This document shows positions 1-64,000 of a DNA stretch of 64,000 bases, one piece after another (the stretch's first letter is position 1; each line of letters begins with the position of its first letter). The DNA lies in assembly GCF_001610895.1 (NCBI RefSeq), contig NZ_CP011273.1, positions 2,542,001 to 2,606,000 of the forward strand. Reading direction: 5' to 3'. The notes under the pieces were generated by a model, which searched no databases, was not told where the DNA came from, and saw nothing but the letters and a program-made list of their open reading frames with translations. The position numbers were made by a program, and so were the translations under genes. This stretch comes from Planctomyces sp. SH-PL62. Its GTDB lineage: Bacteria; Planctomycetota; Planctomycetia; Isosphaerales; Isosphaeraceae.

Positions 1-87
1 ATCAACTCCAAGGAAGAGGCCCTGAAGCGCCTGATGAGCCGGCTCGACGTCCGGATCACCACCGATCAGGAAACCCCGCTGATCTGA
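1..87 (+). CDS. 3' end of a gene cut by the window edge
   Basis: An open frame enters from the left edge and encodes 28 residues ending in ETPLI before TGA at 85-87. The fragment is hydrophilic, with a KEEALKRLMSRL segment that could be helical. It is too short to assign to a family. It is convergent with the acyltransferase-like gene that ends at 136, leaving about 48 bases between the two stops. Confidence 0.5.
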   Translation: MNSKEEALKRLMSRLDVRITTDQETPLI

Positions 88-135
88 CCTGACCCGATCC
101 GGCCGACTCGTCGCGAGGCCGAGGCCCCCGCCCGA

Positions 136-981
136 TCACTCGGGATGGGGGACTCGCGCCGGGGCGATGGCGGACGACAGGTAGGGCCGTCGCACCGCCG
201 CGGGGGCCGCCGCCAGCGGGGCCTCGACCGGGTCTTCGAGCAGCTCCCGGAGGATGGGCCCGTTGAGGACGTCCTCGATGTCCCGGAGCCGGCGGGCCAC
301 GAACGCGCCGTCGAGGACCCGGTGGTCGTAGATCAGCTTGACCATCACCCGGCCCGCCTCGGGGTCGATCGGCCCGAACGTCAGGGTCGTGGTCAGGGGG
401 GAGATCGGGTGGATCTGCTCCGCCCCCAGCGCCCCGTAGCTGCTCAGGCCGAACGTCCCGAACCGCTTGCAGCGCTTGAAGCCCGAGATGTTCAGGGTGC
501 TCCACCACAGGAACCGCCGGACCGGCCTCGGCACCCGGCTGAACCGCAGGGCCTGGCGGAAGAAGCCCACCTCCTCCAGCGGCCGATCCTTGTACTCCCG
601 GAGCGCCCCCTGGAGCTGCACCAGCGACTGCCGCTCGGGCGCCCGGAAGAGGCCCACGAACACCCCCTCCTCGCCCAGGTACTGGCGCTCGATGGCCAGC
701 GCGCAGTTCATCCAGGGGTGCTCATAGATCCGGGGCCAGGGGAACTCCAGGTACGATCGCCGCAACGGCGCGTGCTCGGCCCCCACCAGCGCGTAGGCCT
801 TCATGAAAAGGCACGACCACGACGGCCTCATCGGGTGCCGGGCCCGAGGCCCCGCCAGCGCCGAGACGTCGAACGCCCGGCTCACCGGCGCCGAGGGGAT
901 CTTGTGGGCGAAATGAACCAGGTCGCCGATGAACCCGCGGGGGCCGGTCGGCGACAGGTATCGTCCCTTCGGCTCGTGCAT
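136..981 (-). CDS. stand-alone 2-oxoacid dehydrogenase E2-like acyltransferase
   Basis: 281 residues. The best clue is YDHRVLDGAF at about 218-227. It matches the DHRxxDG signature of the catalytic domain of 2-oxoacid dehydrogenase E2 subunits, which are trimeric CoA acyltransferases related to chloramphenicol acetyltransferase; the His would be the catalytic base. The length fits the catalytic domain alone, and no lipoyl or subunit-binding domain is visible. No E1 or E3 gene is nearby, so it probably does not belong to a classical dehydrogenase complex; its substrate is unknown. A GAGG lies about nine bases upstream of the ATG. The protein looks cytoplasmic, with no signal peptide. Confidence 0.7.
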   Translation of the reverse strand: MHEPKGRYLSPTGPRGFIGDLVHFAHKIPSAPVSRAFDVSALAGPRARHPMRPSWSCLFMKAYALVGAEHAPLRRSYLEFPWPRIYEHPWMNCALAIERQYLGEEGVFVGLFRAPERQSLVQLQGALREYKDRPLEEVGFFRQALRFSRVPRPVRRFLWWSTLNISGFKRCKRFGTFGLSSYGALGAEQIHPISPLTTTLTFGPIDPEAGRVMVKLIYDHRVLDGAFVARRLRDIEDVLNGPILRELLEDPVEAPLAAAPAAVRRPYLSSAIAPARVPHPE

Positions 982-1947
982 CCATGCACCTCGCTCAAGA
1001 CGACGTAAGGAAGGCGGACGGCTTTCGGGAAGTCCCCGGCGAGGTCAATCGCCCGGCCCCCACGGCGGCGTCGGCTCTCGACGACCGCGTATCAAGGCCC
1101 GGAGGCTACAACAAAACCCCCCGGGTGGGAAGCCGAAGGACCCGGAAAGCCCGGCCCGACAGCCCCTCCCCAGTCCGTACATCCCCCTGTATCGGCCTCT
1201 CCGGTCCGTCCACTCCAGTCCCGGGCCGCCCCCCCCCCCGCGCATCGACCCGATTTGGCTTCGATTCCGACCGAACGACCCGCGATATCCAGACTCAAGT
1301 CATTCATTTAAAATGCTTTAAGTCGACGGGAACGCCGTGTGATTTGGGTTCGTTCGGCGGTTTTCGCGGCCTCGTTCCCGGCCTACGGTCCTGACCGCAA
1401 CCGTGGCCTGAATTGGCTTTGTTCGGAGCCCCTGGACAACGAATCCGATCGCCGCAACTTTCTACTGTGTAGATCGTTAAACACGATACCCAAGCCTCGA
1501 AATTGGCTTCGTTCGGCGATTTTTCGCTGCTCGTCGCAGGCCGAGTCGTCGCAGGCTCCGCGTCCGCCGTGAACCCGGCGATCGGGTGCCGCCTCCCTGA
1601 AGAGACGGTACTATCATTTGGGACGATCATTTCGACCCGGGGTCGAAAAGCCTCGCCAGGAGGGGCGAAGGTGAAGCAGGGCACGGAGGGATGGGGGAGG
1701 AACCTGCGTGAGGTGAGACTCGTGCGCCACAGGCCGCCGTGAAACCTGCGGCCGTCTCGAGCCTCGCCAGGTAGGGGCGGCCCCCGCCCCCGGCCCGTCG
1801 GATTACCCGTCGTCCCGACCGGGATCGAGGGATTCTCGGCGGAGCGCCGAGGAAGTAGAATGGAAGGGCGGGCTTCGGGCGAGGCCGAGGCGCGGGCCGA
1901 AGATCGATCGGCGCGGGGAACACGCCAAACCAACAAAGAGTGTGCGA
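982..1947. other. long intergenic region between divergent genes
   Basis: About 966 bases separate the acyltransferase start from the first Rrf2 regulator. Open frames here on both strands are Pro/Arg/Ser-rich and I do not regard them as genes. The stretch 1295-1490 is visibly AT-richer and holds small inverted repeats: CATTT-A-AAATG at 1305-1315, TCTAC-TGT-GTAGA at 1461-1473 and ATCGT-TAAAC-ACGAT at 1473-1487. Copies of a dispersed repeat lie at 1252-1519 (listed separately). I found no convincing promoter for the regulator. Confidence 0.5.
1252..1519. repeat. cluster of a short dispersed repeat (GATTTGG-TTCGTTCGGCG type)
   Basis: Four related motifs occur in the same orientation: 1252-1270 (degenerate), 1341-1360, 1410-1429 and 1500-1519, with the shared core RATTGGSTTCGTTCGGCG. 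Read on the minus strand they encode Pro-Asn-Glu-Ala-Asn-Phe-like peptides, which makes a spurious 210-codon frame look repetitive. An inverted copy lies at 51909-51928. The spacing is irregular (about 70-90 bases), so this is not a CRISPR array. Confidence 0.55.
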
Positions 1948-2397
1948 ATGACCGTCTCGGCCAAGTGCTACTATGCGTTGCGGGCGATTTACGCCCTCTC
2001 CGAGCACCCCGGCCCGGCGCCGATGAAGGCGAACGAGATCGCCGAACGGCAGCATATCCCGATCAAGTTCCTGGAGGCGATCCTCAGCCAGCTCAAGGGG
2101 GGCGGGTTCGTCAACAGCCGACGAGGCGCCGAGGGGGGCTACCGGCTCGCCAGGCAGCCCGAGGAACTGACCGTGGGCCAGATCATCCGATTCATCGACG
2201 GCCCCGTGGCTCCGGTCGACTGCGTCAGCCAGTCTCGGCCCAAGCCCTGCGAATACCCCGGCCAGTGCCCCTTCTTCGGCTTCTGGGGACGCGTCCGACA
2301 GGCCATCGCCGACGTCGTCGACGAGACCACGTTCGCCGACATGATCGCCGAGAACCGCAATCCCGGCTACCCCTACGTGGCCGACTGGACCATCTGA
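1948..2397 (+). CDS. Rrf2-family transcriptional regulator with a Cys triad
   Basis: 149 residues. The start (VSAKCYYALRAIYAL), an N-terminal winged helix-turn-helix at about 1-75 and the GGYRLAR segment are typical of Rrf2 proteins (IscR, NsrR, CymR, RirA). Cys92, Cys101 and Cys107 are spaced C-x8-C-x5-C in the region where IscR and NsrR bind a [2Fe-2S] or [4Fe-4S] cluster, so redox, iron or NO sensing is plausible, though a fourth ligand is not evident. ATG 1948 is preferred to GTG 1942 because AAAGAG lies seven bases upstream and family members start this way. The product ends in DWTI, like the second Rrf2 protein at 3488-3898. It is convergent with the Met/Cys-rich gene. Confidence 0.9.
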   Translation: MTVSAKCYYALRAIYALSEHPGPAPMKANEIAERQHIPIKFLEAILSQLKGGGFVNSRRGAEGGYRLARQPEELTVGQIIRFIDGPVAPVDCVSQSRPKPCEYPGQCPFFGFWGRVRQAIADVVDETTFADMIAENRNPGYPYVADWTI

Positions 2398-2423
2398 AGC
2401 CCTCCGACCCGTGAGCTTCGAAC

Positions 2424-2465
2424 GACGCCGCCGCGACGCCCGAGAAAGGGCCTCGCGGCGGCGTC
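2424..2465. terminator. bidirectional hairpin terminator between convergent genes
   Basis: GACGCCGCCGCGA at 2424-2436 pairs perfectly with its complement at 2453-2465 (13 bp). The stem is extended inside by GCCC/GGGC. There is no clear T-run. Its position between the Rrf2 stop (2397) and the stop of the minus-strand Met/Cys-rich gene (2484) supports a shared terminator. Confidence 0.65.
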
Positions 2466-2483
2466 CGCGATCCGGCTCCGCGC

Positions 2484-2957
2484 TCAGCAGGAGCAGCAGA
2501 CCGGCATGCCGTTCATGCAAATGCAGCAGACGCAGCCCGACTTCATCATGGCCGTCATGCAGTCGCAGCAGGCCTGAATCATCGCGCAGCACGCGACGTC
2601 GCCGCTGGTGCAGGTCATGCGGACGCCGTCGTCGGTCATCTCGCACTTGCAAGCGGCCATCGCCATGTTGCACTGACACATCATCATACCGTTCATCATC
2701 ATGCAGCAGCTGCACAGGCCGCCGGCCATCATGTTGCAGAGGTTCTGCATCATGCTCGCGGCCATCTTGTCCTCGGCCTTGCAGGTCATCATCATCCCGC
2801 CGTCGCACTTCTCCATCATGATCGTGCAGCGGGGGACCATCATCCACTGGGCGGCGGCGGGCATCGACGTCCCCGCCGACATCCCCGCCGGGCTCCCCAT
2901 GCCCATGTTCATCCCCATGGCCATCCCGCTCCGCTCCATCATCATCGCGCCGTTCAT
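2484..2957 (-). CDS. extreme Met/Cys-rich protein, probable metal-binding
   Basis: 157 residues, of which I count about 39 Met and 24 Cys, roughly 40% of the protein. The N-terminal ~40 residues are Met/Gly-rich (MAMGMNMGMG). The rest is packed with Cys clusters such as CSCC, CQC, CKC, CCDC, CVCCIC and the terminal PVCCSC, mixed with MM and MMM runs. Dense thioether and thiol ligands suggest soft-metal binding, for example Cu(I), as in metallothioneins, Csp copper-storage proteins or Met-rich periplasmic proteins. I do not recognise a named family, and this is inference from composition. No signal peptide is visible. A G-run lies just upstream of the ATG. Rrf2 genes flank it on both sides, convergent at its 3' end and divergent at its 5' end. 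The opposite-strand frame (2411-2821) is Arg/Ser low-complexity and is rejected. Confidence 0.7.
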   Translation of the reverse strand: MNGAMMMERSGMAMGMNMGMGSPAGMSAGTSMPAAAQWMMVPRCTIMMEKCDGGMMMTCKAEDKMAASMMQNLCNMMAGGLCSCCMMMNGMMMCQCNMAMAACKCEMTDDGVRMTCTSGDVACCAMIQACCDCMTAMMKSGCVCCICMNGMPVCCSC

Positions 2958-3054
2958 CGTACACCCCCCGCTGAAGCCCGCCGATCCCTGGGGCGTGCTC
3001 CGCCCCGACCCCCTACTCTAGTAACGGAAGCGGGGCCGCGCCGCAAGAAAATTC

Positions 3055-3070
3055 ATCAAAGAACTTTGAT
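3055..3070. promoter_or_regulatory. palindrome in the divergent region, candidate Rrf2 operator
   Basis: ATCAAAGAACTTTGAT is an inverted repeat with 7-bp arms and a 2-base centre. It is AT-rich in otherwise very GC-rich DNA. It lies about 98 bases upstream of the Met/Cys-rich gene on the minus strand and about 170 bases upstream of the small gene and second Rrf2 gene on the plus strand. Rrf2 dimers bind AT-rich palindromes, so autoregulation and control of the divergent gene is a reasonable inference. No second copy was seen at the first Rrf2 gene. Confidence 0.45.
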
Positions 3071-3162
3071 GCATCATGACTATTCAGATCAAGGAGACCG
3101 GCCAAATCAGGTATCGGGCGAGGCATTCCAGACAAACTCAGTAGGAATACTCAGGATCAGTC

Positions 3163-3191
3163 TTGACTTAGCCGATAGGGATAGTGACAAT
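3163..3191 (+). promoter_or_regulatory. candidate sigma-70 promoter for the small gene and second Rrf2 gene
   Basis: TTGACT at 3163-3168 (5 of 6 consensus) is separated by 17 bases from GACAAT at 3186-3191 (4 of 6). The 45-base distance to the ATG at 3237 and the position downstream of the 3055 palindrome fit a regulated promoter. Confidence 0.4.
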
Positions 3192-3236
3192 GACGACGTC
3201 TTCAAGGTCGTCCTCCTTACGAAGAGGTTGGAAGCG

Positions 3237-3446
3237 ATGTCTCGGATCAACTGGTCGGTCTCCTCTCCGTCGGCGTCGGTCCCTTCGAGCACGGCCCCCG
3301 GCGCGGCGACCTGGTTCGCCCCGGCGGCCGGCGGGTTCACGGTGGCTGGGCCCTGGGCGTCGATCTATCGCCTGGCCTATCAGCAGGCGCTGGCGGCGAG
3401 GGAGCCCTCGCGGTTCCAGAAGATGATGGAACCCTGTTGGAACTGA
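3237..3446 (+). CDS. small hypothetical protein ahead of the second Rrf2 gene
   Basis: 69 residues. The N-terminal half is rich in Ser, Ala and Pro. The C-terminal half contains ASIYRLAYQQALAAREPS and ends MEPCWN, so it is probably one amphipathic helix with a conserved-looking tail. ATG 3237 is chosen over an in-frame ATG at 3066 because a GGA sequence precedes it, the candidate promoter (3163-3191) lies downstream of 3066, and the residues before it look unconserved. The stop is 41 bases before the Rrf2 start, so the two genes are probably co-transcribed. I recognise no family; a small accessory partner of the Rrf2 or Met/Cys protein is only a guess. Confidence 0.5.
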   Translation: MSRINWSVSSPSASVPSSTAPGAATWFAPAAGGFTVAGPWASIYRLAYQQALAAREPSRFQKMMEPCWN

Positions 3447-3487
3447 CCCCGACGACCGTCGCGGACCGATTGCAGGAGGTGGGGCCC

Positions 3488-3898
3488 GTGAAGCTCTCGG
3501 CCAAGGCGGAATACGCGTGCCTGGCGGTGATCGCCCTGGCTCACCGCCATGAAGGGGGCCGACCGGTGCCCATCCGGGAGATCGCCGAGGCGCATGAGAT
3601 CCCCGAGACGTTCCTCACCCAGATCCTGATCCGCCTCAAGGGGGCGGGGCTGGTGGTCAGCACTCGGGGGTCCTCGGGCGGCTACCGCCTGGCCCGCGAT
3701 CCGATGACGATCTCGATGGGGGACGTGCTCCGCGTCATCGACGGCGAGGGCTTCCAGGAACGTCCCCAGCGCCGGTCTTCCTTCAACGCCCTCGCCGAAC
3801 TCTGGGAGCGGATCCAGGCCTCCCAGGTGAACATCCTGGACGGCACGACGGTCGCCAACCTCGCCGCCCTGGACCGGTCGCCCGACTGGACCATCTGA
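3488..3898 (+). CDS. Rrf2-family transcriptional regulator without cluster cysteines
   Basis: 136 residues. VKLSAKAEYACLAVIAL at the start and GGYRLARDPMTISMGDVLRVIDG at about 60-85 (winged helix plus linker) are Rrf2 signatures. No Cys is present in the segment where IscR-type proteins bind Fe-S, so this one may sense something else, as CymR-type Rrf2 proteins do through a partner. GTG 3488 is chosen because AGGAGG at 3474-3479 sits eight bases upstream and the product then begins like its family; the in-frame ATG at 3437 would overlap the preceding gene. The C-terminus (SPDWTI) matches that of the first Rrf2 protein, which suggests a common origin or function. Confidence 0.9.
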   Translation: MKLSAKAEYACLAVIALAHRHEGGRPVPIREIAEAHEIPETFLTQILIRLKGAGLVVSTRGSSGGYRLARDPMTISMGDVLRVIDGEGFQERPQRRSSFNALAELWERIQASQVNILDGTTVANLAALDRSPDWTI

Positions 3899-3925
3899 GC
3901 CCGTCCGTCGCCCTCGAAGCAGTCC

Positions 3926-3947
3926 GGGGAGGCTGGCGGGCCTCCCC
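3926..3947. terminator. bidirectional hairpin terminator
   Basis: GGGGAGGC (3926-3933) and GCCTCCCC (3940-3947) form an 8-bp stem with a 6-base loop. It lies between the convergent second Rrf2 gene (stop 3898) and the Dabb gene (stop 3975). Confidence 0.55.
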
Positions 3948-3974
3948 CTCGCGTCGCCGCGTCCTGGGCCGGGC

Positions 3975-4376
3975 TCAGGACTTGGTCAGGTACGAGTCGA
4001 AGACCCGCACCTTGTCGAGCTTCGTCTTGATCGCGGCGACGAAGTCGTCGTGGCGGGGGCTGGCCAGGTACGTGTCGCGGTGCTCCTTGGCGGCGAAGAC
4101 GACGTGCAGGGCCACGTCGAAATCCTTGACGCTGGGCGGCTCCTCCACGTCCTCGGCGCGCTTGCCGACGGAGAAGTACACGACCCCCTCGTGCTTCGTC
4201 AGGTACTTCTCGCAATCCTTGACGAAGGCGTCGACCGCCTCCGGCGAGTGGTCCTTGAGCGTGAAGAAGACCATGTGGGCCAGCGCAGGGCCGTCGGCCT
4301 TGCCCGAGACCGCGAACGCCGGATAAGCCAGGACGGCCCCGACGAGAATCAGCGGCGCGACATGCAACAGTTTCAT
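3975..4376 (-). CDS. secreted Dabb-family (stress-responsive A/B barrel) protein
   Basis: 133 residues. A Sec signal peptide (MKLLHVAPLILVGAVLAYPAFA) is followed by a dimeric alpha/beta-barrel domain. LAHMVFFTLKDHSPEAVDAF and the later HVVFAAKEHRDTYLASPRH are characteristic of Dabb proteins, which are small ferredoxin-like barrels of mostly unknown function, some with enzymatic roles. The ATG at 4376 is used because the signal peptide starts there; in-frame extension upstream to 4505 is Arg/Gly-rich and improbable. A GGAGG lies about 10 bases upstream. It is probably a single-gene unit that shares a terminator with the Rrf2 gene. Confidence 0.85.
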   Translation of the reverse strand: MKLLHVAPLILVGAVLAYPAFAVSGKADGPALAHMVFFTLKDHSPEAVDAFVKDCEKYLTKHEGVVYFSVGKRAEDVEEPPSVKDFDVALHVVFAAKEHRDTYLASPRHDDFVAAIKTKLDKVRVFDSYLTKS

Positions 4377-4826
4377 CAGACAATCGCCTCCGGGTCGTCT
4401 CGATCGATTCGAGGAAATGCGGAAATTCCCGGCCGCCATGATGCCCCCCCCGCGCCTCCACCGCAAGCCGCGCCCCCCGCGCGCCCCTCCCCGACTCGCT
4501 TGCACCCGAATCCATGCAATCCTAGAATCCAGGTGCGTCCCCAGGGGCGACGACGACGACGCGAAGTCCTCGGTGTCCAGGCAAGGCGGTCGAGTCTCAT
4601 AAAGGATACTCCACCCCCAGCGGCGCCCCCCGTCGCCGACTTCATCGCCCGATGGGCCGCGACCGGCCGGCGAGCGGGCCAGGAAGAAGCCGGCCGAGAC
4701 CGAGACGCCGGACTGAACGACTCGATCGCATCGCGGATCGGATGATCGCGAAACCGGACGCGGTGGAAGTGGTCGACCCCCTCGCCATTTTCCGTCGAGA
4801 GACGGTCTCCGAGGCTCGGTCGGGGG
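4377..4826. other. intergenic region, no gene seen
   Basis: About 450 bases between the Dabb gene start and the stop of the DegT-like gene. The frames are short, Arg/Pro/Gly-rich and lack ribosome binding sites. I see no strong hairpin or promoter. Confidence 0.4.
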
Positions 4827-6155
4827 TCAGGAGAGCTTCGAGCGGTGGGCCCAGACTTTTTCGAAGGCCTGGGCGTACTGGTCGATCAGTTCGGGGGCTT
4901 CGGAGGTGAAGTAGGGGAGGGCGATGGCGGTGCGGTTAGCCTGTTCGGAGCCGGGGAGTTCGGGGATCTCGGGCTTGCGGCTCCACCACTCGGCCTCGGC
5001 GTAGAGGGGGAGCTTGTGCTGGAGGGGATAGCGGTGCTCGCGGGCCTGCACCCCCTCGGCGCGGAGGGCCTTGACGATCGCGGCGCGGGTCGCGCCGGCC
5101 CTGGCTTCGTCGAGGAACAGGATGTTGTTCGCGTAGTAGATCCGGCCGGCGTCGGCCGGGCAGGGGGGCTCGATCAGGCCGGGGAGCTGCGCGAGACGGT
5201 CGTTGAGGCGGCGGACCTGCGCCGCGCCGGAGGCGTTGCGGGGGGCGAGCCGACCGAGCTGCGCGCGGGCCAGCGCGGCGGCCATCGGGTTCATGCGGAG
5301 CTTCAGGCCCAGGCCGGTGCCGGCGTATCGCTTGTAGGGGCTGTCGGCCGGGAACCGGGCCGGGACGTCGGAATGGCCGAAGGCCGTCGCGCGCTCGAAG
5401 TCGGCGCGCTCCTGGTACATCCCCATCCCCCCTTCGAGCGCGGGGAGGGGCTTGCTGCTCTGATAGCTGAAGATGGACATCCGCCCCCAGCCCCCCAAAA
5501 GCTTGCCCCGGTACGAGGCGCCGGGGGCGTGGGCGACGTCTTCCAGCAGGATCAGGCCCTTCTCGCGGGCGAACGCCGAGACGTCGTCCATCGGGCAGGG
5601 GAGGCCCATCCAGTGGACCGGCATCAGCGCCTTGACGTCCTTCGTCAGTCGCTTGCGGGCGTCGTCCACGTCGAAGTTGAGCGTGCGCGGGTCCACGTCG
5701 ACGAAGACCGGGACCAGGCCGAAGAGCCGCATCGGCACGATCGAGGCGAAGAACGTGTAGCTGGGGACCATCACCCCGGAGCCGGGGGGGAGGCCCAGGG
5801 CGAAGAACATCGCCGCGATGGCGCTCGTGCCGTTGCAATGGGCCTTCGCGAAGGGGGCGCCGAAGTAGTCCCGCCAGTCGCGCTCGAGATCGTCGATGGG
5901 ACCGTAGCCGGGGTTCCGCAGGACGTCGAGCACCGCGGCCTCGTCCTCGGGGCCGTACAGCGGCCATCGGGAGGCCTCGACCTGCCGGGCCGCCGCGAGC
6001 GTGACGGCCGGCCTGCCGCCGTCGATCGCCAGCGGCTCGCCGACGACGACGCCCGCGTCCGCCCCGGCGAGCCGCCCCGCCGCCATCGCCGCCGCCGTCC
6101 CCAGCAGGGCGCGCCGCGAGGCCCCCACGCCGCCGTTCGGTTCGTCGCGTCGCAT
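4827..6155 (-). CDS. Tat-exported DegT/DnrJ/EryC1/StrS-family PLP protein
   Basis: 442 residues. The body matches the DegT/DnrJ/EryC1/StrS aminotransferase fold (type I PLP), used mainly to transaminate nucleotide-linked keto-sugars. The HCNGTSAI phosphate-binding loop is at about 106-113. LLEDVAHAPGA carries the Asp (about 206) that contacts the pyridine nitrogen. SYQSSKPLPALEGG carries the candidate Schiff-base Lys (about 235). Unusually, the protein begins with a twin-arginine-like leader (SRRALLGTAAAMAAG), implying folded export with the cofactor bound. It is divergent from the amidohydrolase pair. The physiological substrate is unknown. Confidence 0.85.
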   Translation of the reverse strand: MRRDEPNGGVGASRRALLGTAAAMAAGRLAGADAGVVVGEPLAIDGGRPAVTLAAARQVEASRWPLYGPEDEAAVLDVLRNPGYGPIDDLERDWRDYFGAPFAKAHCNGTSAIAAMFFALGLPPGSGVMVPSYTFFASIVPMRLFGLVPVFVDVDPRTLNFDVDDARKRLTKDVKALMPVHWMGLPCPMDDVSAFAREKGLILLEDVAHAPGASYRGKLLGGWGRMSIFSYQSSKPLPALEGGMGMYQERADFERATAFGHSDVPARFPADSPYKRYAGTGLGLKLRMNPMAAALARAQLGRLAPRNASGAAQVRRLNDRLAQLPGLIEPPCPADAGRIYYANNILFLDEARAGATRAAIVKALRAEGVQAREHRYPLQHKLPLYAEAEWWSRKPEIPELPGSEQANRTAIALPYFTSEAPELIDQYAQAFEKVWAHRSKLS

Positions 6156-6286
6156 GGTCCCTTGGACTCCTTTTGATGGATCGAGGGGGAGGCTCGGCGC
6201 TTGATCGGCCGGGGTGGATCGCTTACCCTGCTCATCCTACGAGACGGCGTCTCGCGCCGCACCCGCAAACCCCGCCGGAGGTGGAC

Positions 6287-7183
6287 GTGACCGAACCTCC
6301 CCAGGAATCAGGCTCCCGACGCTCGTTCCTGAAACGCGCCGGCGCTCTGGCCGCGACGGCCGCCGCCGGCCGCGCGCCCGCCGCGCAAACGGCCGGGAAA
6401 GCCGAGACGCCCGCCAGGCCGAAGGTCATCGACTGCCACGCCCACCTGCACCATCGCGGCCGGGCTTCGTGGGAGGCCGACGACCGCGCCCTGATCGACG
6501 CGGCCGACCGGCTGGGGATCGACGTCCTCTGCTGCTCCATGCTGACGCCCCGACGGCCGGCGACGGCCGACGGCTTCCGCGAGTGCAACCGCTGGGTGCT
6601 CGACGGCGCAAAGCGGTTCCCCGGCCGGGTCCTCGGCTACGCCTACGTCAATCCGGGATGCGGCGCGGAGGCCGTCGACGAGGTCCGGCGGTGCGTGCTG
6701 GACCACGGGTTCATCGGCGTTAAACTCTATAATGAGCACTTCTGCACCGATCCCATCGTCTTCCCGATCGTCGAGGCGGCGATCGAGCTGGGCGTGCCGA
6801 TCCTGCAACACGCCGGCCATATCCACTACTTCCTGGAAGACCAGCCACGCATCTCCGATGGCGCGCGGATCGCCGAGCTGGCGGCGCGCTATCCCGAGGC
6901 CCGGTTGATCTGCGCCCACGTCTGCGGCGGCGGCGACTGGGAGTGGACGATCAAGGCCCTGCGGCACGCCCCCTCGGTCTTCCTGGACACCAGCGGCAGC
7001 GTCCCCGACGACGGCGTGGTGGAGATGGCCGCGAAGACGCTCGGCGTCGACCGCCTGCTGTTCGGCTGCGACATGTCGATGACCAACGGCGTCGGCCGAA
7101 TCCGGGGCGCCGACCTGACCGACGACGAGAAGGCCCGGATCTTCGGCGGCAACATGGCGAAGCTCCTGGGGGGTCGGGTTTGA
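6287..7183 (+). CDS. Tat-exported amidohydrolase-family protein
   Basis: 298 residues from GTG 6287, preceded by GGAGG five bases upstream. The in-frame extension to 6173 is not leader-like. A twin-arginine leader (SRRSFLKRAGALAATAAAG) is followed by an amidohydrolase-2 TIM barrel. DCHAHLHH holds the metal-binding HxH (about His51/His53). QHAGHIHYF and ICAHVCGG supply later His ligands. LLFGCDMSM supplies the late Asp (about 262). It is thus equipped as a metal-dependent hydrolase or decarboxylase of the periplasm; its substrate is unknown. Its stop overlaps the start of the next amidohydrolase-like gene (TGATG), indicating translational coupling. Confidence 0.85.
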   Translation: MTEPPQESGSRRSFLKRAGALAATAAAGRAPAAQTAGKAETPARPKVIDCHAHLHHRGRASWEADDRALIDAADRLGIDVLCCSMLTPRRPATADGFRECNRWVLDGAKRFPGRVLGYAYVNPGCGAEAVDEVRRCVLDHGFIGVKLYNEHFCTDPIVFPIVEAAIELGVPILQHAGHIHYFLEDQPRISDGARIAELAARYPEARLICAHVCGGGDWEWTIKALRHAPSVFLDTSGSVPDDGVVEMAAKTLGVDRLLFGCDMSMTNGVGRIRGADLTDDEKARIFGGNMAKLLGGRV

Positions 7184-7959
7184 TGATCCTGGACGTCAAC
7201 GCCTACCTCGGCCCCTTCGCCTTCCGCCCGCTCCGCCACAACACCGGCCCGGCCCTGGTCGCCCTGATGGACGCGAAGGGGATCGACCGGGCGGTCGTCT
7301 CCAGCGCAAGCGCCATCACCTACCGCAACACCCAGGCGGGCAATGAGGAGGTCGCGGCCGAGGTCGTCGGACGGGGCGATCGGCTGATCCCCTTCGCCGT
7401 GATCAACCCGTCCTACGCCGGCTGGCGGGACGACCTGCACGCCTGCCGCGACCTGGGCTTCCGGGGCCTCCGCCTCTACCCGAAGTGGCACGGCTACGCG
7501 CTTCCCGATCCGGCCTGCCTGGAACTGGTCGACGCCGCGACCGCGATGGGGATGCCGATCTCGATCCCGATCCGGGTCGAGGACGTGCGCAACCGGAGCT
7601 GGCTGGTGGAGGTCCCCGAGGTCCCGCTGGCCGAGGTCGCCGCCCTGGTCGCGGCTCGGCCGGACGCGCGGTTCCTGCTCCTCAACGGGGCGGGGTATGC
7701 GAACGGACCGCTGGGGCGGAAGGACTCCGGGCTCCCCGCCAACTACCTGATCGAGATCTCCCGGATGGACTCGGTCCTCACCGACGAGATCGGCCGCCTG
7801 GTCGCCGGCCTGGGCGCCGATCGCCTGGCCTTCGGCACCGGGATGCCGTTCCATTACCCGGACCTGGCGCTGCTGAAGCTCGAAGTCCTCCGCGTCGACG
7901 ACGCCGACCGGCGGCGGATCGCCTGGAGCAACGCCGCCGAATGGCTCAAGCTGGGCTGA
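7183..7959 (+). CDS. amidohydrolase-like protein lacking canonical metal ligands
   Basis: 258 residues. It is a TIM-barrel relative of the preceding protein, starting at ATG 7183 within that gene's stop. No signal peptide is present. The usual N-terminal HxH is replaced by DVNAYLG (Asn6, Tyr8), and the late Asp segment reads AFGTGMPF with Gly in the Asp position. It may bind no metal and could act as a partner or pseudoenzyme of the upstream protein, or belong to a subgroup with another chemistry. The coupling and the divergence are seen in the sequence; the functional reading is inference. Confidence 0.8.
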   Translation: MILDVNAYLGPFAFRPLRHNTGPALVALMDAKGIDRAVVSSASAITYRNTQAGNEEVAAEVVGRGDRLIPFAVINPSYAGWRDDLHACRDLGFRGLRLYPKWHGYALPDPACLELVDAATAMGMPISIPIRVEDVRNRSWLVEVPEVPLAEVAALVAARPDARFLLLNGAGYANGPLGRKDSGLPANYLIEISRMDSVLTDEIGRLVAGLGADRLAFGTGMPFHYPDLALLKLEVLRVDDADRRRIAWSNAAEWLKLG

Positions 7960-7976
7960 ATGAGGATCGAACGGCC

Positions 7977-8645
7977 ATGGACATCGACGCGATCGAACGC
8001 CGGCTGGCCGCCGCCCGCGAACGGGAGCAGGCCGTCTACCAGAACATGGACCCTGCGAACCGTGACCGGACCTGGGAGGATGACCTGGCCGCCGCCGAAG
8101 CCGTTTTGCAAGCCGAACGCGAGCTGGCCGCGGCGAAGGGCGAGGAGCACGCCGTCCCGCTTGATTTCCCCGTGCACTGGAACCTGGGCGTTCCGACGCC
8201 GCACGTCCTCCAGAGCGATCGCAAGACGTTCTTGATCTTCCGCCTGGACGAACAGGACCCCGATTGGGATGGGACCTACGTCCGACTCGTCGACCCCGGC
8301 GACGGTTCGATCGTGCCGCTGGCCCTCGTGGAATTCCTCGACTGCTCCTCGGCCCGGCTGGGCGACCCGAACAACGAGGTCCACGAGGGACATCCCCTGA
8401 ACGGCAGGGGGCTGGACGGCTACATGCCCCAGCGGGTCGTGAATTCGCGGTGGCTCACGGAGCTGGAGGCGATCAACCGCGTCCACCCCTGCTACGACCA
8501 GGCCCGATGGCGGGATCGCAACCATTACGTCTTCTGGTTCTGCAACTCGACCTTCGAATGCGTGGCCCGGTCGTTCACGGTTGAAACCTTCCGCGAGAGC
8601 TTCGCCGACCTCCTCGCCCGCGCCTGCCGCCGGCTCCTCTCCTGA
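7977..8645 (+). CDS. hypothetical protein with N-terminal coiled coil
   Basis: 222 residues. Residues 5-60 (AIERRLAAAREREQAV and onward) look like a charged coiled coil. The C-terminal part is a compact, Trp/Asn-rich domain with HEGHPLNGRGLDGY and RWRDRNHYVFWFCNSTFEC. I do not recognise the family. It starts 17 bases after the amidohydrolase-like gene and probably belongs to the same transcript. No signal peptide or membrane segment is seen, so it is likely cytoplasmic. Confidence 0.7.
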   Translation: MDIDAIERRLAAAREREQAVYQNMDPANRDRTWEDDLAAAEAVLQAERELAAAKGEEHAVPLDFPVHWNLGVPTPHVLQSDRKTFLIFRLDEQDPDWDGTYVRLVDPGDGSIVPLALVEFLDCSSARLGDPNNEVHEGHPLNGRGLDGYMPQRVVNSRWLTELEAINRVHPCYDQARWRDRNHYVFWFCNSTFECVARSFTVETFRESFADLLARACRRLLS

Positions 8646-8684
8646 GTCTTGAGCGCCGACGACGAATCCATCCTCATTACACGG

Positions 8685-8714
8685 TTGTTGAACATTTGCT
8701 GTCGATGCTAGAAT
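8685..8714 (+). promoter_or_regulatory. candidate promoter for the solitary DUF1501 gene
   Basis: TTGTTG (8685-8690), an 18-base spacer and TAGAAT (8709-8714, 5 of 6 consensus). It lies 75 bases before the GTG start in a locally AT-richer gap. Confidence 0.35.
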
Positions 8715-8789
8715 CGGGCGTCGCCGGTCGGGGACGAGCCTCGTCCCGTCGGGGGCGACTCCACCCACCAAGACGATGAGGGCGACGCC

Positions 8790-10148
8790 GTGTCCCAGTC
8801 CGATTCTCCGGCCTGCCTCGGCACGATGCCCCGGCGGGCGTTCCTGCGGGCCTCGCTGACCGGGTTCTCGGCGCTGGGGGTCTCGGACCTCATGCGGCTG
8901 CAAGCGGCGGCTTCGACCGGCGGCGCGTCGGGGGGCCCGTCGATGATCGTGGTGTGGCTCTGGGGCGGGCCCAGCCACATGGAGACGTTCGACATGAAGC
9001 CCGATGCGCCCGAGGCGTATCGCGGCCTGTTCAAGCCGATCCCGACGAGCGTGCCGGGGATCGAGATCTGCGAGAAGCTCCCCCGGCTGGCCGAGATCGC
9101 CGACAAGCTCGCGATCGTCCGGTCGATCACCCACGACAGCCCGGGGCACGCCAACAGCACGCACACCGTCCTGACCGGCTACACCGGCGACCTGGTGGAG
9201 CAGGCGCCGTTCACGCCCAAGCAGCCCTACGTCTTCCACGCCGCCAACAAGTTCCTGCCCGATCGCGCGGACTCGCTCCCCAAGTGGGTCGCGCTGCCGA
9301 ACCTGCCCTACGAGGGCGGCGGCGCGCTGGGCCGGACGTACGGGCCGTTCAAGGTCGCGGCCGACCCGAACAAGCCCGATTTCAAGGTCCCGGAGCTGGT
9401 CCTGGACGAGGCGCGTCGCGCCCGGCTCGGCGGCCGGAGTCGGCTGCTCGCCGGGTTCGACGGCGCGCGTCGGGCGTTGGAGGAAACCGCCGCGACCCGC
9501 TCGTTCGACGTCTTCCAGCGGCGGGCGCTCGACGTTTTGACCAGCCCCTCGGCGCGCGACGCCTTCGACCTGGCCCGCGAGCCCGACGTCCTCCGCGACC
9601 GCTACGGCCGCAACGTCGTCGGCCAGCGCTGCCTGCTGGCGCGTCGGCTGGTGGAGTCGGGCGTGAGGCTGGTGACGATCGACTTCCCCTGCGTCCCCGG
9701 CCAGAAGGCCTTCTCCTGGGACGACCACGCGAGCGTCTGGAACATCTTCGAACAGATGGAGATCCGCCTGCCGGTGCTCGACCAGGCCGTCTCGGCGCTG
9801 ATCGAGGACGTCCACGCCCGAGGGCTGGACAAGGAGACCCTGATCGTCGTCATGGGCGAGATGGGCCGCACGCCCAAGCTCTCCAACCACCAGGGCCAGC
9901 CCGGCCGCGAGCACTGGGGCAAAGCGATGTCCGTCCTGATGTCGGGCGGCGGAATGCCCATGGGCCAGGTCATCGGCGCGACGACCGCCAGGGGCGAGGA
10001 GCCCAAGGAGCGGCGGTTCACCCCCAACGACCTCCTCGCCACCTGGTATCGCTACCTCGGCATCGACCACACCCAGTACTACCCGGACGTCGCCGGCCGC
10101 CCCATCGCGCTGCTCCCCCACGGCGACCCGATCTCCGAGCTGATCTGA
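8790..10148 (+). CDS. DUF1501 family protein, Tat-exported
   Basis: 452 residues. A twin-arginine leader (PRRAFLRASLTGFSALG) is followed by a DUF1501 domain, a sulfatase/alkaline-phosphatase-like fold abundant in planctomycetes. WLWGGPSHMETFDMKP, LARRLVESGVRLVTIDFP and VVMGEMGRTPKL correspond to its conserved blocks. GTG 8790 is used; ATG 8826 would also keep the leader. Unlike the other two DUF1501 genes here, it has no DUF1549/DUF1553 heme partner beside it. A small Cys-containing gene follows 95 bases later. The biochemical activity of the family is not established. Confidence 0.9.
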   Translation: MSQSDSPACLGTMPRRAFLRASLTGFSALGVSDLMRLQAAASTGGASGGPSMIVVWLWGGPSHMETFDMKPDAPEAYRGLFKPIPTSVPGIEICEKLPRLAEIADKLAIVRSITHDSPGHANSTHTVLTGYTGDLVEQAPFTPKQPYVFHAANKFLPDRADSLPKWVALPNLPYEGGGALGRTYGPFKVAADPNKPDFKVPELVLDEARRARLGGRSRLLAGFDGARRALEETAATRSFDVFQRRALDVLTSPSARDAFDLAREPDVLRDRYGRNVVGQRCLLARRLVESGVRLVTIDFPCVPGQKAFSWDDHASVWNIFEQMEIRLPVLDQAVSALIEDVHARGLDKETLIVVMGEMGRTPKLSNHQGQPGREHWGKAMSVLMSGGGMPMGQVIGATTARGEEPKERRFTPNDLLATWYRYLGIDHTQYYPDVAGRPIALLPHGDPISELI

Positions 10149-10243
10149 GCGCGTTCGGCCCACCGCTTGCATCGGAGACGACTTGAAGGATCATCCCGGT
10201 GAAGGGTGATCCATCCTGTCATCAACCGAGGGAGACTCCGATC

Positions 10244-10501
10244 ATGGCCGCCTTCAAGTCCCCCGCGCACGACGATCACGACGATTCCGAATGGGGCCTC
10301 TGCAAGGACTGCAAGTGGTGGCAGATCGAGCCCGAGGCGAAGGTCGAGGACCCGACGCTCGGGCTCTGCATCGACGAGGACCTGTTGCCGTACAACCTGA
10401 GGGTCTCGGGGCTCAGCGGCTGCAACCACTTCATGGCCGGCGAGCCGGCTCGGGCGGCGGGCTCGGCCGAGGCCCCGCCGCACGCCAAGGCCACGCGCTG
10501 A
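10244..10501 (+). CDS. small Cys-containing protein, possible zinc-binding
   Basis: 85 residues. GLCKDCKWWQ supplies a CxxC pair. LGLCIDED and SGCNHFM supply two further Cys, giving a four-Cys arrangement suggestive of a small zinc- or metal-binding fold. An acidic His/Asp stretch (HDDHDDSEW) precedes it and the tail is Ala/Pro-rich and probably disordered. ATG 10244 has GAGGGAG upstream. No signal peptide is visible. I recognise no named family. Confidence 0.7.
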   Translation: MAAFKSPAHDDHDDSEWGLCKDCKWWQIEPEAKVEDPTLGLCIDEDLLPYNLRVSGLSGCNHFMAGEPARAAGSAEAPPHAKATR

Positions 10502-10528
10502 AGGCCACGCGCCGAACCAGGCCGCGCG

Positions 10529-11695
10529 TCAGTCGCGAGGGCGGATCCGATACAGGTGGACCTGATAGGCGGTGAAGCGGTCGGACCAGGCGCCGGCGGG
10601 GGCTTCGAGGGTCCGGGACTCGTCGAGGACCTCCACCGCCAGCTTCGCGTCGGCCTGGCCGGGGAGCTGGAACGTCGCGGTGGTCTCGCCCTCGCGGAGC
10701 GAGGCGGCGAAGAGGTACGTCTCGTCCCCCAGGCGCTTGACGACCCAGGCGATCGGGATCGATTCGTCCGAGGAGGAGACGGTCGCGCCGTCGGGGACGT
10801 CGGGGCTGTTGAGGACCGGGGCGAGTTCGTGGATGCGGGCGTTGGTCGCCGCGACCTCGCGCGCCACCGCGTCGTCGGCGAGCAGTCCGGCCTCGATGAA
10901 CGTGGGCTTGAACTGGTGGCAGAAGTAGATCAGCCCCTTCGCGCCCCGGATCAGGGCCATCCAGACCTCGGAGCGGATCTCCTGGGGGGTGGCCTTCCGG
11001 TCCTCGTTGCTGATCCGGGTCGTCTCGATGCAGCACCAGACGGGCTTGCGGCCGCCGGTCCACTCGCGGAGCCGGTCGACGCCCTGGGGGACGTACCAGA
11101 GCTTGCCGGCGACGGCCGCGTCGGTGCTGCACGCCGGGTAGATGTCGAACGAGGCGATGTCGCAGCCCTTGAGGTACTCCGGGTAGTCCTCGGGGTGGTT
11201 GGTCCGCGTCCCCCGGCCGTACCAGCCGTCCCACGCGACCCCCTGGCCCAGATTGAGCAGCACCGGGCGGTCGGGATCGGCGGCCTTCATCGCGCGATAG
11301 CGTTCGAGGATCGTCTCGGGCGTGACGGGGGGGCCGTACCCCTTGCCGTTCGGCAGCGCCTGGGCGTTGTCGGGCTCGTCGTCGTGCATCCAGCCGACGA
11401 TCGTCGGCCGGTCGCGGAACGCCAGGGAACGGGGGCTCTGGCCGGCGATCACGCGGATGCCGGCCGCGTCGAGGGCGTCGAGCTGCTCGACCGTCGGCCC
11501 CCGCCAAAGGCCGACGTACACGTTCACGCCGATCGCCCGATACTTCTCCGCGTTCGCCACGTCCTGCAACCAGACGGCGATCGGGAAATGATCGGGCCGA
11601 TCCGGCAGGCCCTTCGCGAAAGTTGCGGCGTCGTCCCCCGCCCTCGCGCCGACCGTCCAAGCCGCCAGTAGCAAGACGAACGTCCCGATCCGCAT
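10529..11695 (-). CDS. secreted glycoside-hydrolase-like (TIM-barrel) protein
   Basis: 388 residues from ATG 11695, which has GGGAGG upstream and opens a Sec signal peptide (MRIGTFVLLLAAWTVGARA). The middle alternates strands and helices like a (beta/alpha)8 barrel. VGWMHDDEPDN carries an acidic pair, and KPVWCCIETTRISNE places a Glu on a late strand, as in retaining glycosidases. The C-terminal ~90 residues look like a beta-sandwich. Family assignment is not certain; a role in polysaccharide handling is inferred. It is convergent with the small Cys gene. Confidence 0.65.
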   Translation of the reverse strand: MRIGTFVLLLAAWTVGARAGDDAATFAKGLPDRPDHFPIAVWLQDVANAEKYRAIGVNVYVGLWRGPTVEQLDALDAAGIRVIAGQSPRSLAFRDRPTIVGWMHDDEPDNAQALPNGKGYGPPVTPETILERYRAMKAADPDRPVLLNLGQGVAWDGWYGRGTRTNHPEDYPEYLKGCDIASFDIYPACSTDAAVAGKLWYVPQGVDRLREWTGGRKPVWCCIETTRISNEDRKATPQEIRSEVWMALIRGAKGLIYFCHQFKPTFIEAGLLADDAVAREVAATNARIHELAPVLNSPDVPDGATVSSSDESIPIAWVVKRLGDETYLFAASLREGETTATFQLPGQADAKLAVEVLDESRTLEAPAGAWSDRFTAYQVHLYRIRPRD

Positions 11696-11775
11696 GGCGT
11701 CCTCCCTTCGGTCCCTGAAACCCGGAAGCGAGGTCCATTCTATCGCGGCCCGCGCCCGCCTTGCACGCGCCTGGT

Positions 11776-12987
11776 TCAGTTGATGAACCGCGCGAAGACG
11801 TCGCGGTTGACCGTCGCGTTGGCGGGGCGGAAGTAGGAGCTGTGGGAGCACTGCGGATTGACGAGCCCCAGGAAGCTGCCGCAGCCGGAGGGCGCCAGGT
11901 TGACGAAATCCGCATCGACGGCGTACGGGCGCCCCTTGAGGGGCCCGCCGACGACGTCGCCCCGGGCGTCGAGGTTGACCCAGTTGCGGACGTTCGCCGG
12001 CTTCCGGCCGTCCTTGTTGGCGGGGCGGAGCCGCAGCTTCACGGCGCCGATGGAGAGCGCGGCGCCGACGGTGAAGAAGTTGCGGACGAGCGGCGTGCGG
12101 AGCCCGTCGTCCTCGAGCTGGCGGAGGCCCTCGTAGGCGACGACCGTGCCCCAGCTATGCGCGATGACGTCCAGCCCGCGACCCGCGGCCAGCTCGGGCC
12201 GGACCACGGCGAGAAAGCGATCGACGATGGCCTTGCGGACCGCGTCGTCGACGAGGTAGATCGAGAAGTCGTCGATGCACGACGCCCCGGGGATGGAGAT
12301 CAGTCCGGCCATCTCGGCCCCGGCGAGCCCGGCCCCGGCGGGAGCGGCGGCGGCGGCCCCGGCCCCGAGGAGCCCGGCCCCGGCCGCCCCGGCGAGGCCG
12401 TCGGCCTGCGCGGCGGCGGCGGCCATGGTCTGCTGGTCGGCGCGATCGCGGAGCGTCTCCTTGATCTCCTCGGCGGCGGCGGCGCGGGCCCGTTCGCGCC
12501 GGGCGACCGGGTCGGGCAGCGCGTCGGCCGACGCCGCGCCGAAGACTGCCCCCCGGAGGGAGCCGGACGCCTGATTCACGATGTCGCTCCAGAGCACCTC
12601 CAACCGCGTCTCGCCCCGCGTCCCGGGCCCGAAGGCCGTCGGCACGAAGGGCTGCAGCGCGGCCCACCAGGGGTCGGAATAGCCCCGGTCGTGGCGGCAG
12701 ATGCCGTGCACGTAGACGAGGCGGCGGCTACCGACCGCGGCGGGCGCGGCGACGGATGCGGCGGCGGCGGCTCCGCCGTCCAATACCTCGGGGAAGAGGG
12801 CGGCCGTGTCGGCCGTCGGGATCTCGTCCGTCGAGAGGTCGGCGGTCGGTTCGGGCGGCGGCCCCGCCAGGCTCGCGTACATCTCCAGCGCCGTGCGCTG
12901 GAGGTCGGCCGGCAGGGGCCCGCTCCCGACGATGCGACCCAGCAGGGCGATCATCTCACGACGGACGTCGTCCGGTTCATTCGACAT
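11776..12987 (-). CDS. alpha/beta-hydrolase fold protein
   Basis: 403 residues. RRLVYVHGICRHDRG at about 88-102 is the first strand with an oxyanion-loop HG. DVIAHSWGT places the nucleophile Ser at about 278. LDARGD near 340 and CSHSSYF with His about 382 are candidate acid and base. A long Ala/Gly-rich insertion (about 180-225) precedes the nucleophile. No signal peptide. It starts 23 bases after the S41 peptidase gene, so the two form an operon. The substrate is unknown; a lipase or esterase is possible. Confidence 0.8.
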   Translation of the reverse strand: MSNEPDDVRREMIALLGRIVGSGPLPADLQRTALEMYASLAGPPPEPTADLSTDEIPTADTAALFPEVLDGGAAAAASVAAPAAVGSRRLVYVHGICRHDRGYSDPWWAALQPFVPTAFGPGTRGETRLEVLWSDIVNQASGSLRGAVFGAASADALPDPVARRERARAAAAEEIKETLRDRADQQTMAAAAAQADGLAGAAGAGLLGAGAAAAAPAGAGLAGAEMAGLISIPGASCIDDFSIYLVDDAVRKAIVDRFLAVVRPELAAGRGLDVIAHSWGTVVAYEGLRQLEDDGLRTPLVRNFFTVGAALSIGAVKLRLRPANKDGRKPANVRNWVNLDARGDVVGGPLKGRPYAVDADFVNLAPSGCGSFLGLVNPQCSHSSYFRPANATVNRDVFARFIN

Positions 12988-13010
12988 GGTCGGCCTCGCG
13001 AGGGTGGAAT

Positions 13011-15146
13011 TCAGAGGGTGCCGGGGTTGAGCATCTGCGCCGCGGCGGCGATCAGATCGACGTTGCGTTCCAGGATGTCGCGGCGGGTCATGAGATGGAC
13101 GGCGTCGGGCTTAACGCCGAGGTCTTCCAGCGGCACGCCCGTCCTGGCCCCGACGCGGGTCGACCGCCGAATCGCCGTGCGGAAGCTCACCCCCCTGGGC
13201 GGCGGGATGAAGCCGTCGAGGTGGGTGAAGAAGTCATAGGTCCAGACGTTGGCCCCGCCGGCCCCGGTGCGCCCGCTCGTGCCCAGGACCCGGCCGACGC
13301 CGTGGTCCTGGAAGCCGGCGGTGAAGATGTCGGTGGTGCTGTAGCAGAGCGCGTCGACCACCAGCGTGACGGGGCCCGGATAATGGTAGCCCAGGCCGGC
13401 GTTCGCGCGGGCCTCCGACGTGAGGGGGAACCCCTGGGAGTACGTCTCGCCCGTCTCGACGGCCAGGTCGATCGACTCGACCCATTCGGCGAGGCTGGGA
13501 TGGCCCTGGCAGAGCCTCAGCGTCGCCGGGGAGTTGATGAAATGGAACCGCTCCGGCTCGATCGGGCGGGAGGTGAGGGCCTGCAAGAGCAGCTCGCCCG
13601 CGTTGATGTTCCCCCCGCCGTTGCCGCGGACGTCCACGATCAGGCCGTTCTGCGGCAGGAGTTTCGCCAGGCGGACGAACTCGGCCGCGAACGAGTCGGC
13701 GTCGAACGTCATGAAGGAGGAGATGCGGATGTAGCCGAAGGTCCCGGATGGGGTCTCGACGGTTCGGAAGGCGAAGAAGTCGGGGAGGAGGCTCGTCGCG
13801 TCGGCCGCGACCGATGGGGGCGCGCCGGTCGTCGAGGCCGCGGCGGCGGCCATGCGGCGCTGGGCCTCCGGCATGTCGGGAGGCCGCATCGCCTGCTTCA
13901 TCCGCCGCAACGCCTCCCCCTTCACGTCGAAGCCCAGGGCCGAGGCCCCGAATCGCGGGCCGTCGACGGGAGCGGCGGCGGCGAACGGGTCGGCGGGCGT
14001 CGTCACGCTGGCGACGACCAGCGCCATGTGCCGCTCCTTGTCGACTTCCTCCGGGAAGAAGAGCGATTTCCGGGAGCGACGGAAGGCCTCGGTCTCGGCG
14101 TCGTAGCCCATCACCCGGGCGACGTCGTCGGCCATGTCGCCCGGGTCGTGGACGTCGGCGCCGCTGATCGCCGCGGCCGGCGTCGTCACCATCCAGTCGA
14201 ATTGAGCTTTGAACGCCCGCCCGCCGGACTCGTAACCGATGACGACCCACTCCTCGTCGGGCGGGGCGGTGAGCGCCATCGGCCGCAGCGTGAGGGCCTC
14301 CAGGCCCCGGGCGTGCCGCGCGTCGGCATTGCTCCCCGCTTCGCGAGCCGCGTTCCGCTCCACGGCCCGGTCGATGGGGATGCCGTTCCAGCTCGTCAGC
14401 GTCGCGCCGACGCCGAAGGTCGGGTGGGAGAACCCGGGCAGGACCCGGGTCACCAGGAATCGCCGCCTCGGCGGGGAGCCTTCGAAGTACTCCTCCGCCA
14501 GGAACGGGAGGTAGGCCGTCTTCCCCTGAAAGTCGAACGGGAGGATGTAATTGGTGTGCAGGTCGCGCAGCGAGTGGAAGATCTCGATCATCTCGTCGTG
14601 GAACTGCCGGGCGCTCTCGTCCCGCTCGCCCAGCTTGATCTGCAAGGCCAGCTTCCGCCTCAGCAGTCGAAGTCGCTGGAGCGGGTCGATCCCGTGCATC
14701 GCCCGCTTCAGGGGGAGGTGCACGTAGACCTGGCCGAGCATGGTCGCCGCGGCGTCGACGACCGTCAGGCGTTCTTCATGCGTCAGGTCCTGGACGCCCT
14801 CGAGGAACTGCTTCAGGGTGACGTCGCCGGTCGGCGGTGGGGGCGGCGCAGCGACCGGCGGAGGGCCAGGCGCGGCGTCCGGGGGGGGCGTCCGGAGGCC
14901 CTTCGTCCCGCCCGACTCCCCGCCGAGCTGCAGGCACATCGCGCCGATCTCTCGCAGCCCCCGCTGGAGCCATTCGAGGCGCTGCTCCAGCGTCGAGTCG
15001 GCCGTCGCCCCCCCTCCAGACGCGACGGGGGGCTCCTCCTCGCGGGCTTTCGGCGTCGCCCGCGCCGAGGACGACGCCGCCGGCCGCGCCCCCGTGGGCG
15101 GCCCCCCCGCAACTCTGGTCCGGGTCCGCTTCTTGGGCTCGGCCAT
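13011..15146 (-). CDS. S41-family peptidase (C-terminal-processing-protease-like)
   Basis: 711 residues. The first ~110 residues are low-complexity Pro/Ala/Lys and probably disordered. The central part includes a PDZ-like segment around SWNGIPIDRAVERN. The C-terminal half is a crotonase-like S41 peptidase domain: NGLIVDVRGNGGGNINAGEL is the conserved core, and VDALCYSTTDIFTAGF gives the candidate nucleophile Ser about 603. The Ser-Lys partner of CtpA-type enzymes is not obvious, so a tricorn-like arrangement is possible. No clear signal peptide. It is the first gene of an operon with the alpha/beta hydrolase. Confidence 0.85.
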   Translation of the reverse strand: MAEPKKRTRTRVAGGPPTGARPAASSSARATPKAREEEPPVASGGGATADSTLEQRLEWLQRGLREIGAMCLQLGGESGGTKGLRTPPPDAAPGPPPVAAPPPPPTGDVTLKQFLEGVQDLTHEERLTVVDAAATMLGQVYVHLPLKRAMHGIDPLQRLRLLRRKLALQIKLGERDESARQFHDEMIEIFHSLRDLHTNYILPFDFQGKTAYLPFLAEEYFEGSPPRRRFLVTRVLPGFSHPTFGVGATLTSWNGIPIDRAVERNAAREAGSNADARHARGLEALTLRPMALTAPPDEEWVVIGYESGGRAFKAQFDWMVTTPAAAISGADVHDPGDMADDVARVMGYDAETEAFRRSRKSLFFPEEVDKERHMALVVASVTTPADPFAAAAPVDGPRFGASALGFDVKGEALRRMKQAMRPPDMPEAQRRMAAAAASTTGAPPSVAADATSLLPDFFAFRTVETPSGTFGYIRISSFMTFDADSFAAEFVRLAKLLPQNGLIVDVRGNGGGNINAGELLLQALTSRPIEPERFHFINSPATLRLCQGHPSLAEWVESIDLAVETGETYSQGFPLTSEARANAGLGYHYPGPVTLVVDALCYSTTDIFTAGFQDHGVGRVLGTSGRTGAGGANVWTYDFFTHLDGFIPPPRGVSFRTAIRRSTRVGARTGVPLEDLGVKPDAVHLMTRRDILERNVDLIAAAAQMLNPGTL

Positions 15147-15283
15147 CTTCGTCCCCCAGGCTCAGGGCGCGCCGCGACCGCCGCCCGACCTCGGGCGCGG
15201 CTCGCTCGGCGGAGGGACGGGAAAAGCGGGCCTTCGTGATTCCAGGCCCGCAGGCGCCGCCCCTCCCAATCGTCAACGCTTTA

Positions 15284-15313
15284 TTAGTATTCCACCCTTT
15301 TCCGGCCAGTCAA
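15284..15313 (-). promoter_or_regulatory. candidate sigma-70 promoter for the S41/hydrolase operon
   Basis: On the minus strand TTGACT (15313-15308) is followed after 18 bases by TACTAA (15289-15284). The region 15275-15360 is AT-rich compared with its surroundings and lies about 140 bases upstream of the S41 start. Confidence 0.45.
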
Positions 15314-15397
15314 GACATTCACGCCTGATTTCCACGCAACTCCGATTAACATTTCGTCATCGTCCGGCCGGCGGCCGGGGCGGGGGCCGGAGCCCGG

Positions 15398-15718
15398 CTA
15401 CCGGCCCCGGCGCTGGCCGCGCATGAACTGGGCGAGGCGGGTCTGGGCGGACTCCCAGGAGCCGGACTTGGCCTCGGTGGTGATGGCTTCAAGGGCGTCA
15501 TAGGGGGCCTGGTCGAGCTTGCCGGCCTCGCGTTGCGACTTCAAGGTCGCCAGGCACCCGTCGACCAGTTCGGGCTTGTGGAGCGAGACGGCCGTGTAGA
15601 GGGCGTCGACGGTCTTGAAGGTCTCGGCGTCGGCGCCCATCTGCGGGGGGGCGCCGCAGCCCGCGAGGGCGAGCGCCGCGAGCAGGGCCCACGTCCTCGT
15701 TAGTTTTCGCATGTTCAT
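15398..15718 (-). CDS. small lipoprotein downstream of the DUF1559 gene
   Basis: 106 residues. A lipoprotein signal (MRKLTRTWALLAALALAGC) with lipobox LAGC places Cys21 as the lipidated residue. The mature part is short, helical and charged, with no recognised domain. Two ATGs (15718, 15712) fit. It begins 35 bases after the DUF1559 gene on the same strand; a small lipoprotein next to a DUF1559 protein suggests a linked envelope role. Confidence 0.75.
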   Translation of the reverse strand: MNMRKLTRTWALLAALALAGCGAPPQMGADAETFKTVDALYTAVSLHKPELVDGCLATLKSQREAGKLDQAPYDALEAITTEAKSGSWESAQTRLAQFMRGQRRGR

Positions 15719-15753
15719 TTGGAAGTTTCCCGATTTCGCTCGCGCGGCGAGGC

Positions 15754-16824
15754 TCAATAGTCGCCGGGGACGATCTCGCCGCCGTTGCGGGTGGAGAGGG
15801 CGACCCAGGTGTAGGGGTTGATGGTTTCCTTGACCCAGCGGACGGAGCCGTCGCCCATCAGCACGTTGGAGCCGTCGCCGTCCTCGGAGTACATCTCGTC
15901 GGTGTGGCCGAACGGGTGGTTCGGGGCGTGGATGATGACCTGGGGATGGTCGCGGATGTCGGGCCCGCTGTGCGCGCCCACGAGGTTGCCGCCGCTGTTG
16001 GGGTCGGACGGCCACCGGGGGCGCTGGGGGGTGGAGGCGAACGGGACCACGCCCACCCAGGTCGAGTCGCAGAGGTAGGACGACTTCTCGCCGATGAAGA
16101 TCGTGTTCGACAGCCCGTCGGTCACCGACGCGGCGCGGGTCCGCGAGTTCCGGTAGAACGGCCCGTCGATGACGTGCGGGGTCGGGGCGCCGGGGATCGG
16201 CTCGGGGGCGTCGAAGTCGTACGAATAGGCCTTCGTCCGTCCCCACGGCTGGTTGATCCCGGCGTTCGTGACGTAATGGCTCCGCGAGAAGACGATCCGG
16301 GGCGTGAACTCGCCGGCGTCGTTGGGCGCGCCCGAATCGCCGTTGCTGTAGTGGTGCAGCGCGAACGGCTCCGTGCCGTCCGTCGCCGACGGGCAGAGGA
16401 AGACCGTCAGTTGCACCCTCGCGCCGGTCGAGTTGTCGGGCGCCCAGCACGGCAGGTTCGTGTTGAAGCTGGCGTGGACCGTCGACTGCTCCAGGAAGGG
16501 GAGGATCAGCATCCCCCAGGCGAAGCCGGGCGTCGTGTTGATGTTGTCGTCGGGATAGCTCACCCCGTACGCCGAACCGACCGCCCTGGGGTTCCCCACG
16601 TACGCCGGCGGGAACGCGCCGATCGCCGACTCGTAATTCGCGATCGCCAGCCCGATCTGCTTCAGGTTGTTCACGCACTGCGTCCGCCTCGCCGCCGACC
16701 GCGCGGCCTGCACCGCCGGCAGCAGCAGGCTGATCAACACCGCGATGATGCTGATCACCACCAACAGCTCGATCAAGGTGAACCCCGACCGCCTACCAGC
16801 CGCCCAGCGCCGTATGGGAACCAT
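15754..16824 (-). CDS. DUF1559 pseudopilin-like protein
   Basis: 356 residues from ATG 16824, with GGAGG just upstream. Residues about 10-40 carry a type IV prepilin signal (GFTLIELLVVISIIAVL) with the G|F cleavage site. RTQCVNNLKQIGLAIANYES follows, and the C-terminal domain ends in a G-DGSVRWVKE block, as is standard for DUF1559 (SBP_bac_10-like) proteins. This family is strongly expanded in planctomycetes and is thought to be processed and inserted by type II/IV pilus-like machinery. The lipoprotein gene follows. Confidence 0.95.
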   Translation of the reverse strand: MVPIRRWAAGRRSGFTLIELLVVISIIAVLISLLLPAVQAARSAARRTQCVNNLKQIGLAIANYESAIGAFPPAYVGNPRAVGSAYGVSYPDDNINTTPGFAWGMLILPFLEQSTVHASFNTNLPCWAPDNSTGARVQLTVFLCPSATDGTEPFALHHYSNGDSGAPNDAGEFTPRIVFSRSHYVTNAGINQPWGRTKAYSYDFDAPEPIPGAPTPHVIDGPFYRNSRTRAASVTDGLSNTIFIGEKSSYLCDSTWVGVVPFASTPQRPRWPSDPNSGGNLVGAHSGPDIRDHPQVIIHAPNHPFGHTDEMYSEDGDGSNVLMGDGSVRWVKETINPYTWVALSTRNGGEIVPGDY

Positions 16825-17156
16825 AAGTCCTCCGACTTGCTCATCCAAAACCAAATTCAACATCCCCGTCTTCCGAATGATGCAGATCTTAAAACAGGAA
16901 ACCCTGCGCGCCAATTCAATTTTTTGGTCGCCCAAAACTTCGGTGCCCCACCGTCCCAAAGCCAGGTGAGATCGATCGTGGGCTCGTCGAGCGGCCCGGC
17001 GGACACGGGGGTTTGCGTCGTTCGGCGACCGCGCCGCCCGGGCCGCTGATTCCGGCGCCCCGGCTCGTCCCCCGGGAGAACCGCTTGACAGCCGGCCCCC
17101 GCCATGCGCGAATTATCAAAGGAATGTTAAAACAACCGGGGCGGGGGACGACGCCG
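16825..17156. other. divergent intergenic region
   Basis: About 330 bases between the DUF1559 start and the heme DUF1549/1553 start. The part next to the DUF1559 gene (16840-16940) is AT-rich. No gene is seen; a promoter candidate for the plus-strand operon lies at 17085-17116. Confidence 0.4.
17085..17116 (+). promoter_or_regulatory. candidate promoter for the first DUF1549/1553-DUF1501 operon
   Basis: A perfect TTGACA (17085-17090) is followed by AATTAT (17111-17116) with a long 20-base spacer. It lies 41 bases before the chosen ATG. The spacer length makes it uncertain. Confidence 0.3.
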
Positions 17157-19970
17157 ATGGCCGCGCGGAATCTTGTTCGAACGTCGCGATTCATCGCGGG
17201 CTGGCTGGTGCTCCTCGCCGGATCGGCGCGGGCCGACGACCCCGACGCGGCGCGGGCCGAGTTCTTCGAGGCGAAGGTCCGGCCGATCCTGGTCGAGCGC
17301 TGTTTCGGCTGCCACTCGGCGCAGGCGGAGAGACTCAAGGGGAGCCTTGCGGTCGACTCGCTCGAGGGGCTCCTCAAGGGGGGCGATCTGGGGCCGGCGG
17401 TCGAGCCGGGCAAGCCCGACGAGAGCCTCTTGATCCAGGCGGTCGGCTATGAAGACGACTCGGTGAAGATGCCGCCGAAGCAGAAGCTGCCCGACGCCGA
17501 GATCGCCGTCCTGCGGCAGTGGGTGACCGGCGGCGCGACGTTCCCGAAGACCGCGGCCGAACCCGTCGCCAGGGTCCAGGGGATCGACTTCGACGAGGCC
17601 CGCCGGCACTGGTCGTACCTCCCGGTCGCCCGCCGAGAGCCGCCGCCGGTCGCGGACGCCTCATGGTCGAAGACGCCGATCGACCCGTTCGTGCTGGCGA
17701 AGCTGGAGGCCTCCGGCCTCTCCCCGTCGCCCCCGGCCGACCGCCGCACCCTGCTGCGTCGGGTCTATTACGACCTGATCGGCCTGCCGCCGACCGCCGA
17801 GGAGATCGCCGCGTTCGAGGCCGATCGATCCGACGACGCCTACGCGAAGGTCGTCGACCGGCTCCTCGCCTCCCCCCGATACGGCGAGCGCTGGGGACGG
17901 CACTGGCTGGACGTGGCCCGGTACGCCGACACGAAAGACGGCGTGCTCATGTATGGGGACGATCGAATCCGCCCCTACGCCTACACCTATCGCGACTACG
18001 TCGTCCGGTCGTTCAACGAGGATACGCCGTTCGACCAGATGATCCGCGAGCAGCTCGCGGCGGACGTGGTCGCGCCCGGGGACGAGCCCTGGCGGCTGGC
18101 GGCGATGGGCTTCCTGACGCTGGGCCGGGCGTTCGACAACAACGTCCACGACCAGATCGACGACAAGATCGACGTCGTCAGCCGCGGCCTGCTCGGCCTG
18201 ACGATCGCCTGCGCCCGGTGCCACGACCACAAGTACGACGCGATCCCGACGGCCGATTATTACGCCCTCTACGGCGTCTTCGCCGGCGCCGAGGCCCCGC
18301 TGGAACTCCCCCTGATCGACGACCCCGCGAAGACCCCGGACCGCAAGACGTTCGAGGACCAGGCCGCCGCCAAACGCGCCGAGATCCGCAAGTTCCTGGA
18401 CGACCAGTACGCCTTGCTCTCCGAGGAAGCCCGCAAGCGCGGGGGCGACTACCTGGAGCGAGCCGGCACGACGCCGGCCGACCCGCTGGAGACGGCCGTC
18501 TTCTTCATGTCGCTGGCGCCCGAGGATCTCCGCCCGCCGATCGTCGCCCGCTGGCGTCGCTATCTCAAGCAGCGAGCGGTCCCGTCCGACCCCGTCTTCG
18601 GTCCCTGGTCGGACCTCATGAAGCGCGACGAGGAGGCTCTCGCCGCCGAGGCGCCCGCCATTCTCGCGGCCTGGGCCGAACGCCCCGTCGGGACCGACCC
18701 CGGCAGCCTCAATCCGCTGGTCGCCTCGGCCCTGAACGCCGCGACGATCCGCACGAAGGCCGACGTCGCCAGGGCCTACGCCGACCTCCTCCGGCGCGTC
18801 TACGAGGAGTCGAAGTCCTCGCCCCCCGACCCGTCCGACGAGGCCCGGCGGCAAGTGCTCGACATCCTGCAAGACCGCGAAAGCCCGTCGTACTTCCCCC
18901 GGAGCCAGACCCGCGCCTACATGTCGCGAGGGGAGAAGGACGCGTTCGGCGGCAAGACCGTCGAACTGGACCGGATGACCGTCAAGGCGGCCGACGCCGC
19001 GCCTCGGGCGATGGTCCTGGTCGACGCCGACGAGCCCTATACGCCCCGCATCTTCGTCCGCGGCAACCCCGCGCAGCCGGGCGACGTCGTCCCTCGACGG
19101 TTCCTCCGGGTGCTGGCCGGCGACGAGGCGAAGCCGTTCGCCAACGGCGGCGGCCGGCTGGACCTGGCGAACGCGATCGCCGACCCCGCCAATCCGCTCA
19201 CCGGCCGGGTGATCGTCAACCGCGTCTGGATGCACCACTTCGGCGAGCCCCTCGTCTCCACCCCCAGCGACTTCGGCGAGCGGAGCAACCCGCCCAGCCA
19301 CCCCGAGCTGCTCGACGACCTCGCCGCCCGCTTCGTCGAGGAGGGCTGGTCTCTCAAGAACCTCCATCGCCTGATCGTCCTCTCCGCGACCTATCGGCAG
19401 GCGAGCGCCGACCGCCCCGACTGCCGGAAGGTCGACCCGGAGAACAAGCTGATCTGGCGGGCGAACCGCCGCCGGCTCGACTTCGAGGCCATGCGCGACA
19501 CGCTCCTGTTCGTCTCCGGCCGGCTCGACGCGACGATGCACGGCAAGCCGGTCGACGTGGCGAACGACCCCAGGAACGCCCGCCGCACCGTCTACGGCCT
19601 GGTCGACCGCCAGAGCCTGCCGGCCGTCTTCCGCGCGTTCGATTTCGCCAGCCCCGACGCCTCGGCCGAGCGCAGGCCCCTCACCACGGTCCCCCAGCAG
19701 GCCCTCTTCGGCATGAACGCCCCCCTGGTCGTCGAGCAGGCCCGCGCCCTCGCCGACCGGCCCGACGTCGGCGGCGCGACCGCCCCGCCCGAGGCGATCC
19801 AGGCCCTCTACCGCCTGATCCTCGCCCGCCCCGCCGAGCCCGACGAGGTCGAGACGGCCGCGAGGTTCCTGCGAAGCCTGGCCGACGAGCCCGACGGGTC
19901 GACGCTCGCCCCCCGCGCCCAGCTCGCGCAGGTCTTGCTGATCACGAATGAGATGATGTTCGTCGACTGA
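17157..19970 (+). CDS. secreted heme protein with DUF1549 and DUF1553 domains
   Basis: 937 residues from ATG 17157, which opens a signal peptide (residues 1-26). An ATG at 17124 has its ribosome site too close. The N-terminal PSCyt1 cytochrome domain has a CFGCH heme site (49-53). It is followed by DUF1549 (SPRYGERWGRHWLDVARY, MIREQLAADVV, CARCHDHKYD) and C-terminal DUF1553 (NRVWMHHFGEPLVSTPSDFG, HRLIVLSATYRQ). The CARCH in the DUF1549 part is a second possible heme site. This architecture is nearly always paired with DUF1501, as here, and is linked to extracytoplasmic carbohydrate breakdown. Confidence 0.93.
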   Translation: MAARNLVRTSRFIAGWLVLLAGSARADDPDAARAEFFEAKVRPILVERCFGCHSAQAERLKGSLAVDSLEGLLKGGDLGPAVEPGKPDESLLIQAVGYEDDSVKMPPKQKLPDAEIAVLRQWVTGGATFPKTAAEPVARVQGIDFDEARRHWSYLPVARREPPPVADASWSKTPIDPFVLAKLEASGLSPSPPADRRTLLRRVYYDLIGLPPTAEEIAAFEADRSDDAYAKVVDRLLASPRYGERWGRHWLDVARYADTKDGVLMYGDDRIRPYAYTYRDYVVRSFNEDTPFDQMIREQLAADVVAPGDEPWRLAAMGFLTLGRAFDNNVHDQIDDKIDVVSRGLLGLTIACARCHDHKYDAIPTADYYALYGVFAGAEAPLELPLIDDPAKTPDRKTFEDQAAAKRAEIRKFLDDQYALLSEEARKRGGDYLERAGTTPADPLETAVFFMSLAPEDLRPPIVARWRRYLKQRAVPSDPVFGPWSDLMKRDEEALAAEAPAILAAWAERPVGTDPGSLNPLVASALNAATIRTKADVARAYADLLRRVYEESKSSPPDPSDEARRQVLDILQDRESPSYFPRSQTRAYMSRGEKDAFGGKTVELDRMTVKAADAAPRAMVLVDADEPYTPRIFVRGNPAQPGDVVPRRFLRVLAGDEAKPFANGGGRLDLANAIADPANPLTGRVIVNRVWMHHFGEPLVSTPSDFGERSNPPSHPELLDDLAARFVEEGWSLKNLHRLIVLSATYRQASADRPDCRKVDPENKLIWRANRRRLDFEAMRDTLLFVSGRLDATMHGKPVDVANDPRNARRTVYGLVDRQSLPAVFRAFDFASPDASAERRPLTTVPQQALFGMNAPLVVEQARALADRPDVGGATAPPEAIQALYRLILARPAEPDEVETAARFLRSLADEPDGSTLAPRAQLAQVLLITNEMMFVD

Positions 19971-20001
19971 TTCAACGACTCTTTCACGCAAGGCGGACGC
20001 C

Positions 20002-21438
20002 ATGACCCCCGACTTCCGACGCCCCCTCTCCCGACGCGAGGCGATCCAGCAGGCCGGAACGGGCTTCGGGATGCTCGGCCTGGCGGCCCTCCTGCGCGAG
20101 ACCGGCCTGCTCGGCGGCGAGGCCCGCGCGGGCTCGCCTGGCGCGGCGCTCAACCCGCTCGCCCCCAGGGCCCCGCACTTCGCCCCCAGGGCGAAGCGGG
20201 TGATCCACATCTACCTGAACGGCGGCCCCAGCCAGGTCGATACGTTCGACCCCAAGCCCATCCTCACGAAGTTCGACGGCAAGCCGCTGCCGCAGGGGAA
20301 CCTCTCCACCGAGCGCAAGACCGGCGCGGCGATGGGCTCGCCGTTCAAGTTCCGGCGGTACGGCGAGAGCGGCATCCCCGTCAGCGAGATCTTCGAACGC
20401 ACCGCCGCGCACGTCGACGACCTCTGCGTCATCCGCTCGATGCAGGCCGACACGCCCAACCACGAGCAGTCGATGCGGCTGATGAACTGCGGCGACGAGC
20501 GGCTCTCCCGCCCCAGCATGGGCGCCTGGCTGACCTACGGGCTGGGCTCGGAGAACGAGAACCTGCCGGGCTACGTCTCGCTCTGCCCCGGCCTCCCCGT
20601 CGCCGACGTCTCCAACTGGCGGTCGGCGTTCCTCCCGGGCGTCTTCCAGGGGACCTACATCGACACCCGCAAGGAGAAGGCCGAAGACCTCATCGAGAAC
20701 ATCCGCAACGGCTTCGTCTCCCCCCGCGAACAGCGCAAGCAGCTCGACCTCCTCGCCGAGATGAACCACCGCCACCAGAAGGCCCGCGCCGAGGACGACG
20801 CGCTCGACGCCCGCATCGCCAGCTTCGAGCTGGCCTACCGCATGCAGATGGAGGCGACCGACGCCTTCGACGTCTCGCAGGAGCCGCAGCACGTCCGCGA
20901 CATGTACGGCCCCGGCGTCCAGGCCCGGCAGTTGTTGATCGCCCGCCGGCTCGTCGAACGCGGCGTCCGGTTCGTCCAGCTCTTCCACGGCGACGTCCAG
21001 CCGTGGGACAGCCACGACAACCTCCCCGCCGCCCACCGCGACCTCGCCGGCCAGTGCGATCAGGGCATCGCCGCCTTGCTCACCGACCTCAAGCAGCGCG
21101 GGCTGTTCGAAGACACCCTGGTCCTCTGCGGCGGCGAGTTCGGCCGCACCCCGTCGGTCGAGCTGGTCAACGGCAAGCCCGGCATGGGCCGCGACCACAA
21201 CCACTGGGGCTTCTCCGTCTGGCTCGCCGGCGGCGGCGTGAAAGGCGGCACGATCCACGGCGCGACCGACGACTTCGGCTACAAGGCCGTCGAGGACGTC
21301 GTCCACGTCCACGACCTCCACGCCACCATCCTCCACCTCCTGGGCTTCGACCACACCAGGCTCACCTACCGCCACGCCGGCCGCGACTTCCGCCTGACCG
21401 ACGTCCACGGCAACGTCGTGAAGGACGTCCTGGCGTGA
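20002..21438 (+). CDS. DUF1501 family protein, partner of the heme protein
   Basis: 478 residues. It starts 31 bases after the DUF1549/1553 gene, in an operon. The leader LSRREAIQQAGTGFGMLG is Tat-like. Conserved blocks include IHIYLNGGPSQVDTFDPKP, RRLVERGVRFVQLFHG and LCGGEFGRTPSVE, the latter with the sulfatase-like metal/active-site region of the family. Export in folded form through Tat is expected. It is convergent with the small membrane gene at 21451. Confidence 0.93.
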   Translation: MTPDFRRPLSRREAIQQAGTGFGMLGLAALLRETGLLGGEARAGSPGAALNPLAPRAPHFAPRAKRVIHIYLNGGPSQVDTFDPKPILTKFDGKPLPQGNLSTERKTGAAMGSPFKFRRYGESGIPVSEIFERTAAHVDDLCVIRSMQADTPNHEQSMRLMNCGDERLSRPSMGAWLTYGLGSENENLPGYVSLCPGLPVADVSNWRSAFLPGVFQGTYIDTRKEKAEDLIENIRNGFVSPREQRKQLDLLAEMNHRHQKARAEDDALDARIASFELAYRMQMEATDAFDVSQEPQHVRDMYGPGVQARQLLIARRLVERGVRFVQLFHGDVQPWDSHDNLPAAHRDLAGQCDQGIAALLTDLKQRGLFEDTLVLCGGEFGRTPSVELVNGKPGMGRDHNHWGFSVWLAGGGVKGGTIHGATDDFGYKAVEDVVHVHDLHATILHLLGFDHTRLTYRHAGRDFRLTDVHGNVVKDVLA

Positions 21439-21442
21439 GGCC

Positions 21443-21461
21443 GGGGCCCCTCAGCGGCCCC
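21443..21461. terminator. short GC hairpin between convergent genes
   Basis: GGGGCC (21443-21448) pairs with GGCCCC (21456-21461) across a 7-base loop, just after the DUF1501 stop and overlapping the last codons of the minus-strand small membrane gene. Confidence 0.35.
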
Positions 21462-21711
21462 GAGCCAGCCCCATCAGGAACGACGCAACGCCCCCCAGAA
21501 TGGCGAGCGGCCCGGCCAGGCGAAGGAGTTTGCCGAATCGCTCGTGCCAGGCGTCGTAGGCGGCGTCGAGGCCGGCCGGCTTGCCGATTCGACGCGTACC
21601 CAGGAGCCAGGAGTACAGGCCGACGAAGACCATGATGGAGCTGTTGACGAGCGAACCAAGGAGATCAGGGGACATCGAACCGACTCCGACCGATCCGACG
21701 AAACGGGTCAT
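21451..21711 (-). CDS. small two-helix membrane protein
   Basis: 86 residues with two hydrophobic segments, about 17-37 ([20 protein letters not shown]) and 65-82, separated by a basic/aromatic linker. Its ATG overlaps the stop of the LLM oxidoreductase gene (ATGA), implying coupled translation. No family is recognised. An internal Met at residue 13 is an alternative start. Confidence 0.65.
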
Positions 21712-22724
21712 CCCGCCGCGACGGGCGTCGTCCGGCAGGCTTGCATCAGCAGCTCGTACGATCGCAGCCGCGCGGCGTGATCGTAGATGTGGCCGGAGAA
21801 GATCATCTCGTCGGGCTGGGCGGCGTTGACGAGGGATTGGAGGCGGGCGCGGACGGTCTCGGGGGCGCCGACGACGGTGACGCGGGTCATGCGCTCGACG
21901 GCCGCGCGCTCGGGGGGGGTCCAGAGGCGTTCGAGGTCGTCGACGGGGGGGGGCAGGAGGCCGGGACGGCCCCGGACGAGATGCAGGATCATCTGCTGAT
22001 GCGACGTGAAGAGCCTGGCGGCGGCCTCGTCGGTGTCGGCGACGAACGCATTGACGCCGATCATGGCGTGGGGCCGGTCGAGGGTTTCCGAGGGGACGAA
22101 GGACTCGCGGTAGATCGCCAGCGAGTCGAACAGGTGGTCGGGGGCGAAGTGCGAGGCGAAGGCGTAGGGCAGGCCCATGTCGGCCGCGAGCCGGGCGCCG
22201 AAGTCGCTGGAGCCGAGCAGCCAGATCGGCACGTCCAGGCCTTCGCCGGGGATCGCGCGGACCAGCCGGCCGGGCTTCGCGGGGCGGAAGTAGCCCTGAA
22301 GTTCGCGCACGTCGACGGGAAAGGAGTCGACCTCCTGGAAGTAGCGCCGGAGGGCCTTCGCGGTGGCCTGGTCGCCGCCGGGCGCGCGGCCCAGGCCGAG
22401 GTCGATCCGGCCGGGGAAGAGCGAGGCGAGCGTGCCGAACTGCTCGGCGATCACCAGCGGCGCGTGGTTCGGCAGCATGATCCCGCCGGCGCCCACGCGA
22501 ATCCGCGAGGTCGCCGCCGCCAGCTGGCCGATCACCACCGAGGTCGCCGCGCTCGCAACTCCCGGGATGTTGTGGTGCTCGGCGACCCAGTACCGCTCAT
22601 AGCCCAACCGTTCCGCGTGCCGCACCAGGTCGAGCGAATCGCGGAACGCGTCGGCCGCCGTGCCCCCCTCGACGATCGGGCAGAGGTCCAGCACCGAGAT
22701 CTTCACGTCGTCCAGCTGCTTCAC
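21708..22724 (-). CDS. LLM-class flavin-dependent oxidoreductase (luciferase-like)
   Basis: 338 residues covering the whole bacterial-luciferase-like TIM barrel. [63 protein letters not shown] (read in blocks) and [17 protein letters not shown] match the FMN/F420-dependent MsnO8/YhbW-type group. [27 protein letters not shown] is a later conserved block. It is probably a cytoplasmic monooxygenase using reduced flavin; the substrate is unknown. It is coupled to the small membrane gene. Confidence 0.9.
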
Positions 22725-22827
22725 GCGACTCTCCCTCCCGTCCGCCGTCCTGATCCCTCGTCCCTGGAATTGTAGAGGCGGGGGGTCGAAAAGGCGAATG
22801 CCCCGGCCGTGAGGCAGGCGCCGCGGT

Positions 22828-23385
22828 TCAGTTGGACCGGGGGTCTTCGGGGATGTGGCGGGGGCCGATGAGGGACTGGATCTCGCGACGCCCGGCGAGG
22901 GTCGCGGCGTCTTTCCAGAGGGCGTTGGCGTCGTGCCCGCCGAAGACGTGGTCGGGCGACGCCGGGGCGACGAACCAGCTCCCTTCGCGGATCTCGTCCT
23001 CGAGCTGGCCCGGCCCCCAGCCGGCGTGGCCGGCGAAGAACAGGACCCGGCCGTCGGTCGAGGCGGCGAGCGACTCCATCGCGTTGAGCTCGGTCGCGAC
23101 GTACAGGTCGTCGGCGACCAGCATGTTCGCCAGGGGGCGGCGGTCGTGCACGGCCATGAGGGTGCCGGAGATCGGCCCGCCGTGGTGCAGCTTCTCGAAC
23201 CGGACGCAGGGCTCCGAGCTGATCTGGCGCCAGACGTCGGAGACGTCCGATTCCAACTCTCGGTTGAGGATCAGCCCTAGCGCCCCGGAGTCGCCGTGGG
23301 ACGCGACCAGGATGACCGAACGGGCGAAGTTCGGGTCGATCAGGCCGGGCGCGGCGATCAGCAGTCGTCCTCGCAGTGATTTCAT
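22828..23385 (-). CDS. YqgE/AlgH (UPF0301) family protein
   Basis: 185 residues, the normal family length. [55 protein letters not shown] and [17 protein letters not shown] are the conserved blocks of UPF0301. The family fold is known, but the molecular function is unclear; AlgH was first linked to alginate regulation. It is a cytoplasmic protein. Downstream on the same strand, after 103 bases, is the LLM oxidoreductase gene. Confidence 0.93.
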
Positions 23386-23503
23386 GGAGACTCATCACGA
23401 CCCGCGAAGGGCCGCGCCGAGGGGGCGGTGGGAGGGGACCGGCGGCGGCGGGGGCTCGGCGAGGCGGTCCGGCGCCGCCGCGCGAGGCGATCCCCCTCCG
23501 GCG

Positions 23504-24583
23504 TCAGCCCACCCGCTTCAGGAATGACACCCGGCCGGTCGCGACCCATTCGGCGACGAGGATGTTCCCGTCGCGGTCGAAGCAGGCGTCGTGGGGATGG
23601 ATGAACTTCCCGGCCGGCCAGCGGTCGGGCTGACTGCGGATCTTGAACCCGTCGAGAACCTGCCGGGTCCACTCGGGATCGTAGCCCAGGTGCGTGAGGA
23701 CCTTGTCGTCGCGGCCCATCAGGGTGATCCGGGCGTGCAGGTCGGGGACCAGCAGCACGTCGCCCCGGATGTCGAAGTGGGCCGGGAACGAGACCTCGTG
23801 GTTGTCCTGCCCGACGTGATCGCCGTCGAGCGTGAACCGCTGGAGCCGGGCGTTGGCGCGGTCGGCGACGACGAGGCCCGGCTCGCGCCCGGGGCGGTCG
23901 TCCAGCCAGACGCCGTGGGGGGTCTTGAACTTCCCCTCGGACTCGCCGGTCCCGCCGAACGTCTTCACCCAGCGGGCGTCCTTGTCGTACTTGTGGATGT
24001 AGTTCGAGCCGTAGCCGTCGGCGACGAAGAACCCGCCGTCGGGCGCGAAGGCGACGTTCGTGGGGGCGAATTTGGCGTCGGGCTTGTCGTAGACGTGGGG
24101 CTCGGGCGGGGCTTCCTTGAGCCAGACGACCTCCCCCTTCAGGTCGGTCTTGACCACAATGTCGACGGGCATCATGCAGGCGAGGTACAGGTACTCGACG
24201 CCGTCCTCGATGCGGACGTCGATGCCGTGGCCGCCGCCGTGGTACGCCTTGCCGAACGAGCGGACGAACTTCCCCTCGGGGTCGTAGACGGCGATCGTAT
24301 CCTGCGCCTCGGCGGCCGTCCTGGGCTTCGTCGGACCGCCGCGATGCGTGACGTAGATGAACCCCTGGGAATCCACGGCGACGCCGTGGGTCTCAAACCA
24401 TCGGATCGATCCGGGGGCCTGGAAGAAGTCGTGACGGCACTCGTAGCGGTGCTCGCCCTCGCCGACGATCGGGGCCTTCGTCCCGGCCTTGTCGGCGGCG
24501 TGGATGAACGGCCCGGCCGGCGAGGAGGCCGAGGCGGCCAGCGCCGCGACCGCGCCTTGCTTGAGGAAACCGCGTCGGTCCAT
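23504..24583 (-). CDS. Tat-exported NHL-repeat beta-propeller protein
   Basis: 359 residues. A short Tat-type leader (DRRGFLKQGAVAALAASA) is followed by repeated beta-propeller blades with NHL-type motifs: HGVAVDSQGFIYVTHRGG, PTNVAFAPDGGFFVADGYGS, KTPHGVWLDDRPG and HPHDACFDRDGNILVAEW. The sequence resembles the peptidyl-hydroxyglycine-lyase-like propellers common in planctomycetes, but no catalytic call is safe. It probably acts in the periplasm as a binding or lyase-like scaffold. Confidence 0.85.
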   Translation of the reverse strand: MDRRGFLKQGAVAALAASASSPAGPFIHAADKAGTKAPIVGEGEHRYECRHDFFQAPGSIRWFETHGVAVDSQGFIYVTHRGGPTKPRTAAEAQDTIAVYDPEGKFVRSFGKAYHGGGHGIDVRIEDGVEYLYLACMMPVDIVVKTDLKGEVVWLKEAPPEPHVYDKPDAKFAPTNVAFAPDGGFFVADGYGSNYIHKYDKDARWVKTFGGTGESEGKFKTPHGVWLDDRPGREPGLVVADRANARLQRFTLDGDHVGQDNHEVSFPAHFDIRGDVLLVPDLHARITLMGRDDKVLTHLGYDPEWTRQVLDGFKIRSQPDRWPAGKFIHPHDACFDRDGNILVAEWVATGRVSFLKRVG

Positions 24584-24815
24584 GTCGTTGCGTCCCCGGG
24601 GTGTCGTCGCGATCCCGATTCCGGGCCCGACGCATTCCCGCGCGACCCGATCCCGGCACTATACCCCGCGCCGAGGGCCGGGTGAACGGAGTACTCCGGT
24701 TCCATGATTCTCGCCCCGACCGCCCGGGCCGACGCCCGCCTCCAATACCCGTCCGCCCCGAGCGAAGAATCTGGTGCGTCCCGGATCTTCCGCCGTCGCA
24801 CGATGGGCTGCCTCC

Positions 24816-25529
24816 ATGTCGCATTCGAAACGCCTGCTCGGCCTTCCCCGCCGATCCTGGTTCGTGATCTCTCCGGCGTTGATCGCGGCGGCCGCCCTGG
24901 CGCCGTGGCCCGGCGCGCCCGAGGACCCCGCGGCGGGGTTGTTCCGCGAACCGCTGCTGGTGGCGCACACGCCCGCGGCGGTCGGGTCGATCCCCCCGGC
25001 GGAGACGCCCGGCGAGCTGGACCTGACAACCTCCCGGCTGCTGGGGGACCGGGTCGTCCCCTACGGCCGGCACGAAGGGACGGGGCCGGTCTTCGCCCTC
25101 GCGCTCAGGACGACCGAGCACGCGTCCATCCAGCGTCCTTTCGGCTGGTCGCCCGGCTCGTCCTTCCCGGGCCTCGGGTTCTTCCGCCGCCGCGACGTGT
25201 GGCGATACGCGCTCACGGCGGTCCGGTACGACGAGGGGGCGAAATCCTCGCCCTCCGAGACCTGGTGGCTGCCGGACGACGAGGCCGCGGCCTTGCGCCC
25301 GCTGGCGGTCGCCGAGCTGGACCGACGTTCGGGCTCGGCGCGGCGGGGCGCGGAGCTGGCCAGGCTGCTGGACGAGGGGGCCGAGCGCGAGTCGTGGCTG
25401 AACTGGCCGAACGGCCTCGTGCTGGCGGCCTGGCTGTCCATCCCCGTGGCGCTGTGGGCCTGCGTCCGCCCGAAGGAAGCCGGGAAGAGCAAATCGGCGA
25501 CCGAGGAGATGCAAGAGGCGTTTCCTTGA
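24816..25529 (+). CDS. hypothetical membrane-anchored protein
   Basis: 237 residues from ATG 24816, chosen because the hydrophobic segment follows; the ribosome site is weak and an upstream ATG at 24774 is possible. One hydrophobic segment lies at about 15-30 (SWFVISPALIAAAALAPW) and a second near the C-terminus (about 200-216, GLVLAAWLSIPVALWA). Between them is an extracytoplasmic domain with no recognised motif. A charged cytoplasmic tail follows. Confidence 0.6.
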   Translation: MSHSKRLLGLPRRSWFVISPALIAAAALAPWPGAPEDPAAGLFREPLLVAHTPAAVGSIPPAETPGELDLTTSRLLGDRVVPYGRHEGTGPVFALALRTTEHASIQRPFGWSPGSSFPGLGFFRRRDVWRYALTAVRYDEGAKSSPSETWWLPDDEAAALRPLAVAELDRRSGSARRGAELARLLDEGAERESWLNWPNGLVLAAWLSIPVALWACVRPKEAGKSKSATEEMQEAFP

Positions 25530-25538
25530 CGGCGCGCG

Positions 25539-25567
25539 GACGCCGCCGACCTCGGAGAGGCGGCGTC
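25539..25567 (+). terminator. hairpin terminator
   Basis: GACGCCGCC (25539-25547) and GGCGGCGTC (25559-25567) form a 9-bp perfect stem with an 11-base loop, 10 bases after the stop of the preceding gene. Confidence 0.5.
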
Positions 25568-25587
25568 GGCGACGGGAACGACGGCCC

Positions 25588-25630
25588 ATGAGAACGCTCA
25601 TCAAACTCGCCGTGTTCGCGACCGGAGTCG
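25588..25630 (+). pseudogene. remnant of a signal-peptide start resembling the gene at 26213
   Basis: ATG followed by codons for RTLIKLAVFATGV closely resembles the start of the gene at 26213 (RSLIKFATVAALVA); the first 18 bases differ at one position. After this, the frame turns into Arg/Pro low complexity that overlaps a better gene on the other strand. I read it as a truncated duplicate of the 5' end of that gene, or a chance match. Confidence 0.3.
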
Positions 25631-25672
25631 GGCCTCGGACGCCGTCGCGCGACCCGACCCCGGGCGGCCGGA

Positions 25673-25882
25673 TCAATCGAGGAGGTTCGACAGGCGAGGA
25701 GCGTCGACCGCGCATTCGTCCGCGTCGAAGGGATCCACCTCGGCCGACGGGGGCCGGGCCGTGGTCGCGAGCCGGGCCGGAGGCGCCTCGTCGCCGAAGC
25801 TTGAGGCGAGCCCGAAGGCCACCGACAGGATCAGGACGAGCAGGGCGAGCGGGGAGGGCCGCCTCGGGCGAGGGTGCAGCAC
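25673..25882 (-). CDS. small membrane-anchored or secreted protein
   Basis: 69 residues from GTG 25882 with GGAG about eight bases upstream. A basic N-terminus (HPRPRRPSP) is followed by one hydrophobic segment at about 11-27 (LALLVLILSVAFGLASS), then an acidic, Ala/Pro-rich tail. It could be a signal-anchored peptide. There are no homologues that I recognise. The gene lies opposite the weak 25588 frame. Confidence 0.5.
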   Translation of the reverse strand: MLHPRPRRPSPLALLVLILSVAFGLASSFGDEAPPARLATTARPPSAEVDPFDADECAVDAPRLSNLLD

Positions 25883-26212
25883 GTCGTCACTCCGGTGGGG
25901 GGTCGGACGGGGCGTCGCGCAAGCCTTGGCATCGGGACGCCGCTTCGACCGGGGAGCACGAGCGGACGACCCGACGCCGGACTTTCGCCCGACGCCGGGC
26001 CGCGCCTCTCGCGCTTGTTCGAGGGTCGAGGATCAGTATCCGGGCCGTCGAGTGGATTCGATGTCCGGTTCGATGAAGTTCTCGTTCAGCCGAACGGCGG
26101 CCGGAGGCTCGTCGAGGGCGAGGTTTCCCTTGACGAATTTTCGAACCCGAAGCAGCATGCGAATCCGAGCCGGTCATTCCTTGAGCCCCGAACCGCGGAG
26201 AGGCGACGCGTC
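25883..26212. other. intergenic region, no gene seen
   Basis: About 330 bases upstream of both the small minus-strand gene and the plus-strand gene at 26213. Open frames run through but are Arg/Pro/Ser-rich. The part 26080-26180 is slightly less GC-rich. No clear promoter or hairpin. Confidence 0.35.
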
Positions 26213-26884
26213 ATGAGATCGCTCATCAAGTTCGCGACGGTCGCGGCCCTCGTCGCGTCGTCGTCGACGCGGGCCGGCGACGACGAGGTCGTCGGTCCGC
26301 CCGCCGGCGCCAGGATCGTCGTCGGGCCCGGATCCCTCGACATCGTCCTGCCTGAGGCCCGGATTCGGCGCGGGCTGACGAAACACCCCGGGGGCCGCGC
26401 GACGGCTTCGCCTGGAGCGGAGCCTCAGACGCGGCCCGAGGATGATGAGGCCTTCGGGCCGCGGTCGTCCCCGCCGCGACTCGAACGCAGTTTTGATGAC
26501 CTGGGGACGACGATCACGCCCGATCCCGACGCGGGCGGAGGGTCGCTACGCTTCCAGGAGGGGTTCGCGGCCGCCTTCGCCAGGGCCGATCCCAGCCCGG
26601 CGGAGCGGACGGCCCATTTCGACTGGCTGCCGCACTACGACGGCCACCCCGTCTGGCACGTGGGATGGCTGGGCGAGATCAGTCGGACCGAGCGGCGCGG
26701 CGACGGATCCTGGATCGTCAGGATCCAGCTGAAGCCGAACCTCCACTCGGACGGCGGCCTCAAGACGCTCCTCCTGGATTACGTCGAAGAGACTTATCGG
26801 GTGGAGGGGGAGGCGTTCGAGCTGATCGACTCGGACGCCGCGACGCCCAGGCCGAAGCTTCAGGTTTTCCCGCTGTTCTACTGA
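26213..26884 (+). CDS. secreted hypothetical protein
   Basis: 223 residues from ATG 26213. A signal peptide (MRSLIKFATVAALVASSSTRAG) is followed by an ~85-residue Pro/Arg/Gly-rich linker, then a compact C-terminal domain rich in Trp, His and charged residues (HFDWLPHYDGHPVWHVGWLG, WIVRIQLKPNLHSDGG, YVEETYRVEG). That part looks like a small beta-rich fold. No family is recognised. The long in-frame extension upstream to 25874 is rejected. Confidence 0.7.
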   Translation: MRSLIKFATVAALVASSSTRAGDDEVVGPPAGARIVVGPGSLDIVLPEARIRRGLTKHPGGRATASPGAEPQTRPEDDEAFGPRSSPPRLERSFDDLGTTITPDPDAGGGSLRFQEGFAAAFARADPSPAERTAHFDWLPHYDGHPVWHVGWLGEISRTERRGDGSWIVRIQLKPNLHSDGGLKTLLLDYVEETYRVEGEAFELIDSDAATPRPKLQVFPLFY

Positions 26885-26901
26885 GCCTTCGAAACGCGAT
26901 C

Positions 26902-26939
26902 GGGCGTCGCGCGCCGAGGGATCTCGGCGCGCGACGCCC
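26902..26939. terminator. strong bidirectional terminator
   Basis: GGGCGTCGCGCGCCGAG (26902-26918) pairs perfectly over 17 bp with 26923-26939 around a GGAT loop. It lies between the convergent stops at 26884 and 26961. Confidence 0.75.
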
Positions 26940-26960
26940 GCGGGGGACGGCCGGTTCGGG

Positions 26961-29747
<2,787 letters not shown>

Positions 29748-29845
29748 TCGCTTTCCTTGATCTGAATGGAGATGACGTTCCCGAGATCCTTCGTCGTGAG
29801 GCTTCTTTGGTCAGTCGCGATCCGACCCCGGATCGCGCCGCGAGA

Positions 29846-30691
29846 TCAGGGGGCCGGCGGCGGAGGAGGGGGGGAGGGGGGCTCGGGGATCGGCCCCGCG
29901 CCGGGCTCGCCCTGGTCTTCCGGTTCGTCTTCGCCCGGCTTCGGCTCCGGCTCCGGCTTCTTGTCGCCGGATTCGGGCGTGACGATCATCTGGCCGTCCT
30001 CGACTTCCAGGGACGCGATCCGGCGGATGAAGGAGCGGACCCGGCGCTCCTCATCGGTGTCGTTCGAGTCGTCGTCGTCGTCCAGGATGATGTCGGACTG
30101 GCTGAGGGTGTCGCAGACGACCTCGGGCAGTTCCTTGCCGTCGGCGACCATCGAGTCGAACTCCAGCGAGAGGACCCCGTCCTTCACGACGGCCTTGAGG
30201 TCGGCCTCGCCGTTGAGGTAGCGGCCGCGGGTGAAGCTGAGATCCTGGATCTCGGCCAGCGGGAAGCTGACCTTGGCCCTGATCTTGTCGCCTTCGAGCG
30301 TGAGGTAGATGCGATCCTTGAGCCGGGGGGACTCCTGGATCAGGGCGTTCAGGTCGTCGCTCGTGAGGACCAGGGGCATGACGTCCTCGCCGGCCTCGAC
30401 GGCGTCGCGGAAGGCGGTCATCCGGGCCACGGCGCGCTCGCGGTCGGCCTCGGTCAGACCGAGCTTGGGGAGCTCGACCGGCGCGGTGGCGGTGTAGAGG
30501 TCGCGATAGCGGATGGCGGTCCGATAGGCCAGGAACGCCCCCAGCGCCAGGGCCAGCATCAGCAGGACCGACAGGACGACGACGACGACGCAGCCGTAGA
30601 ACAGGCAGCCGCGACGGCGCGGTTCGGGGTCGTACCCGGGGAAGCTCTTGTCCGGGTCGACGGCGCGGAAGTCGGGATCGTAGCTTGCCAT
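29846..30691 (-). CDS. single-span membrane protein with Pro-rich tail
   Basis: 281 residues from ATG 30691 (GAGGGA upstream; extension to 30781 rejected). A cytoplasmic Pro/Asp-rich N-terminus is followed by one transmembrane segment at about 33-58 (CVVVVVLSVLLMLALALGAF), preceded by a Cys pair (CLFYGC). The external part contains LTSDDLNALIQESPRLKDRI and a beta-rich region, then an acidic and Pro-rich tail. No named family is recognised. Confidence 0.75.
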   Translation of the reverse strand: MASYDPDFRAVDPDKSFPGYDPEPRRRGCLFYGCVVVVVLSVLLMLALALGAFLAYRTAIRYRDLYTATAPVELPKLGLTEADRERAVARMTAFRDAVEAGEDVMPLVLTSDDLNALIQESPRLKDRIYLTLEGDKIRAKVSFPLAEIQDLSFTRGRYLNGEADLKAVVKDGVLSLEFDSMVADGKELPEVVCDTLSQSDIILDDDDDSNDTDEERRVRSFIRRIASLEVEDGQMIVTPESGDKKPEPEPKPGEDEPEDQGEPGAGPIPEPPSPPPPPPAP

Positions 30692-30814
30692 GGTCCCTCG
30701 ATGCCGGGAACTCGTCGTGATGGCCCGCCGCGTGACGCGGCCCTCCGGCGGGCCTCGGTCCCCGATTATCCCGAACGCCACGCGAAAGGAAAGGGGCCGG
30801 GGTCGCGCCGGGGA

Positions 30815-31704
30815 TCAGGCGACGGGCCCGGACGGCTCCTCGAAGCGGGTCGGGACGAGGAGCGCCGCGACCCCCGCCGAGATGAACAGGGCCGACAGGG
30901 CCCGCGCCATCAGTCGCGATTCCCGGCTGTTGGAGACGGCCTGGGTGGCGCCGTCGAGCGGGAAGGCCATCGCGGCCAGCATCTCGAAGGCCGCCGCGCC
31001 CAGGATCCCCCCCAGCAGGCCCCCCGCGAGACCCAGGCCCGCACGCCTCAAGCCCCCCATCCCGATCCCGAACGCCGCCCCGCCCGCGGCCCCCACGCCC
31101 CCCAGATCGCCCCCAGGGCGACCACGGCGTAAGCCAGGTCGAAGTCCATCGTGTCGGGTCGGTTCAGGATCCGCGCATACGTCGGCACGACCGCCGCCGA
31201 GGCGCCGACGCCCGCCGCCGCGCCGAGCAACGCCCCGATCAGGCCGGCCCCGACCGCCGAACGGAGCGACGACCGGACCATCCCTCCGGCGGCCCCCAGC
31301 AGCAGGCCCAACAGGCCCCCCAGCAGGCCGAACGCCAGGGCCGCGTTGCCGACCAGCGCCCTGGTCGTCGCCGTGTAGTCCGCCTCGCTGAGCCCGCTCG
31401 GGCCCGCCCCGGCCGGCGGCGGCGGGGGCGGCTGGGCGACGAACCAGCCCACGAGCGACTCGCCGATCATGAACGACGCCAGGCCGGCCAGGCCGCCGCC
31501 CGCCAACGCCCACGCCCAGACCTGCGCCGAGCGCGGCCGGGCGACGCCCCGATCCTGGAGCGGCCCGAGCTTCAAATGCAGGTCCACGGCCGACGGCGGC
31601 GTCGGCTCGGCCGCCGCGATCACCTCCGGCGGGGGAGACTCCCTCGCCAGGCCCTCGGTCGAGTCCATGGCGGGCGAATGTTCATCGACGGGCGTGTCCG
31701 GCAT
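30815..31704 (-). pseudogene. multi-span Gly/Ala-rich membrane protein, frameshifted
   Basis: From ATG 31704 (AGGAG upstream) the frame encodes a ~60-residue soluble N-terminus and several hydrophobic, glycine-zipper-like segments (LAGLASFMIGESLVGWF, FGLLGGLLGLLLGAAGG, VGAGLIGALLGAAAGVGASA). It reads WGAWG and then runs into a short out-of-frame tail ending at 31048. The other minus frame continues smoothly with AAGGAAFGIGMGGLRRAG and further membrane segments to 30815. One additional base in the C-run at 31090-31094 would join the two frames. Either the gene is broken or the assembly lost a base. Confidence 0.65.
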
Positions 31705-31928
31705 GGTCGTCGCTCCTGGCGCGGCGCGGCTGGTGGAGACATCCCCACCAGATTACAACGCGCCGGGACCACCAGGTAAAGCACGCGCCGACTCAAGGGA
31801 CACCGCCTGATGGACGGATCAAACTGTCGGAGTCAAGGTGGGCGTGTCTCTCGCAGGCCTCGCGTGGGTTAGGATGTCAGGGGCGACCCCATGAGACGAT
31901 TATGAGAACATCTTGAGCAGGCGCAGCC

Positions 31929-32630
31929 ATGAGTTGGATGAGCCGTCTGTTTCGTCGATCGGCCCGAACGGATTGCGAGATACCGGTTCGGTTCGTCCCG
32001 TCGTCGGAGAAGCTGCCAGGTTTGTGGTCGGACTCCACCAACAACCTCTTCGAAACTCGACCTGATTCGAGCCTACTTCCAGGCGCGTCGACGGAAGCCC
32101 TTGAGGAGTTGTGCGACGACTTTTGGAACAGCTTCTCCCCAGGTTTCGAGGAGGACACCATGGAGGCAACTGTCGTTACGGATCCGAACGTCCACAATGC
32201 GGCCATTGAGGAATTGGCGAGCAGAGGCCTCCAGGCGCTTCCTTGGGCCCGTAGCCGATTGCGGCATTCCTGCCACTTAGCCCGGGAAGGTGCCGCCTGG
32301 CTGGTCGGCGAACTGTGCAGCAAGCATCCTCTTGACGATGAGGTTGATGCAGTCATCGGCGAGCTATCGGACCTGGCGACCCGCCCGATCGAAGAGGACA
32401 CCAAAGAAGTCCAGGCGAACGCACTGGCACTTGTCGCGTTGAGCAAGATCGGTGGACCAAAGATCGTCCCGACGCTCCGCCGAATCCTGACGTCGCCGGA
32501 ATGGGAACAGGACGACTTAATCTGGCAATCAGCCCTCATCCTCGGCATCGTCCTCGACCTTCCCTTCGGCGAGAGCCAGGATCCCCCAGCTTCAGCGCGT
32601 GAATGGCTCACGTCGAATCCGGACGCTTGA
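31929..32630 (+). CDS. HEAT-repeat-like hypothetical protein of lower GC
   Basis: 233 residues. The C-terminal two thirds are helical pairs resembling HEAT/Armadillo-type repeats (AAIEELASRGLQALPWARSRL, AAWLVGELCSKHP, ANALALVALSKIGGPKIVPTLRRIL). Such repeats often mediate protein-protein contacts, for example in immunity-type or regulatory proteins. Codon use and base composition are less GC-biased than in neighbouring genes, which suggests recent acquisition. No partner toxin or phage gene is seen. Confidence 0.65.
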   Translation: MSWMSRLFRRSARTDCEIPVRFVPSSEKLPGLWSDSTNNLFETRPDSSLLPGASTEALEELCDDFWNSFSPGFEEDTMEATVVTDPNVHNAAIEELASRGLQALPWARSRLRHSCHLAREGAAWLVGELCSKHPLDDEVDAVIGELSDLATRPIEEDTKEVQANALALVALSKIGGPKIVPTLRRILTSPEWEQDDLIWQSALILGIVLDLPFGESQDPPASAREWLTSNPDA

Positions 32631-32994
32631 CTCAACCTTGCTTTGAAGGCTTCAAGGGCGCGGGCCCATGCGCAGCGGGTTGCCGAGCAAGGACGACTCG
32701 GCAAAACGGCCACCCGACGCTGCCGGAGGACCCACGTCGAGCCCGGCTCGCCGCCTCGCCGAGGTAGGCGGAGGCGGAGGTACGTCTCCGATCCGCAAGG
32801 GGTCGGCTTCCATCGCTCAACCCGTGGGATGGGCGGCCCGCCCGCCGGGGGACCGCGGGGAGGCGATGCCGCGACGCCTCGGCAAGAGCCGCCCCACTTG
32901 GTTGTCAGACGGGGTTCGTGCTCGTCTTCCCCCTCATCCGGCCCTGACGGGCCACCTTCCCCCGCCAGGGGGGAAGGTTGTGAAGGGCCCTCCT
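32631..32994. other. intergenic region with hairpin repeat
   Basis: About 360 bases between the HEAT-like gene and the stop of the Gfo/Idh gene. No gene is apparent. It ends with hairpin repeat copy A at 32917-32977, which may terminate the minus-strand Gfo/Idh transcript. Confidence 0.45.
32917..32977 (+). repeat. two-hairpin dispersed repeat, copy A
   Basis: The element begins CGTGCTCGTCTTCCCCCTCA. It contains two palindromes: GGCCC-TGAC-GGGCC (32940-32953) and CCTTCCCCC-GCCA-GGGGGGAAGG (32955-32977). It is nearly identical to the copy at 38671-38730 and lies directly downstream of the minus-strand Gfo/Idh gene. Confidence 0.75.
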
Positions 32995-34302
32995 TCAGCT
33001 CGCCTTGAAGCCCGGGATCGGGATCGGGGCGACCGGGAGCGGGTCGGGGCCGAAGGTGTAGGCCGGCGGGCTCAGGTCCTCGGTCGATTCGAGGATCTGC
33101 TCCGGGGTGATGATCTCGCCGGTGTAGGCGGCCTGGCGGCCCATGATGCCCAGGAGCGTGGAGTGGGCGGCCTGCTCGCCGTTGTTGATGGTCTTCCCGG
33201 CGCGGAGCGCGGCGTACATCTCGTCGTGCTCGACCTGGTACATGTCGTACTTCTTGGTGTCGCCGGTGTCGCGATACCGCCACTTGTTCTTGCCGGAGAT
33301 CGAGTTGGCGAAGACGTCGGCCGTCCCCTCGCTCCCCAGGATGTAGTCCTTCACGCGGTTCGCGGTGTTGACCCAGTGGCGGCACTGGTGGTAGCCGCGG
33401 ACGTCGTTCGGGTACTCGAAGACCAGCGAGAAGTGGTCGTAGATGTTGCCGTACTTCGCGTCGGTGCGCGACTGCCGGCCGCCGACGCCGAAGCAGCGTT
33501 CGGGGAGCTTGTCGCCCATCGCCCAGCCCATCGTGTCCAGGCCGTGGATGGCCTGCTCGACGATGTGGTCGCCGGAGAGCCAGTTGTAGTAGTACCAGTT
33601 GCGCTGCTGGTACTCCATGTCCGAGCCGCACTCCTCGCGGGTCTTGCGGGGCTCCCAGACGCCCGAGGAGTTGTAGGTGGTCTCGATGCTGCGGATGTCG
33701 CCGATCCGGCCGTCGAAGACCTGCTTCATGGTCTCGCGGCGGGCCGGGTGGTACCGCCAGCAGAAGCCGTTGACGATCGAGAGGTCCTTGGCCTTGGCGT
33801 CCTGGACCGCCTTGAGGAACTTGCGGAGGCCGGGGCCGTCGACGGCCATCGGCTTCTCGACGAACGCGTGCACGCCCTTCTCGACCGCGTACGCCGTGTG
33901 GATCGGCCGGAAGTGGGGCGTCGTCGCCAGGACGACCACGTCGACCTGGTCGATGACCTGCTTGTAGGCGTCGAACCCGGTGTAGCAGCGGTCCTTGTCG
34001 ACCACCACCCGAGAGCCCACGGCCGAGCCCTTCAGGGCCGAGAGGCTCTCTTGCAGGCGGTCGCCGAACAGGTCGCCCACGGCCACCAGCTGCGTGCCGG
34101 AGTCGGCCGTCAGGGCCTGCTCCGCCGCGCCGGTGCCGCGACCGCCCGAGCCCACCAGGCCGATCTTGATCGTATCGCTGCCGGCCGCGTGGACCATCGG
34201 CGCCCAGGAGGCCAGCGCCGCGGCCCCCGCCGCCGCGGTCGTCGTCTCCTTCAAGAACCGCCGTCGGCTGGTCGCCTCGTTCGCGCAGGGTCGCTCGGTC
34301 AC
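32995..34302 (-). CDS. Tat-exported Gfo/Idh/MocA-family oxidoreductase
   Basis: 435 residues. A twin-arginine leader (SRRRFLKETTTAAAGAAAL) is followed by a Rossmann NAD(P) domain (IGLVGSGGRGTGAAEQAL, then VEKPMAVDG, the conserved EKP motif) and a C-terminal alpha/beta domain (GDHIVEQAIHGLDTMGWAMG). Planctomycetes export many such proteins; substrates are probably sugars or polyols, but this one is unassigned. The gene is followed downstream by hairpin repeat copy A. It is divergent from poxB. Confidence 0.93.
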   Translation of the reverse strand: MTERPCANEATSRRRFLKETTTAAAGAAALASWAPMVHAAGSDTIKIGLVGSGGRGTGAAEQALTADSGTQLVAVGDLFGDRLQESLSALKGSAVGSRVVVDKDRCYTGFDAYKQVIDQVDVVVLATTPHFRPIHTAYAVEKGVHAFVEKPMAVDGPGLRKFLKAVQDAKAKDLSIVNGFCWRYHPARRETMKQVFDGRIGDIRSIETTYNSSGVWEPRKTREECGSDMEYQQRNWYYYNWLSGDHIVEQAIHGLDTMGWAMGDKLPERCFGVGGRQSRTDAKYGNIYDHFSLVFEYPNDVRGYHQCRHWVNTANRVKDYILGSEGTADVFANSISGKNKWRYRDTGDTKKYDMYQVEHDEMYAALRAGKTINNGEQAAHSTLLGIMGRQAAYTGEIITPEQILESTEDLSPPAYTFGPDPLPVAPIPIPGFKAS

Positions 34303-34694
34303 GAGAAAATCTCCTGATGCGTGGATGGGTATCGGAGGCCGTCCGGGTCGACGAGGACACGACGGCGTCGCGATGGCGGGGAGGAGGGAGCCGGGACGCC
34401 TCCCGACGGCCCGCGCTCGCGGACGGTCGGGGGGCGGCCTGAGACGCCTCCCATCTTAACCCTGGCCCATCGGATTTCCAACCAAGAAAAAAATCGACCG
34501 GCGGCCCGACCCGCAAGCGTCGGCGACCGGAATTCGATCCTCGTCCGTCCCCAGGCGTCCCTGCTCTTGATATAAGGAGGGATGGGATCGGCCGGTCGGC
34601 CTCGGCTCGGCATTTGCGGGGGCTCTCCCGGCGAGCGTCTCGAAGGCGCGCCGAGGGGACGACGGGGCGGCGGGGCGCCGCGGGGAGAATCCAG
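34303..34694. other. divergent intergenic region
   Basis: About 390 bases between the Gfo/Idh start and the poxB start. It holds a short AT-rich patch around 34470-34495 and a TATAAGGAGG-ATG sequence at 34571-34584. The latter opens only a low-complexity frame running into poxB out of phase, so I do not call a gene. Confidence 0.4.
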
Positions 34695-36425
34695 ATGGCG
34701 CAGACCGTCAGCGAGGTCTTCATCGACACGCTCCTCGCCGCGGGGGTGAAGCGGGTGTACGGGGTGGTGGGCGATTCGCTCAACGGACTGACGGACGTGA
34801 TCCGCCGCCGCGAGGGGATCGACTGGATGCACGTCCGGCACGAGGAGGTCGCCGCCTTCGCCGCCGGGGCCGAGGCCCACTTGACGGGCGAGCTGGCCGT
34901 CTGCGCCGGGAGCTGCGGGCCGGGCAATCTGCACCTCATCAACGGCCTGTACGACTGCCACCGCAGCCGCGTCCCCGTCCTGGCCATTGCCGCGCAGATC
35001 CCCACCAGCGAGCTGGGGAGCAACTATTTCCAGGAGACCAACCCCCAGCTTCTGTTCAAGGATTGCAGCCATTATTGCGAGTTCATCTCGCAACCCGAGC
35101 ATGCGATCCGCGTCCTGGGGATCGCCATGCGGACGGCGATCGCCCGGAAGGGGGTGGCCGTCGTCATCCTGCCGGGGGACGTGGCGCTCCGCGCCTGCTC
35201 CTCGGCGCCCGCGTTCCTGGCGCTCGACTACGCCCCCTCGACGACAACCCCGCCGGCCGACTCGCTCGACGGCGCGGCCGCGATCCTCGACGACTCGAAG
35301 CGGGTGGCGATCCTCGGCGGCGCGGGCTGCGCCGGCGCCCACGACGAGCTGATGGAGGTCGCGGGGAAGCTCAAGGCGCCCATCGTCCACGCCATGCGCG
35401 GCAAGGAGTTCATCGAGCCCGACAACCCGTTCGACGTGGGCATGACCGGGCTCCTGGGCTTCGCCTCCGGCTACCACGCGATGATGAGCTGCGACGCCCT
35501 GCTCATGCTGGGCACCGACTTCCCCTACCCGCAGTTCTACCCCCCGAAGGCGAAGATCATCCAGGTGGACGTTCGGGGGGAGCAGATCGGCCGCCGGACC
35601 CGCGTGGACCTGGGGCTGGTGGGGGGCGTGAAGGAGACCCTCGCGGCCCTCTCGCCGAAGCTCGCCGCGAAGGCCGACCGCCGCTACCTGGACGACTGCC
35701 TGGAGAACTACGCGAAGGCCCGCGAGGGCCTCGACGACCTGGCCGTGGGCGAGCCCGGCCGCAAACCGATCCACCCCCAGTTCCTGGCGCGGGAAATCGA
35801 CGCCCTGGCGGCCGACGACGCCGTCTTCACCTGCGACGTCGGCACGCCCACGATCTGGGCGGCGCGCTATCTTCATATGAATGGACGCCGGCGCCTGCTC
35901 GGCTCGTTCAGCCACGGCTCGATGGCGAACGCGCTGTCGCAGGCGATCGGCGCGCAGGCGGCGAGCCCCGGCCGGCAGGTGGTCAGCCTGAGCGGCGACG
36001 GCGGCCTGGCGATGCTCCTGGGCGACCTGCTGACGCTCCGCCAGCTCAAGCTCCCGGCCAAGGTGGTGGTCTTCAACAACGGCTCGCTCGGCTTCGTCGA
36101 GTTGGAGATGAAGGCCGCAGGCCTGGTCGACTACGGCACCTCGCTGGTCAACCCGGACTTCGCGAAGCTCGCCGAATCGGCCGACATCCTGGGGATCCGC
36201 GTCGAGGACCCCGGCGAGGTCCGCCCGGCCTTGCAACGGGCCTTCGCGCACGACGGCCCGGCGCTCGTCGACGTCGTCGTCAATCGCCAGGAGCTGGCGA
36301 TGCCGCCGACGATCTCGGCGGCCCAGGCGCTCGGCTTCAGCCTGTACCTCCTCCGCGCCGTCATCGACGGCCGGGGCGGCGAGATCGTCGACCTGGCCAA
36401 GACCAACTTCCTGCCGCGAGGCTGA
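34695..36425 (+). CDS. poxB: pyruvate dehydrogenase (quinone), thiamine-diphosphate-dependent
   Basis: 576 residues (E. coli PoxB has 572). [56 protein letters not shown] and [20 protein letters not shown] closely follow the E. coli enzyme. The ThDP-binding motif is near [17 protein letters not shown] with the following [12 protein letters not shown]. The enzyme decarboxylates pyruvate to acetate and CO2 with FAD and passes electrons to membrane quinone. The C-terminal lipid-binding helix region is present. ATG 34695 has GGGGAGA upstream; cutC follows 14 bases later. Confidence 0.95.
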
Positions 36426-36439
36426 TCGGGGAGGACTCC

Positions 36440-37204
36440 GTGGACGAACCGCCGGGGACGGCCGGACCTTCCCGCCCGCTCGTCGAGATCTGCGTCGGCG
36501 ACCTGCGCTCCGCGCTCGCGGCGGGCGAGGGGGGGGCCGACCGCGTCGAACTCTGCGACCGCCTGGAGGTCGGCGGCACGACCCCGAGCGCGGGGACGAT
36601 CGCCGAGGCCTGCCGACGGCTGGCGATCCCCGTCCACGTCCTGATCCGGCCCCGCGCCGGCGACTTCGCGCCCGACGAACCCGAGATGGCGGCGATGCGC
36701 GACGACGTCGACGCGGCCCGCCGCCTCGGCGCCTCGGGCGTGGTCCTGGGCGTCCTCCATCGCGACGGGACGATCGACCGCGAGGCGACCGCGGGCCTCG
36801 CCGATCTGGCCCGGCCCATGAGCGTGACCTTCCACAAGGCGTTCGACCAGACCCCCGACCTCGACGAGGCGCTGGAGACCCTCGTCGCCTTGGGCGTCGA
36901 CCGCGTGCTGACTTCGGGAGGCCGCCCCTCGGCCGAGGAAGGGGCCGACGCGCTGGCCCGGCTCGTGACGACCGCCGGAGACCGGATCGGCATCCTCGTC
37001 GCCGGCCGCCTCTCCGTCGAGAACCTCCCCGCAATCGTCGGCCGCACCCGAGCCCGCGAAATCCACCTCGGCTCGGCGGCCGTCGGCTCCGTTCGGAGCC
37101 CTTGCGCCTTCACGCCCCGCGACGGCTCCTCCCTCGACTGGACCGGCGTCCGCGCCGAGAACGTCCGGCGGATCATGGAGACCGTCGCCAGCCTGGCGAC
37201 CTGA
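36440..37204 (+). CDS. cutC: CutC-family protein
   Basis: 254 residues from GTG 36440 with GGGGAGGA upstream. It is a TIM-barrel: VEICVGDLRSALAAGEGGAD, RVELCDRLEVGGTTPSAGTI, VHVLIRPRAGDF, MSVTFHKAFDQTPDLDEALE and RVLTSGGRPSAEEG are the standard CutC blocks. CutC was first described as a copper-homeostasis protein; later work questions a direct copper role, so treat that as tentative. It is cytoplasmic and co-transcribed with poxB. Confidence 0.93.
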   Translation: MDEPPGTAGPSRPLVEICVGDLRSALAAGEGGADRVELCDRLEVGGTTPSAGTIAEACRRLAIPVHVLIRPRAGDFAPDEPEMAAMRDDVDAARRLGASGVVLGVLHRDGTIDREATAGLADLARPMSVTFHKAFDQTPDLDEALETLVALGVDRVLTSGGRPSAEEGADALARLVTTAGDRIGILVAGRLSVENLPAIVGRTRAREIHLGSAAVGSVRSPCAFTPRDGSSLDWTGVRAENVRRIMETVASLAT

Positions 37205-37241
37205 AATTCTGCCCCTGTGCGGCTTCCGTGCTCAATCACGG

Positions 37242-37258
37242 TCTTCCCCCCTCGCGGG
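37242..37258 (-). repeat. left part of hairpin repeat copy C, split by the IS
   Basis: TCTTCCCCCCTCGCGGG is one arm of the GC-hairpin of the dispersed repeat. The remaining part continues at 38576 on the other side of the insertion sequence. It includes the left copy of the 11-bp target duplication (37248-37258). Confidence 0.65.
37248..37258. repeat. target site duplication, left copy
   Basis: CCCCTCGCGGG directly abuts the left terminal repeat of the IS and is repeated at 38565-38575. Eleven bases lie within the size range known for IS4-family insertions. Confidence 0.75.
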
Positions 37259-38564
37259 CTTTCAGGGGGAGGTATCGATTTTCATCAATACTTCGGGGGG
37301 CGGGGCGGCGTCGCGCGGCGGGCCGGGCCAGGGCTCCGGGAGGAAGCGGCCGGCGGGGTCGGCCCCCCCGATCCAGGCCCGCAGGACGGCGGCGCCCCCC
37401 AGCAGGAAGGTCGACCAGCGCCGGGGCTTGGGGGCGGCGGCCGGCCCCGGCCCCGGCTCGGGCTCGGGTCGATCGGCGGCGTCGGCCGCGCCGCCGACCT
37501 CCAGCGTCCACAGGGTCGCCAGGGCCATCGCGGCCCACAGCCGGGCCGCCCGCGCCGGGTCGGCCATCCGGCTCCGCTCCCACCGCCAGCCGTCGCTCTT
37601 GATCTTCTTGAACGAGCACTCGATCCAGGCCCGCACGGCGTACCAGGACGCGTCGGCCTGTTCCGGCGGCAGGTCGGTGAGGATCAGCCAGGGGTCGGCG
37701 CGGCCCTCGTCCCACCGCGCCAGCAGCGTGCAGTCCAGCCGCGCCTCCTTCGTCTTGAAGGCCTGGCCGCGGGCCCGGAACCGGGCCCCGTGCCGCGGGG
37801 CCAGCTCGGGCATCCGCGCCCATCGGCCCCCCTGGGGCCGGAAGCAGCCCCGGGCCTTGGCCCGCATCAGCGGGTGCCAGCCCAGCTCGACGATCGCCCG
37901 GAACAGGCCCGACGACTCGATCCCCCGGTCCGACAGGACGAACACGCGTCGGTCCGGCCCGACGTGCTCGCGGAGCAGGCCCAGGAGCCGCTTCCAGTGC
38001 GGGTTCCAGGCCCCCGGCTCGTTCCCCGGCAGGACCGCCCAGGCGACCGGCACGGCGCACGACCGGTAGAGCGCCGCGACGCACAGGACCGTCATCCGAT
38101 CGCCCAGCGCGGTGGCGTCGACGGCCAGGGCCAGGGGGCCGTCGCCCCAGCTCGAGAGGACCCAGCCCAGCAGCGGGCCGAAGCAGGCCTCGGGATCGAG
38201 CTCGCGGCGGGACCGGCCCCGCTTCGAGGCGGCCGGGCGGTAGAACTCGCGGAGCCGCTGGCGGACCGTGCCGGGCCCCACGTCCAGCAGGGCCGCCAGG
38301 TGGACGGCCACCCGGTCCAGCCCGCCGCCGCGTGCCAGGATCATCCCGAGGCTGTACCAGGCCAGGACCCGGGCCTGGCATCGCGACAGCGTGGGGAACC
38401 GAGTCGCGACGCGGTCGGACCAGCGGTACAGTAGTTCGGGGCGGGGCATGGCTCCTCCCGGTCGAACAGCGGTCAGCCCTGGTAAGCCGTCCGCTATAAA
38501 CCGGGACCGTGCCCCGTTCCATACCCCTCTCCCATAAGCCGGACGAAATACCTCCCCCTGAAAG
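37259..38564 (-). mobile_element. complete IS4-family insertion sequence, 1306 bp
   Basis: The element is bounded by perfect 17-bp terminal inverted repeats: CTTTCAGGGGGAGGTAT at 37259-37275 and its complement at 38548-38564. It is flanked by the 11-bp direct repeat CCCCTCGCGGG. It holds one transposase gene on the minus strand whose stop codon lies inside the left terminal repeat. Removing the element and one target copy restores a hairpin repeat of the family seen at 38671 and 32917. Intact ends, target copy and open reading frame suggest a recent insertion. Confidence 0.88.
37262..38449 (-). CDS. IS4-family DDE transposase
   Basis: 395 residues. The catalytic DDE triad can be placed at Asp111 (ALAVDATALG), Asp174 (VFVLSDRGIES) and Glu277. 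The last lies in YAVRAWIECSFKKIK, which matches the IS4-type Y-x2-R-x3-E-x6-K signature exactly (Tyr270, Arg273, Glu277, Lys284). The N-terminal ~75 residues look like the DNA-binding part (VGPGTVRQRLREFYRP). The C-terminal ~90 residues are Pro-rich. The protein ends in KIDTSP, coded partly by the left terminal repeat. No frameshift is visible. Confidence 0.92.
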   Translation of the reverse strand: MPRPELLYRWSDRVATRFPTLSRCQARVLAWYSLGMILARGGGLDRVAVHLAALLDVGPGTVRQRLREFYRPAASKRGRSRRELDPEACFGPLLGWVLSSWGDGPLALAVDATALGDRMTVLCVAALYRSCAVPVAWAVLPGNEPGAWNPHWKRLLGLLREHVGPDRRVFVLSDRGIESSGLFRAIVELGWHPLMRAKARGCFRPQGGRWARMPELAPRHGARFRARGQAFKTKEARLDCTLLARWDEGRADPWLILTDLPPEQADASWYAVRAWIECSFKKIKSDGWRWERSRMADPARAARLWAAMALATLWTLEVGGAADAADRPEPEPGPGPAAAPKPRRWSTFLLGGAAVLRAWIGGADPAGRFLPEPWPGPPRDAAPPPEVLMKIDTSP

Positions 38565-38575
38565 CCCCTCGCGGG
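38565..38575. repeat. target site duplication, right copy
   Basis: CCCCTCGCGGG directly follows the right terminal repeat and matches 37248-37258 at all 11 positions. Confidence 0.75.
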
Positions 38576-38625
38576 GGAAGACAGACCCCGAAGGGGTCAG
38601 ATGAGGGGGAAGACCGGCACACGAG
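38576..38625 (-). repeat. right part of hairpin repeat copy C, split by the IS
   Basis: Read on the minus strand from 38625: CTCGTG, then GTCTTCCCCCTCAT, a GACCCC-TTCG-GGGGTC hairpin and the start of the second hairpin stem. This is the same order as in copies A and B, and it continues at 37258 if the insertion sequence is removed. Confidence 0.7.
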
Positions 38626-38670
38626 GCGTCGGGATTCGCGATCCAGCCGACCGTAACACCGACGGATTCT

Positions 38671-38730
38671 CGTGCTCGTCTTCCCCCTCATGCGGCCCTG
38701 CGGGCCACCTTCCCCCGCGAGGGGGGAAGG
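38671..38730 (+). repeat. two-hairpin dispersed repeat, copy B
   Basis: CGTGCTCGTCTTCCCCCTCA is followed by the hairpins GGCCC-TGC-GGGCC (38694-38706) and CCTTCCCCC-GCGA-GGGGGGAAGG (38708-38730). It is inverted relative to copy C about 45 bases away and lies 70 bases from the stop of the large minus-strand fusion gene. Confidence 0.75.
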
Positions 38731-38800
38731 ACGTTCAACGCCGACGGCCTGTGCGACTTCGACGGATCACCCGGTTAGGACCGATCGACCGACATCTTCA

Positions 38801-41800
38801 TCAGTCGATGATCGGCTGGCTGACGCGGAGGTAGGAGAAGAGGTCGCGGACCTGATCGTCGGTCAGGTCGTCCAGGAGTCCGGGGGGCATGATCGAGGTT
38901 TTGGAGGGTTCGAAGGCCTCGACGTCCTCGCGGGCGATCGTGCGTTCCTCGCCGTCGGGGCAGCGGAGGACGACGACGTGGGGGTCCTCGTCGGCGCGGA
39001 CGCCGGTCAGGACGCGGCCGTCGGTCGTGGCGAGGGTGTAGGCGACGTACCCCTCGCGGACCTCGGCCGACGGGTCGACGACGGCCAGGAGCAGGGAGTC
39101 CAGGTCGTCGCGGCGGAAGGTGGTCAGCTCGGGGCCGACGTTCCCCCCCTTGCCGAACAGGGTGTGGCAGCGCTCGCAACGTTCCTGGAAGATGGCCCGC
39201 CCCGCCTTGGGGGTGCCGCCGCCGGAGCGGGCGACTCCGGCGAACTTCGCCATCCGCTCCTTCAGGTCCGCCGGGGCGTCGGACGGGGCCGGGCCGAAGG
39301 CGCGGACGGCCAGCTCGTCGACCTTCGGGTCCTTCAGGGCGCGGAACCGATCGACGACCTCGCGGGGGACGGCGCGGGCGTCGACGCGGCCGTCGACCGC
39401 CGCGTCGAGGAACGTCGCGGCCCACGCTCGCCGACTCGCCAGCAGGCTCCACGCGGAGGCGAGCACGTCGTCGGGAAGGCTCGTGTACATCTTCATGACT
39501 TCATCGGCGATCTCCGGGTCGTCGTAGACCGCCAGCGCCGACAGGGCGGCCGACCGCAGCGGGTTGACGGGCGACGTGCGGGCGAGTTCGAGGATCGCCG
39601 GGCGGCAGGCGTCGATGCGGACCTCGCCGAGCACGCGGAGGTACTGCAACGGCTTCTCGCGGTCGCCCCCCGGATCGCCCAGCGCGCGGAGGGCCTCGGC
39701 GACCGCCTCGGGCTTGGCGCGGCGAAGGCCCAGGACGATCGAGGAGCCGCCGTGCTGTTCGAGCGCGTCCGCCAGCCGGGGGGGCAGGCCGGCCGTCGAC
39801 CGGCCGAGGTACGCCGCCTCCAGCCCGGTCATGAGCCGGGCGACGTGCTCGGGGCCGGGGGCGGCCTCCAGCAACCGGACGCAGGCGTCCAGGTCCTTCC
39901 GGCCGCCGGCGGCGGCGAACCGACGCATCAACCGTTCCTGGATCGTCGAGACGGCGATCGGGGCCTCCCACGCCTCGCGGTCGCGGAACATCGCCAGCAC
40001 CGCTTCCGGGTCGGTCCCCACCTTCGCCTCGACGGCCCACCAGATCAGCAGCGGGACGTGCGGGTCGGTCGCGTCCTCCCCGCGAGTCATCAACCGATCC
40101 ACGATCGCCAGGGCGTCGGGCGTGGGGAGTCGGCGGGCGGAGGAGGCGAGCTGGCTGCGGACCTCCACGCGGGGCTCGGTTTCGGCCGTCGCGACCAGGC
40201 CCGAGGCGATCTCGCGCGAGACCTCGCCGTCGTCGCAGGCCAGCCGGATCGCCCACGACCGGACGTACGGGTCGTCGTGACGGATCGCCGCCAGCGTGCT
40301 CGGCTCGTCGAGGCCGCCGACGAGGTTCAACGCCCAGAGCGATTCGAGCGCCGACTGGCCGGTGGTCGACTCGATGCGACGCCGGAGCAGGGGCGCGAGG
40401 CCGGCGTCTTTCCGGTCGCCGATCAGTCGGAGCGCCGTCTGGCGGACCCATCGGTTCGGGTCGTCCAGGCGGTCGACCAGTTCTGGCGAGGAGAGCCGCC
40501 CCAGGTCCAGGAGCGGCCCCGTCGGCTTGGCGTCGCGCGGGCGGATGCGGTAGATGCGACCGGTGTCGACGCTCACCAGGCCCGCATTATTCCGGAGGTG
40601 GCTGACGTATTCGTCGTACCAGTCGGCGACGTGGAGGAAGCCGTCCGGGCCGAGCGTCACGTCGACCGGCCGAAACTGCGGCTCGGTCGTGCTCATGGCG
40701 AGGCCGACGTCTCGGGTGCGGAACGTCGAGCCTTCGGGCGAGAGTTCGCTGATGACGACGTGATTGAGGAGCGGCGCCACGCCGAAGAGCGCGCCCTGGT
40801 ATTTCTCGGGGAAGCGGCCCCCTTCATAGATCGCGAAATCGTGGGTGAAGCGAGGCGTCCGGCCGTGGGTCATGGCCGGGAAGTAGCCGAAGGTGTAGGG
40901 GTTGGAGAGGGGCCCGTGCTTGTCGAAGCCCTTCTGGAAGTAGCCCCCCTGGACGTAGGCGAAGCCCCGCGTGTCGCCGCCGTTGTGGCCGGAGTAGATC
41001 CGCCCCTTGGCGTCGACCTCGACGCCGAACGCGTTGCCGCCCCCCTCGGCGAAGATCTCGTACCGCCGCTGCTCGGGGTGGTATCGCCAGATGAGCTGGC
41101 CCAGCGAGCGCACCGGCTCGCGGCCGTCGTCCAGGCCCGGGCGCGAGACCCGGCCCGAGACCGTGCTCCCCTGCGCCGCATAGAGCCAGCCGTCCGGGCC
41201 CCAGGTCAGGCTGTTGGCGATCGAGTGGGTGTCTTCCAGGCCGAAGCCTTGCAGGTGGACCTCGGGGTCGCCGTCGGGGACGTCGTCGCCGTCCCGGTCG
41301 GGATAAAAGAGGAGGTAGGGGGGGTTGAGGACCCAGACGCCCCCCCGGCCGCGCGCGACCGAGGTCGCCAGGTTCAGCCCCTCGACGAACGTCTTGTGGC
41401 GGTCGTACGCGCCGTCGCCGTCGACGTCCTCGTGGATCGTGATCCGATCCAGGCCGCGGACGTGGTTGGGCGGGGGGACGGGGACCTTGTCGTAGGCCAC
41501 CCGCCAGACGCCGTCGCGGCTGAGCATCTTCAGGCCGGCGGGGTGGGGGTACTGGGCGTACTGCACCACCCAGAGCCTTCCCCGCTCGTCGAAGCTCAGG
41601 TGGAGCGGCTGGCGGACGATCGGCTCCGCCGCCGCCAGGTCGACGGCCAGGTCGTCGGGGACCTGGAACGACGTGGGAGCGGGGGCCTTGGCCCCGGGGG
41701 CGGGGCGGTCGAGCGCCCAGAAGACCGCGTTGAGGAGGAGGCGGCGGAAGGCGGGGGTCTCGAAGTCGCCGGGGTCGCCGAGCGACGTGTAGAAGACGCG

Positions 41801-43234
41801 CGAGCGGCCCTTCAGGTTGATCCAGGCGACCGGCTCGGCGGGGTGGCCGTCGATCGCGCCGGTGAGCAGGGGGATCGTCGTCGGGGCGAGCGGGCTCGCC
41901 TTGTAGAGCGAGCCGGGGCTGCGGAAGCCGGGCTCCACGCTGTCGAGGATCGCGTGCCCCTTCGCCTCCGGGGCCAGGGCGATGGTCGGCTCGACGCCGT
42001 TCTGGTGGTGGCCCGTGTAGTGGCCGCCGAGGACGTCGGGATCGAACGTCGTCCATTCGGCGTGCCCGGCCGGGGCCTGGCCCTTCGCGTCGAAGGCGTG
42101 GCTCGCCGTGCGGATGCCGACGACCGGCTTGCCGGATTCGACGTACCGCCGAATGATCTTCATCTGCTCATCCGTGGGCGCGCGGCGGCGGGCGCTGACG
42201 AACAGCAGGTCGGCGTCGTCGAGCGCCTCGACGCCCGGGAAGTCGTTCGGCGCCTTCGGGTCGGCGACGACGAACGTGCAGCGCACGCCGTTCGGCTCCA
42301 GCTCGGCCTGGGCGAAGGCGGGGAGGGTCTCGGCGGTCCTGTACTCGTCGTCGCCGATCACGAACACGGCGCGGGGGCGGTCGTCGGGCCGGAACGCGAA
42401 GGCCGGTCGGCCGGTCAGGTCGGTCGAGACGATCGTCGGGCAGACGAACTTCTCGATGTGCTCGACGATCCGGTTCGTCCCCTCGAAGTGGGAGACGTAG
42501 GGGGGCCGTCGCGAGTTGTACATGGTGTCGGTCAGGTCACGGACCAGGACCACGTCCTTGCCGTTCTTCGCCAGGTTGCGGAGCCCGAACGGACGCCCGA
42601 GCACGCACATGTTCGTGTGAACGCCCGTCAGCATGACGTGCTCGATCCCCCGGCTCGCGAGCAGGTTCCAGACCTCCTCGCCGGAGTCGCTGATCGCGTC
42701 CTCGTCGCGGATCTCGATCCTCGGGTCCTGGGACGTCCAGGCGTTCCGCTCGGTGCAGCGGGGCCCGCAGTCGCAGCCGCCGTCCGACTGGTCGATGGGA
42801 TACGTCCCGCGCTCCTCGGCGGGGATCTTGTAGCACCAGGAGCCGATGTCCTTCGGCAGATCCGCCGCCTTCGGGGCCGACTTCGCCCGCAGCCGCGCCG
42901 GGTGGTCCTTGTAGAAGTCCATGCAGCCGCTGGGCGAGTGGACGATCAGGACGCCCTTCGCGCGGGCGTCGGCGACGACCTGATTCAGCACCGGCGCCAG
43001 CTCGCCGCAGCGTCGGGTCGCCCCCTTGCACCAATGGTCGTCCCACATGTCGCAGACGATCAGGGCCGTCTTCGAGGGCTCCCAGCGGGCCGTCGTCTCG
43101 ACCGTCTCGTAGGCGGCGGGCTCGACGACGGAAGGAACGCGCACTCGCTTGTGCAAGTTCAACGGCGCGTCGTCGGCGACCACCGCGCCGAGGGTCGTCG
43201 CGAGGGTCGCCAGGGCGAGGAGGAAGGGCCGCAT
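38801..43234 (-). CDS. secreted isochorismatase-ThuA-PVC propeller-HEAT-cytochrome c fusion
   Basis: 1477 residues. Signal peptide 1-20. An isochorismatase-like cysteine hydrolase spans about 50-270: Asp62 in IVCDMW and Cys210 in TGVHTNMCVLGR are the expected nucleophile and its acid partner. A ThuA-like domain covers about 285-510 (VFVIGDDEYRTAETLPAFA, GGHYTGHHQNG). A PVC-type beta-propeller of glucose-dehydrogenase type spans about 515-900 (ERGRLWVVQYAQYPHPAGLK, HVADWYDEYVSHLRN). HEAT-like repeats extend to about 1330. A cytochrome c module has heme site CERCH (1353-1357) and IMPPG as the distal Met region. It is an exported redox protein, probably in sugar breakdown. The front-end isochorismatase fusion is unusual. 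Confidence 0.92.
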   Translation of the reverse strand: MRPFLLALATLATTLGAVVADDAPLNLHKRVRVPSVVEPAAYETVETTARWEPSKTALIVCDMWDDHWCKGATRRCGELAPVLNQVVADARAKGVLIVHSPSGCMDFYKDHPARLRAKSAPKAADLPKDIGSWCYKIPAEERGTYPIDQSDGGCDCGPRCTERNAWTSQDPRIEIRDEDAISDSGEEVWNLLASRGIEHVMLTGVHTNMCVLGRPFGLRNLAKNGKDVVLVRDLTDTMYNSRRPPYVSHFEGTNRIVEHIEKFVCPTIVSTDLTGRPAFAFRPDDRPRAVFVIGDDEYRTAETLPAFAQAELEPNGVRCTFVVADPKAPNDFPGVEALDDADLLFVSARRRAPTDEQMKIIRRYVESGKPVVGIRTASHAFDAKGQAPAGHAEWTTFDPDVLGGHYTGHHQNGVEPTIALAPEAKGHAILDSVEPGFRSPGSLYKASPLAPTTIPLLTGAIDGHPAEPVAWINLKGRSRVFYTSLGDPGDFETPAFRRLLLNAVFWALDRPAPGAKAPAPTSFQVPDDLAVDLAAAEPIVRQPLHLSFDERGRLWVVQYAQYPHPAGLKMLSRDGVWRVAYDKVPVPPPNHVRGLDRITIHEDVDGDGAYDRHKTFVEGLNLATSVARGRGGVWVLNPPYLLFYPDRDGDDVPDGDPEVHLQGFGLEDTHSIANSLTWGPDGWLYAAQGSTVSGRVSRPGLDDGREPVRSLGQLIWRYHPEQRRYEIFAEGGGNAFGVEVDAKGRIYSGHNGGDTRGFAYVQGGYFQKGFDKHGPLSNPYTFGYFPAMTHGRTPRFTHDFAIYEGGRFPEKYQGALFGVAPLLNHVVISELSPEGSTFRTRDVGLAMSTTEPQFRPVDVTLGPDGFLHVADWYDEYVSHLRNNAGLVSVDTGRIYRIRPRDAKPTGPLLDLGRLSSPELVDRLDDPNRWVRQTALRLIGDRKDAGLAPLLRRRIESTTGQSALESLWALNLVGGLDEPSTLAAIRHDDPYVRSWAIRLACDDGEVSREIASGLVATAETEPRVEVRSQLASSARRLPTPDALAIVDRLMTRGEDATDPHVPLLIWWAVEAKVGTDPEAVLAMFRDREAWEAPIAVSTIQERLMRRFAAAGGRKDLDACVRLLEAAPGPEHVARLMTGLEAAYLGRSTAGLPPRLADALEQHGGSSIVLGLRRAKPEAVAEALRALGDPGGDREKPLQYLRVLGEVRIDACRPAILELARTSPVNPLRSAALSALAVYDDPEIADEVMKMYTSLPDDVLASAWSLLASRRAWAATFLDAAVDGRVDARAVPREVVDRFRALKDPKVDELAVRAFGPAPSDAPADLKERMAKFAGVARSGGGTPKAGRAIFQERCERCHTLFGKGGNVGPELTTFRRDDLDSLLLAVVDPSAEVREGYVAYTLATTDGRVLTGVRADEDPHVVVLRCPDGEERTIAREDVEAFEPSKTSIMPPGLLDDLTDDQVRDLFSYLRVSQPIID

Positions 43235-43300
43235 CGGGGATGTCTCCAGGGGTGTGCGGTCTCGTCGGGACGGCCCGCGCAGGGCTCAGGATGCGGATTG

Positions 43301-43393
43301 AGAGACTGTTCCGGAAGCTTCTCACGACGGCCTCCCCCCCTGGCGGGGGAAGGCGTCGAAACACCGGTCCCGCGACCTTCCGAAACAGCCTCT
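43301..43393. repeat. nested inverted repeat enclosing a GC hairpin (copy D)
   Basis: The outer arms, 43301-43317 and 43377-43393, are complementary at 15 of 17 positions. They enclose a strong hairpin at 43325-43358 whose CCTCCCCCCCTGGCGGGGGAAGG core resembles the second hairpin of the dispersed repeat. The whole 93 bases could fold into a branched structure. It lies upstream of the large fusion gene (start 43234) and downstream of the gene that ends at 43530. Confidence 0.6.
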
Positions 43394-43529
43394 GGAAGAG
43401 GAGAGTCTCCGGAGATTCTCGGCCCCAACCACGGTCGCGTCAATGCTCCGAAAGGCTTCGGCCTTCGTTCCCGACTGGGGAGGAGACGGACCGGCCGAGC
43501 CTGTCCACGACCTTGCGGCCTGCCCCCGA

Positions 43530-44285
43530 TCACATGGGCCAGGACTCGACCTCGGACTCCGGCAGCCTCGCCTTGATGGCCTTGACGATCCGGTCCTGCT
43601 CCACCATCGGCGTATATTGCAGCGCCAGTTTCATGAGCGTCTCGCCGTCACGCCCCTTGAGGATCGGCCGCAGCAGCACCGGCTTGCCGAAGGTGTCGTA
43701 GATCGTCTGGACCTCGCAGCTGAACACGTCGATCCAGGGGACGAACCGCCGCACCATGGCCCGGTGGGACGGGTAGCCGGTCACGCCGTCCAAGTCGACC
43801 CTGGCCTGCGGCTTTCCGAGGTCCAGGAGGTTCACGACGAAGATGACCAGGAAAAAGCAGCCCATGCCGATCACGAGCCACCACATCCAGGCGTTCCTCT
43901 CGAAGACCCACGAAGAGGCGAGGAAGAACAGGCCCATGATCGGTGCGCCGATCAGAATGAAGGCGACCAGCCCGCGGGGGACGTGGGCCTCGGCCACATC
44001 CTCCGGCGGGCCGTCGTCGTACGCCCCGAAGGGAGGGCGGCCGTGGATCTCGACGGCCATCCCGCTGCGAGACAGGCCGAATCGGCGGAGGATCGTGTCG
44101 GCCGCGACCCGTGAAAGGGCCAGATACAGCACCGACAGGCCCCCCAGCACGCCGGGCTCAAAGCTGATTCTCCAGATCCACGCGATGTACATGGTGCCGA
44201 AGCACACGGCGAAACAGAGGACGAGACTGATCAACAGGCTCAAACACCCGAAGGTCGTTTTCGAGACGGTCCTGGGCTCGTCCAT
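43530..44285 (-). CDS. hypothetical multi-span membrane protein
   Basis: 251 residues from ATG 44285 (an upstream start at 44363 adds an Arg-rich stretch without merit). Four hydrophobic segments: about 12-35, 40-58, 103-125 and 134-158. The C-terminal ~85 residues form a soluble domain with VDLDGVTGYPSHRAMVRRF and KPVLLRPILKGRDGETLMKL, resembling the PH-like/DUF tails of small membrane proteins. No named family is recognised. It follows the PEP-CTERM gene by 93 bases. Confidence 0.7.
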   Translation of the reverse strand: MDEPRTVSKTTFGCLSLLISLVLCFAVCFGTMYIAWIWRISFEPGVLGGLSVLYLALSRVAADTILRRFGLSRSGMAVEIHGRPPFGAYDDGPPEDVAEAHVPRGLVAFILIGAPIMGLFFLASSWVFERNAWMWWLVIGMGCFFLVIFVVNLLDLGKPQARVDLDGVTGYPSHRAMVRRFVPWIDVFSCEVQTIYDTFGKPVLLRPILKGRDGETLMKLALQYTPMVEQDRIVKAIKARLPESEVESWPM

Positions 44286-44378
44286 CGTCTCGCTCCCCAG
44301 CCGCCGCGTCCCGCGAGATCGACGACGCGCCGAACAGCCTTTGATCCAAGGAGGACAGGTCACTGCGAGGGCGGAGAA

Positions 44379-45584
44379 TCAGGCCCTTCGTCGTCGCTGA
44401 GCGACGCCGAGTCCGAGGGCCAGGCCGCCGAAGACGAGGAGGGAAGAGGGTTCGGGGACGGGCGTCTCAGGCATTTCCGGGAAGACCGGGTCTGGGGACG
44501 TGGCGAGGCCGTCGGGAGTCAGCAGCACCACGCCTTCGCGGTCGTCGTGGACGCCCAGGGCGAGGATCTGGCCGCGGTCGTTGATCGCCAGCCCCCACCG
44601 GATCGACCAGCCGCTGGCGGGGTCGATCAGGTCGTTCAGGTTGGTCATCGTCCCGTCCCGATACAGGAACCCCCGATACAGCCAGTTGGCGTTCTCCGCG
44701 TAGGACAGCCCCACGGCGTGCCCCAGGTTGTTGATCCCGTAGGCGTAGCTGAAGGCGTCGCCCGGCAGCGTCCCGAGATCGGTCGTCGCTCCGCCGGGCG
44801 CGATCAGGGCCGCGTGCGACGGCCGACCCTGGGCGTCGAAGCCGAGGTTCCCGGCGACGACCCCCTGGTCGTTGATCGCCGTCCCGGTGGAGGAGCCCAG
44901 GTCGGTCCAGGTCCCGCCGCTCCCGCTCAGGACGAAATAGCGGTTGAACTCGCCGGGCGACATCGCGGCGCGGACGAGCACGTCGCCCACGTCGTTGATC
45001 CCCTGGACCTGCGCCCCGACGGCCCCCGGCGGGAGCCCCAGGTCGCTCACCCGGCCGTCCTGGGAGGAGACGGGGACGAAATTCCCCCAGCCGCCGATCG
45101 GCTCCACTTCCTTCGTGCCGATCATCACGCCAGAGTTCGACAGGAACCCGGCCGGCCCGGCGACGTCGGTGAACCGACCGGTGGCGGAGTCGAAGCTCAC
45201 CGCGCCGTCGCGGGAGCCGGCGACCGCGCGGCCGGCGTCGTCCAGGCCGCTGAAGGCGTGGCCGAGGTAACGCCCGTCGTAGCCGCCCGGGTCGCCCCCG
45301 CTCGGGGAGACGACGGCCGGCAGCGTCACCTTCCCCCCGGCCGTCGGGTCGTAGAAATACGGGTGGGACTCGTACGCGGCCGACGGGCTCGACGGCCTGT
45401 CCTCGGCCCAGGCCCCCGCCACCTGCCCGCGCTCGTTGAGCGACAGCCCCACGGTGGAAGCGATACGGCCGTCGGGCCCGCCGAGATCGGTGATCTTGTA
45501 AGGGGAAGCCTCCGCCGGCGCGATCGACGTCCAGAGGCCGCTCAGCAGCAGCAGAAACGCCCGACCCGTTGCGAATCGACGCAC
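44379..45584 (-). CDS. PEP-CTERM protein with HAF repeats
   Basis: 401 residues from GTG 45584, which has AGGGAGG eight bases upstream and starts the signal peptide; the upstream ATG at 45623 lacks a good site. The body has repeated DxG/INxxGxxxG blocks (GLSLNERGQVAGAW, GINDVGDVLVRA, AINDQGVVAGNLG, GINNLGHAVGLSY, AINDRGQILALG), as in HAF-type extracellular repeat proteins. The C-terminus is a PEP-CTERM sorting signal: VPEPSS, a hydrophobic segment and a basic RRRR tail. It should be exported and processed by an exosortase, encoded elsewhere. Confidence 0.9.
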   Translation of the reverse strand: MRRFATGRAFLLLLSGLWTSIAPAEASPYKITDLGGPDGRIASTVGLSLNERGQVAGAWAEDRPSSPSAAYESHPYFYDPTAGGKVTLPAVVSPSGGDPGGYDGRYLGHAFSGLDDAGRAVAGSRDGAVSFDSATGRFTDVAGPAGFLSNSGVMIGTKEVEPIGGWGNFVPVSSQDGRVSDLGLPPGAVGAQVQGINDVGDVLVRAAMSPGEFNRYFVLSGSGGTWTDLGSSTGTAINDQGVVAGNLGFDAQGRPSHAALIAPGGATTDLGTLPGDAFSYAYGINNLGHAVGLSYAENANWLYRGFLYRDGTMTNLNDLIDPASGWSIRWGLAINDRGQILALGVHDDREGVVLLTPDGLATSPDPVFPEMPETPVPEPSSLLVFGGLALGLGVAQRRRRA

Positions 45585-45694
45585 GACGACGCCCTCCCTG
45601 GCGCGGATTTGGAGCAGAATCATGAAAGCGACTTCATGCCGCGCGGATCTTTGCCGGCGCGGCCGCCCCCGTCAAGGCCGATCGGCCGCGGCGC

Positions 45695-47152
45695 TCAGGC
45701 CAGGAGTTTCATGCAGACCTGGCCCTCGTTGACGGTGGGGCGTTCGGGGCGGCCCTGGTGGCGGTAGATCAGCTTCGTGTGGTCGGCGCCGAGGCAGTGG
45801 AGGATCGTGGCGTGGAGGTCGTGGACGTGGAGCCGGTCCTCGATCGCGTGGAGTCCGGCCTCGTCGGTCCGGCCCAGGGTGAGGCCGGGCTTGATCCCGC
45901 CGCCGGCCATCCACATGGTGAAGCCGTTGGCGTTGTGGTCGCGGCCGTCCCCCTTCTCGGACATCGGCGTGCGGCCGAATTCGCCTCCCCAGACGACCAG
46001 GGTCTCGTCGAGCAGCCCCCGGCGCTTGAGGTCCTTGAGCAGGCCGGCGACGGGCTTGTCGCTGGAGCGGCAGCAGCGGCCGTGGTTCCCTTCGAGGTCC
46101 TGGTGCGAATCCCACTTGGAGCCCGCGCCGCAATAGAGCTGCACGAACCGCACCCCGCGCTCGACGAGGCGGCGGGCGAGCAGGCAGTTGCGGCCCATGC
46201 TCTCGGTCACGGGGTCGTCCACGCCGTAGAGCGCCAGGGTCTCGGCCGTCTCGCGCGCAAGGTCGACGGCCTCGGGCGCCTCGGCCTGCATGCGGAAGGC
46301 GAGTTCATAGCTCTTGATGCGGGCGTCCAGCTCGGTCTGATCGCGACGGTCGTCGAGGTGGCGACGGTTGAGCCGCTCCAGGAGGCCGAGCTTGGCGCGC
46401 TGGCGGTCGTCGCCGATCGAGGCCGGGGGGCGGAGGTGGGCGATCGGCTCGTCGCCGCCGTCGATCCGGGTCCCCTGATGGAGCGCGGGCATGAAGCCGG
46501 TGCCCCAGTTGCGGGGGCCGCCGGCGACGAGCGACTTGGGATAGTCCTGGAGGACGACGAACGCGGGGAGGTCCTGGTTCTCGGTCCCCAGGCCGTAGCT
46601 CACCCAGCTCCCCAGCGAGGGCCGGCCGCTCCGGGTCGACCCGGTGTTCATCTGGCAGACGCCGTTGACGTGGTTGAGGCCGTCGGCCCAGCACGACCGG
46701 ATGATCGCCAGGTCGTCGACGCATTCCGCCGTGTGCGGCAGCCAGTCGGAGACCCACGCGCCGCTCTCGCCGTGGCGGCCCCACTTCCGCTTCGAGGGGA
46801 GGATCGGCGAGTAGAACTCGCCCATCGGCGTGATGACCGGCTTGAAGCTGGCGGGGATCGGCTTGCCGGCCAGCTCGTTCAGGAGCGGCTTGGGATCGAA
46901 CAGGTCGATCTGGCTCGGCCCCCCTTCCATGAACAGGAAGATGACGCTCTTCGCCCTCGGCGCGTGCGTCCAGGGGGCGTTCGCGGGCGCGCCGGGGATC
47001 GCGACGTTCGCCGCGCCCGCGCCCGCCTCGCGCGAGAGCAGATCCAGCAGCGGCAGCGAGCCGAACCCGCCGGCGGCCTTGAGCAGCCATTCCCGACGCG
47101 AATGGGGCGTCGTGCTGTGCGGGACGATCGGGCTCGGATCGCGAGGGGTCAT
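45695..47152 (-). CDS. DUF1501 family protein, partner of the second heme protein
   Basis: 485 residues from ATG 47152, with AAGGAGG upstream. The leader SRREWLLKAAGGFGSLPLL is Tat-like. Conserved blocks: SVIFLFMEGGPSQIDLFDPKP, RLVERGVRFVQLYCGAG and LVVWGGEFGRTPMSEKG. The gene starts 57 bases after the DUF1549/DUF1553 gene on the same strand, so the pair form an operon like that at 17157-21438. Confidence 0.93.
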   Translation of the reverse strand: MTPRDPSPIVPHSTTPHSRREWLLKAAGGFGSLPLLDLLSREAGAGAANVAIPGAPANAPWTHAPRAKSVIFLFMEGGPSQIDLFDPKPLLNELAGKPIPASFKPVITPMGEFYSPILPSKRKWGRHGESGAWVSDWLPHTAECVDDLAIIRSCWADGLNHVNGVCQMNTGSTRSGRPSLGSWVSYGLGTENQDLPAFVVLQDYPKSLVAGGPRNWGTGFMPALHQGTRIDGGDEPIAHLRPPASIGDDRQRAKLGLLERLNRRHLDDRRDQTELDARIKSYELAFRMQAEAPEAVDLARETAETLALYGVDDPVTESMGRNCLLARRLVERGVRFVQLYCGAGSKWDSHQDLEGNHGRCCRSSDKPVAGLLKDLKRRGLLDETLVVWGGEFGRTPMSEKGDGRDHNANGFTMWMAGGGIKPGLTLGRTDEAGLHAIEDRLHVHDLHATILHCLGADHTKLIYRHQGRPERPTVNEGQVCMKLLA

Positions 47153-47209
47153 GATGGTTCCGCCTCCTTGGCGCTCGATGACGATGGACGGGAGCCGCGG
47201 GGCCCCGCC

Positions 47210-49738
47210 TCAATCCACATACAGAAACTCGCTGGAATTCAGGAGGACGTGGCAGTAATCGACGAGCGCCTCGGCCTCGTCGGGGCGGTCGAGGAACGCC
47301 AGGCCGGCGGCCTTCTCGTCGTCGTCGGGATCGCGACCGGCGGTCAGGCGGTAGGCCAGGGCGATCCGGGCGCTGTCGCGGGCCTCCCCCTGTTCCTTCA
47401 CGTCGGCGGTGAGGCGATCGAGCCGGGCGGCGAAGGCCTTCGCGCGGGCGAGGGTCCAGGGGCCGTTGATCATCTGGAGCGTCTGGGTGACGGTCGTGGT
47501 CGTGTTGCGGAGGCCCGTGCTGTTGAAGCCGTCGGGCGCGTCGAAGGCGTCGAGGATCGGGTCGCGGCGGTTGCGGACCACCTTGCAGTCGATCGAGCGC
47601 CGGGGGGTCGTCGCGTCGACGGCCGGGCCGCCGCGCGCGGGGGCCAGCTCGCCGGAGACGGCGAGCATGGCGTCGCGGATCTCCTCGGCCTCCAGCCGCA
47701 TCACGGGGCGTTTCCAGAGCAGGCGGTCGGCCGGGTCGATCAGCCGGGCCTCCTCGACCTCGCTCTCGGGCCGGAAGGTCGACTGTCGGTATGCGGCCGA
47801 CGTGACGATCAGCCGGTTCAGGGCCTTGAACCGGCGGCCGTCGGCGACGAACCGGCGGGCCAGCCAGTCCAGCAGTTCGGGGTGCGACGGGGCCTCGCCG
47901 AGCTTGCCGAAGTCGTTCGAGGTCGCCACCAGGCCCCGGCCGAAGTGGTCCTGCCAGGCCCGATTCACGACCACCCGAGTCGTCAGCGGGTTGTCCGGCC
48001 GGTTCATCCACGCCGCCAGCGCCAGCCGCCTGCCGGTCGAATCCGGCGCGACGGCGACGGGCGGGATCGCCGCCGGCGACGGGTCGAGCACGGACGGGAA
48101 GCCCGGCTCCACCGGGGTCGGCGCCTTGCGACCCCCCGGGATCGCGGTCGGCGGGGCCTCGGCCCCCACGTCCCGCACGCCCAGAGCCACGGGCAGGGGC
48201 GCGGGCTTGATCGCGTCGAACGTCTTCAGCTCGGCCGTCAGCTCCTTCCAGCGCGGGCGGTCGCCCGGGGCGATCGTGGCCTCGGTCACCCTCGTGTGCT
48301 CCAGGGCCACCTGGCGGTACGCGAGCGCCTTGATCTGGCGGTCGTAGGGAGACATCTCGGCGTCGGGCCGGAAGAGCATCGCCTGGAGGTCGGGCGTGAA
48401 CTTGGCGACGATGTCGCGCTCGAGCCTGTCGCGGGCCGGCTTCTCCACCCCCGCGAGCTTCGCGCGGACGTCGGCAGTCGCCCGCTCCCAGGCGGCGAGC
48501 TTCGCGTCGTGCTCGGCCGTCCGGGCCGGGGTCGCCAGCGGCAGGTCGTCGATCGGCAGGATCGGCGTGAAGAAGGCCTGGAGGCGGTAGTAGTCGGCCT
48601 GGGCGATCGGGTCGAACTTGTGGTCGTGGCAGCGGGCGCAGCCCACGCTCAGGCCCAGGAACGCCTCGCCCACGACGTCGGTGATCTCGTTGAGGATGTC
48701 GGACCACTGGCCGCGGACGTTCCGCTGGTTGTTCTCGTAAGGGCCGAGCCGGAGGAAGCCGGTGGCGATCGCGGCGTCGGGATCGCCGGGCGCCAGCTCG
48801 TCGCCGGCGAGCTGCTCGGCCAGGAAGCGATCGTACGGCTTGTCCTCGTCGAACGAGCGGACGACGTAGTCGCGATAGCGGTAGGCGTCGGGGCGGTAGC
48901 TGTCGGCGTTGTGGCCGTCGGACTCGGCGTAGCGGACCACGTCCAGCCAGTGTCGGCCCCAGCGCTCGCCGTATCGCGGCGAGGCCAGCAGGCGGTCGAC
49001 CAGTTGCTCGAAAGCGTCGTCGGCCTCGTCGGCGAGGAACGCGTCGACCTCCTCGGGCGTCGGCGGCAGGCCGTGCAGGTCGAACGTCAGGCGACGGATC
49101 AGGGCGGTTTTGCCCGCCTCGGGCGCGGGGGTCAGCCCGGCGTCGAGCAGCCCCTTGAGGACGAACCCGTCGATCGGGTTCCGCGCCCAGCCCTCCCAGG
49201 GGGAACCGGCGACGGCGCCCGGATCGGGAGGGGCGACATCCTGCAAGGGCTGGAACGACCAGAACGAGGCGTCGGCCTTCTCGACGGCGGGGCGGGGGGC
49301 CTCGGCCGTCGACTCGGCCTCGCCGCCGGGCCAGAAGGCGCCGGCCTCGACCCATCGCACCAGCGCGGCGACCTCGGCGTCTTCGAGGCGGCCCGAGGGG
49401 GGCATCTCCAGCCCCTCATACCGCACCGCCTCGACCAGCGGGCTCTCGGCCGGCTTCCCCGGCTCCACCACCGCGCCGGTCTCGCCGCCGCGCAGCAGGG
49501 CTTCCCGCGAATCCAGCCGCAGGCCCCCCTTCTGCTTCTCGGCCCCGTGGCAGGACTGGCACTTCGCGATCAGGAGCGGCCGGACCTCCTGCTCGAAGAG
49601 CCGGACTCGCTCAGCCTCCGCGCGCAGGTCCGTCGCGTCTCCTTCGCCTGCGCGCGCCGTGGCGCCGATCGACGCCAGCGCCGCCGCGATCCCCAGGGCC
49701 AGGACTCGACCCGCCCAGATCCTCGAAACGTCACCCAT
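47210..49738 (-). CDS. secreted heme protein with DUF1549 and DUF1553 domains
   Basis: 842 residues from ATG 49738, which opens a signal peptide; the frame upstream to 49855 is not leader-like. The PSCyt1 cytochrome has heme site CQSCH (60-64). DUF1549 is marked by SPRYGERWGRHWLDVVRYAE and CARCHDHKFDPI, the latter being a second possible heme attachment. DUF1553 follows with VVVNRAWQDHFGRGLVATSN and NRLIVTSAAYRQST. It is shorter than its counterpart at 17157. The function, extracytoplasmic polysaccharide breakdown, is inferred from the family context. Confidence 0.93.
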   Translation of the reverse strand: MGDVSRIWAGRVLALGIAAALASIGATARAGEGDATDLRAEAERVRLFEQEVRPLLIAKCQSCHGAEKQKGGLRLDSREALLRGGETGAVVEPGKPAESPLVEAVRYEGLEMPPSGRLEDAEVAALVRWVEAGAFWPGGEAESTAEAPRPAVEKADASFWSFQPLQDVAPPDPGAVAGSPWEGWARNPIDGFVLKGLLDAGLTPAPEAGKTALIRRLTFDLHGLPPTPEEVDAFLADEADDAFEQLVDRLLASPRYGERWGRHWLDVVRYAESDGHNADSYRPDAYRYRDYVVRSFDEDKPYDRFLAEQLAGDELAPGDPDAAIATGFLRLGPYENNQRNVRGQWSDILNEITDVVGEAFLGLSVGCARCHDHKFDPIAQADYYRLQAFFTPILPIDDLPLATPARTAEHDAKLAAWERATADVRAKLAGVEKPARDRLERDIVAKFTPDLQAMLFRPDAEMSPYDRQIKALAYRQVALEHTRVTEATIAPGDRPRWKELTAELKTFDAIKPAPLPVALGVRDVGAEAPPTAIPGGRKAPTPVEPGFPSVLDPSPAAIPPVAVAPDSTGRRLALAAWMNRPDNPLTTRVVVNRAWQDHFGRGLVATSNDFGKLGEAPSHPELLDWLARRFVADGRRFKALNRLIVTSAAYRQSTFRPESEVEEARLIDPADRLLWKRPVMRLEAEEIRDAMLAVSGELAPARGGPAVDATTPRRSIDCKVVRNRRDPILDAFDAPDGFNSTGLRNTTTTVTQTLQMINGPWTLARAKAFAARLDRLTADVKEQGEARDSARIALAYRLTAGRDPDDDEKAAGLAFLDRPDEAEALVDYCHVLLNSSEFLYVD

Positions 49739-50088
49739 GCGGCTTCGATCTCCGGGGAGGTTCCAGACGATCGCATCGCGACCGCGAAAACCGGAGAGAG
49801 GCGGCCGGTCGGAGCGACCGTGCGGCGGGGCTTTCGCGATCCAACATCTGTTCAAGGAGGATTCATCCTACATCTTCCGCCGGCCCAGGGCTACTTCGTT
49901 CCTCCGGCCCGCTCCCGATCCAGACCGATCCCGCGCGGCCGGGATTCGCGGGCCTCACGCACCAGGCGGGCCGCATAATCGGAAACTTCATGCAAATCGT
50001 TTCATCCGCCGGAATCGCGCGCCGATAAGGGAGACTGTGGAGGGCTGTCGGGCGGCTCGGATTCCCGTCGGGAAGTGGCGGATCGAAG
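49739..50088. other. divergent intergenic region
   Basis: About 350 bases between the DUF1549/1553 start and the porin start. Low-complexity frames only. Slightly AT-richer at 49965-50015, including a CATAAT, which may hold the porin promoter, but I cannot define a -35 box with confidence. Confidence 0.4.
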
Positions 50089-51789
50089 ATGCGTAGATCG
50101 TACGCGGGCGAACGGCGAGGGATTCGGCGGCTCGGCTGGGCGCTCGTCCTGGGGGTCCTGGGGGTCGCGTCGGCGTACGGGCAGAGCCCCAGCGTCGAGG
50201 ATCGCCTCCGCTCGCTGGAGGACGCCAACCGGGCCCTGCTGGAGCAGAACCGCCTGCTCATGGAGCGCCTGGGCGAGGTGAGCGAGAAGTACGGCCAGGT
50301 CGATGAGCAGCTCCGATCGCTGAACAAGCAGCTCGACCAGGCGGTGGTGCGGACGGCGCAGGAGCAACCCCCGCGCAGCGACGTCTCGGACGAGGGGGGG
50401 GCCGGCGCCCGCGACAATCCGGCGGAAGGCCCGGCGGGGGGGACGATCGACCTGGGCGGGACGGCGGGCGACCAGCCGCCGCGGAGCAGCCGATCGGACG
50501 AGGGGGGGGCCGGCGCCCGCGACAACCCCGCGCAGCTCGTCAACCCCCGGACCCCCGGCGGCGTGACCCGGATCCCGTTCCGGGTCAACTTCGGCCCCGG
50601 CGTGGAATTCGAGACCGAAAACGAAGAATACCAGTTCCAGATCCACAACCAGACCCAGGTCGAGGGGCGGTTCTACACCCAGACCGACCAGACCGCCGCG
50701 GGGGGGTTCGACGTCCCCCGCCAGCGGTTCATCATCGCCGGCCGGCTCTCCAAGCCGATCGAGTACGACGCCTCGCTGGAGTCGTCCTACGGGACCGTGA
50801 ACCTCCTGAACGCCTTCGTGAACTTCCACTACGACGACCGGCTGATGGTCAAGTTCGGCCGCTTCAAGGTCCCCTACCTCTACGAGTACTACGCGATCTC
50901 CAACGCCGACCTGCTCCAGCCCGAGCGCTCGGTCTTCGGTGCCAACTTCGGCCTGAACCGAGGCGCGGGCGCCCAGGCCTGGGGCCAGCTCTTCGCCAAG
51001 CGGCTGGACTACGCCGTCGGCCTGTTCGACGGCCCGCGCAACCAGCAGCTCGACTTCAACGCCGCCAAGGACGTCATCGCCTACGCCAACTACCGCCCGT
51101 TCCAGGAGAACCCCGACCTCCCCGCCCTGAAGTACTTCAACGTCGGCGGCTCGGTCGCCTTCGGCAACCAGAACAACCCGCTTTATCCCATGGCGATGCG
51201 GACGTCGGTCGGCGGCACGAACAACCCGGGGGCCTTCAACGCCGCCCCCTCGTTCTTCGAGTGGAACCCCAACGTCGTCGAGCGCGGCGACCGGGCGCTC
51301 TGGGGCGCCCACCTCGCGTACTTCTACAAGAGCCTCAGCCTGATCGGCGAATGGCAGTCGGGCTTCGCCAGCTACGCCGTCGCCAACCGCACCGGCGCCC
51401 GCCCCGGCCGCGTCCCCCTCGGCGGCTTCTACGTCGCCGGCGGCTACTTCCTCACCGGCGAGGAGGTGAACCGACGCTCCCAGGTCCGGCCCAAGAAGCC
51501 GTTCGACCTCCGTCGCAAGTCGTTCGGCCTCGGCGCGTTCGAGCTCGAAACCCGATACAGCGTCCTGACGATGGGCGAGGAAGTCTTCACCCAGGGCTTC
51601 GCAGACCCCAACCTCTGGACCAACCGGGCCCAGACCGTCGACCTCGGCCTCAACTGGTATCTGAACGAGTACGTCAAGATCTACCTCGACTGGCAGCACG
51701 CCGAGTTCGGCCAGCCCGTCCTGTACGCCCCGGGCAAGTTCCAGAAGAACAGCGACCTGTTCTGGATCCGCGGCCAGATCTACTTCTGA
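50089..51789 (+). CDS. OprO/OprP-like porin with N-terminal coiled coil
   Basis: 566 residues. Signal peptide 1-31. A heptad-like coiled coil (SLEDANRALLEQNRLLMERL and onward, about 36-85) is followed by a Gly/Pro-rich linker with an internal duplication (about 95-155). The rest is a beta-barrel of the phosphate-selective porin O/P type: alternating aromatic strands such as YQFQIHNQTQVEGRFYTQTD, LMVKFGRFKVPYLYEYYAIS and the terminal WIRGQIYF ending in Phe, as usual for outer membrane barrels. The coiled coil may anchor the porin to cell wall layers. The transported solute is not known. Confidence 0.9.
   Translation: MRRSYAGERRGIRRLGWALVLGVLGVASAYGQSPSVEDRLRSLEDANRALLEQNRLLMERLGEVSEKYGQVDEQLRSLNKQLDQAVVRTAQEQPPRSDVSDEGGAGARDNPAEGPAGGTIDLGGTAGDQPPRSSRSDEGGAGARDNPAQLVNPRTPGGVTRIPFRVNFGPGVEFETENEEYQFQIHNQTQVEGRFYTQTDQTAAGGFDVPRQRFIIAGRLSKPIEYDASLESSYGTVNLLNAFVNFHYDDRLMVKFGRFKVPYLYEYYAISNADLLQPERSVFGANFGLNRGAGAQAWGQLFAKRLDYAVGLFDGPRNQQLDFNAAKDVIAYANYRPFQENPDLPALKYFNVGGSVAFGNQNNPLYPMAMRTSVGGTNNPGAFNAAPSFFEWNPNVVERGDRALWGAHLAYFYKSLSLIGEWQSGFASYAVANRTGARPGRVPLGGFYVAGGYFLTGEEVNRRSQVRPKKPFDLRRKSFGLGAFELETRYSVLTMGEEVFTQGFADPNLWTNRAQTVDLGLNWYLNEYVKIYLDWQHAEFGQPVLYAPGKFQKNSDLFWIRGQIYF
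50388..50525 (+). repeat. in-frame direct duplication within the porin linker
   Basis: The 30 bases at 50388-50417 recur at 50496-50525, 108 bases (36 codons) later and in the same frame. Both code for DEGGAGARDN. The duplication adds linker between the coiled coil and the barrel. Confidence 0.75.
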
Positions 51790-51908
51790 TCCGACTCCGA
51801 CGCCGAAACCGCGCAGGCTGTTCCATGATCAAGGTGGGGGATTCCCCGCGCGCCTCGGCGTTCCGACTCGCAAAACTCCGCCGGCACCGTGACCTTCGAT
51901 GTCGAAAG

Positions 51909-51928
51909 CGCCGAACGAACCCAATCAC
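51909..51928 (-). repeat. inverted copy of the short dispersed repeat
   Basis: On the minus strand this reads GTGATTGGGTTCGTTCGGCG, matching the copy at 1341-1360 (GATTTGGGTTCGTTCGGCGG) apart from one base. It lies in the gap between the porin and the spermidine-synthase-like gene. Confidence 0.55.
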
Positions 51929-51990
51929 GGACCCCGAAAACAAGACGCAAAAACAGACACCAAAAAGCCTTACAGCCGACGGCTTCGTTT

Positions 51991-52860
51991 TCAGGGGGCG
52001 GCGAGCGAAGCCGATTTCTCGGGCACGTCCGGCGGGGGGCGGCGACGGCCGAGGATCAGGTAGGAGGCGAGGTCGGAATAGTCGTCCGTCCAGGGGGAGG
52101 CGCCGGGGCGGGCGCCGGGGGGATGCCAGCCGTCGGCGAGGGGGGCCAGGTCGGCCTCGTTCCCGGCCATGACCGCCCAGATGGAGGGTTGCCAGCCGCC
52201 GACGCGGGCTTCGGGGGGGACGTCCAGGTCGTACCGGACCCGGCAGGCGAGGCCGGCGTCTCGGGCTTGCCGGGCCATCAGGGGGTCGAGGTCGAGGTAG
52301 CGGTTGGTGATGTTGAACGCCAGGAGGCCGCCGGGACCGAGCTTGCGGCGGTAAAGGGCGATCGCCTCGCGGGAGAGGAGGTGGACGGGGACGGCGTCCG
52401 AGCTGAAGGCGTCCAGGACGATCAGGGCGAAGCCGCCGTCCGGCGCGTCGGCCAGTCGGAGGCGGGCGTCCCCCTCGACGATCGCGACCTCGGCGCCGCC
52501 TCGGCGGGCGTCGGCCAGGTAGGTGAAGAGGGATTCGTCCTCGGCGACCCGGACGACGGCGGGGTCGATTTCGTGGAACGTCCACGCCTGGCGCGCCTGG
52601 GCGTAGCAGGCCAGGGTCCCCGTCCCCAACCCCACGACGGCCACCCTCGTCCCGGGCCTCCCCAGTTCGGCCCCCTTCGCGGCGAACAGGCCGCCGATCG
52701 GCCCCGAGCGGGTGAAGTAGGTCGTGGGCTCGCGGCGGAGCGTCGGGTCGAGGCTCTGCTGGCCGTGCAAGGTGCTGCCGTGCATCAGGCGTCGGGAGTG
52801 CGTCCCGGCGTCTTCCAGGACCCGGAACGCCCCGAAGAAGTTCCGCCCACGGAGGATCAC
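51991..52860 (-). CDS. spermidine-synthase-like methyltransferase-fold protein
   Basis: 289 residues from GTG 52860. RVAVVGLGTGTLACYAQAR is the SAM-type nucleotide loop. FHEIDPAVVRVAED holds the acidic ribose-binding residue, and ALIVLDAFSSDAVPVHLL is the aminopropyltransferase-like active loop. The first residues (ILRGRNFFGAFRVLED) look like the interior of a longer protein, since in many bacteria this domain is fused behind a membrane domain. It overlaps the membrane gene (GTGA). Polyamine synthesis itself is unproven. Confidence 0.85.
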   Translation of the reverse strand: MILRGRNFFGAFRVLEDAGTHSRRLMHGSTLHGQQSLDPTLRREPTTYFTRSGPIGGLFAAKGAELGRPGTRVAVVGLGTGTLACYAQARQAWTFHEIDPAVVRVAEDESLFTYLADARRGGAEVAIVEGDARLRLADAPDGGFALIVLDAFSSDAVPVHLLSREAIALYRRKLGPGGLLAFNITNRYLDLDPLMARQARDAGLACRVRYDLDVPPEARVGGWQPSIWAVMAGNEADLAPLADGWHPPGARPGASPWTDDYSDLASYLILGRRRPPPDVPEKSASLAAP

Positions 52861-54284
52861 CTCGCCCCCCGGTCGGGCGCGAGCCCCCCGGCCAGCAGCA
52901 CGGCCCCGATCGTCAGCGCGAACCGCAAGGGGCGCGGGCGGGCCTTCCAGACCGCCAGCACGCCCAGCCCCGTCGCCAGCACCAGCGCGAGCGCCCCGGG
53001 GGTGGAATCGCCCAGGCCCGGCCGGGTCAGCAGCAGCCAGGCCGTCCCCAGGACCGCCGCCGGGATCGCCGCCTCGCGCGCAAACTCCTTAGCCCCTCGC
53101 GGTCGCGCGCCCGCCGCGAACGCCAGGCAGGCGAGGAAGACCGCCGCCGGATACTCGACCATCCGGTCGAACACCAAGGGCGCCAGGATCGCGCAGCAGA
53201 GGCTCCCCAGCACCCCGCCCGCGCCGATCGCCAGGTAGAACGAGGTCAATCGCCGGGCCGACGGCCGCGACTCCGCCAGCCGATGGTGACAGATCAGGGC
53301 CCCGACGAAGAAGGTGGCCAGGTGCAGTGGGGCCCAGGATAGGTGCACGAACCCCGCGGCCAGCACCATCGCCAGCGCCGCCGCCAGCCAGGGGAACGCC
53401 GGGGCCAGCCCCCGCACCCAGCGCCCGCCGACGCCCGCGAAGGCCAGGATGTAGGTGATCAGGTACACCCCCAGCGGGATCGTCCAGAGCAGGGGCATCG
53501 GGGCCAGGTCGGTCGTCAGGTGGGTCGTCAGCCCCAGGAGCCAGAGCGAGGGGAGCGCCGCCAGCCAGACCCAGCGGAGGGCGTCGCCGGGGGCGACCGG
53601 GGCGTCGCCGGGGGCGACCGGGGCGTCGCCGGCCGCCGCTTCCTCCCGGATCGCGCCCGAGCCCGGCCCTCGCCAGGCCGCCGCGGCGCAGAGCAGCGTC
53701 AACGCCGACGACGCGGCGAAGCCGACCGCCCAGGCCCGCGACTGCCAGGCGAGCGTCGAACGGGGCTCGATCAGGAGGGGGTACGCCGCCAGCGCCGCCA
53801 GATTCCCGGCGCAGCTCGCGGCGTAGAGGAAGAAGGGATCGCGGGCCGGCCGATCGCTCCCGCCCCCCCCGGCCAGGAAGTACCAGCGCTGGAGCAGGGG
53901 GGAGGTCGCCGCGATCAGGAGCAGCGGCGGCCCGGCCGTGACGGCCAGGCTCGCGAACAGCCAGAGCCCCGGCCCGACGCCGGCGGCCGTCGAGGCCGGA
54001 TCGGCGGGCGGCCGGATCGGCAGGACGGCGAGGGCCGCGATCGACAGCAGGCCGTGCAGCGCCGCCTGGCCCCGCAGCCCCAGCCGGGCGGAGGTGGCGT
54101 GCGCATAGGCGTAGCCGGCCAGGAGCACCGCCTGGAAGAACAACAGGCATGCATTCCAGACCCCCGGCGTCCCGCCGAACGCCGGCAGCGACATCTTGCC
54201 CACCATCGGCTGGATGGCGAACAGCAGGGACGAGGCCGCCAGGGTCGCCAGCCCGAAAATCCCGATCAAACCCGTTTTTTTCAT
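52857..54284 (-). CDS. membrane half of an MFS-like/spermidine synthase fusion
   Basis: 475 residues from ATG 54284 (GAGGGGG upstream). About 12 hydrophobic segments, beginning LIGIFGLATLAASSLLFAIQ with the typical QPMVGKMSLPAFGGTPGVWN loop of the fused MFS/spermidine synthase family. A short Pro/Asp linker (about 225-250) contains a tandem repeat. It ends GLAPDRGAR with a stop just before the spermidine-synthase-like gene. One extra C in the C-run at 52865-52870 would fuse both into one frame reading GGEVILRGRNFFG, as in homologues. Confidence 0.85.
   Translation of the reverse strand: MKKTGLIGIFGLATLAASSLLFAIQPMVGKMSLPAFGGTPGVWNACLLFFQAVLLAGYAYAHATSARLGLRGQAALHGLLSIAALAVLPIRPPADPASTAAGVGPGLWLFASLAVTAGPPLLLIAATSPLLQRWYFLAGGGGSDRPARDPFFLYAASCAGNLAALAAYPLLIEPRSTLAWQSRAWAVGFAASSALTLLCAAAAWRGPGSGAIREEAAAGDAPVAPGDAPVAPGDALRWVWLAALPSLWLLGLTTHLTTDLAPMPLLWTIPLGVYLITYILAFAGVGGRWVRGLAPAFPWLAAALAMVLAAGFVHLSWAPLHLATFFVGALICHHRLAESRPSARRLTSFYLAIGAGGVLGSLCCAILAPLVFDRMVEYPAAVFLACLAFAAGARPRGAKEFAREAAIPAAVLGTAWLLLTRPGLGDSTPGALALVLATGLGVLAVWKARPRPLRFALTIGAVLLAGGLAPDRGAR
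53581..53632. repeat. 21-bp tandem repeat in the membrane gene
   Basis: Two full 21-base units (53581-53601, 53602-53622) and a partial third code on the minus strand for GDAPVAP repeated. The unit is a multiple of three, so copy-number changes keep the frame. Confidence 0.75.
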
Positions 54285-54420
54285 TACCCCCTCATAGACG
54301 ACCCTTCGGATCCTACAATACAATCGTGCGAAGTCGAACAGTGCGGCTAGAATTGTCCCGAGGCCATGCCGGGATCGGCAGGTCGCGTCGGCTCGATCTC
54401 GGTTAAGGATCCCCCCGAAG

Positions 54421-56355
54421 TTGTCCCATCACCATTGGCCCGGCAGCCGTATAGGATTCCGGTCGTTCCTCCGCGCCCAGCGAGAAGCCCTCAAGCGACG
54501 GCCCGAGGAGGCTCCGCTCGACGATCGGAACCGGAATCACCCGGCCCTGCGGCACCGACCACTGCTGGAACTCTATCGCGAGCTGTACGGGCTGCTCAAA
54601 GGCCGACGCGCGACGTTCGCGACGGCGCTGTTGACGCTGTCGTTGGCGACGTTCCTGAAGCTGGTCCCCCCGGCGGCGACCAAGTTCGCGATCGACTACG
54701 TCCTGCTGGGCCACCCGATCCCGGCGTCGATCCTGCGGTGGTCGCCGGCGCCCCTGCCGGAATCGCCCCAGGCCCTGCTCCGCATCCTGGTCGTGGCCGT
54801 GGCCGCGGTGACGTTGCTGGGGACGTTCGCCAACGTCTGGGCCCGCTGGATCGCCACCAGGGTCAGCAAGCGGGTCCAGGTCGACGTCCGCCGCACGGTC
54901 TACGACCACGCCATGAGGCTGCCGCTGCACCGGGTCTACGCGCTGAAGTCGGGCGGGGCGTCGAGCCTGCTTCGCGAGGACGCCGGGGCGATCGGCGAAC
55001 TGCTGTTCAGCATGGTCTTCAACCCCTGGCGGGCCGTCATCCAGTTCGCCGGCGGGCTGATCGTGCTGGCCTGGGTCGACTGGCGGCTTCTGGCCGGCGC
55101 GCTCCCGCTGCTGCCGGGCTTCTACCTCGCCGACCGCTTCTGGAACCGCACCATCCGGCCGACCTACCGCGAGATCCGCAAGAAGCGCCAGCAGATGGAC
55201 GCCGCGGCGACCGAGGTGTTCGGCGGCATGCGGATCGTCCGCGCGTTCGGGAGGCAGCGGAGCGAGTCGATCCGGTACACGATCGAGAGCCACGTGATGG
55301 TCCGCCTGGAGCTCTTCGCCTGGTGGATCTCGCGGGTCGCCGAGGTGACCTGGGAGCTGCTGGTGCCGCTGGGCTCGGTCGTCCTGCTCTACTACGGCGG
55401 GTCGCAGGTCCTCTCGGGCCGGCTCTCGCTGGGCGACATGATGATGTTCCTGGTCTACCTGACGATGCTTCTGGAACCGATGGCCGTCCTGGCGACGAGC
55501 GTCACCCTGTTCCAGAACCAGCTCTCGGGCTTCGACCGGGTGCTCGACATCCTGGCGGAACCCCGCGAGATGACCGACCAGCCCGGCGAGCGCAAGGTCG
55601 TGAAGGGCCGGATCGCCGGCCGGATCACCTTGCAAGACGTCTCGTTCTCCTACCCCGGATCGGACCGGATGGTCCTGAGCCAGGTGAACCTGGACGTCAA
55701 GCCGGGGGAGACGATCGCGCTGGTGGGCCGGAGCGGGTCGGGCAAGACGACCCTGTGCAACCTCGTCGCGCGGTTCTACGACCCGACCTCCGGCGTGGTC
55801 CGGCTCGACGGCGTGCCGCTGCCGGAGTACGACGTCGAGAGCTACCGACGGCTCCTGGGCGTGGTCGAGCAGGACGTCTTCCTGTTCGACGGCACCATCG
55901 CCGAGAACATCAGCTACGGCGACCGTTCGGCCTCGCTGGCGCAGATCATGGAGGCCGCCGAGGCCGCCAACGCCGCCGAGTTCATCGAACGCCTCCCGGA
56001 CGGCTACGACACCTTCATCGGCGAGCGCGGCGTCCTGCTCAGCGGCGGCCAGCGCCAGCGGCTGGCGATCGCCCGGGCGATCCTCACCGACCCCCGCATC
56101 TTCATCCTCGACGAGGCCACCAGCAACCTCGACAGCGAGAGCGAACGCCTGATCCAGCAGAGCCTGGGCCAGCTCCTCAAGGGCCGGACCTCGTTCGTCA
56201 TCGCCCACCGCCTCAGCACCATCAAGAGCGCCGACCGCATCCTCGTGATGGAGAACGGCGTCGTCGTCGAGGCCGGCGCCCATGACGACCTCATGGCCGC
56301 CGCCGGCCCCTATCGCGACATGGTCGAGCTCCAGAGCCTCAGCGGCCAGCCGTGA
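54421..56355 (+). CDS. MsbA-like ABC exporter (half-transporter)
   Basis: 644 residues. Transmembrane domain about 60-360 with six helices. ATP-binding domain about 395-635: Walker A GRSGSGKTT, Q-loop VEQDVFLFDGTI, signature LSGGQ, Walker B IFILDEATSNLDSES and the H-loop FVIAHRLSTI. It should work as a homodimer exporting lipids, lipid A precursors or drugs. The start at TTG 54421 is a guess; an AAGGA lies about 10 bases upstream, and the N-terminal 40 residues are not conserved-looking. It is divergent from the membrane gene at 54284. Confidence 0.93.
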   Translation: MSHHHWPGSRIGFRSFLRAQREALKRRPEEAPLDDRNRNHPALRHRPLLELYRELYGLLKGRRATFATALLTLSLATFLKLVPPAATKFAIDYVLLGHPIPASILRWSPAPLPESPQALLRILVVAVAAVTLLGTFANVWARWIATRVSKRVQVDVRRTVYDHAMRLPLHRVYALKSGGASSLLREDAGAIGELLFSMVFNPWRAVIQFAGGLIVLAWVDWRLLAGALPLLPGFYLADRFWNRTIRPTYREIRKKRQQMDAAATEVFGGMRIVRAFGRQRSESIRYTIESHVMVRLELFAWWISRVAEVTWELLVPLGSVVLLYYGGSQVLSGRLSLGDMMMFLVYLTMLLEPMAVLATSVTLFQNQLSGFDRVLDILAEPREMTDQPGERKVVKGRIAGRITLQDVSFSYPGSDRMVLSQVNLDVKPGETIALVGRSGSGKTTLCNLVARFYDPTSGVVRLDGVPLPEYDVESYRRLLGVVEQDVFLFDGTIAENISYGDRSASLAQIMEAAEAANAAEFIERLPDGYDTFIGERGVLLSGGQRQRLAIARAILTDPRIFILDEATSNLDSESERLIQQSLGQLLKGRTSFVIAHRLSTIKSADRILVMENGVVVEAGAHDDLMAAAGPYRDMVELQSLSGQP

Positions 56356-56367
56356 CCGCGGGCCGCC

Positions 56368-59340
56368 TCACGGCCTCCGCGCGATCCGCGAGTCCTGCCG
56401 CACCGTCCAGGTCTGGGGGGCGCCCCCCTCGGGCGTGAAGGTGATCGCGGCCTCGTAGCCCTCCGGCGTCCCCGCAAGGGCGACGTCGGGGACCCCGGCG
56501 GGCGCGGCGGGGAGGTCCAGCGGGTCGAGGCGGTCGGCGTATCGGCCGTTGTTCCGCCGGTACGCCCCCTGGGCGTGGTAGACCTGCATGAGCCGACGAC
56601 GGACCGGCTCGGCGGGGTCCGGGCGGAAGGCGACGGGCTCGCCGCCGGGCTCCGCCTTCGAGAACTGGACGTAGCCCCAGGTCTCGGGCCGGTGCATGTC
56701 GACCACCCCCTGCGGCGACCAGACCCAGTTGTCCTCGGGGGTCTTCGGCACCTTCCGATATCGGCCGTCGACGACCTCGTGGAGCCACTCGACGCGCGAG
56801 AAGTTCACCCGCCACTGGTCGCCGTCGGCCGGGGGCGCGGGGCGGTTGGCCCGCTCGGCGAGGACCTTCCAGGGGAAGGCCAGCTCGACCGTCCACGACT
56901 CGTCGACGTCGCCGGGGGCGTTGAGGGTCCCCTGGATCGCCACCCCTTTGCGAAGGCCGGGGATCTCCCAGGAGTTGTCGGCCGGGCCGCCGTCGCGGTA
57001 GGGTTTGGGCAGGAACAGGTCCCAGCCGGTGTTCAGGGCGTTGATCTCGAACTCGTAGTACTCGTGGTTGTCGCCGTCGGGGTCGATGAAGACCTCGAAG
57101 TCGTCGTCCTGGAAGATGACCGCGTCGTGCTCGGTCAGAGTCCCCCAGACGTGGGGCTCCTCCAGCCTGGCGGCGACGTAGAAGAACTCGTCGTCCCAGA
57201 GCATCTTGGCGCGGGTCTCGAACCGGGGGCGGGGCTTGCGGTCCCCCTCGATGTCGACGAACGCGTCGGTCCAGGGGGCGGCCGTCCACGCCTCGTCGTC
57301 GAGCTTGCCGTCGACGACGATCGGCCGAGGCGCGCGGTAGGCGACGTAGCCCCTGGGATGTTCCGCGCCGCTCGCGGCGGCCTTGGCCGCCTCGGCGGGC
57401 GCCGCTTCCGGCTTGACCTCGGCGCTCTTGTCGCGGGGCTTGAGGATCTCGCCCAGGACGTCGGGCCTGGACTCGTCGCGGACCAGCGCGAGGTTCTTCA
57501 CGCCGTCGCGGTAGGCCAGCGACAACGGCTTGAGGCGGTCGCCGTCGGCCAGCAGCAGGTCCACCTTGCCGCGCTCCACGCTCGCCGTCAGCGCGTCGCG
57601 GAGGGCCTCGGCGCTGAAGAGGCGGTCGTTGATCCCGACGATCTTGTCGCCCTTGGCGAGCCCCGCCTTGTCGGCGATCGAGCCGATCACGACCTCGGCG
57701 ATCTCGCCTCCGTTGACGACCACGAGGCCGAGCGAGTGCTTCGCGAACGGTCCCGCGGGCGCCGCGCGACGCCCCGGCGAGGTCGCCGGCGGCCCCGCGC
57801 CGTACTCGATCCGGTAGCCCAGCTTGGCCACGAAATCGATCGGGAGCGCGTCGAGCGGCTTCGACACGCGGTCCAGCAGGAGCGTCTTCCAGTCATGCTC
57901 GACGACGCCGTCCAGGCATGCGACGACGTCCTCGAATGTGTACGGGTCGACCTTCTCGGGCTTCGTCGGGCCGCCGAGGAACGCCTTGCAGAAGTCGTCG
58001 AGCGACTTCGCGCCGGCGGTCTTCTCGCGGATCAGGGCGTCGATCTCCATCCAGAGGAGGCCCCCCTCCTGGTAGTAGTCCTGGCTGCGCCGGAGGGCGT
58101 TCCAGTTGGGGCTGGGGGAGCGCAGGAACGTCGAGGCGACGGCCGTGTCGTCCAGCGGACGCCAGCTCCGGCCGGACTGGAACATCAGGTTCTCGATCGT
58201 CTGCGTGAGCGTCTTGCGGTAGTCGTCGGGGCTGACCAGGCCCGCGCGGACCATCAAGACTTCGCCGAGGTACTGGGTCAGGCCCTCGTAGACCCAGAGC
58301 AGACGCGTGGCCATCGGTTGATGGAAGCTGTCGGTCGCCATCGCGGCCGGGCGCCGATACTTGCCGCACCAGGAATGGGCGTACTCGTGCGGGAGCAGGT
58401 TCGCGACCCAGCCGACGCGGCGGGCGTCGTCGATCAGGTCTCGCTCCCGGACGCCGTTGATGCTGGAAGACAGGTGCTCCAGGCCCAGATAGCCGAGGTC
58501 GTCGCTGAGGGTCGTCAGGAACTGGAAGTCGTCGTAATGGAACGACCCGAACATCGCGCCGGCCTCGCGGACCACGCGGCTGTACCTGGCGATCGTCTCG
58601 GGCGACAGCTCCATCGCCTCGGGGTTCTCGGACGCGACGTGGAACGTGGCCGGCGGGTACGGCCCGGTGTCGAGCTTCGTCGACTTGAGGTGCTCGCCGC
58701 CGATCAGCGGGGAGTCGATCAGGTCGACGAGCGAGACGGGCTCGAAGCGGATCAGGCCGTCCTCGCTCCCCTTCGTCTTCAGCGCCGTGGCGTATTTCCA
58801 GCCGGCCGGGAGCCGGATCGACGACGCGACGATCGTCTCGGCGGCGGTGGGTCCTTCGGGGTAGAGGATGCAGGTCGACCAGTTGACGACGCCGACCTTG
58901 GCGTTGCCGAACGTCAGGTGGCCGCTGGCCTCGACGGTCGCCTCGTTGCAGATCGTGTCCAGCGAGACGCGGACGCGGGAGACCCCCTCGGGAACCTGGC
59001 AGACGATCCGATAAAGCTCCAGGTCGTCGCGACGCCAGGGGACGGCCGCGCCGTCGGGCGTGGCGATACGGAGGCCCGCGACGTCCTCGTTCGCCCCGCA
59101 GGGGGCGTGCGTGCCGGGGATCCACTTGGGATGCCACAGCGCCAGCTCCGCGCCCGGCTTGCACGGCACGTCGATCGTCGCGCGGACGATCCGCTTCGGC
59201 AGGTCGCGGAGGTCGATCTCGGCCGTCATCGTCGGCTCGTCGGCCCTGGTCGCGGCCGTCGCGAGGACCAGCCCCAGCGCCGCCAGCCAGCCCGCCGCCC
59301 GCCGCCCGCCGCCGTGGTATGGATGCTCGATCAAGGACAT
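56368..59340 (-). CDS. secreted M61 peptidase with PDZ and carbohydrate-binding-like domain
   Basis: 990 residues from ATG 59340 (the upstream frame to 59481 is not leader-like). Signal peptide about 1-33. The M61 (glycyl aminopeptidase) part has the zinc site HEYAH (318-322) and Glu352 in VYEG. A PDZ domain follows at about 575-650 (LGLVVVNGGEIAEVVIGSIA, GLAKGDKIVGIND). The C-terminal part, about 715-930, has GKLDDEAWTAAPWTDAFVDI, DDEFFYVAARLEEPHVWGTL and VFIDPDGDNHEYYEFEINAL. These match carbohydrate-binding/DOMON-like CBM9 domains. The combination suggests a protease attached to polysaccharide or glycoprotein. Confidence 0.9.
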   Translation of the reverse strand: MSLIEHPYHGGGRRAAGWLAALGLVLATAATRADEPTMTAEIDLRDLPKRIVRATIDVPCKPGAELALWHPKWIPGTHAPCGANEDVAGLRIATPDGAAVPWRRDDLELYRIVCQVPEGVSRVRVSLDTICNEATVEASGHLTFGNAKVGVVNWSTCILYPEGPTAAETIVASSIRLPAGWKYATALKTKGSEDGLIRFEPVSLVDLIDSPLIGGEHLKSTKLDTGPYPPATFHVASENPEAMELSPETIARYSRVVREAGAMFGSFHYDDFQFLTTLSDDLGYLGLEHLSSSINGVRERDLIDDARRVGWVANLLPHEYAHSWCGKYRRPAAMATDSFHQPMATRLLWVYEGLTQYLGEVLMVRAGLVSPDDYRKTLTQTIENLMFQSGRSWRPLDDTAVASTFLRSPSPNWNALRRSQDYYQEGGLLWMEIDALIREKTAGAKSLDDFCKAFLGGPTKPEKVDPYTFEDVVACLDGVVEHDWKTLLLDRVSKPLDALPIDFVAKLGYRIEYGAGPPATSPGRRAAPAGPFAKHSLGLVVVNGGEIAEVVIGSIADKAGLAKGDKIVGINDRLFSAEALRDALTASVERGKVDLLLADGDRLKPLSLAYRDGVKNLALVRDESRPDVLGEILKPRDKSAEVKPEAAPAEAAKAAASGAEHPRGYVAYRAPRPIVVDGKLDDEAWTAAPWTDAFVDIEGDRKPRPRFETRAKMLWDDEFFYVAARLEEPHVWGTLTEHDAVIFQDDDFEVFIDPDGDNHEYYEFEINALNTGWDLFLPKPYRDGGPADNSWEIPGLRKGVAIQGTLNAPGDVDESWTVELAFPWKVLAERANRPAPPADGDQWRVNFSRVEWLHEVVDGRYRKVPKTPEDNWVWSPQGVVDMHRPETWGYVQFSKAEPGGEPVAFRPDPAEPVRRRLMQVYHAQGAYRRNNGRYADRLDPLDLPAAPAGVPDVALAGTPEGYEAAITFTPEGGAPQTWTVRQDSRIARRP

Positions 59341-59588
59341 GGACGCCCCCCAGGATGTCGCGACAGGCCCGCGCCCGGACGCGCGGGGACGCCCCATCGT
59401 ATAAGAATCATCCGGCCGAGGAGAGGGGGCGCCGGGGACGCGATTTCGGACTCGTGAAACTTCTCGGCGACATGAGGGCATGCCATATTGAGGTGGGAGC
59501 GGTCGATCGTTAACATGCCGATTCGAGACGTGGGACAGCGTCGGGGAGACGGCGTCGCGGACGTCTCGGGCCGAGAGGGGGGCCTTCG

Positions 59589-61865
59589 ATGGGCGATGGG
59601 GAAGAGGTTCGTCCGGGCGCGTCAGACGGCGTCGCCGCCACGATCACCACGGCGACGGCGACCCTGGCCGAGGGGGACGGCGGGTTCACGCCCGAGGAGG
59701 TCCGCGCGGCGTTCCGGGGGGCGATCCCGGCCAAGCGGCTGCCGACGGCGTATCGGCTCTGGACGCTGGTCGTGGCCTGCGTCATGGTGGCGCTCCCGTT
59801 GATCTACGTGGCGATCGTGGGGGCGGTCGGCTACGTCATGTACTGGCACGCCACCCACAACCACGTCATCTTCCAGAACGCGCGCGGCAAGGCGGCCGTG
59901 CTGGGCTACTTCGGCCCCCTGGTCGTGCTGGGGACGGTCCTCTTCTTCCTGGCGAAACCGCTGTTCGCCCGCCGTGCGCGGCCGCCCGCCAAGCGGTCGG
60001 TCACGCGGGAGGAGGAGCCGGCGCTCTTCGCGCTGGTGGACGGCGTGTGCAAGTCGGTGGGCGCCCCGAAGCCGGTGCGGATCGACGTCGACTGCGAGGT
60101 CAACGCCTCGGCCGGGCCGGAATCCGGCCTGTTCTCGCTGATGCGCAGGCGGCTGGTGCTGACGATCGGCCTGCCGCTGGTGTCGGTGTTCGAGGCCGAC
60201 CAGTTCGCCGGCGTGCTGGCCCACGAGTTCGGCCACTTCGCCCAGTCGGCCGGGATGAAGCTGACCTACGTCATCCGATCGGTCAACGCCTGGTTCGCGC
60301 GGGTGGTCTACGAGCGCGACGCCTGGGACGAGGGCCTCAACGAGTGGTCGAGCTCGGGGAACATCTATTCGATCATCCTGGCGAACATCGCCCGGCTCCT
60401 GGTCTGGGCCTCGCGGCGGATCCTGTGGGTCCTGATGTACGCGGGCCACGCGGTGAGCTGCACGATGGCCCGGCAGATGGAGTTCGACGCCGACCGCTGC
60501 GAGGCGTTCCTGGCCGGCTCGACGACCTCGGTGGGCGCGACGCGGCGGCTCCGGCTCGCCGGCATGGCGCACGGCGGGGCGATGGGCGACCTCTCGATGT
60601 GCTGGAAGGAGGGGAGGCTCCCGGACGACCTGCCCCGGCTGATCGAGGCCAACATCCCCCAGATCCCGGAGGCCGCGGTCCTCTCGATCGACGAGGCGCT
60701 CGCCTCGGAGCGGACCGGCGTCTTCGACACCCACCCCGCCGACAAGGACCGGATCGCGGCCGTCCAGCGGCTCGACGCCCCCGGCGTGTTCCACATGGAA
60801 GGGCCGGCGACGGCCTTCTTCCGCGACTTCGACGCCCTCTCGCGCGAGGCGACCGCCGAGCACTACCAGGGCCTGCTGGGCGAGCCGGTCGAGCCCGAGA
60901 AGCTCCAGCCGTACCGCGAGATCGTGCGCAAGACCGAGAACCTCCAGGCGGGGTACAAGGCCCTCAAGCGGGTCTACGCCGGGACCCCCAGCTTCCACCG
61001 GGTCGTGCCGCTCCCCGCCGAGCCCCCGACGGCCGCCGACGACCTCGACGCGGCGCGCGGGGAGTTGGAGCGTCTTCGAGGCGAGCAGGCGGCGGCGAGG
61101 GCCGAGCACGACGCCCTGCTGGAGCCGGAAGGGGAGGACCTCGGCCGTCGCATCCAGGCGGAGGCGGCGGTGTTGCTCCTCACCGCAGGCTACCGCATCA
61201 GGCCCGACGCCTTCGGGCTGAAGGCCGCCACGGTCGACTCCGCCCGCTCGATCCTCGGCGAGGTCGACCTGGGGGGCGAGGAGCGTTCGCCGGCCCTCGA
61301 CGAGTTCGACGCCCTCTGCGGCCGGCGGACGGCCGCGGCGCTCGGCGTGCTCGACCGCGACGACGTGGCGGCGGCCCTCGACGGCGGCGAGGCGCTCCGC
61401 GACGAGGCCCGCACCCTCCTGCCGATCGCCTCGACGCTGGCGGGCCGGGTCTGGCCGGCCCTCAACTCCGCCATCCAGGCCCGGGGCGTGATGCTGGCCG
61501 TCCTGTCCGACTTCCAGGGGAACGAGAAGAACGAGAAGCTGCACCGGGCCATCCGCGACGCCGGGGCCGCGCTCCACGCCCGGCTCGACGAGCTGAAAGG
61601 GGCGATGGTCGACGACCTCGCGTACCCGTTCGACCACGCCCAGAAGGGGCTCTCGATCGCGGAGTTCGCCCTCCCCGCCGTCCCCGACGCCGACGAAATC
61701 GGCGGCCTGCTGGGCGCCGCCGAGCAGGCGGGCGACCGGCTCGGGTCGTTGTACATGCGGATTCTCAGCCGGCTGGCGACGGCCGTCGAGCGGGTCGAGG
61801 CGCATCTCGGGCTCCCGGCGCTGGCCTTCGACGACGAATCGGGGGATAATCGCGCCCTCGAATGA
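59589..61865 (+). CDS. M48-family membrane zinc peptidase
   Basis: 758 residues. Two or three N-terminal transmembrane segments (about 58-84, 103-122) precede a soluble catalytic part with HEFGH (212-216) and a downstream Glu in MEFDADRCEA (about 298). These are the zinc ligands of the HtpX/Ste24-like M48 family. A third hydrophobic pair lies between these motifs (SIILANIARLLVWASRRILW). The C-terminal 400 residues are an acidic helical domain with no recognised fold. GAGGGGGG precedes ATG 59589. The peptidase probably faces the cytoplasm and degrades membrane proteins. Confidence 0.88.
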   Translation: MGDGEEVRPGASDGVAATITTATATLAEGDGGFTPEEVRAAFRGAIPAKRLPTAYRLWTLVVACVMVALPLIYVAIVGAVGYVMYWHATHNHVIFQNARGKAAVLGYFGPLVVLGTVLFFLAKPLFARRARPPAKRSVTREEEPALFALVDGVCKSVGAPKPVRIDVDCEVNASAGPESGLFSLMRRRLVLTIGLPLVSVFEADQFAGVLAHEFGHFAQSAGMKLTYVIRSVNAWFARVVYERDAWDEGLNEWSSSGNIYSIILANIARLLVWASRRILWVLMYAGHAVSCTMARQMEFDADRCEAFLAGSTTSVGATRRLRLAGMAHGGAMGDLSMCWKEGRLPDDLPRLIEANIPQIPEAAVLSIDEALASERTGVFDTHPADKDRIAAVQRLDAPGVFHMEGPATAFFRDFDALSREATAEHYQGLLGEPVEPEKLQPYREIVRKTENLQAGYKALKRVYAGTPSFHRVVPLPAEPPTAADDLDAARGELERLRGEQAAARAEHDALLEPEGEDLGRRIQAEAAVLLLTAGYRIRPDAFGLKAATVDSARSILGEVDLGGEERSPALDEFDALCGRRTAAALGVLDRDDVAAALDGGEALRDEARTLLPIASTLAGRVWPALNSAIQARGVMLAVLSDFQGNEKNEKLHRAIRDAGAALHARLDELKGAMVDDLAYPFDHAQKGLSIAEFALPAVPDADEIGGLLGAAEQAGDRLGSLYMRILSRLATAVERVEAHLGLPALAFDDESGDNRALE

Positions 61866-61895
61866 GTCCGCCTGATTCGGCCCAAAGGAAGCACC

Positions 61896-62924
61896 ATGAA
61901 CGTTCGGATCGCCTCGTCGGTCGCCCTGTCCCTCTCGTACCTCCTCGCGACGGCGTCGGTCGCGCAGGAGGCCGCCCCGGCGGAGAAGCCGCTGCGTGCG
62001 GGGATCATCGGGCTCGACACCTCGCACACGGTGGCCTTCACCAAGCTGTTGAACGACCCCAAGGCCCCCCCCGAGGTCGCCGGCGTCCGCGTCGTCGCGG
62101 CCTTCGCCGGAGGGAGCCAGGACATCCCGTCCAGCCGCGACCGGGTGCCGGAATACACCAAGACGCTGACGGAGACCTACGGAGTCGAGCTGGTCGACTC
62201 GATCGAGGCCCTGCTGGAGAAGGTCGACGTGGTCCTGCTGGAGAGCGTCGACGGCCGCCCCCACCTGGAGCAGGCCAGGCCGGTCTTCAAGGCCCGTAAG
62301 CCGGTCTTCATCGACAAGCCGGTCGCCGGCAGCGTGGCCGACGCGATCGCGATCTATGACATGGCGAAGGAGACGGGGACGCCGGTCTTCTCCAGCTCGG
62401 CCCTGCGGTTCGCCCCCGGCATCGCCGCGATGCGCGAGGGCAAGCTCGGCGCGGTGGCCGGCTGCGACGCCTACAGCCCCTGCGAGCTCGAGGAGCACCA
62501 CCCCGACCTGTTCTGGTACGGCGTCCACGGCGTCGAGACCCTCTTCACCATCATGGGGACCGGCTGCGAGGCCGTCTCGCGAACCTCCACGCCCGGCTCC
62601 GACGTGGCCGTCGGCGTCTGGAAAGGGGGCCGGATCGGCACCTTCCGCGGCATCCGCGACGGCGCCCCGCACGACTTCGGGGCCACGGTCTTCGGGGCCA
62701 AGGGCATCGGCCAGAGCGGCGGCTACGTCGGCTATCAGCCGCTGGTCGTCGAGATCGTCAAGTTCTTCAAGACCGGCCAGGCCCCCGTCTCCCCCGAGGA
62801 GACGCTGGAGATCTTCGCCTTCATGGAAGCCGCCGACGAGAGCAAGCGTCAGGACGGCCGCCCGGTGACGATCGAGAGCGTCGTCGCCAAGGCCCGCGCC
62901 GAGGTCGCCTCCCGCGGCAAGTGA
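61896..62924 (+). CDS. exported Gfo/Idh/MocA-family protein
   Basis: 342 residues. A Sec-type signal peptide (NVRIASSVALSLSYLLATAS) precedes a Rossmann domain: LRAGIIGLDTSHTVAFTKLL, VDVVLLESVDGRPHLEQARP and VFIDKPVAGSVADAIAIYDM, the last with the conserved KP motif. The C-terminal domain contains EEHHPDLFWYGVHGVETLFT. It starts 30 bases after the M48 gene and may be co-transcribed. Unlike the Gfo/Idh protein at 32995, the leader lacks a twin arginine, so cofactor loading after export is puzzling. The substrate is unknown. Confidence 0.9.
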   Translation: MNVRIASSVALSLSYLLATASVAQEAAPAEKPLRAGIIGLDTSHTVAFTKLLNDPKAPPEVAGVRVVAAFAGGSQDIPSSRDRVPEYTKTLTETYGVELVDSIEALLEKVDVVLLESVDGRPHLEQARPVFKARKPVFIDKPVAGSVADAIAIYDMAKETGTPVFSSSALRFAPGIAAMREGKLGAVAGCDAYSPCELEEHHPDLFWYGVHGVETLFTIMGTGCEAVSRTSTPGSDVAVGVWKGGRIGTFRGIRDGAPHDFGATVFGAKGIGQSGGYVGYQPLVVEIVKFFKTGQAPVSPEETLEIFAFMEAADESKRQDGRPVTIESVVAKARAEVASRGK

Positions 62925-62964
62925 TCCGAGCCGGACGACATGATCGCAAAGGCCGCGCTCGCGA

Positions 62965-62989
62965 CCCCTTCCCCCTTCGCGGGGGAAGG
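62965..62989 (+). repeat. hairpin repeat, copy E (single hairpin)
   Basis: CCTTCCCCC (62967-62975) and GGGGGAAGG (62981-62989) form a perfect 9-bp stem around TTCGC, 40 bases after the stop of the preceding gene. It probably also serves as its terminator. Confidence 0.65.
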
Positions 62990-63063
62990 CGCGAGTCCGA
63001 CGACCGGATGAGCGGGCGGCGAGCGTGAAAGCCGTCGCATCATCGGTCCGTCCGCGATGACGG

Positions 63064-63110
63064 CCCCCCTCTTCCGGCCTTCGGCCGCCTTCCCCCACCA
63101 GGGGGGGAGG
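63064..63110 (+). repeat. two-hairpin dispersed repeat, copy F
   Basis: The hairpins GGCC-TTC-GGCC (63076-63086) and CCTTCCCCC-ACCA-GGGGGGGAGG (63088-63110) match the layout of copies A and B, but the 5' CGTGCTCGT part is absent or changed. Confidence 0.65.
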
Positions 63111-63165
63111 CGAGAAATCGTCGGCATTCCTTGATGCGAATCCTTCCCGCGGAGCCTCTGATCCG

Positions 63166-64000
63166 ATGACGGAAACTTCCGAGGCCACGACGCGAGTCCG
63201 GTATGGGGTGCTGGCCTTCCTGGCGGCGATGACGTTCGTCCTGTATCTGGACCGGGTCTGCATCGGGCAGGCGGCTCCTGCGATCCAGCGGGAGTTGGGG
63301 ATCTCGGATACGAGGATGGGGTGGGTGTTCTCGGCGTTCAGCCTGTCGTACGTGCTGTTCGAGATCCCGACGGGACGCTGGGGCGACCGCTACGGCTCGC
63401 GCGGGGTGCTGACGCGGATCGTGGTCTGGTGGTCGGTGTTCACGATGCTGACGGGGGCGGCCGGGGGGCTCATGAGCCTGCTGGCGATCCGGTTCCTGTT
63501 CGGCGCGGGGGAGGCGGGGGCCTTGCCGAACTCGGCCCGGGTGCTGCGGGTCTGGTTCTCGGACTCGGATCGGGGCCGGGCGCAGGGGATCGTGGCGACC
63601 TCGATGATGCTGGGAGGGACCTTCGCGCCGATGGTCAGCCAGCGGCTGATCGACGTCCTCGGCTGGCGGGGGACGTTCTGGGCCTTCGGCCTGGTCGGCC
63701 TGGCGTGGGCGGCGGCCTTCTACCTCTGGTTCCGCGACGACCCCGACTCCCACCCGGCGGCGAACGAGGCCGAGCGCCGACTGATCACCGAGGGGAGGGG
63801 GGGGGAGGACGTGTCGAACACCCACGCGCCGATCCCCTGGCCCCTGGTCTTCCGCTCGCCCGACGTCTGGCTGCTGGGCGGGGCCATGATCACGATGGCG
63901 GCGATCTACAACCTCTTGATCTCGTGGTATCCCAAGTATCTCCAGCAGGCGCGCGGGGTCTCGACGGGGGACTCGGCGAACCTCGCCAGCCTGGTGCTGG
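63166..64000 (+). CDS. MFS transporter of the anion:cation symporter type, 3' truncated by window
   Basis: The frame from ATG 63166 runs open to the window end (about 278 residues). GGAG lies 11 bases upstream. The sequence FLYLDRVCIGQAAPAIQREL (with V in the original before LYLDR) and GWVFSAFSLSYVLFEIPTGR, then GDRYGSRGVLTRIVVWWSVF, are typical of ACS-family MFS proteins (sugar-acid or organic-anion symporters). The RxGSR-type loop 2-3 motif and GAGEAGALPNSARVLRVWF are also present. It probably imports organic acids such as sugar acids. The C-terminal half is outside the window. Confidence 0.9.
   Translation, partial: MTETSEATTRVRYGVLAFLAAMTFVLYLDRVCIGQAAPAIQRELGISDTRMGWVFSAFSLSYVLFEIPTGRWGDRYGSRGVLTRIVVWWSVFTMLTGAAGGLMSLLAIRFLFGAGEAGALPNSARVLRVWFSDSDRGRAQGIVATSMMLGGTFAPMVSQRLIDVLGWRGTFWAFGLVGLAWAAAFYLWFRDDPDSHPAANEAERRLITEGRGGEDVSNTHAPIPWPLVFRSPDVWLLGGAMITMAAIYNLLISWYPKYLQQARGVSTGDSANLASLVL

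Follow-up and report, generated by a model that had tools for sequence, protein, structure and literature searches.

What does a small bacterial protein built to such a degree of methionine and cysteine do, and what controls it? The question arises in the window that we analysed, a stretch of 64,000 nucleotides (C1:2542001-2606000) from the 6.8 Mb genome of Planctomyces sp. SH-PL62. A first-pass annotation had described there a 157-residue protein with about 39 Met and 24 Cys, lying between two Rrf2 genes and next to a 69-residue protein, and had suggested a small stress- or copper-responsive circuit. The open reading frames and the counts hold: the Met/Cys-rich protein (hereafter MC; 2484-2957, minus strand) has 157 amino acids, of which exactly 39 are Met and 24 are Cys, so that about 40% of it is sulfur amino acids. 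We call the small protein SP and the two regulators R1 and R2.

MC is a real conserved protein family, as established from its open reading frame and translation, family conservation, a frame test and an AlphaFold model. A sequence search found it in 16 of 45 Isosphaeraceae genomes (full-length copies are 61-82% identical), its profile matched 5 genomes in a phylum-wide sample of 392, and a scan of GTDB contigs gave 39 loci spanning Isosphaeraceae, Gemmataceae, Planctomycetaceae, a Rhodopirellula MAG, Phycisphaerales, Opitutaceae and Spartobacteria. The family thus reaches as far as Verrucomicrobiota. Conservation beyond close relatives, on which the first-pass annotation had made its reading depend, extends across families and phyla, and this rules out a chance open reading frame. 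The annotation had also raised the possibility that the pattern belonged to the opposite strand, an explanation that failed. None of the 17 Isosphaeraceae sequences compared has a stop in the MC frame, whose synonymous fraction (0.56) is the highest of the six frames, the other five lying between 0.13 and 0.38. A second fully open frame runs antisense to MC, a consequence of the ATG and TGC codons of MC, yet its synonymous fraction is just 0.175; the frame test thus rules out an antisense artefact. The MC frame ranks highest although Met has no synonymous codon. Third-position GC in MC exceeds that of its neighbours in most, but not all, genomes tested, and a codon bias indicating high expression was dropped as an idea, the pattern being inconsistent between genomes. 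MC has no Pfam or NCBIfam match, and a Pfam scan of 45 members gave nothing above noise; against the PDB, the single sequence had no match at E <= 10 and the profile no credible one.

The AlphaFold model, made with 36 relatives, predicts a Met/Gly-rich, disordered segment (residues 1-34) followed by a folded region (residues 40-157), with pLDDT of about 84-94 for residues 41-157 and secondary structure in the order E-E-H-E-E-E-E-H-E-E. Both hhalign and the model divide this region into two beta-beta-alpha-beta-beta repeats, one of residues 42-98 (2664-2834, minus strand) and the other of residues 101-157 (2487-2657, minus strand). The two halves align to each other at 97.5% in hhalign (E 8e-12), compared with at most 3.9% for 20 column-shuffled alignments used as control. 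Foldseek gave no match at E <= 0.001 in PDB or BFVD, and a viral origin was set aside for want of a fold match in the latter. No export signal was evident by eye in the N-terminus, and we infer that MC is cytosolic. Its tail is Met-rich, with M-x-M patterns.

Richness in sulfur residues runs through the family: all 45 relatives have 36-56 Met+Cys per 118 residues of core (31-47%). The core Met count ranges from 4 to 39 and the Cys count from 17 to 34, the two being anticorrelated (r = -0.85). This anticorrelation is weakened by the fact that Met against Leu/Ile/Val/Phe is anticorrelated more strongly still (r = -0.94), and by shared ancestry, so that the exchange of Met for Cys may partly come from composition and descent; some of it is the usual swapping of hydrophobic residues. 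At the level of positions, five core Cys are invariant among the 45 relatives and about eleven more nearly so (about 16 together), many of them paired as CC or CxC in strands. The invariant non-sulfur residues (K50, G54, N89, G90, G111, S118, G119, D120, and P152) fall for the most part in turns of the predicted structure (G, N, D, P). The protein is nearly devoid of His, Tyr, Trp and Phe, His being missing in 38 of the 45 members.

MC seldom travels alone. SP (69 amino acids; 3237-3446, plus strand), divergent from MC and defined by alignment and profile searches, is its dedicated partner and most faithful neighbour, a relationship that had escaped the first-pass annotation, as had the sulfur context described below. 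A YxxAxxxA motif characterises it, and Asn is the last residue of all 30 aligned copies. Among Isosphaeraceae the SP profile gave 16 matches at E < 1e-14, every one adjoining MC; since all strong matches adjoin MC, a general multicopy planctomycete family is ruled out there. SP was present in 15 of the 16 MC-bearing genomes of this family (in the exception, G013, MC is cut by the contig end), and a profile search placed it in none of the 29 genomes devoid of MC, a co-occurrence to which Fisher's exact test gives about 5e-11 if shared ancestry is ignored. Outside Isosphaeraceae, SP was found at 20 of 28 MC loci (leave-one-out profile, E < 1e-3), always on the strand opposite MC. As a family it matched nothing in the libraries searched.

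The two regulators proved to differ in their bond to this pair. R1 (1948-2397, plus strand), convergent with MC, was assigned through PF02082 and its motif spacing; R2 (3488-3898, plus strand), which follows SP and is divergent from MC, through PF02082, a structure match and its clade. Both are clear Rrf2 proteins in PF02082 (121.3 bits, E 3.9e-35 for R1 and 104.6 bits, E 5.6e-30 for R2; cut-off 30) and in TIGR00738 (114 and 97.6 bits; cut-off 73.3). We could also confirm that one of them has three Cys in the cluster loop and the other none, and that both end in DWTI: R1 has C-x8-C-x5-C (C94, C103, and C109 in the 151-amino-acid form), and R2 has a single Cys, near the N-terminus and outside the Fe-S loop. 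R1 fell below the equivalog cut-offs for IscR (82.4 against 207.55 bits), NsrR (44.5 against 182) and RirA (38.5 against 193), and R2 below that of the NCBIfam CymR model (89 against 195). R2 is nonetheless CymR-like, its nearest solved structures being 4cic and CymR. In the tree, R2-type proteins form a clade (100/95) with the paralogue from the cysH-sat operon, and this clade stands, with moderate support (81/75), beside CymR and 4cic.

In 13 of the 16 MC-bearing Isosphaeraceae genomes, R2 or its orthologue is transcribed divergently from MC and usually follows SP. In Singulisphaera an R2-class Rrf2 lies about 10 kb from MC, and in the copy that was read a cystathionine gamma-type enzyme is next to this Rrf2. 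The annotation's reading had also depended on linkage to Rrf2 genes in related genomes, and such linkage was found again in further genera, in other families and even in other phyla: outside Isosphaeraceae, an Rrf2 gene lies within about 2.5 kb of MC at 9 of 28 loci, with a chance expectation of about 0.2 (from 8 Rrf2-like genes per 6.8 Mb). The Rrf2 linked to MC in Gemmata, Planctomyces and Opitutaceae belongs to the three-Cys type and not to the Cys-less one, and the association of MC therefore spans more than one Rrf2 class; at two loci (L077 and L088) the nearby regulator is of the XRE type. The bracketing of MC by two Rrf2 genes, seen in the window, is true only of the source genus and one relative; the regulator linked to MC more widely is R2 or, in other lineages, a three-Cys Rrf2 upstream of cysK. 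R1 shares its C-x8-C-x5-C spacing with the latter (in the Gemmata and Planctomyces loci), yet it has no adjoining cysK in the window and forms no supported clade with them. With its linkage confined to the source genus and one relative, R1 was rejected as the main regulator of MC, and its role in the circuit is uncertain.

What R2 might respond to is suggested by the company that it and MC keep. Within the source genome, the closest paralogue of R2 is flanked by cysH (PAPS reductase) and sat (ATP sulfurylase/APS kinase), and the order cysH-Rrf2-sat was found in the great majority of 30 Isosphaeraceae loci read. Around MC, two Aquisphaera loci (L035 and L037) have SP, Rrf2, cystathionine beta-synthase and cystathionine gamma-synthase in a row, divergent from MC (TIGR01137 512.4 against a cut-off of 510.25 and NF005871 536.6 against 513 in L035), and the Rhodopirellula MAG (L078) has cystathionine beta-synthase and a Cys/Met PLP enzyme nearby. 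Three Isosphaeraceae (L036, L038, and L040) have cysteine dioxygenase with a FAD/NAD protein beside MC. Rrf2-cysK adjoins it in Gemmata and Planctomyces loci (L079, L083, and L085; TIGR01139 438 against 351 in L085), and in Opitutaceae (L084) the series is Rrf2, cysK, rhodanese, FAD/NAD protein, rhodanese and sulfate-binding protein (NF007989 472.5 against 387; TIGR00971 171 against 155.5). Finally, a sulfonate-type transporter stands beside MC in Phycisphaerales (L087; TIGR01728 207 against 163.5). No sulfur gene was found near MC at L065, L067, L069 and L073. The 119 genes neighbouring MC included no recurring metal-transport family among the best 25 of 96 families, a scope that leaves room for single metal genes. 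Because R2 is paralogous to the regulator of sulfate assimilation and sulfur genes recur as neighbours, the context of MC is sulfur rather than copper, and of the candidate signals the status of sulfur amino acids has the better support.

The DNA upstream of MC contains a conserved 27-bp inverted repeat (3071-3097, minus strand; leave-one-out matrix) with a TGA-N9-TCA core (3077-3091), which we predict to be an Rrf2 operator. RirA, another Rrf2 protein, uses a TGA-N9-TCA operator. The RirA IRO box is confirmed in a paper that does not print its sequence (PMC7762939). With the leave-one-out matrix, the 27-bp element was located upstream of MC in every one of the 18 Isosphaeraceae regions, between -139 and -169 and with p <= 0.005 in each case; the exact core occurs in 13 of the 18, against 0.9 expected. 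A sigma-70-like MC promoter (3018-3046, minus strand) was predicted from its match to the consensus (TTGCGG at 3046-3041, 17 bp, TACTAG at 3023-3018), a match that is weak in the source genome and stronger in relatives. Where the promoter could be called consistently (13 of 18), the centre of the element is 36.5-40.5 bp before the predicted -35 box; the predicted start follows the element at about 73-76 bp. Activator sites typically stand at such a fixed distance ahead of the -35 box. The conserved sequence of the cysH operon overlaps the promoter (TTGACT-17-TAAGAT), an arrangement typical of a repressor site. The cysH-type matrix picks the same MC upstream stretch in about 10 of the 18 at p < 0.05 but misses the element of the source window itself (p of about 0.15), and an operator common to the cysH operon and MC is hence graded as suggestive only. 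An operator search of the source genome with two mismatches allowed returned 733 matches, too loose to define a regulon. Between the predicted operator and the -35 box of MC lies a CATCAAAG-AA-CTTTGATG palindrome (3054-3071, no strand assigned), picked out by conservation; it is kept only in the source genus and partly in Aquisphaera, and could possibly be a second site.

From these observations we propose, at somewhat less than even confidence, that MC serves in the cytosol as a sink or store of Cys and Met under the control of R2. The observations show the family with its sulfur bias, predicted fold and duplication, its pairing with SP, its linkage to Rrf2 and sulfur genes, and the conserved element; which signal R2 reads, in which direction it regulates, that MC stores sulfur and is turned over, and what SP does are what we infer here. 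CymR with CysK represses the genes of cysteine formation when cystine is present (PMC2869319), and by likeness to it R2 would sense sulfur amino acid status. With ample Cys, R2 and its paralogue from cysH-Rrf2-sat would bind DNA; at cysH, where the predicted site overlaps the promoter, the bound regulator would shut down sulfate assimilation, and at MC, where the element is in an activator-like position, bound R2 would switch the gene on. Cys and Met would then be placed in a folded protein whose core is about 45% sulfur residues, to be released through degradation of MC when sulfur becomes short. SP might assist or time this storage, perhaps as a chaperone, an assembly factor or a degradation adaptor. 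The enrichment looked for in a sulfur amino acid store is found throughout the lineage, in the 31-47% of Met+Cys noted above. That MC, with a new tandem-repeat fold, and SP, its dedicated Asn-ended partner, form a hitherto unknown bacterial organic-sulfur reserve with a role like that of cyanophycin for nitrogen, turned on by the same Rrf2 state that silences sulfate assimilation, is a bolder claim, which we regard as doubtful.

The same residues could be read as metal ligands. In that case MC would be a cytosolic store or buffer of a soft metal, most likely Cu(I), likened in function to metallothioneins or Csp proteins but with a fold of its own, and the nearby sulfur genes would supply or balance its Cys. 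Soft-metal binding by MC is possible given the near-invariant Cys, which exceed the need of a pure store and would suit a metal cluster, many of them in CC and CxC pairs in strands; the Cys-to-Met swaps of distant members would still be compatible with Cu(I), the M-x-M patterns of the tail point the same way, and mutation of cymR makes S. aureus sensitive to copper (PMC2869319). Yet neither metal transporters nor metal sensors recur as a family near MC (among the best 25 of 96 families), the class of R2 belongs to sulfate and cysteine genes, a cysteine dioxygenase next to MC is hard to explain, the great majority of members are without His, and neither sequence nor fold matches Csp or metallothioneins, all of which makes a metal store unlikely in our eyes.

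Cysteine dioxygenase and the rhodanese-domain genes beside some copies would fit a buffer of thiols, sulfane sulfur or oxidants, its Cys and Met absorbing reactive sulfur or oxygen species, that an Rrf2 protein induces when thiol balance is disturbed; redox and NO sensors exist among Rrf2 proteins, and a peptide Met sulfoxide reductase lies near MC in one locus. However, rhodanese occurs at a single locus and Met sulfoxide reductase is 1 of 119 neighbours, neither peroxidases nor thioredoxins recur as a family (best 25 of 96 families), and such a buffer requires neither a specific fold nor a dedicated partner, so we consider it quite unlikely. A specific fold and interaction are what the invariant non-sulfur residues and SP suggest, and they would suit a structural, enzymatic or Fe-S related MC, for example a scaffold assembled together with SP, with sulfur richness a side effect of metal or cluster chemistry. 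But those residues sit mostly at predicted turns and MC, which has no His and few acidic residues, shows no catalytic-type motif, and we find this explanation improbable. Of the small circuit first suggested, a conserved unit of MC, SP and Rrf2 remains, but nothing recovered pointed to copper or general stress.

Bacterial stores are known for carbon, nitrogen, phosphorus, iron and copper, and for sulfur in inorganic form; we know of no dedicated bacterial protein store of cysteine and methionine. The first-pass annotation knew of no described system of this form, and we too found none in the open-access literature. If the proposed store is real, a sulfur role would be assigned to a conserved protein pair unrecognised by databases, and the locus would offer a direct test case in cultured planctomycetes (Singulisphaera, Gemmata, Paludisphaera). 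Should MC bind metal instead, it would be a new fold for dense soft-metal storage, so that either outcome, sulfur or metal, is informative.

Among the known systems closest to MC, the sulfur-rich seed storage proteins (delta-zeins and similar) are likewise enriched in Met and Cys, and they hold organic sulfur (PMC3420316, PMC4227475); unlike MC, they are plant proteins, unrelated in sequence, and we found no bacterial equivalent in the open-access literature. Like Csp1 and Csp3, MC is small, has many conserved Cys and is predicted to fold as an apo-protein. Csp proteins are nevertheless four-helix bundles (PMC7558416), whereas MC is predicted to be beta-beta-alpha-beta-beta twice, with 4-39 core Met and almost no His. 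With the bacterial metallothioneins SmtA and MymT it shares its small size and richness in Cys, but it is larger than they are, Met-rich, predicted to fold without metal, internally duplicated and provided with a partner protein, and no metal context was found for it. MC as a Csp or a metallothionein was rejected, there being no sequence or fold match and no Pfam metallothionein in the 45 members. For the regulator, the counterpart is the CymR regulon of B. subtilis and S. aureus, in which an Rrf2 protein is the master regulator of cysteine metabolism together with CysK. Like CymR, R2 has no Fe-S Cys ligands and is linked to cysK, cystathionine beta-synthase, cystathionine genes and sulfate assimilation. 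Unlike in that regulon, the MC element sits at an activator-type position, CymR being described as a repressor, and MC and SP genes are known in no CymR regulon. The regulator is of a known kind, a sulfur-linked Rrf2, and the MC and SP effector pair is not: MC and SP match nothing in the libraries searched, MC has no fold match and the open-access papers searched hold no bacterial sulfur amino acid store; in the proposed function of the pair we have moderate confidence.

An operon in which a Cys-less Rrf2 gene lies between cysH and sat is conserved across the Isosphaeraceae, both in the genome of Planctomyces sp. SH-PL62 itself (locus L003, C1:5039548-5039928) and in its family relatives (loci L150-L179). 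It carries a near-consensus promoter, TTGACT-17-TAAGAT, the spacer of which is likewise conserved. The Cys-less Rrf2 of this operon is a good candidate for the general sulfate-assimilation regulator of the Isosphaeraceae.

Some genomes, namely those of Limnoglobus roseus, Aquisphaera insulae and one Gemmataceae MAG, hold two copies of the Met/Cys-rich protein (MC) in differing contexts (L064 and L074, L063 and L082, L068 and L086; one genome per pair). A DDE_5 (PF13546) transposase-like gene is found 1-2 kb upstream of MC in Gemmataceae (L064, L070, L071, L075, L076, and L085), and in several of these loci it sits between Rrf2 and the pair formed by MC and its small partner protein (SP). In L036, L038, L040, and L084, MC adjoins an FAD/NAD(P)-binding protein (NAD_binding_9, PF13454), paired with a cysteine dioxygenase in three of the four loci. 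Directly 3' of MC in L065, L067, and L069 lies a secreted-looking protein of ~220-280 aa, for which there is no Pfam match. Downstream of the Cys-less Rrf2 gene of the window, both on the minus strand, a Dabb-domain protein (PF07876; 3975-4505) and a DegT-type aminotransferase (4827-6155) show partial synteny within the genus, with no evident link to the MC/SP/Rrf2 circuit.

In three Phycisphaerales loci (L077, L087, and L088), the position behind SP, elsewhere taken by Rrf2, holds either a regulator of the XRE type (HTH_3) or a related small ORF, a hint of another regulator in place of Rrf2.
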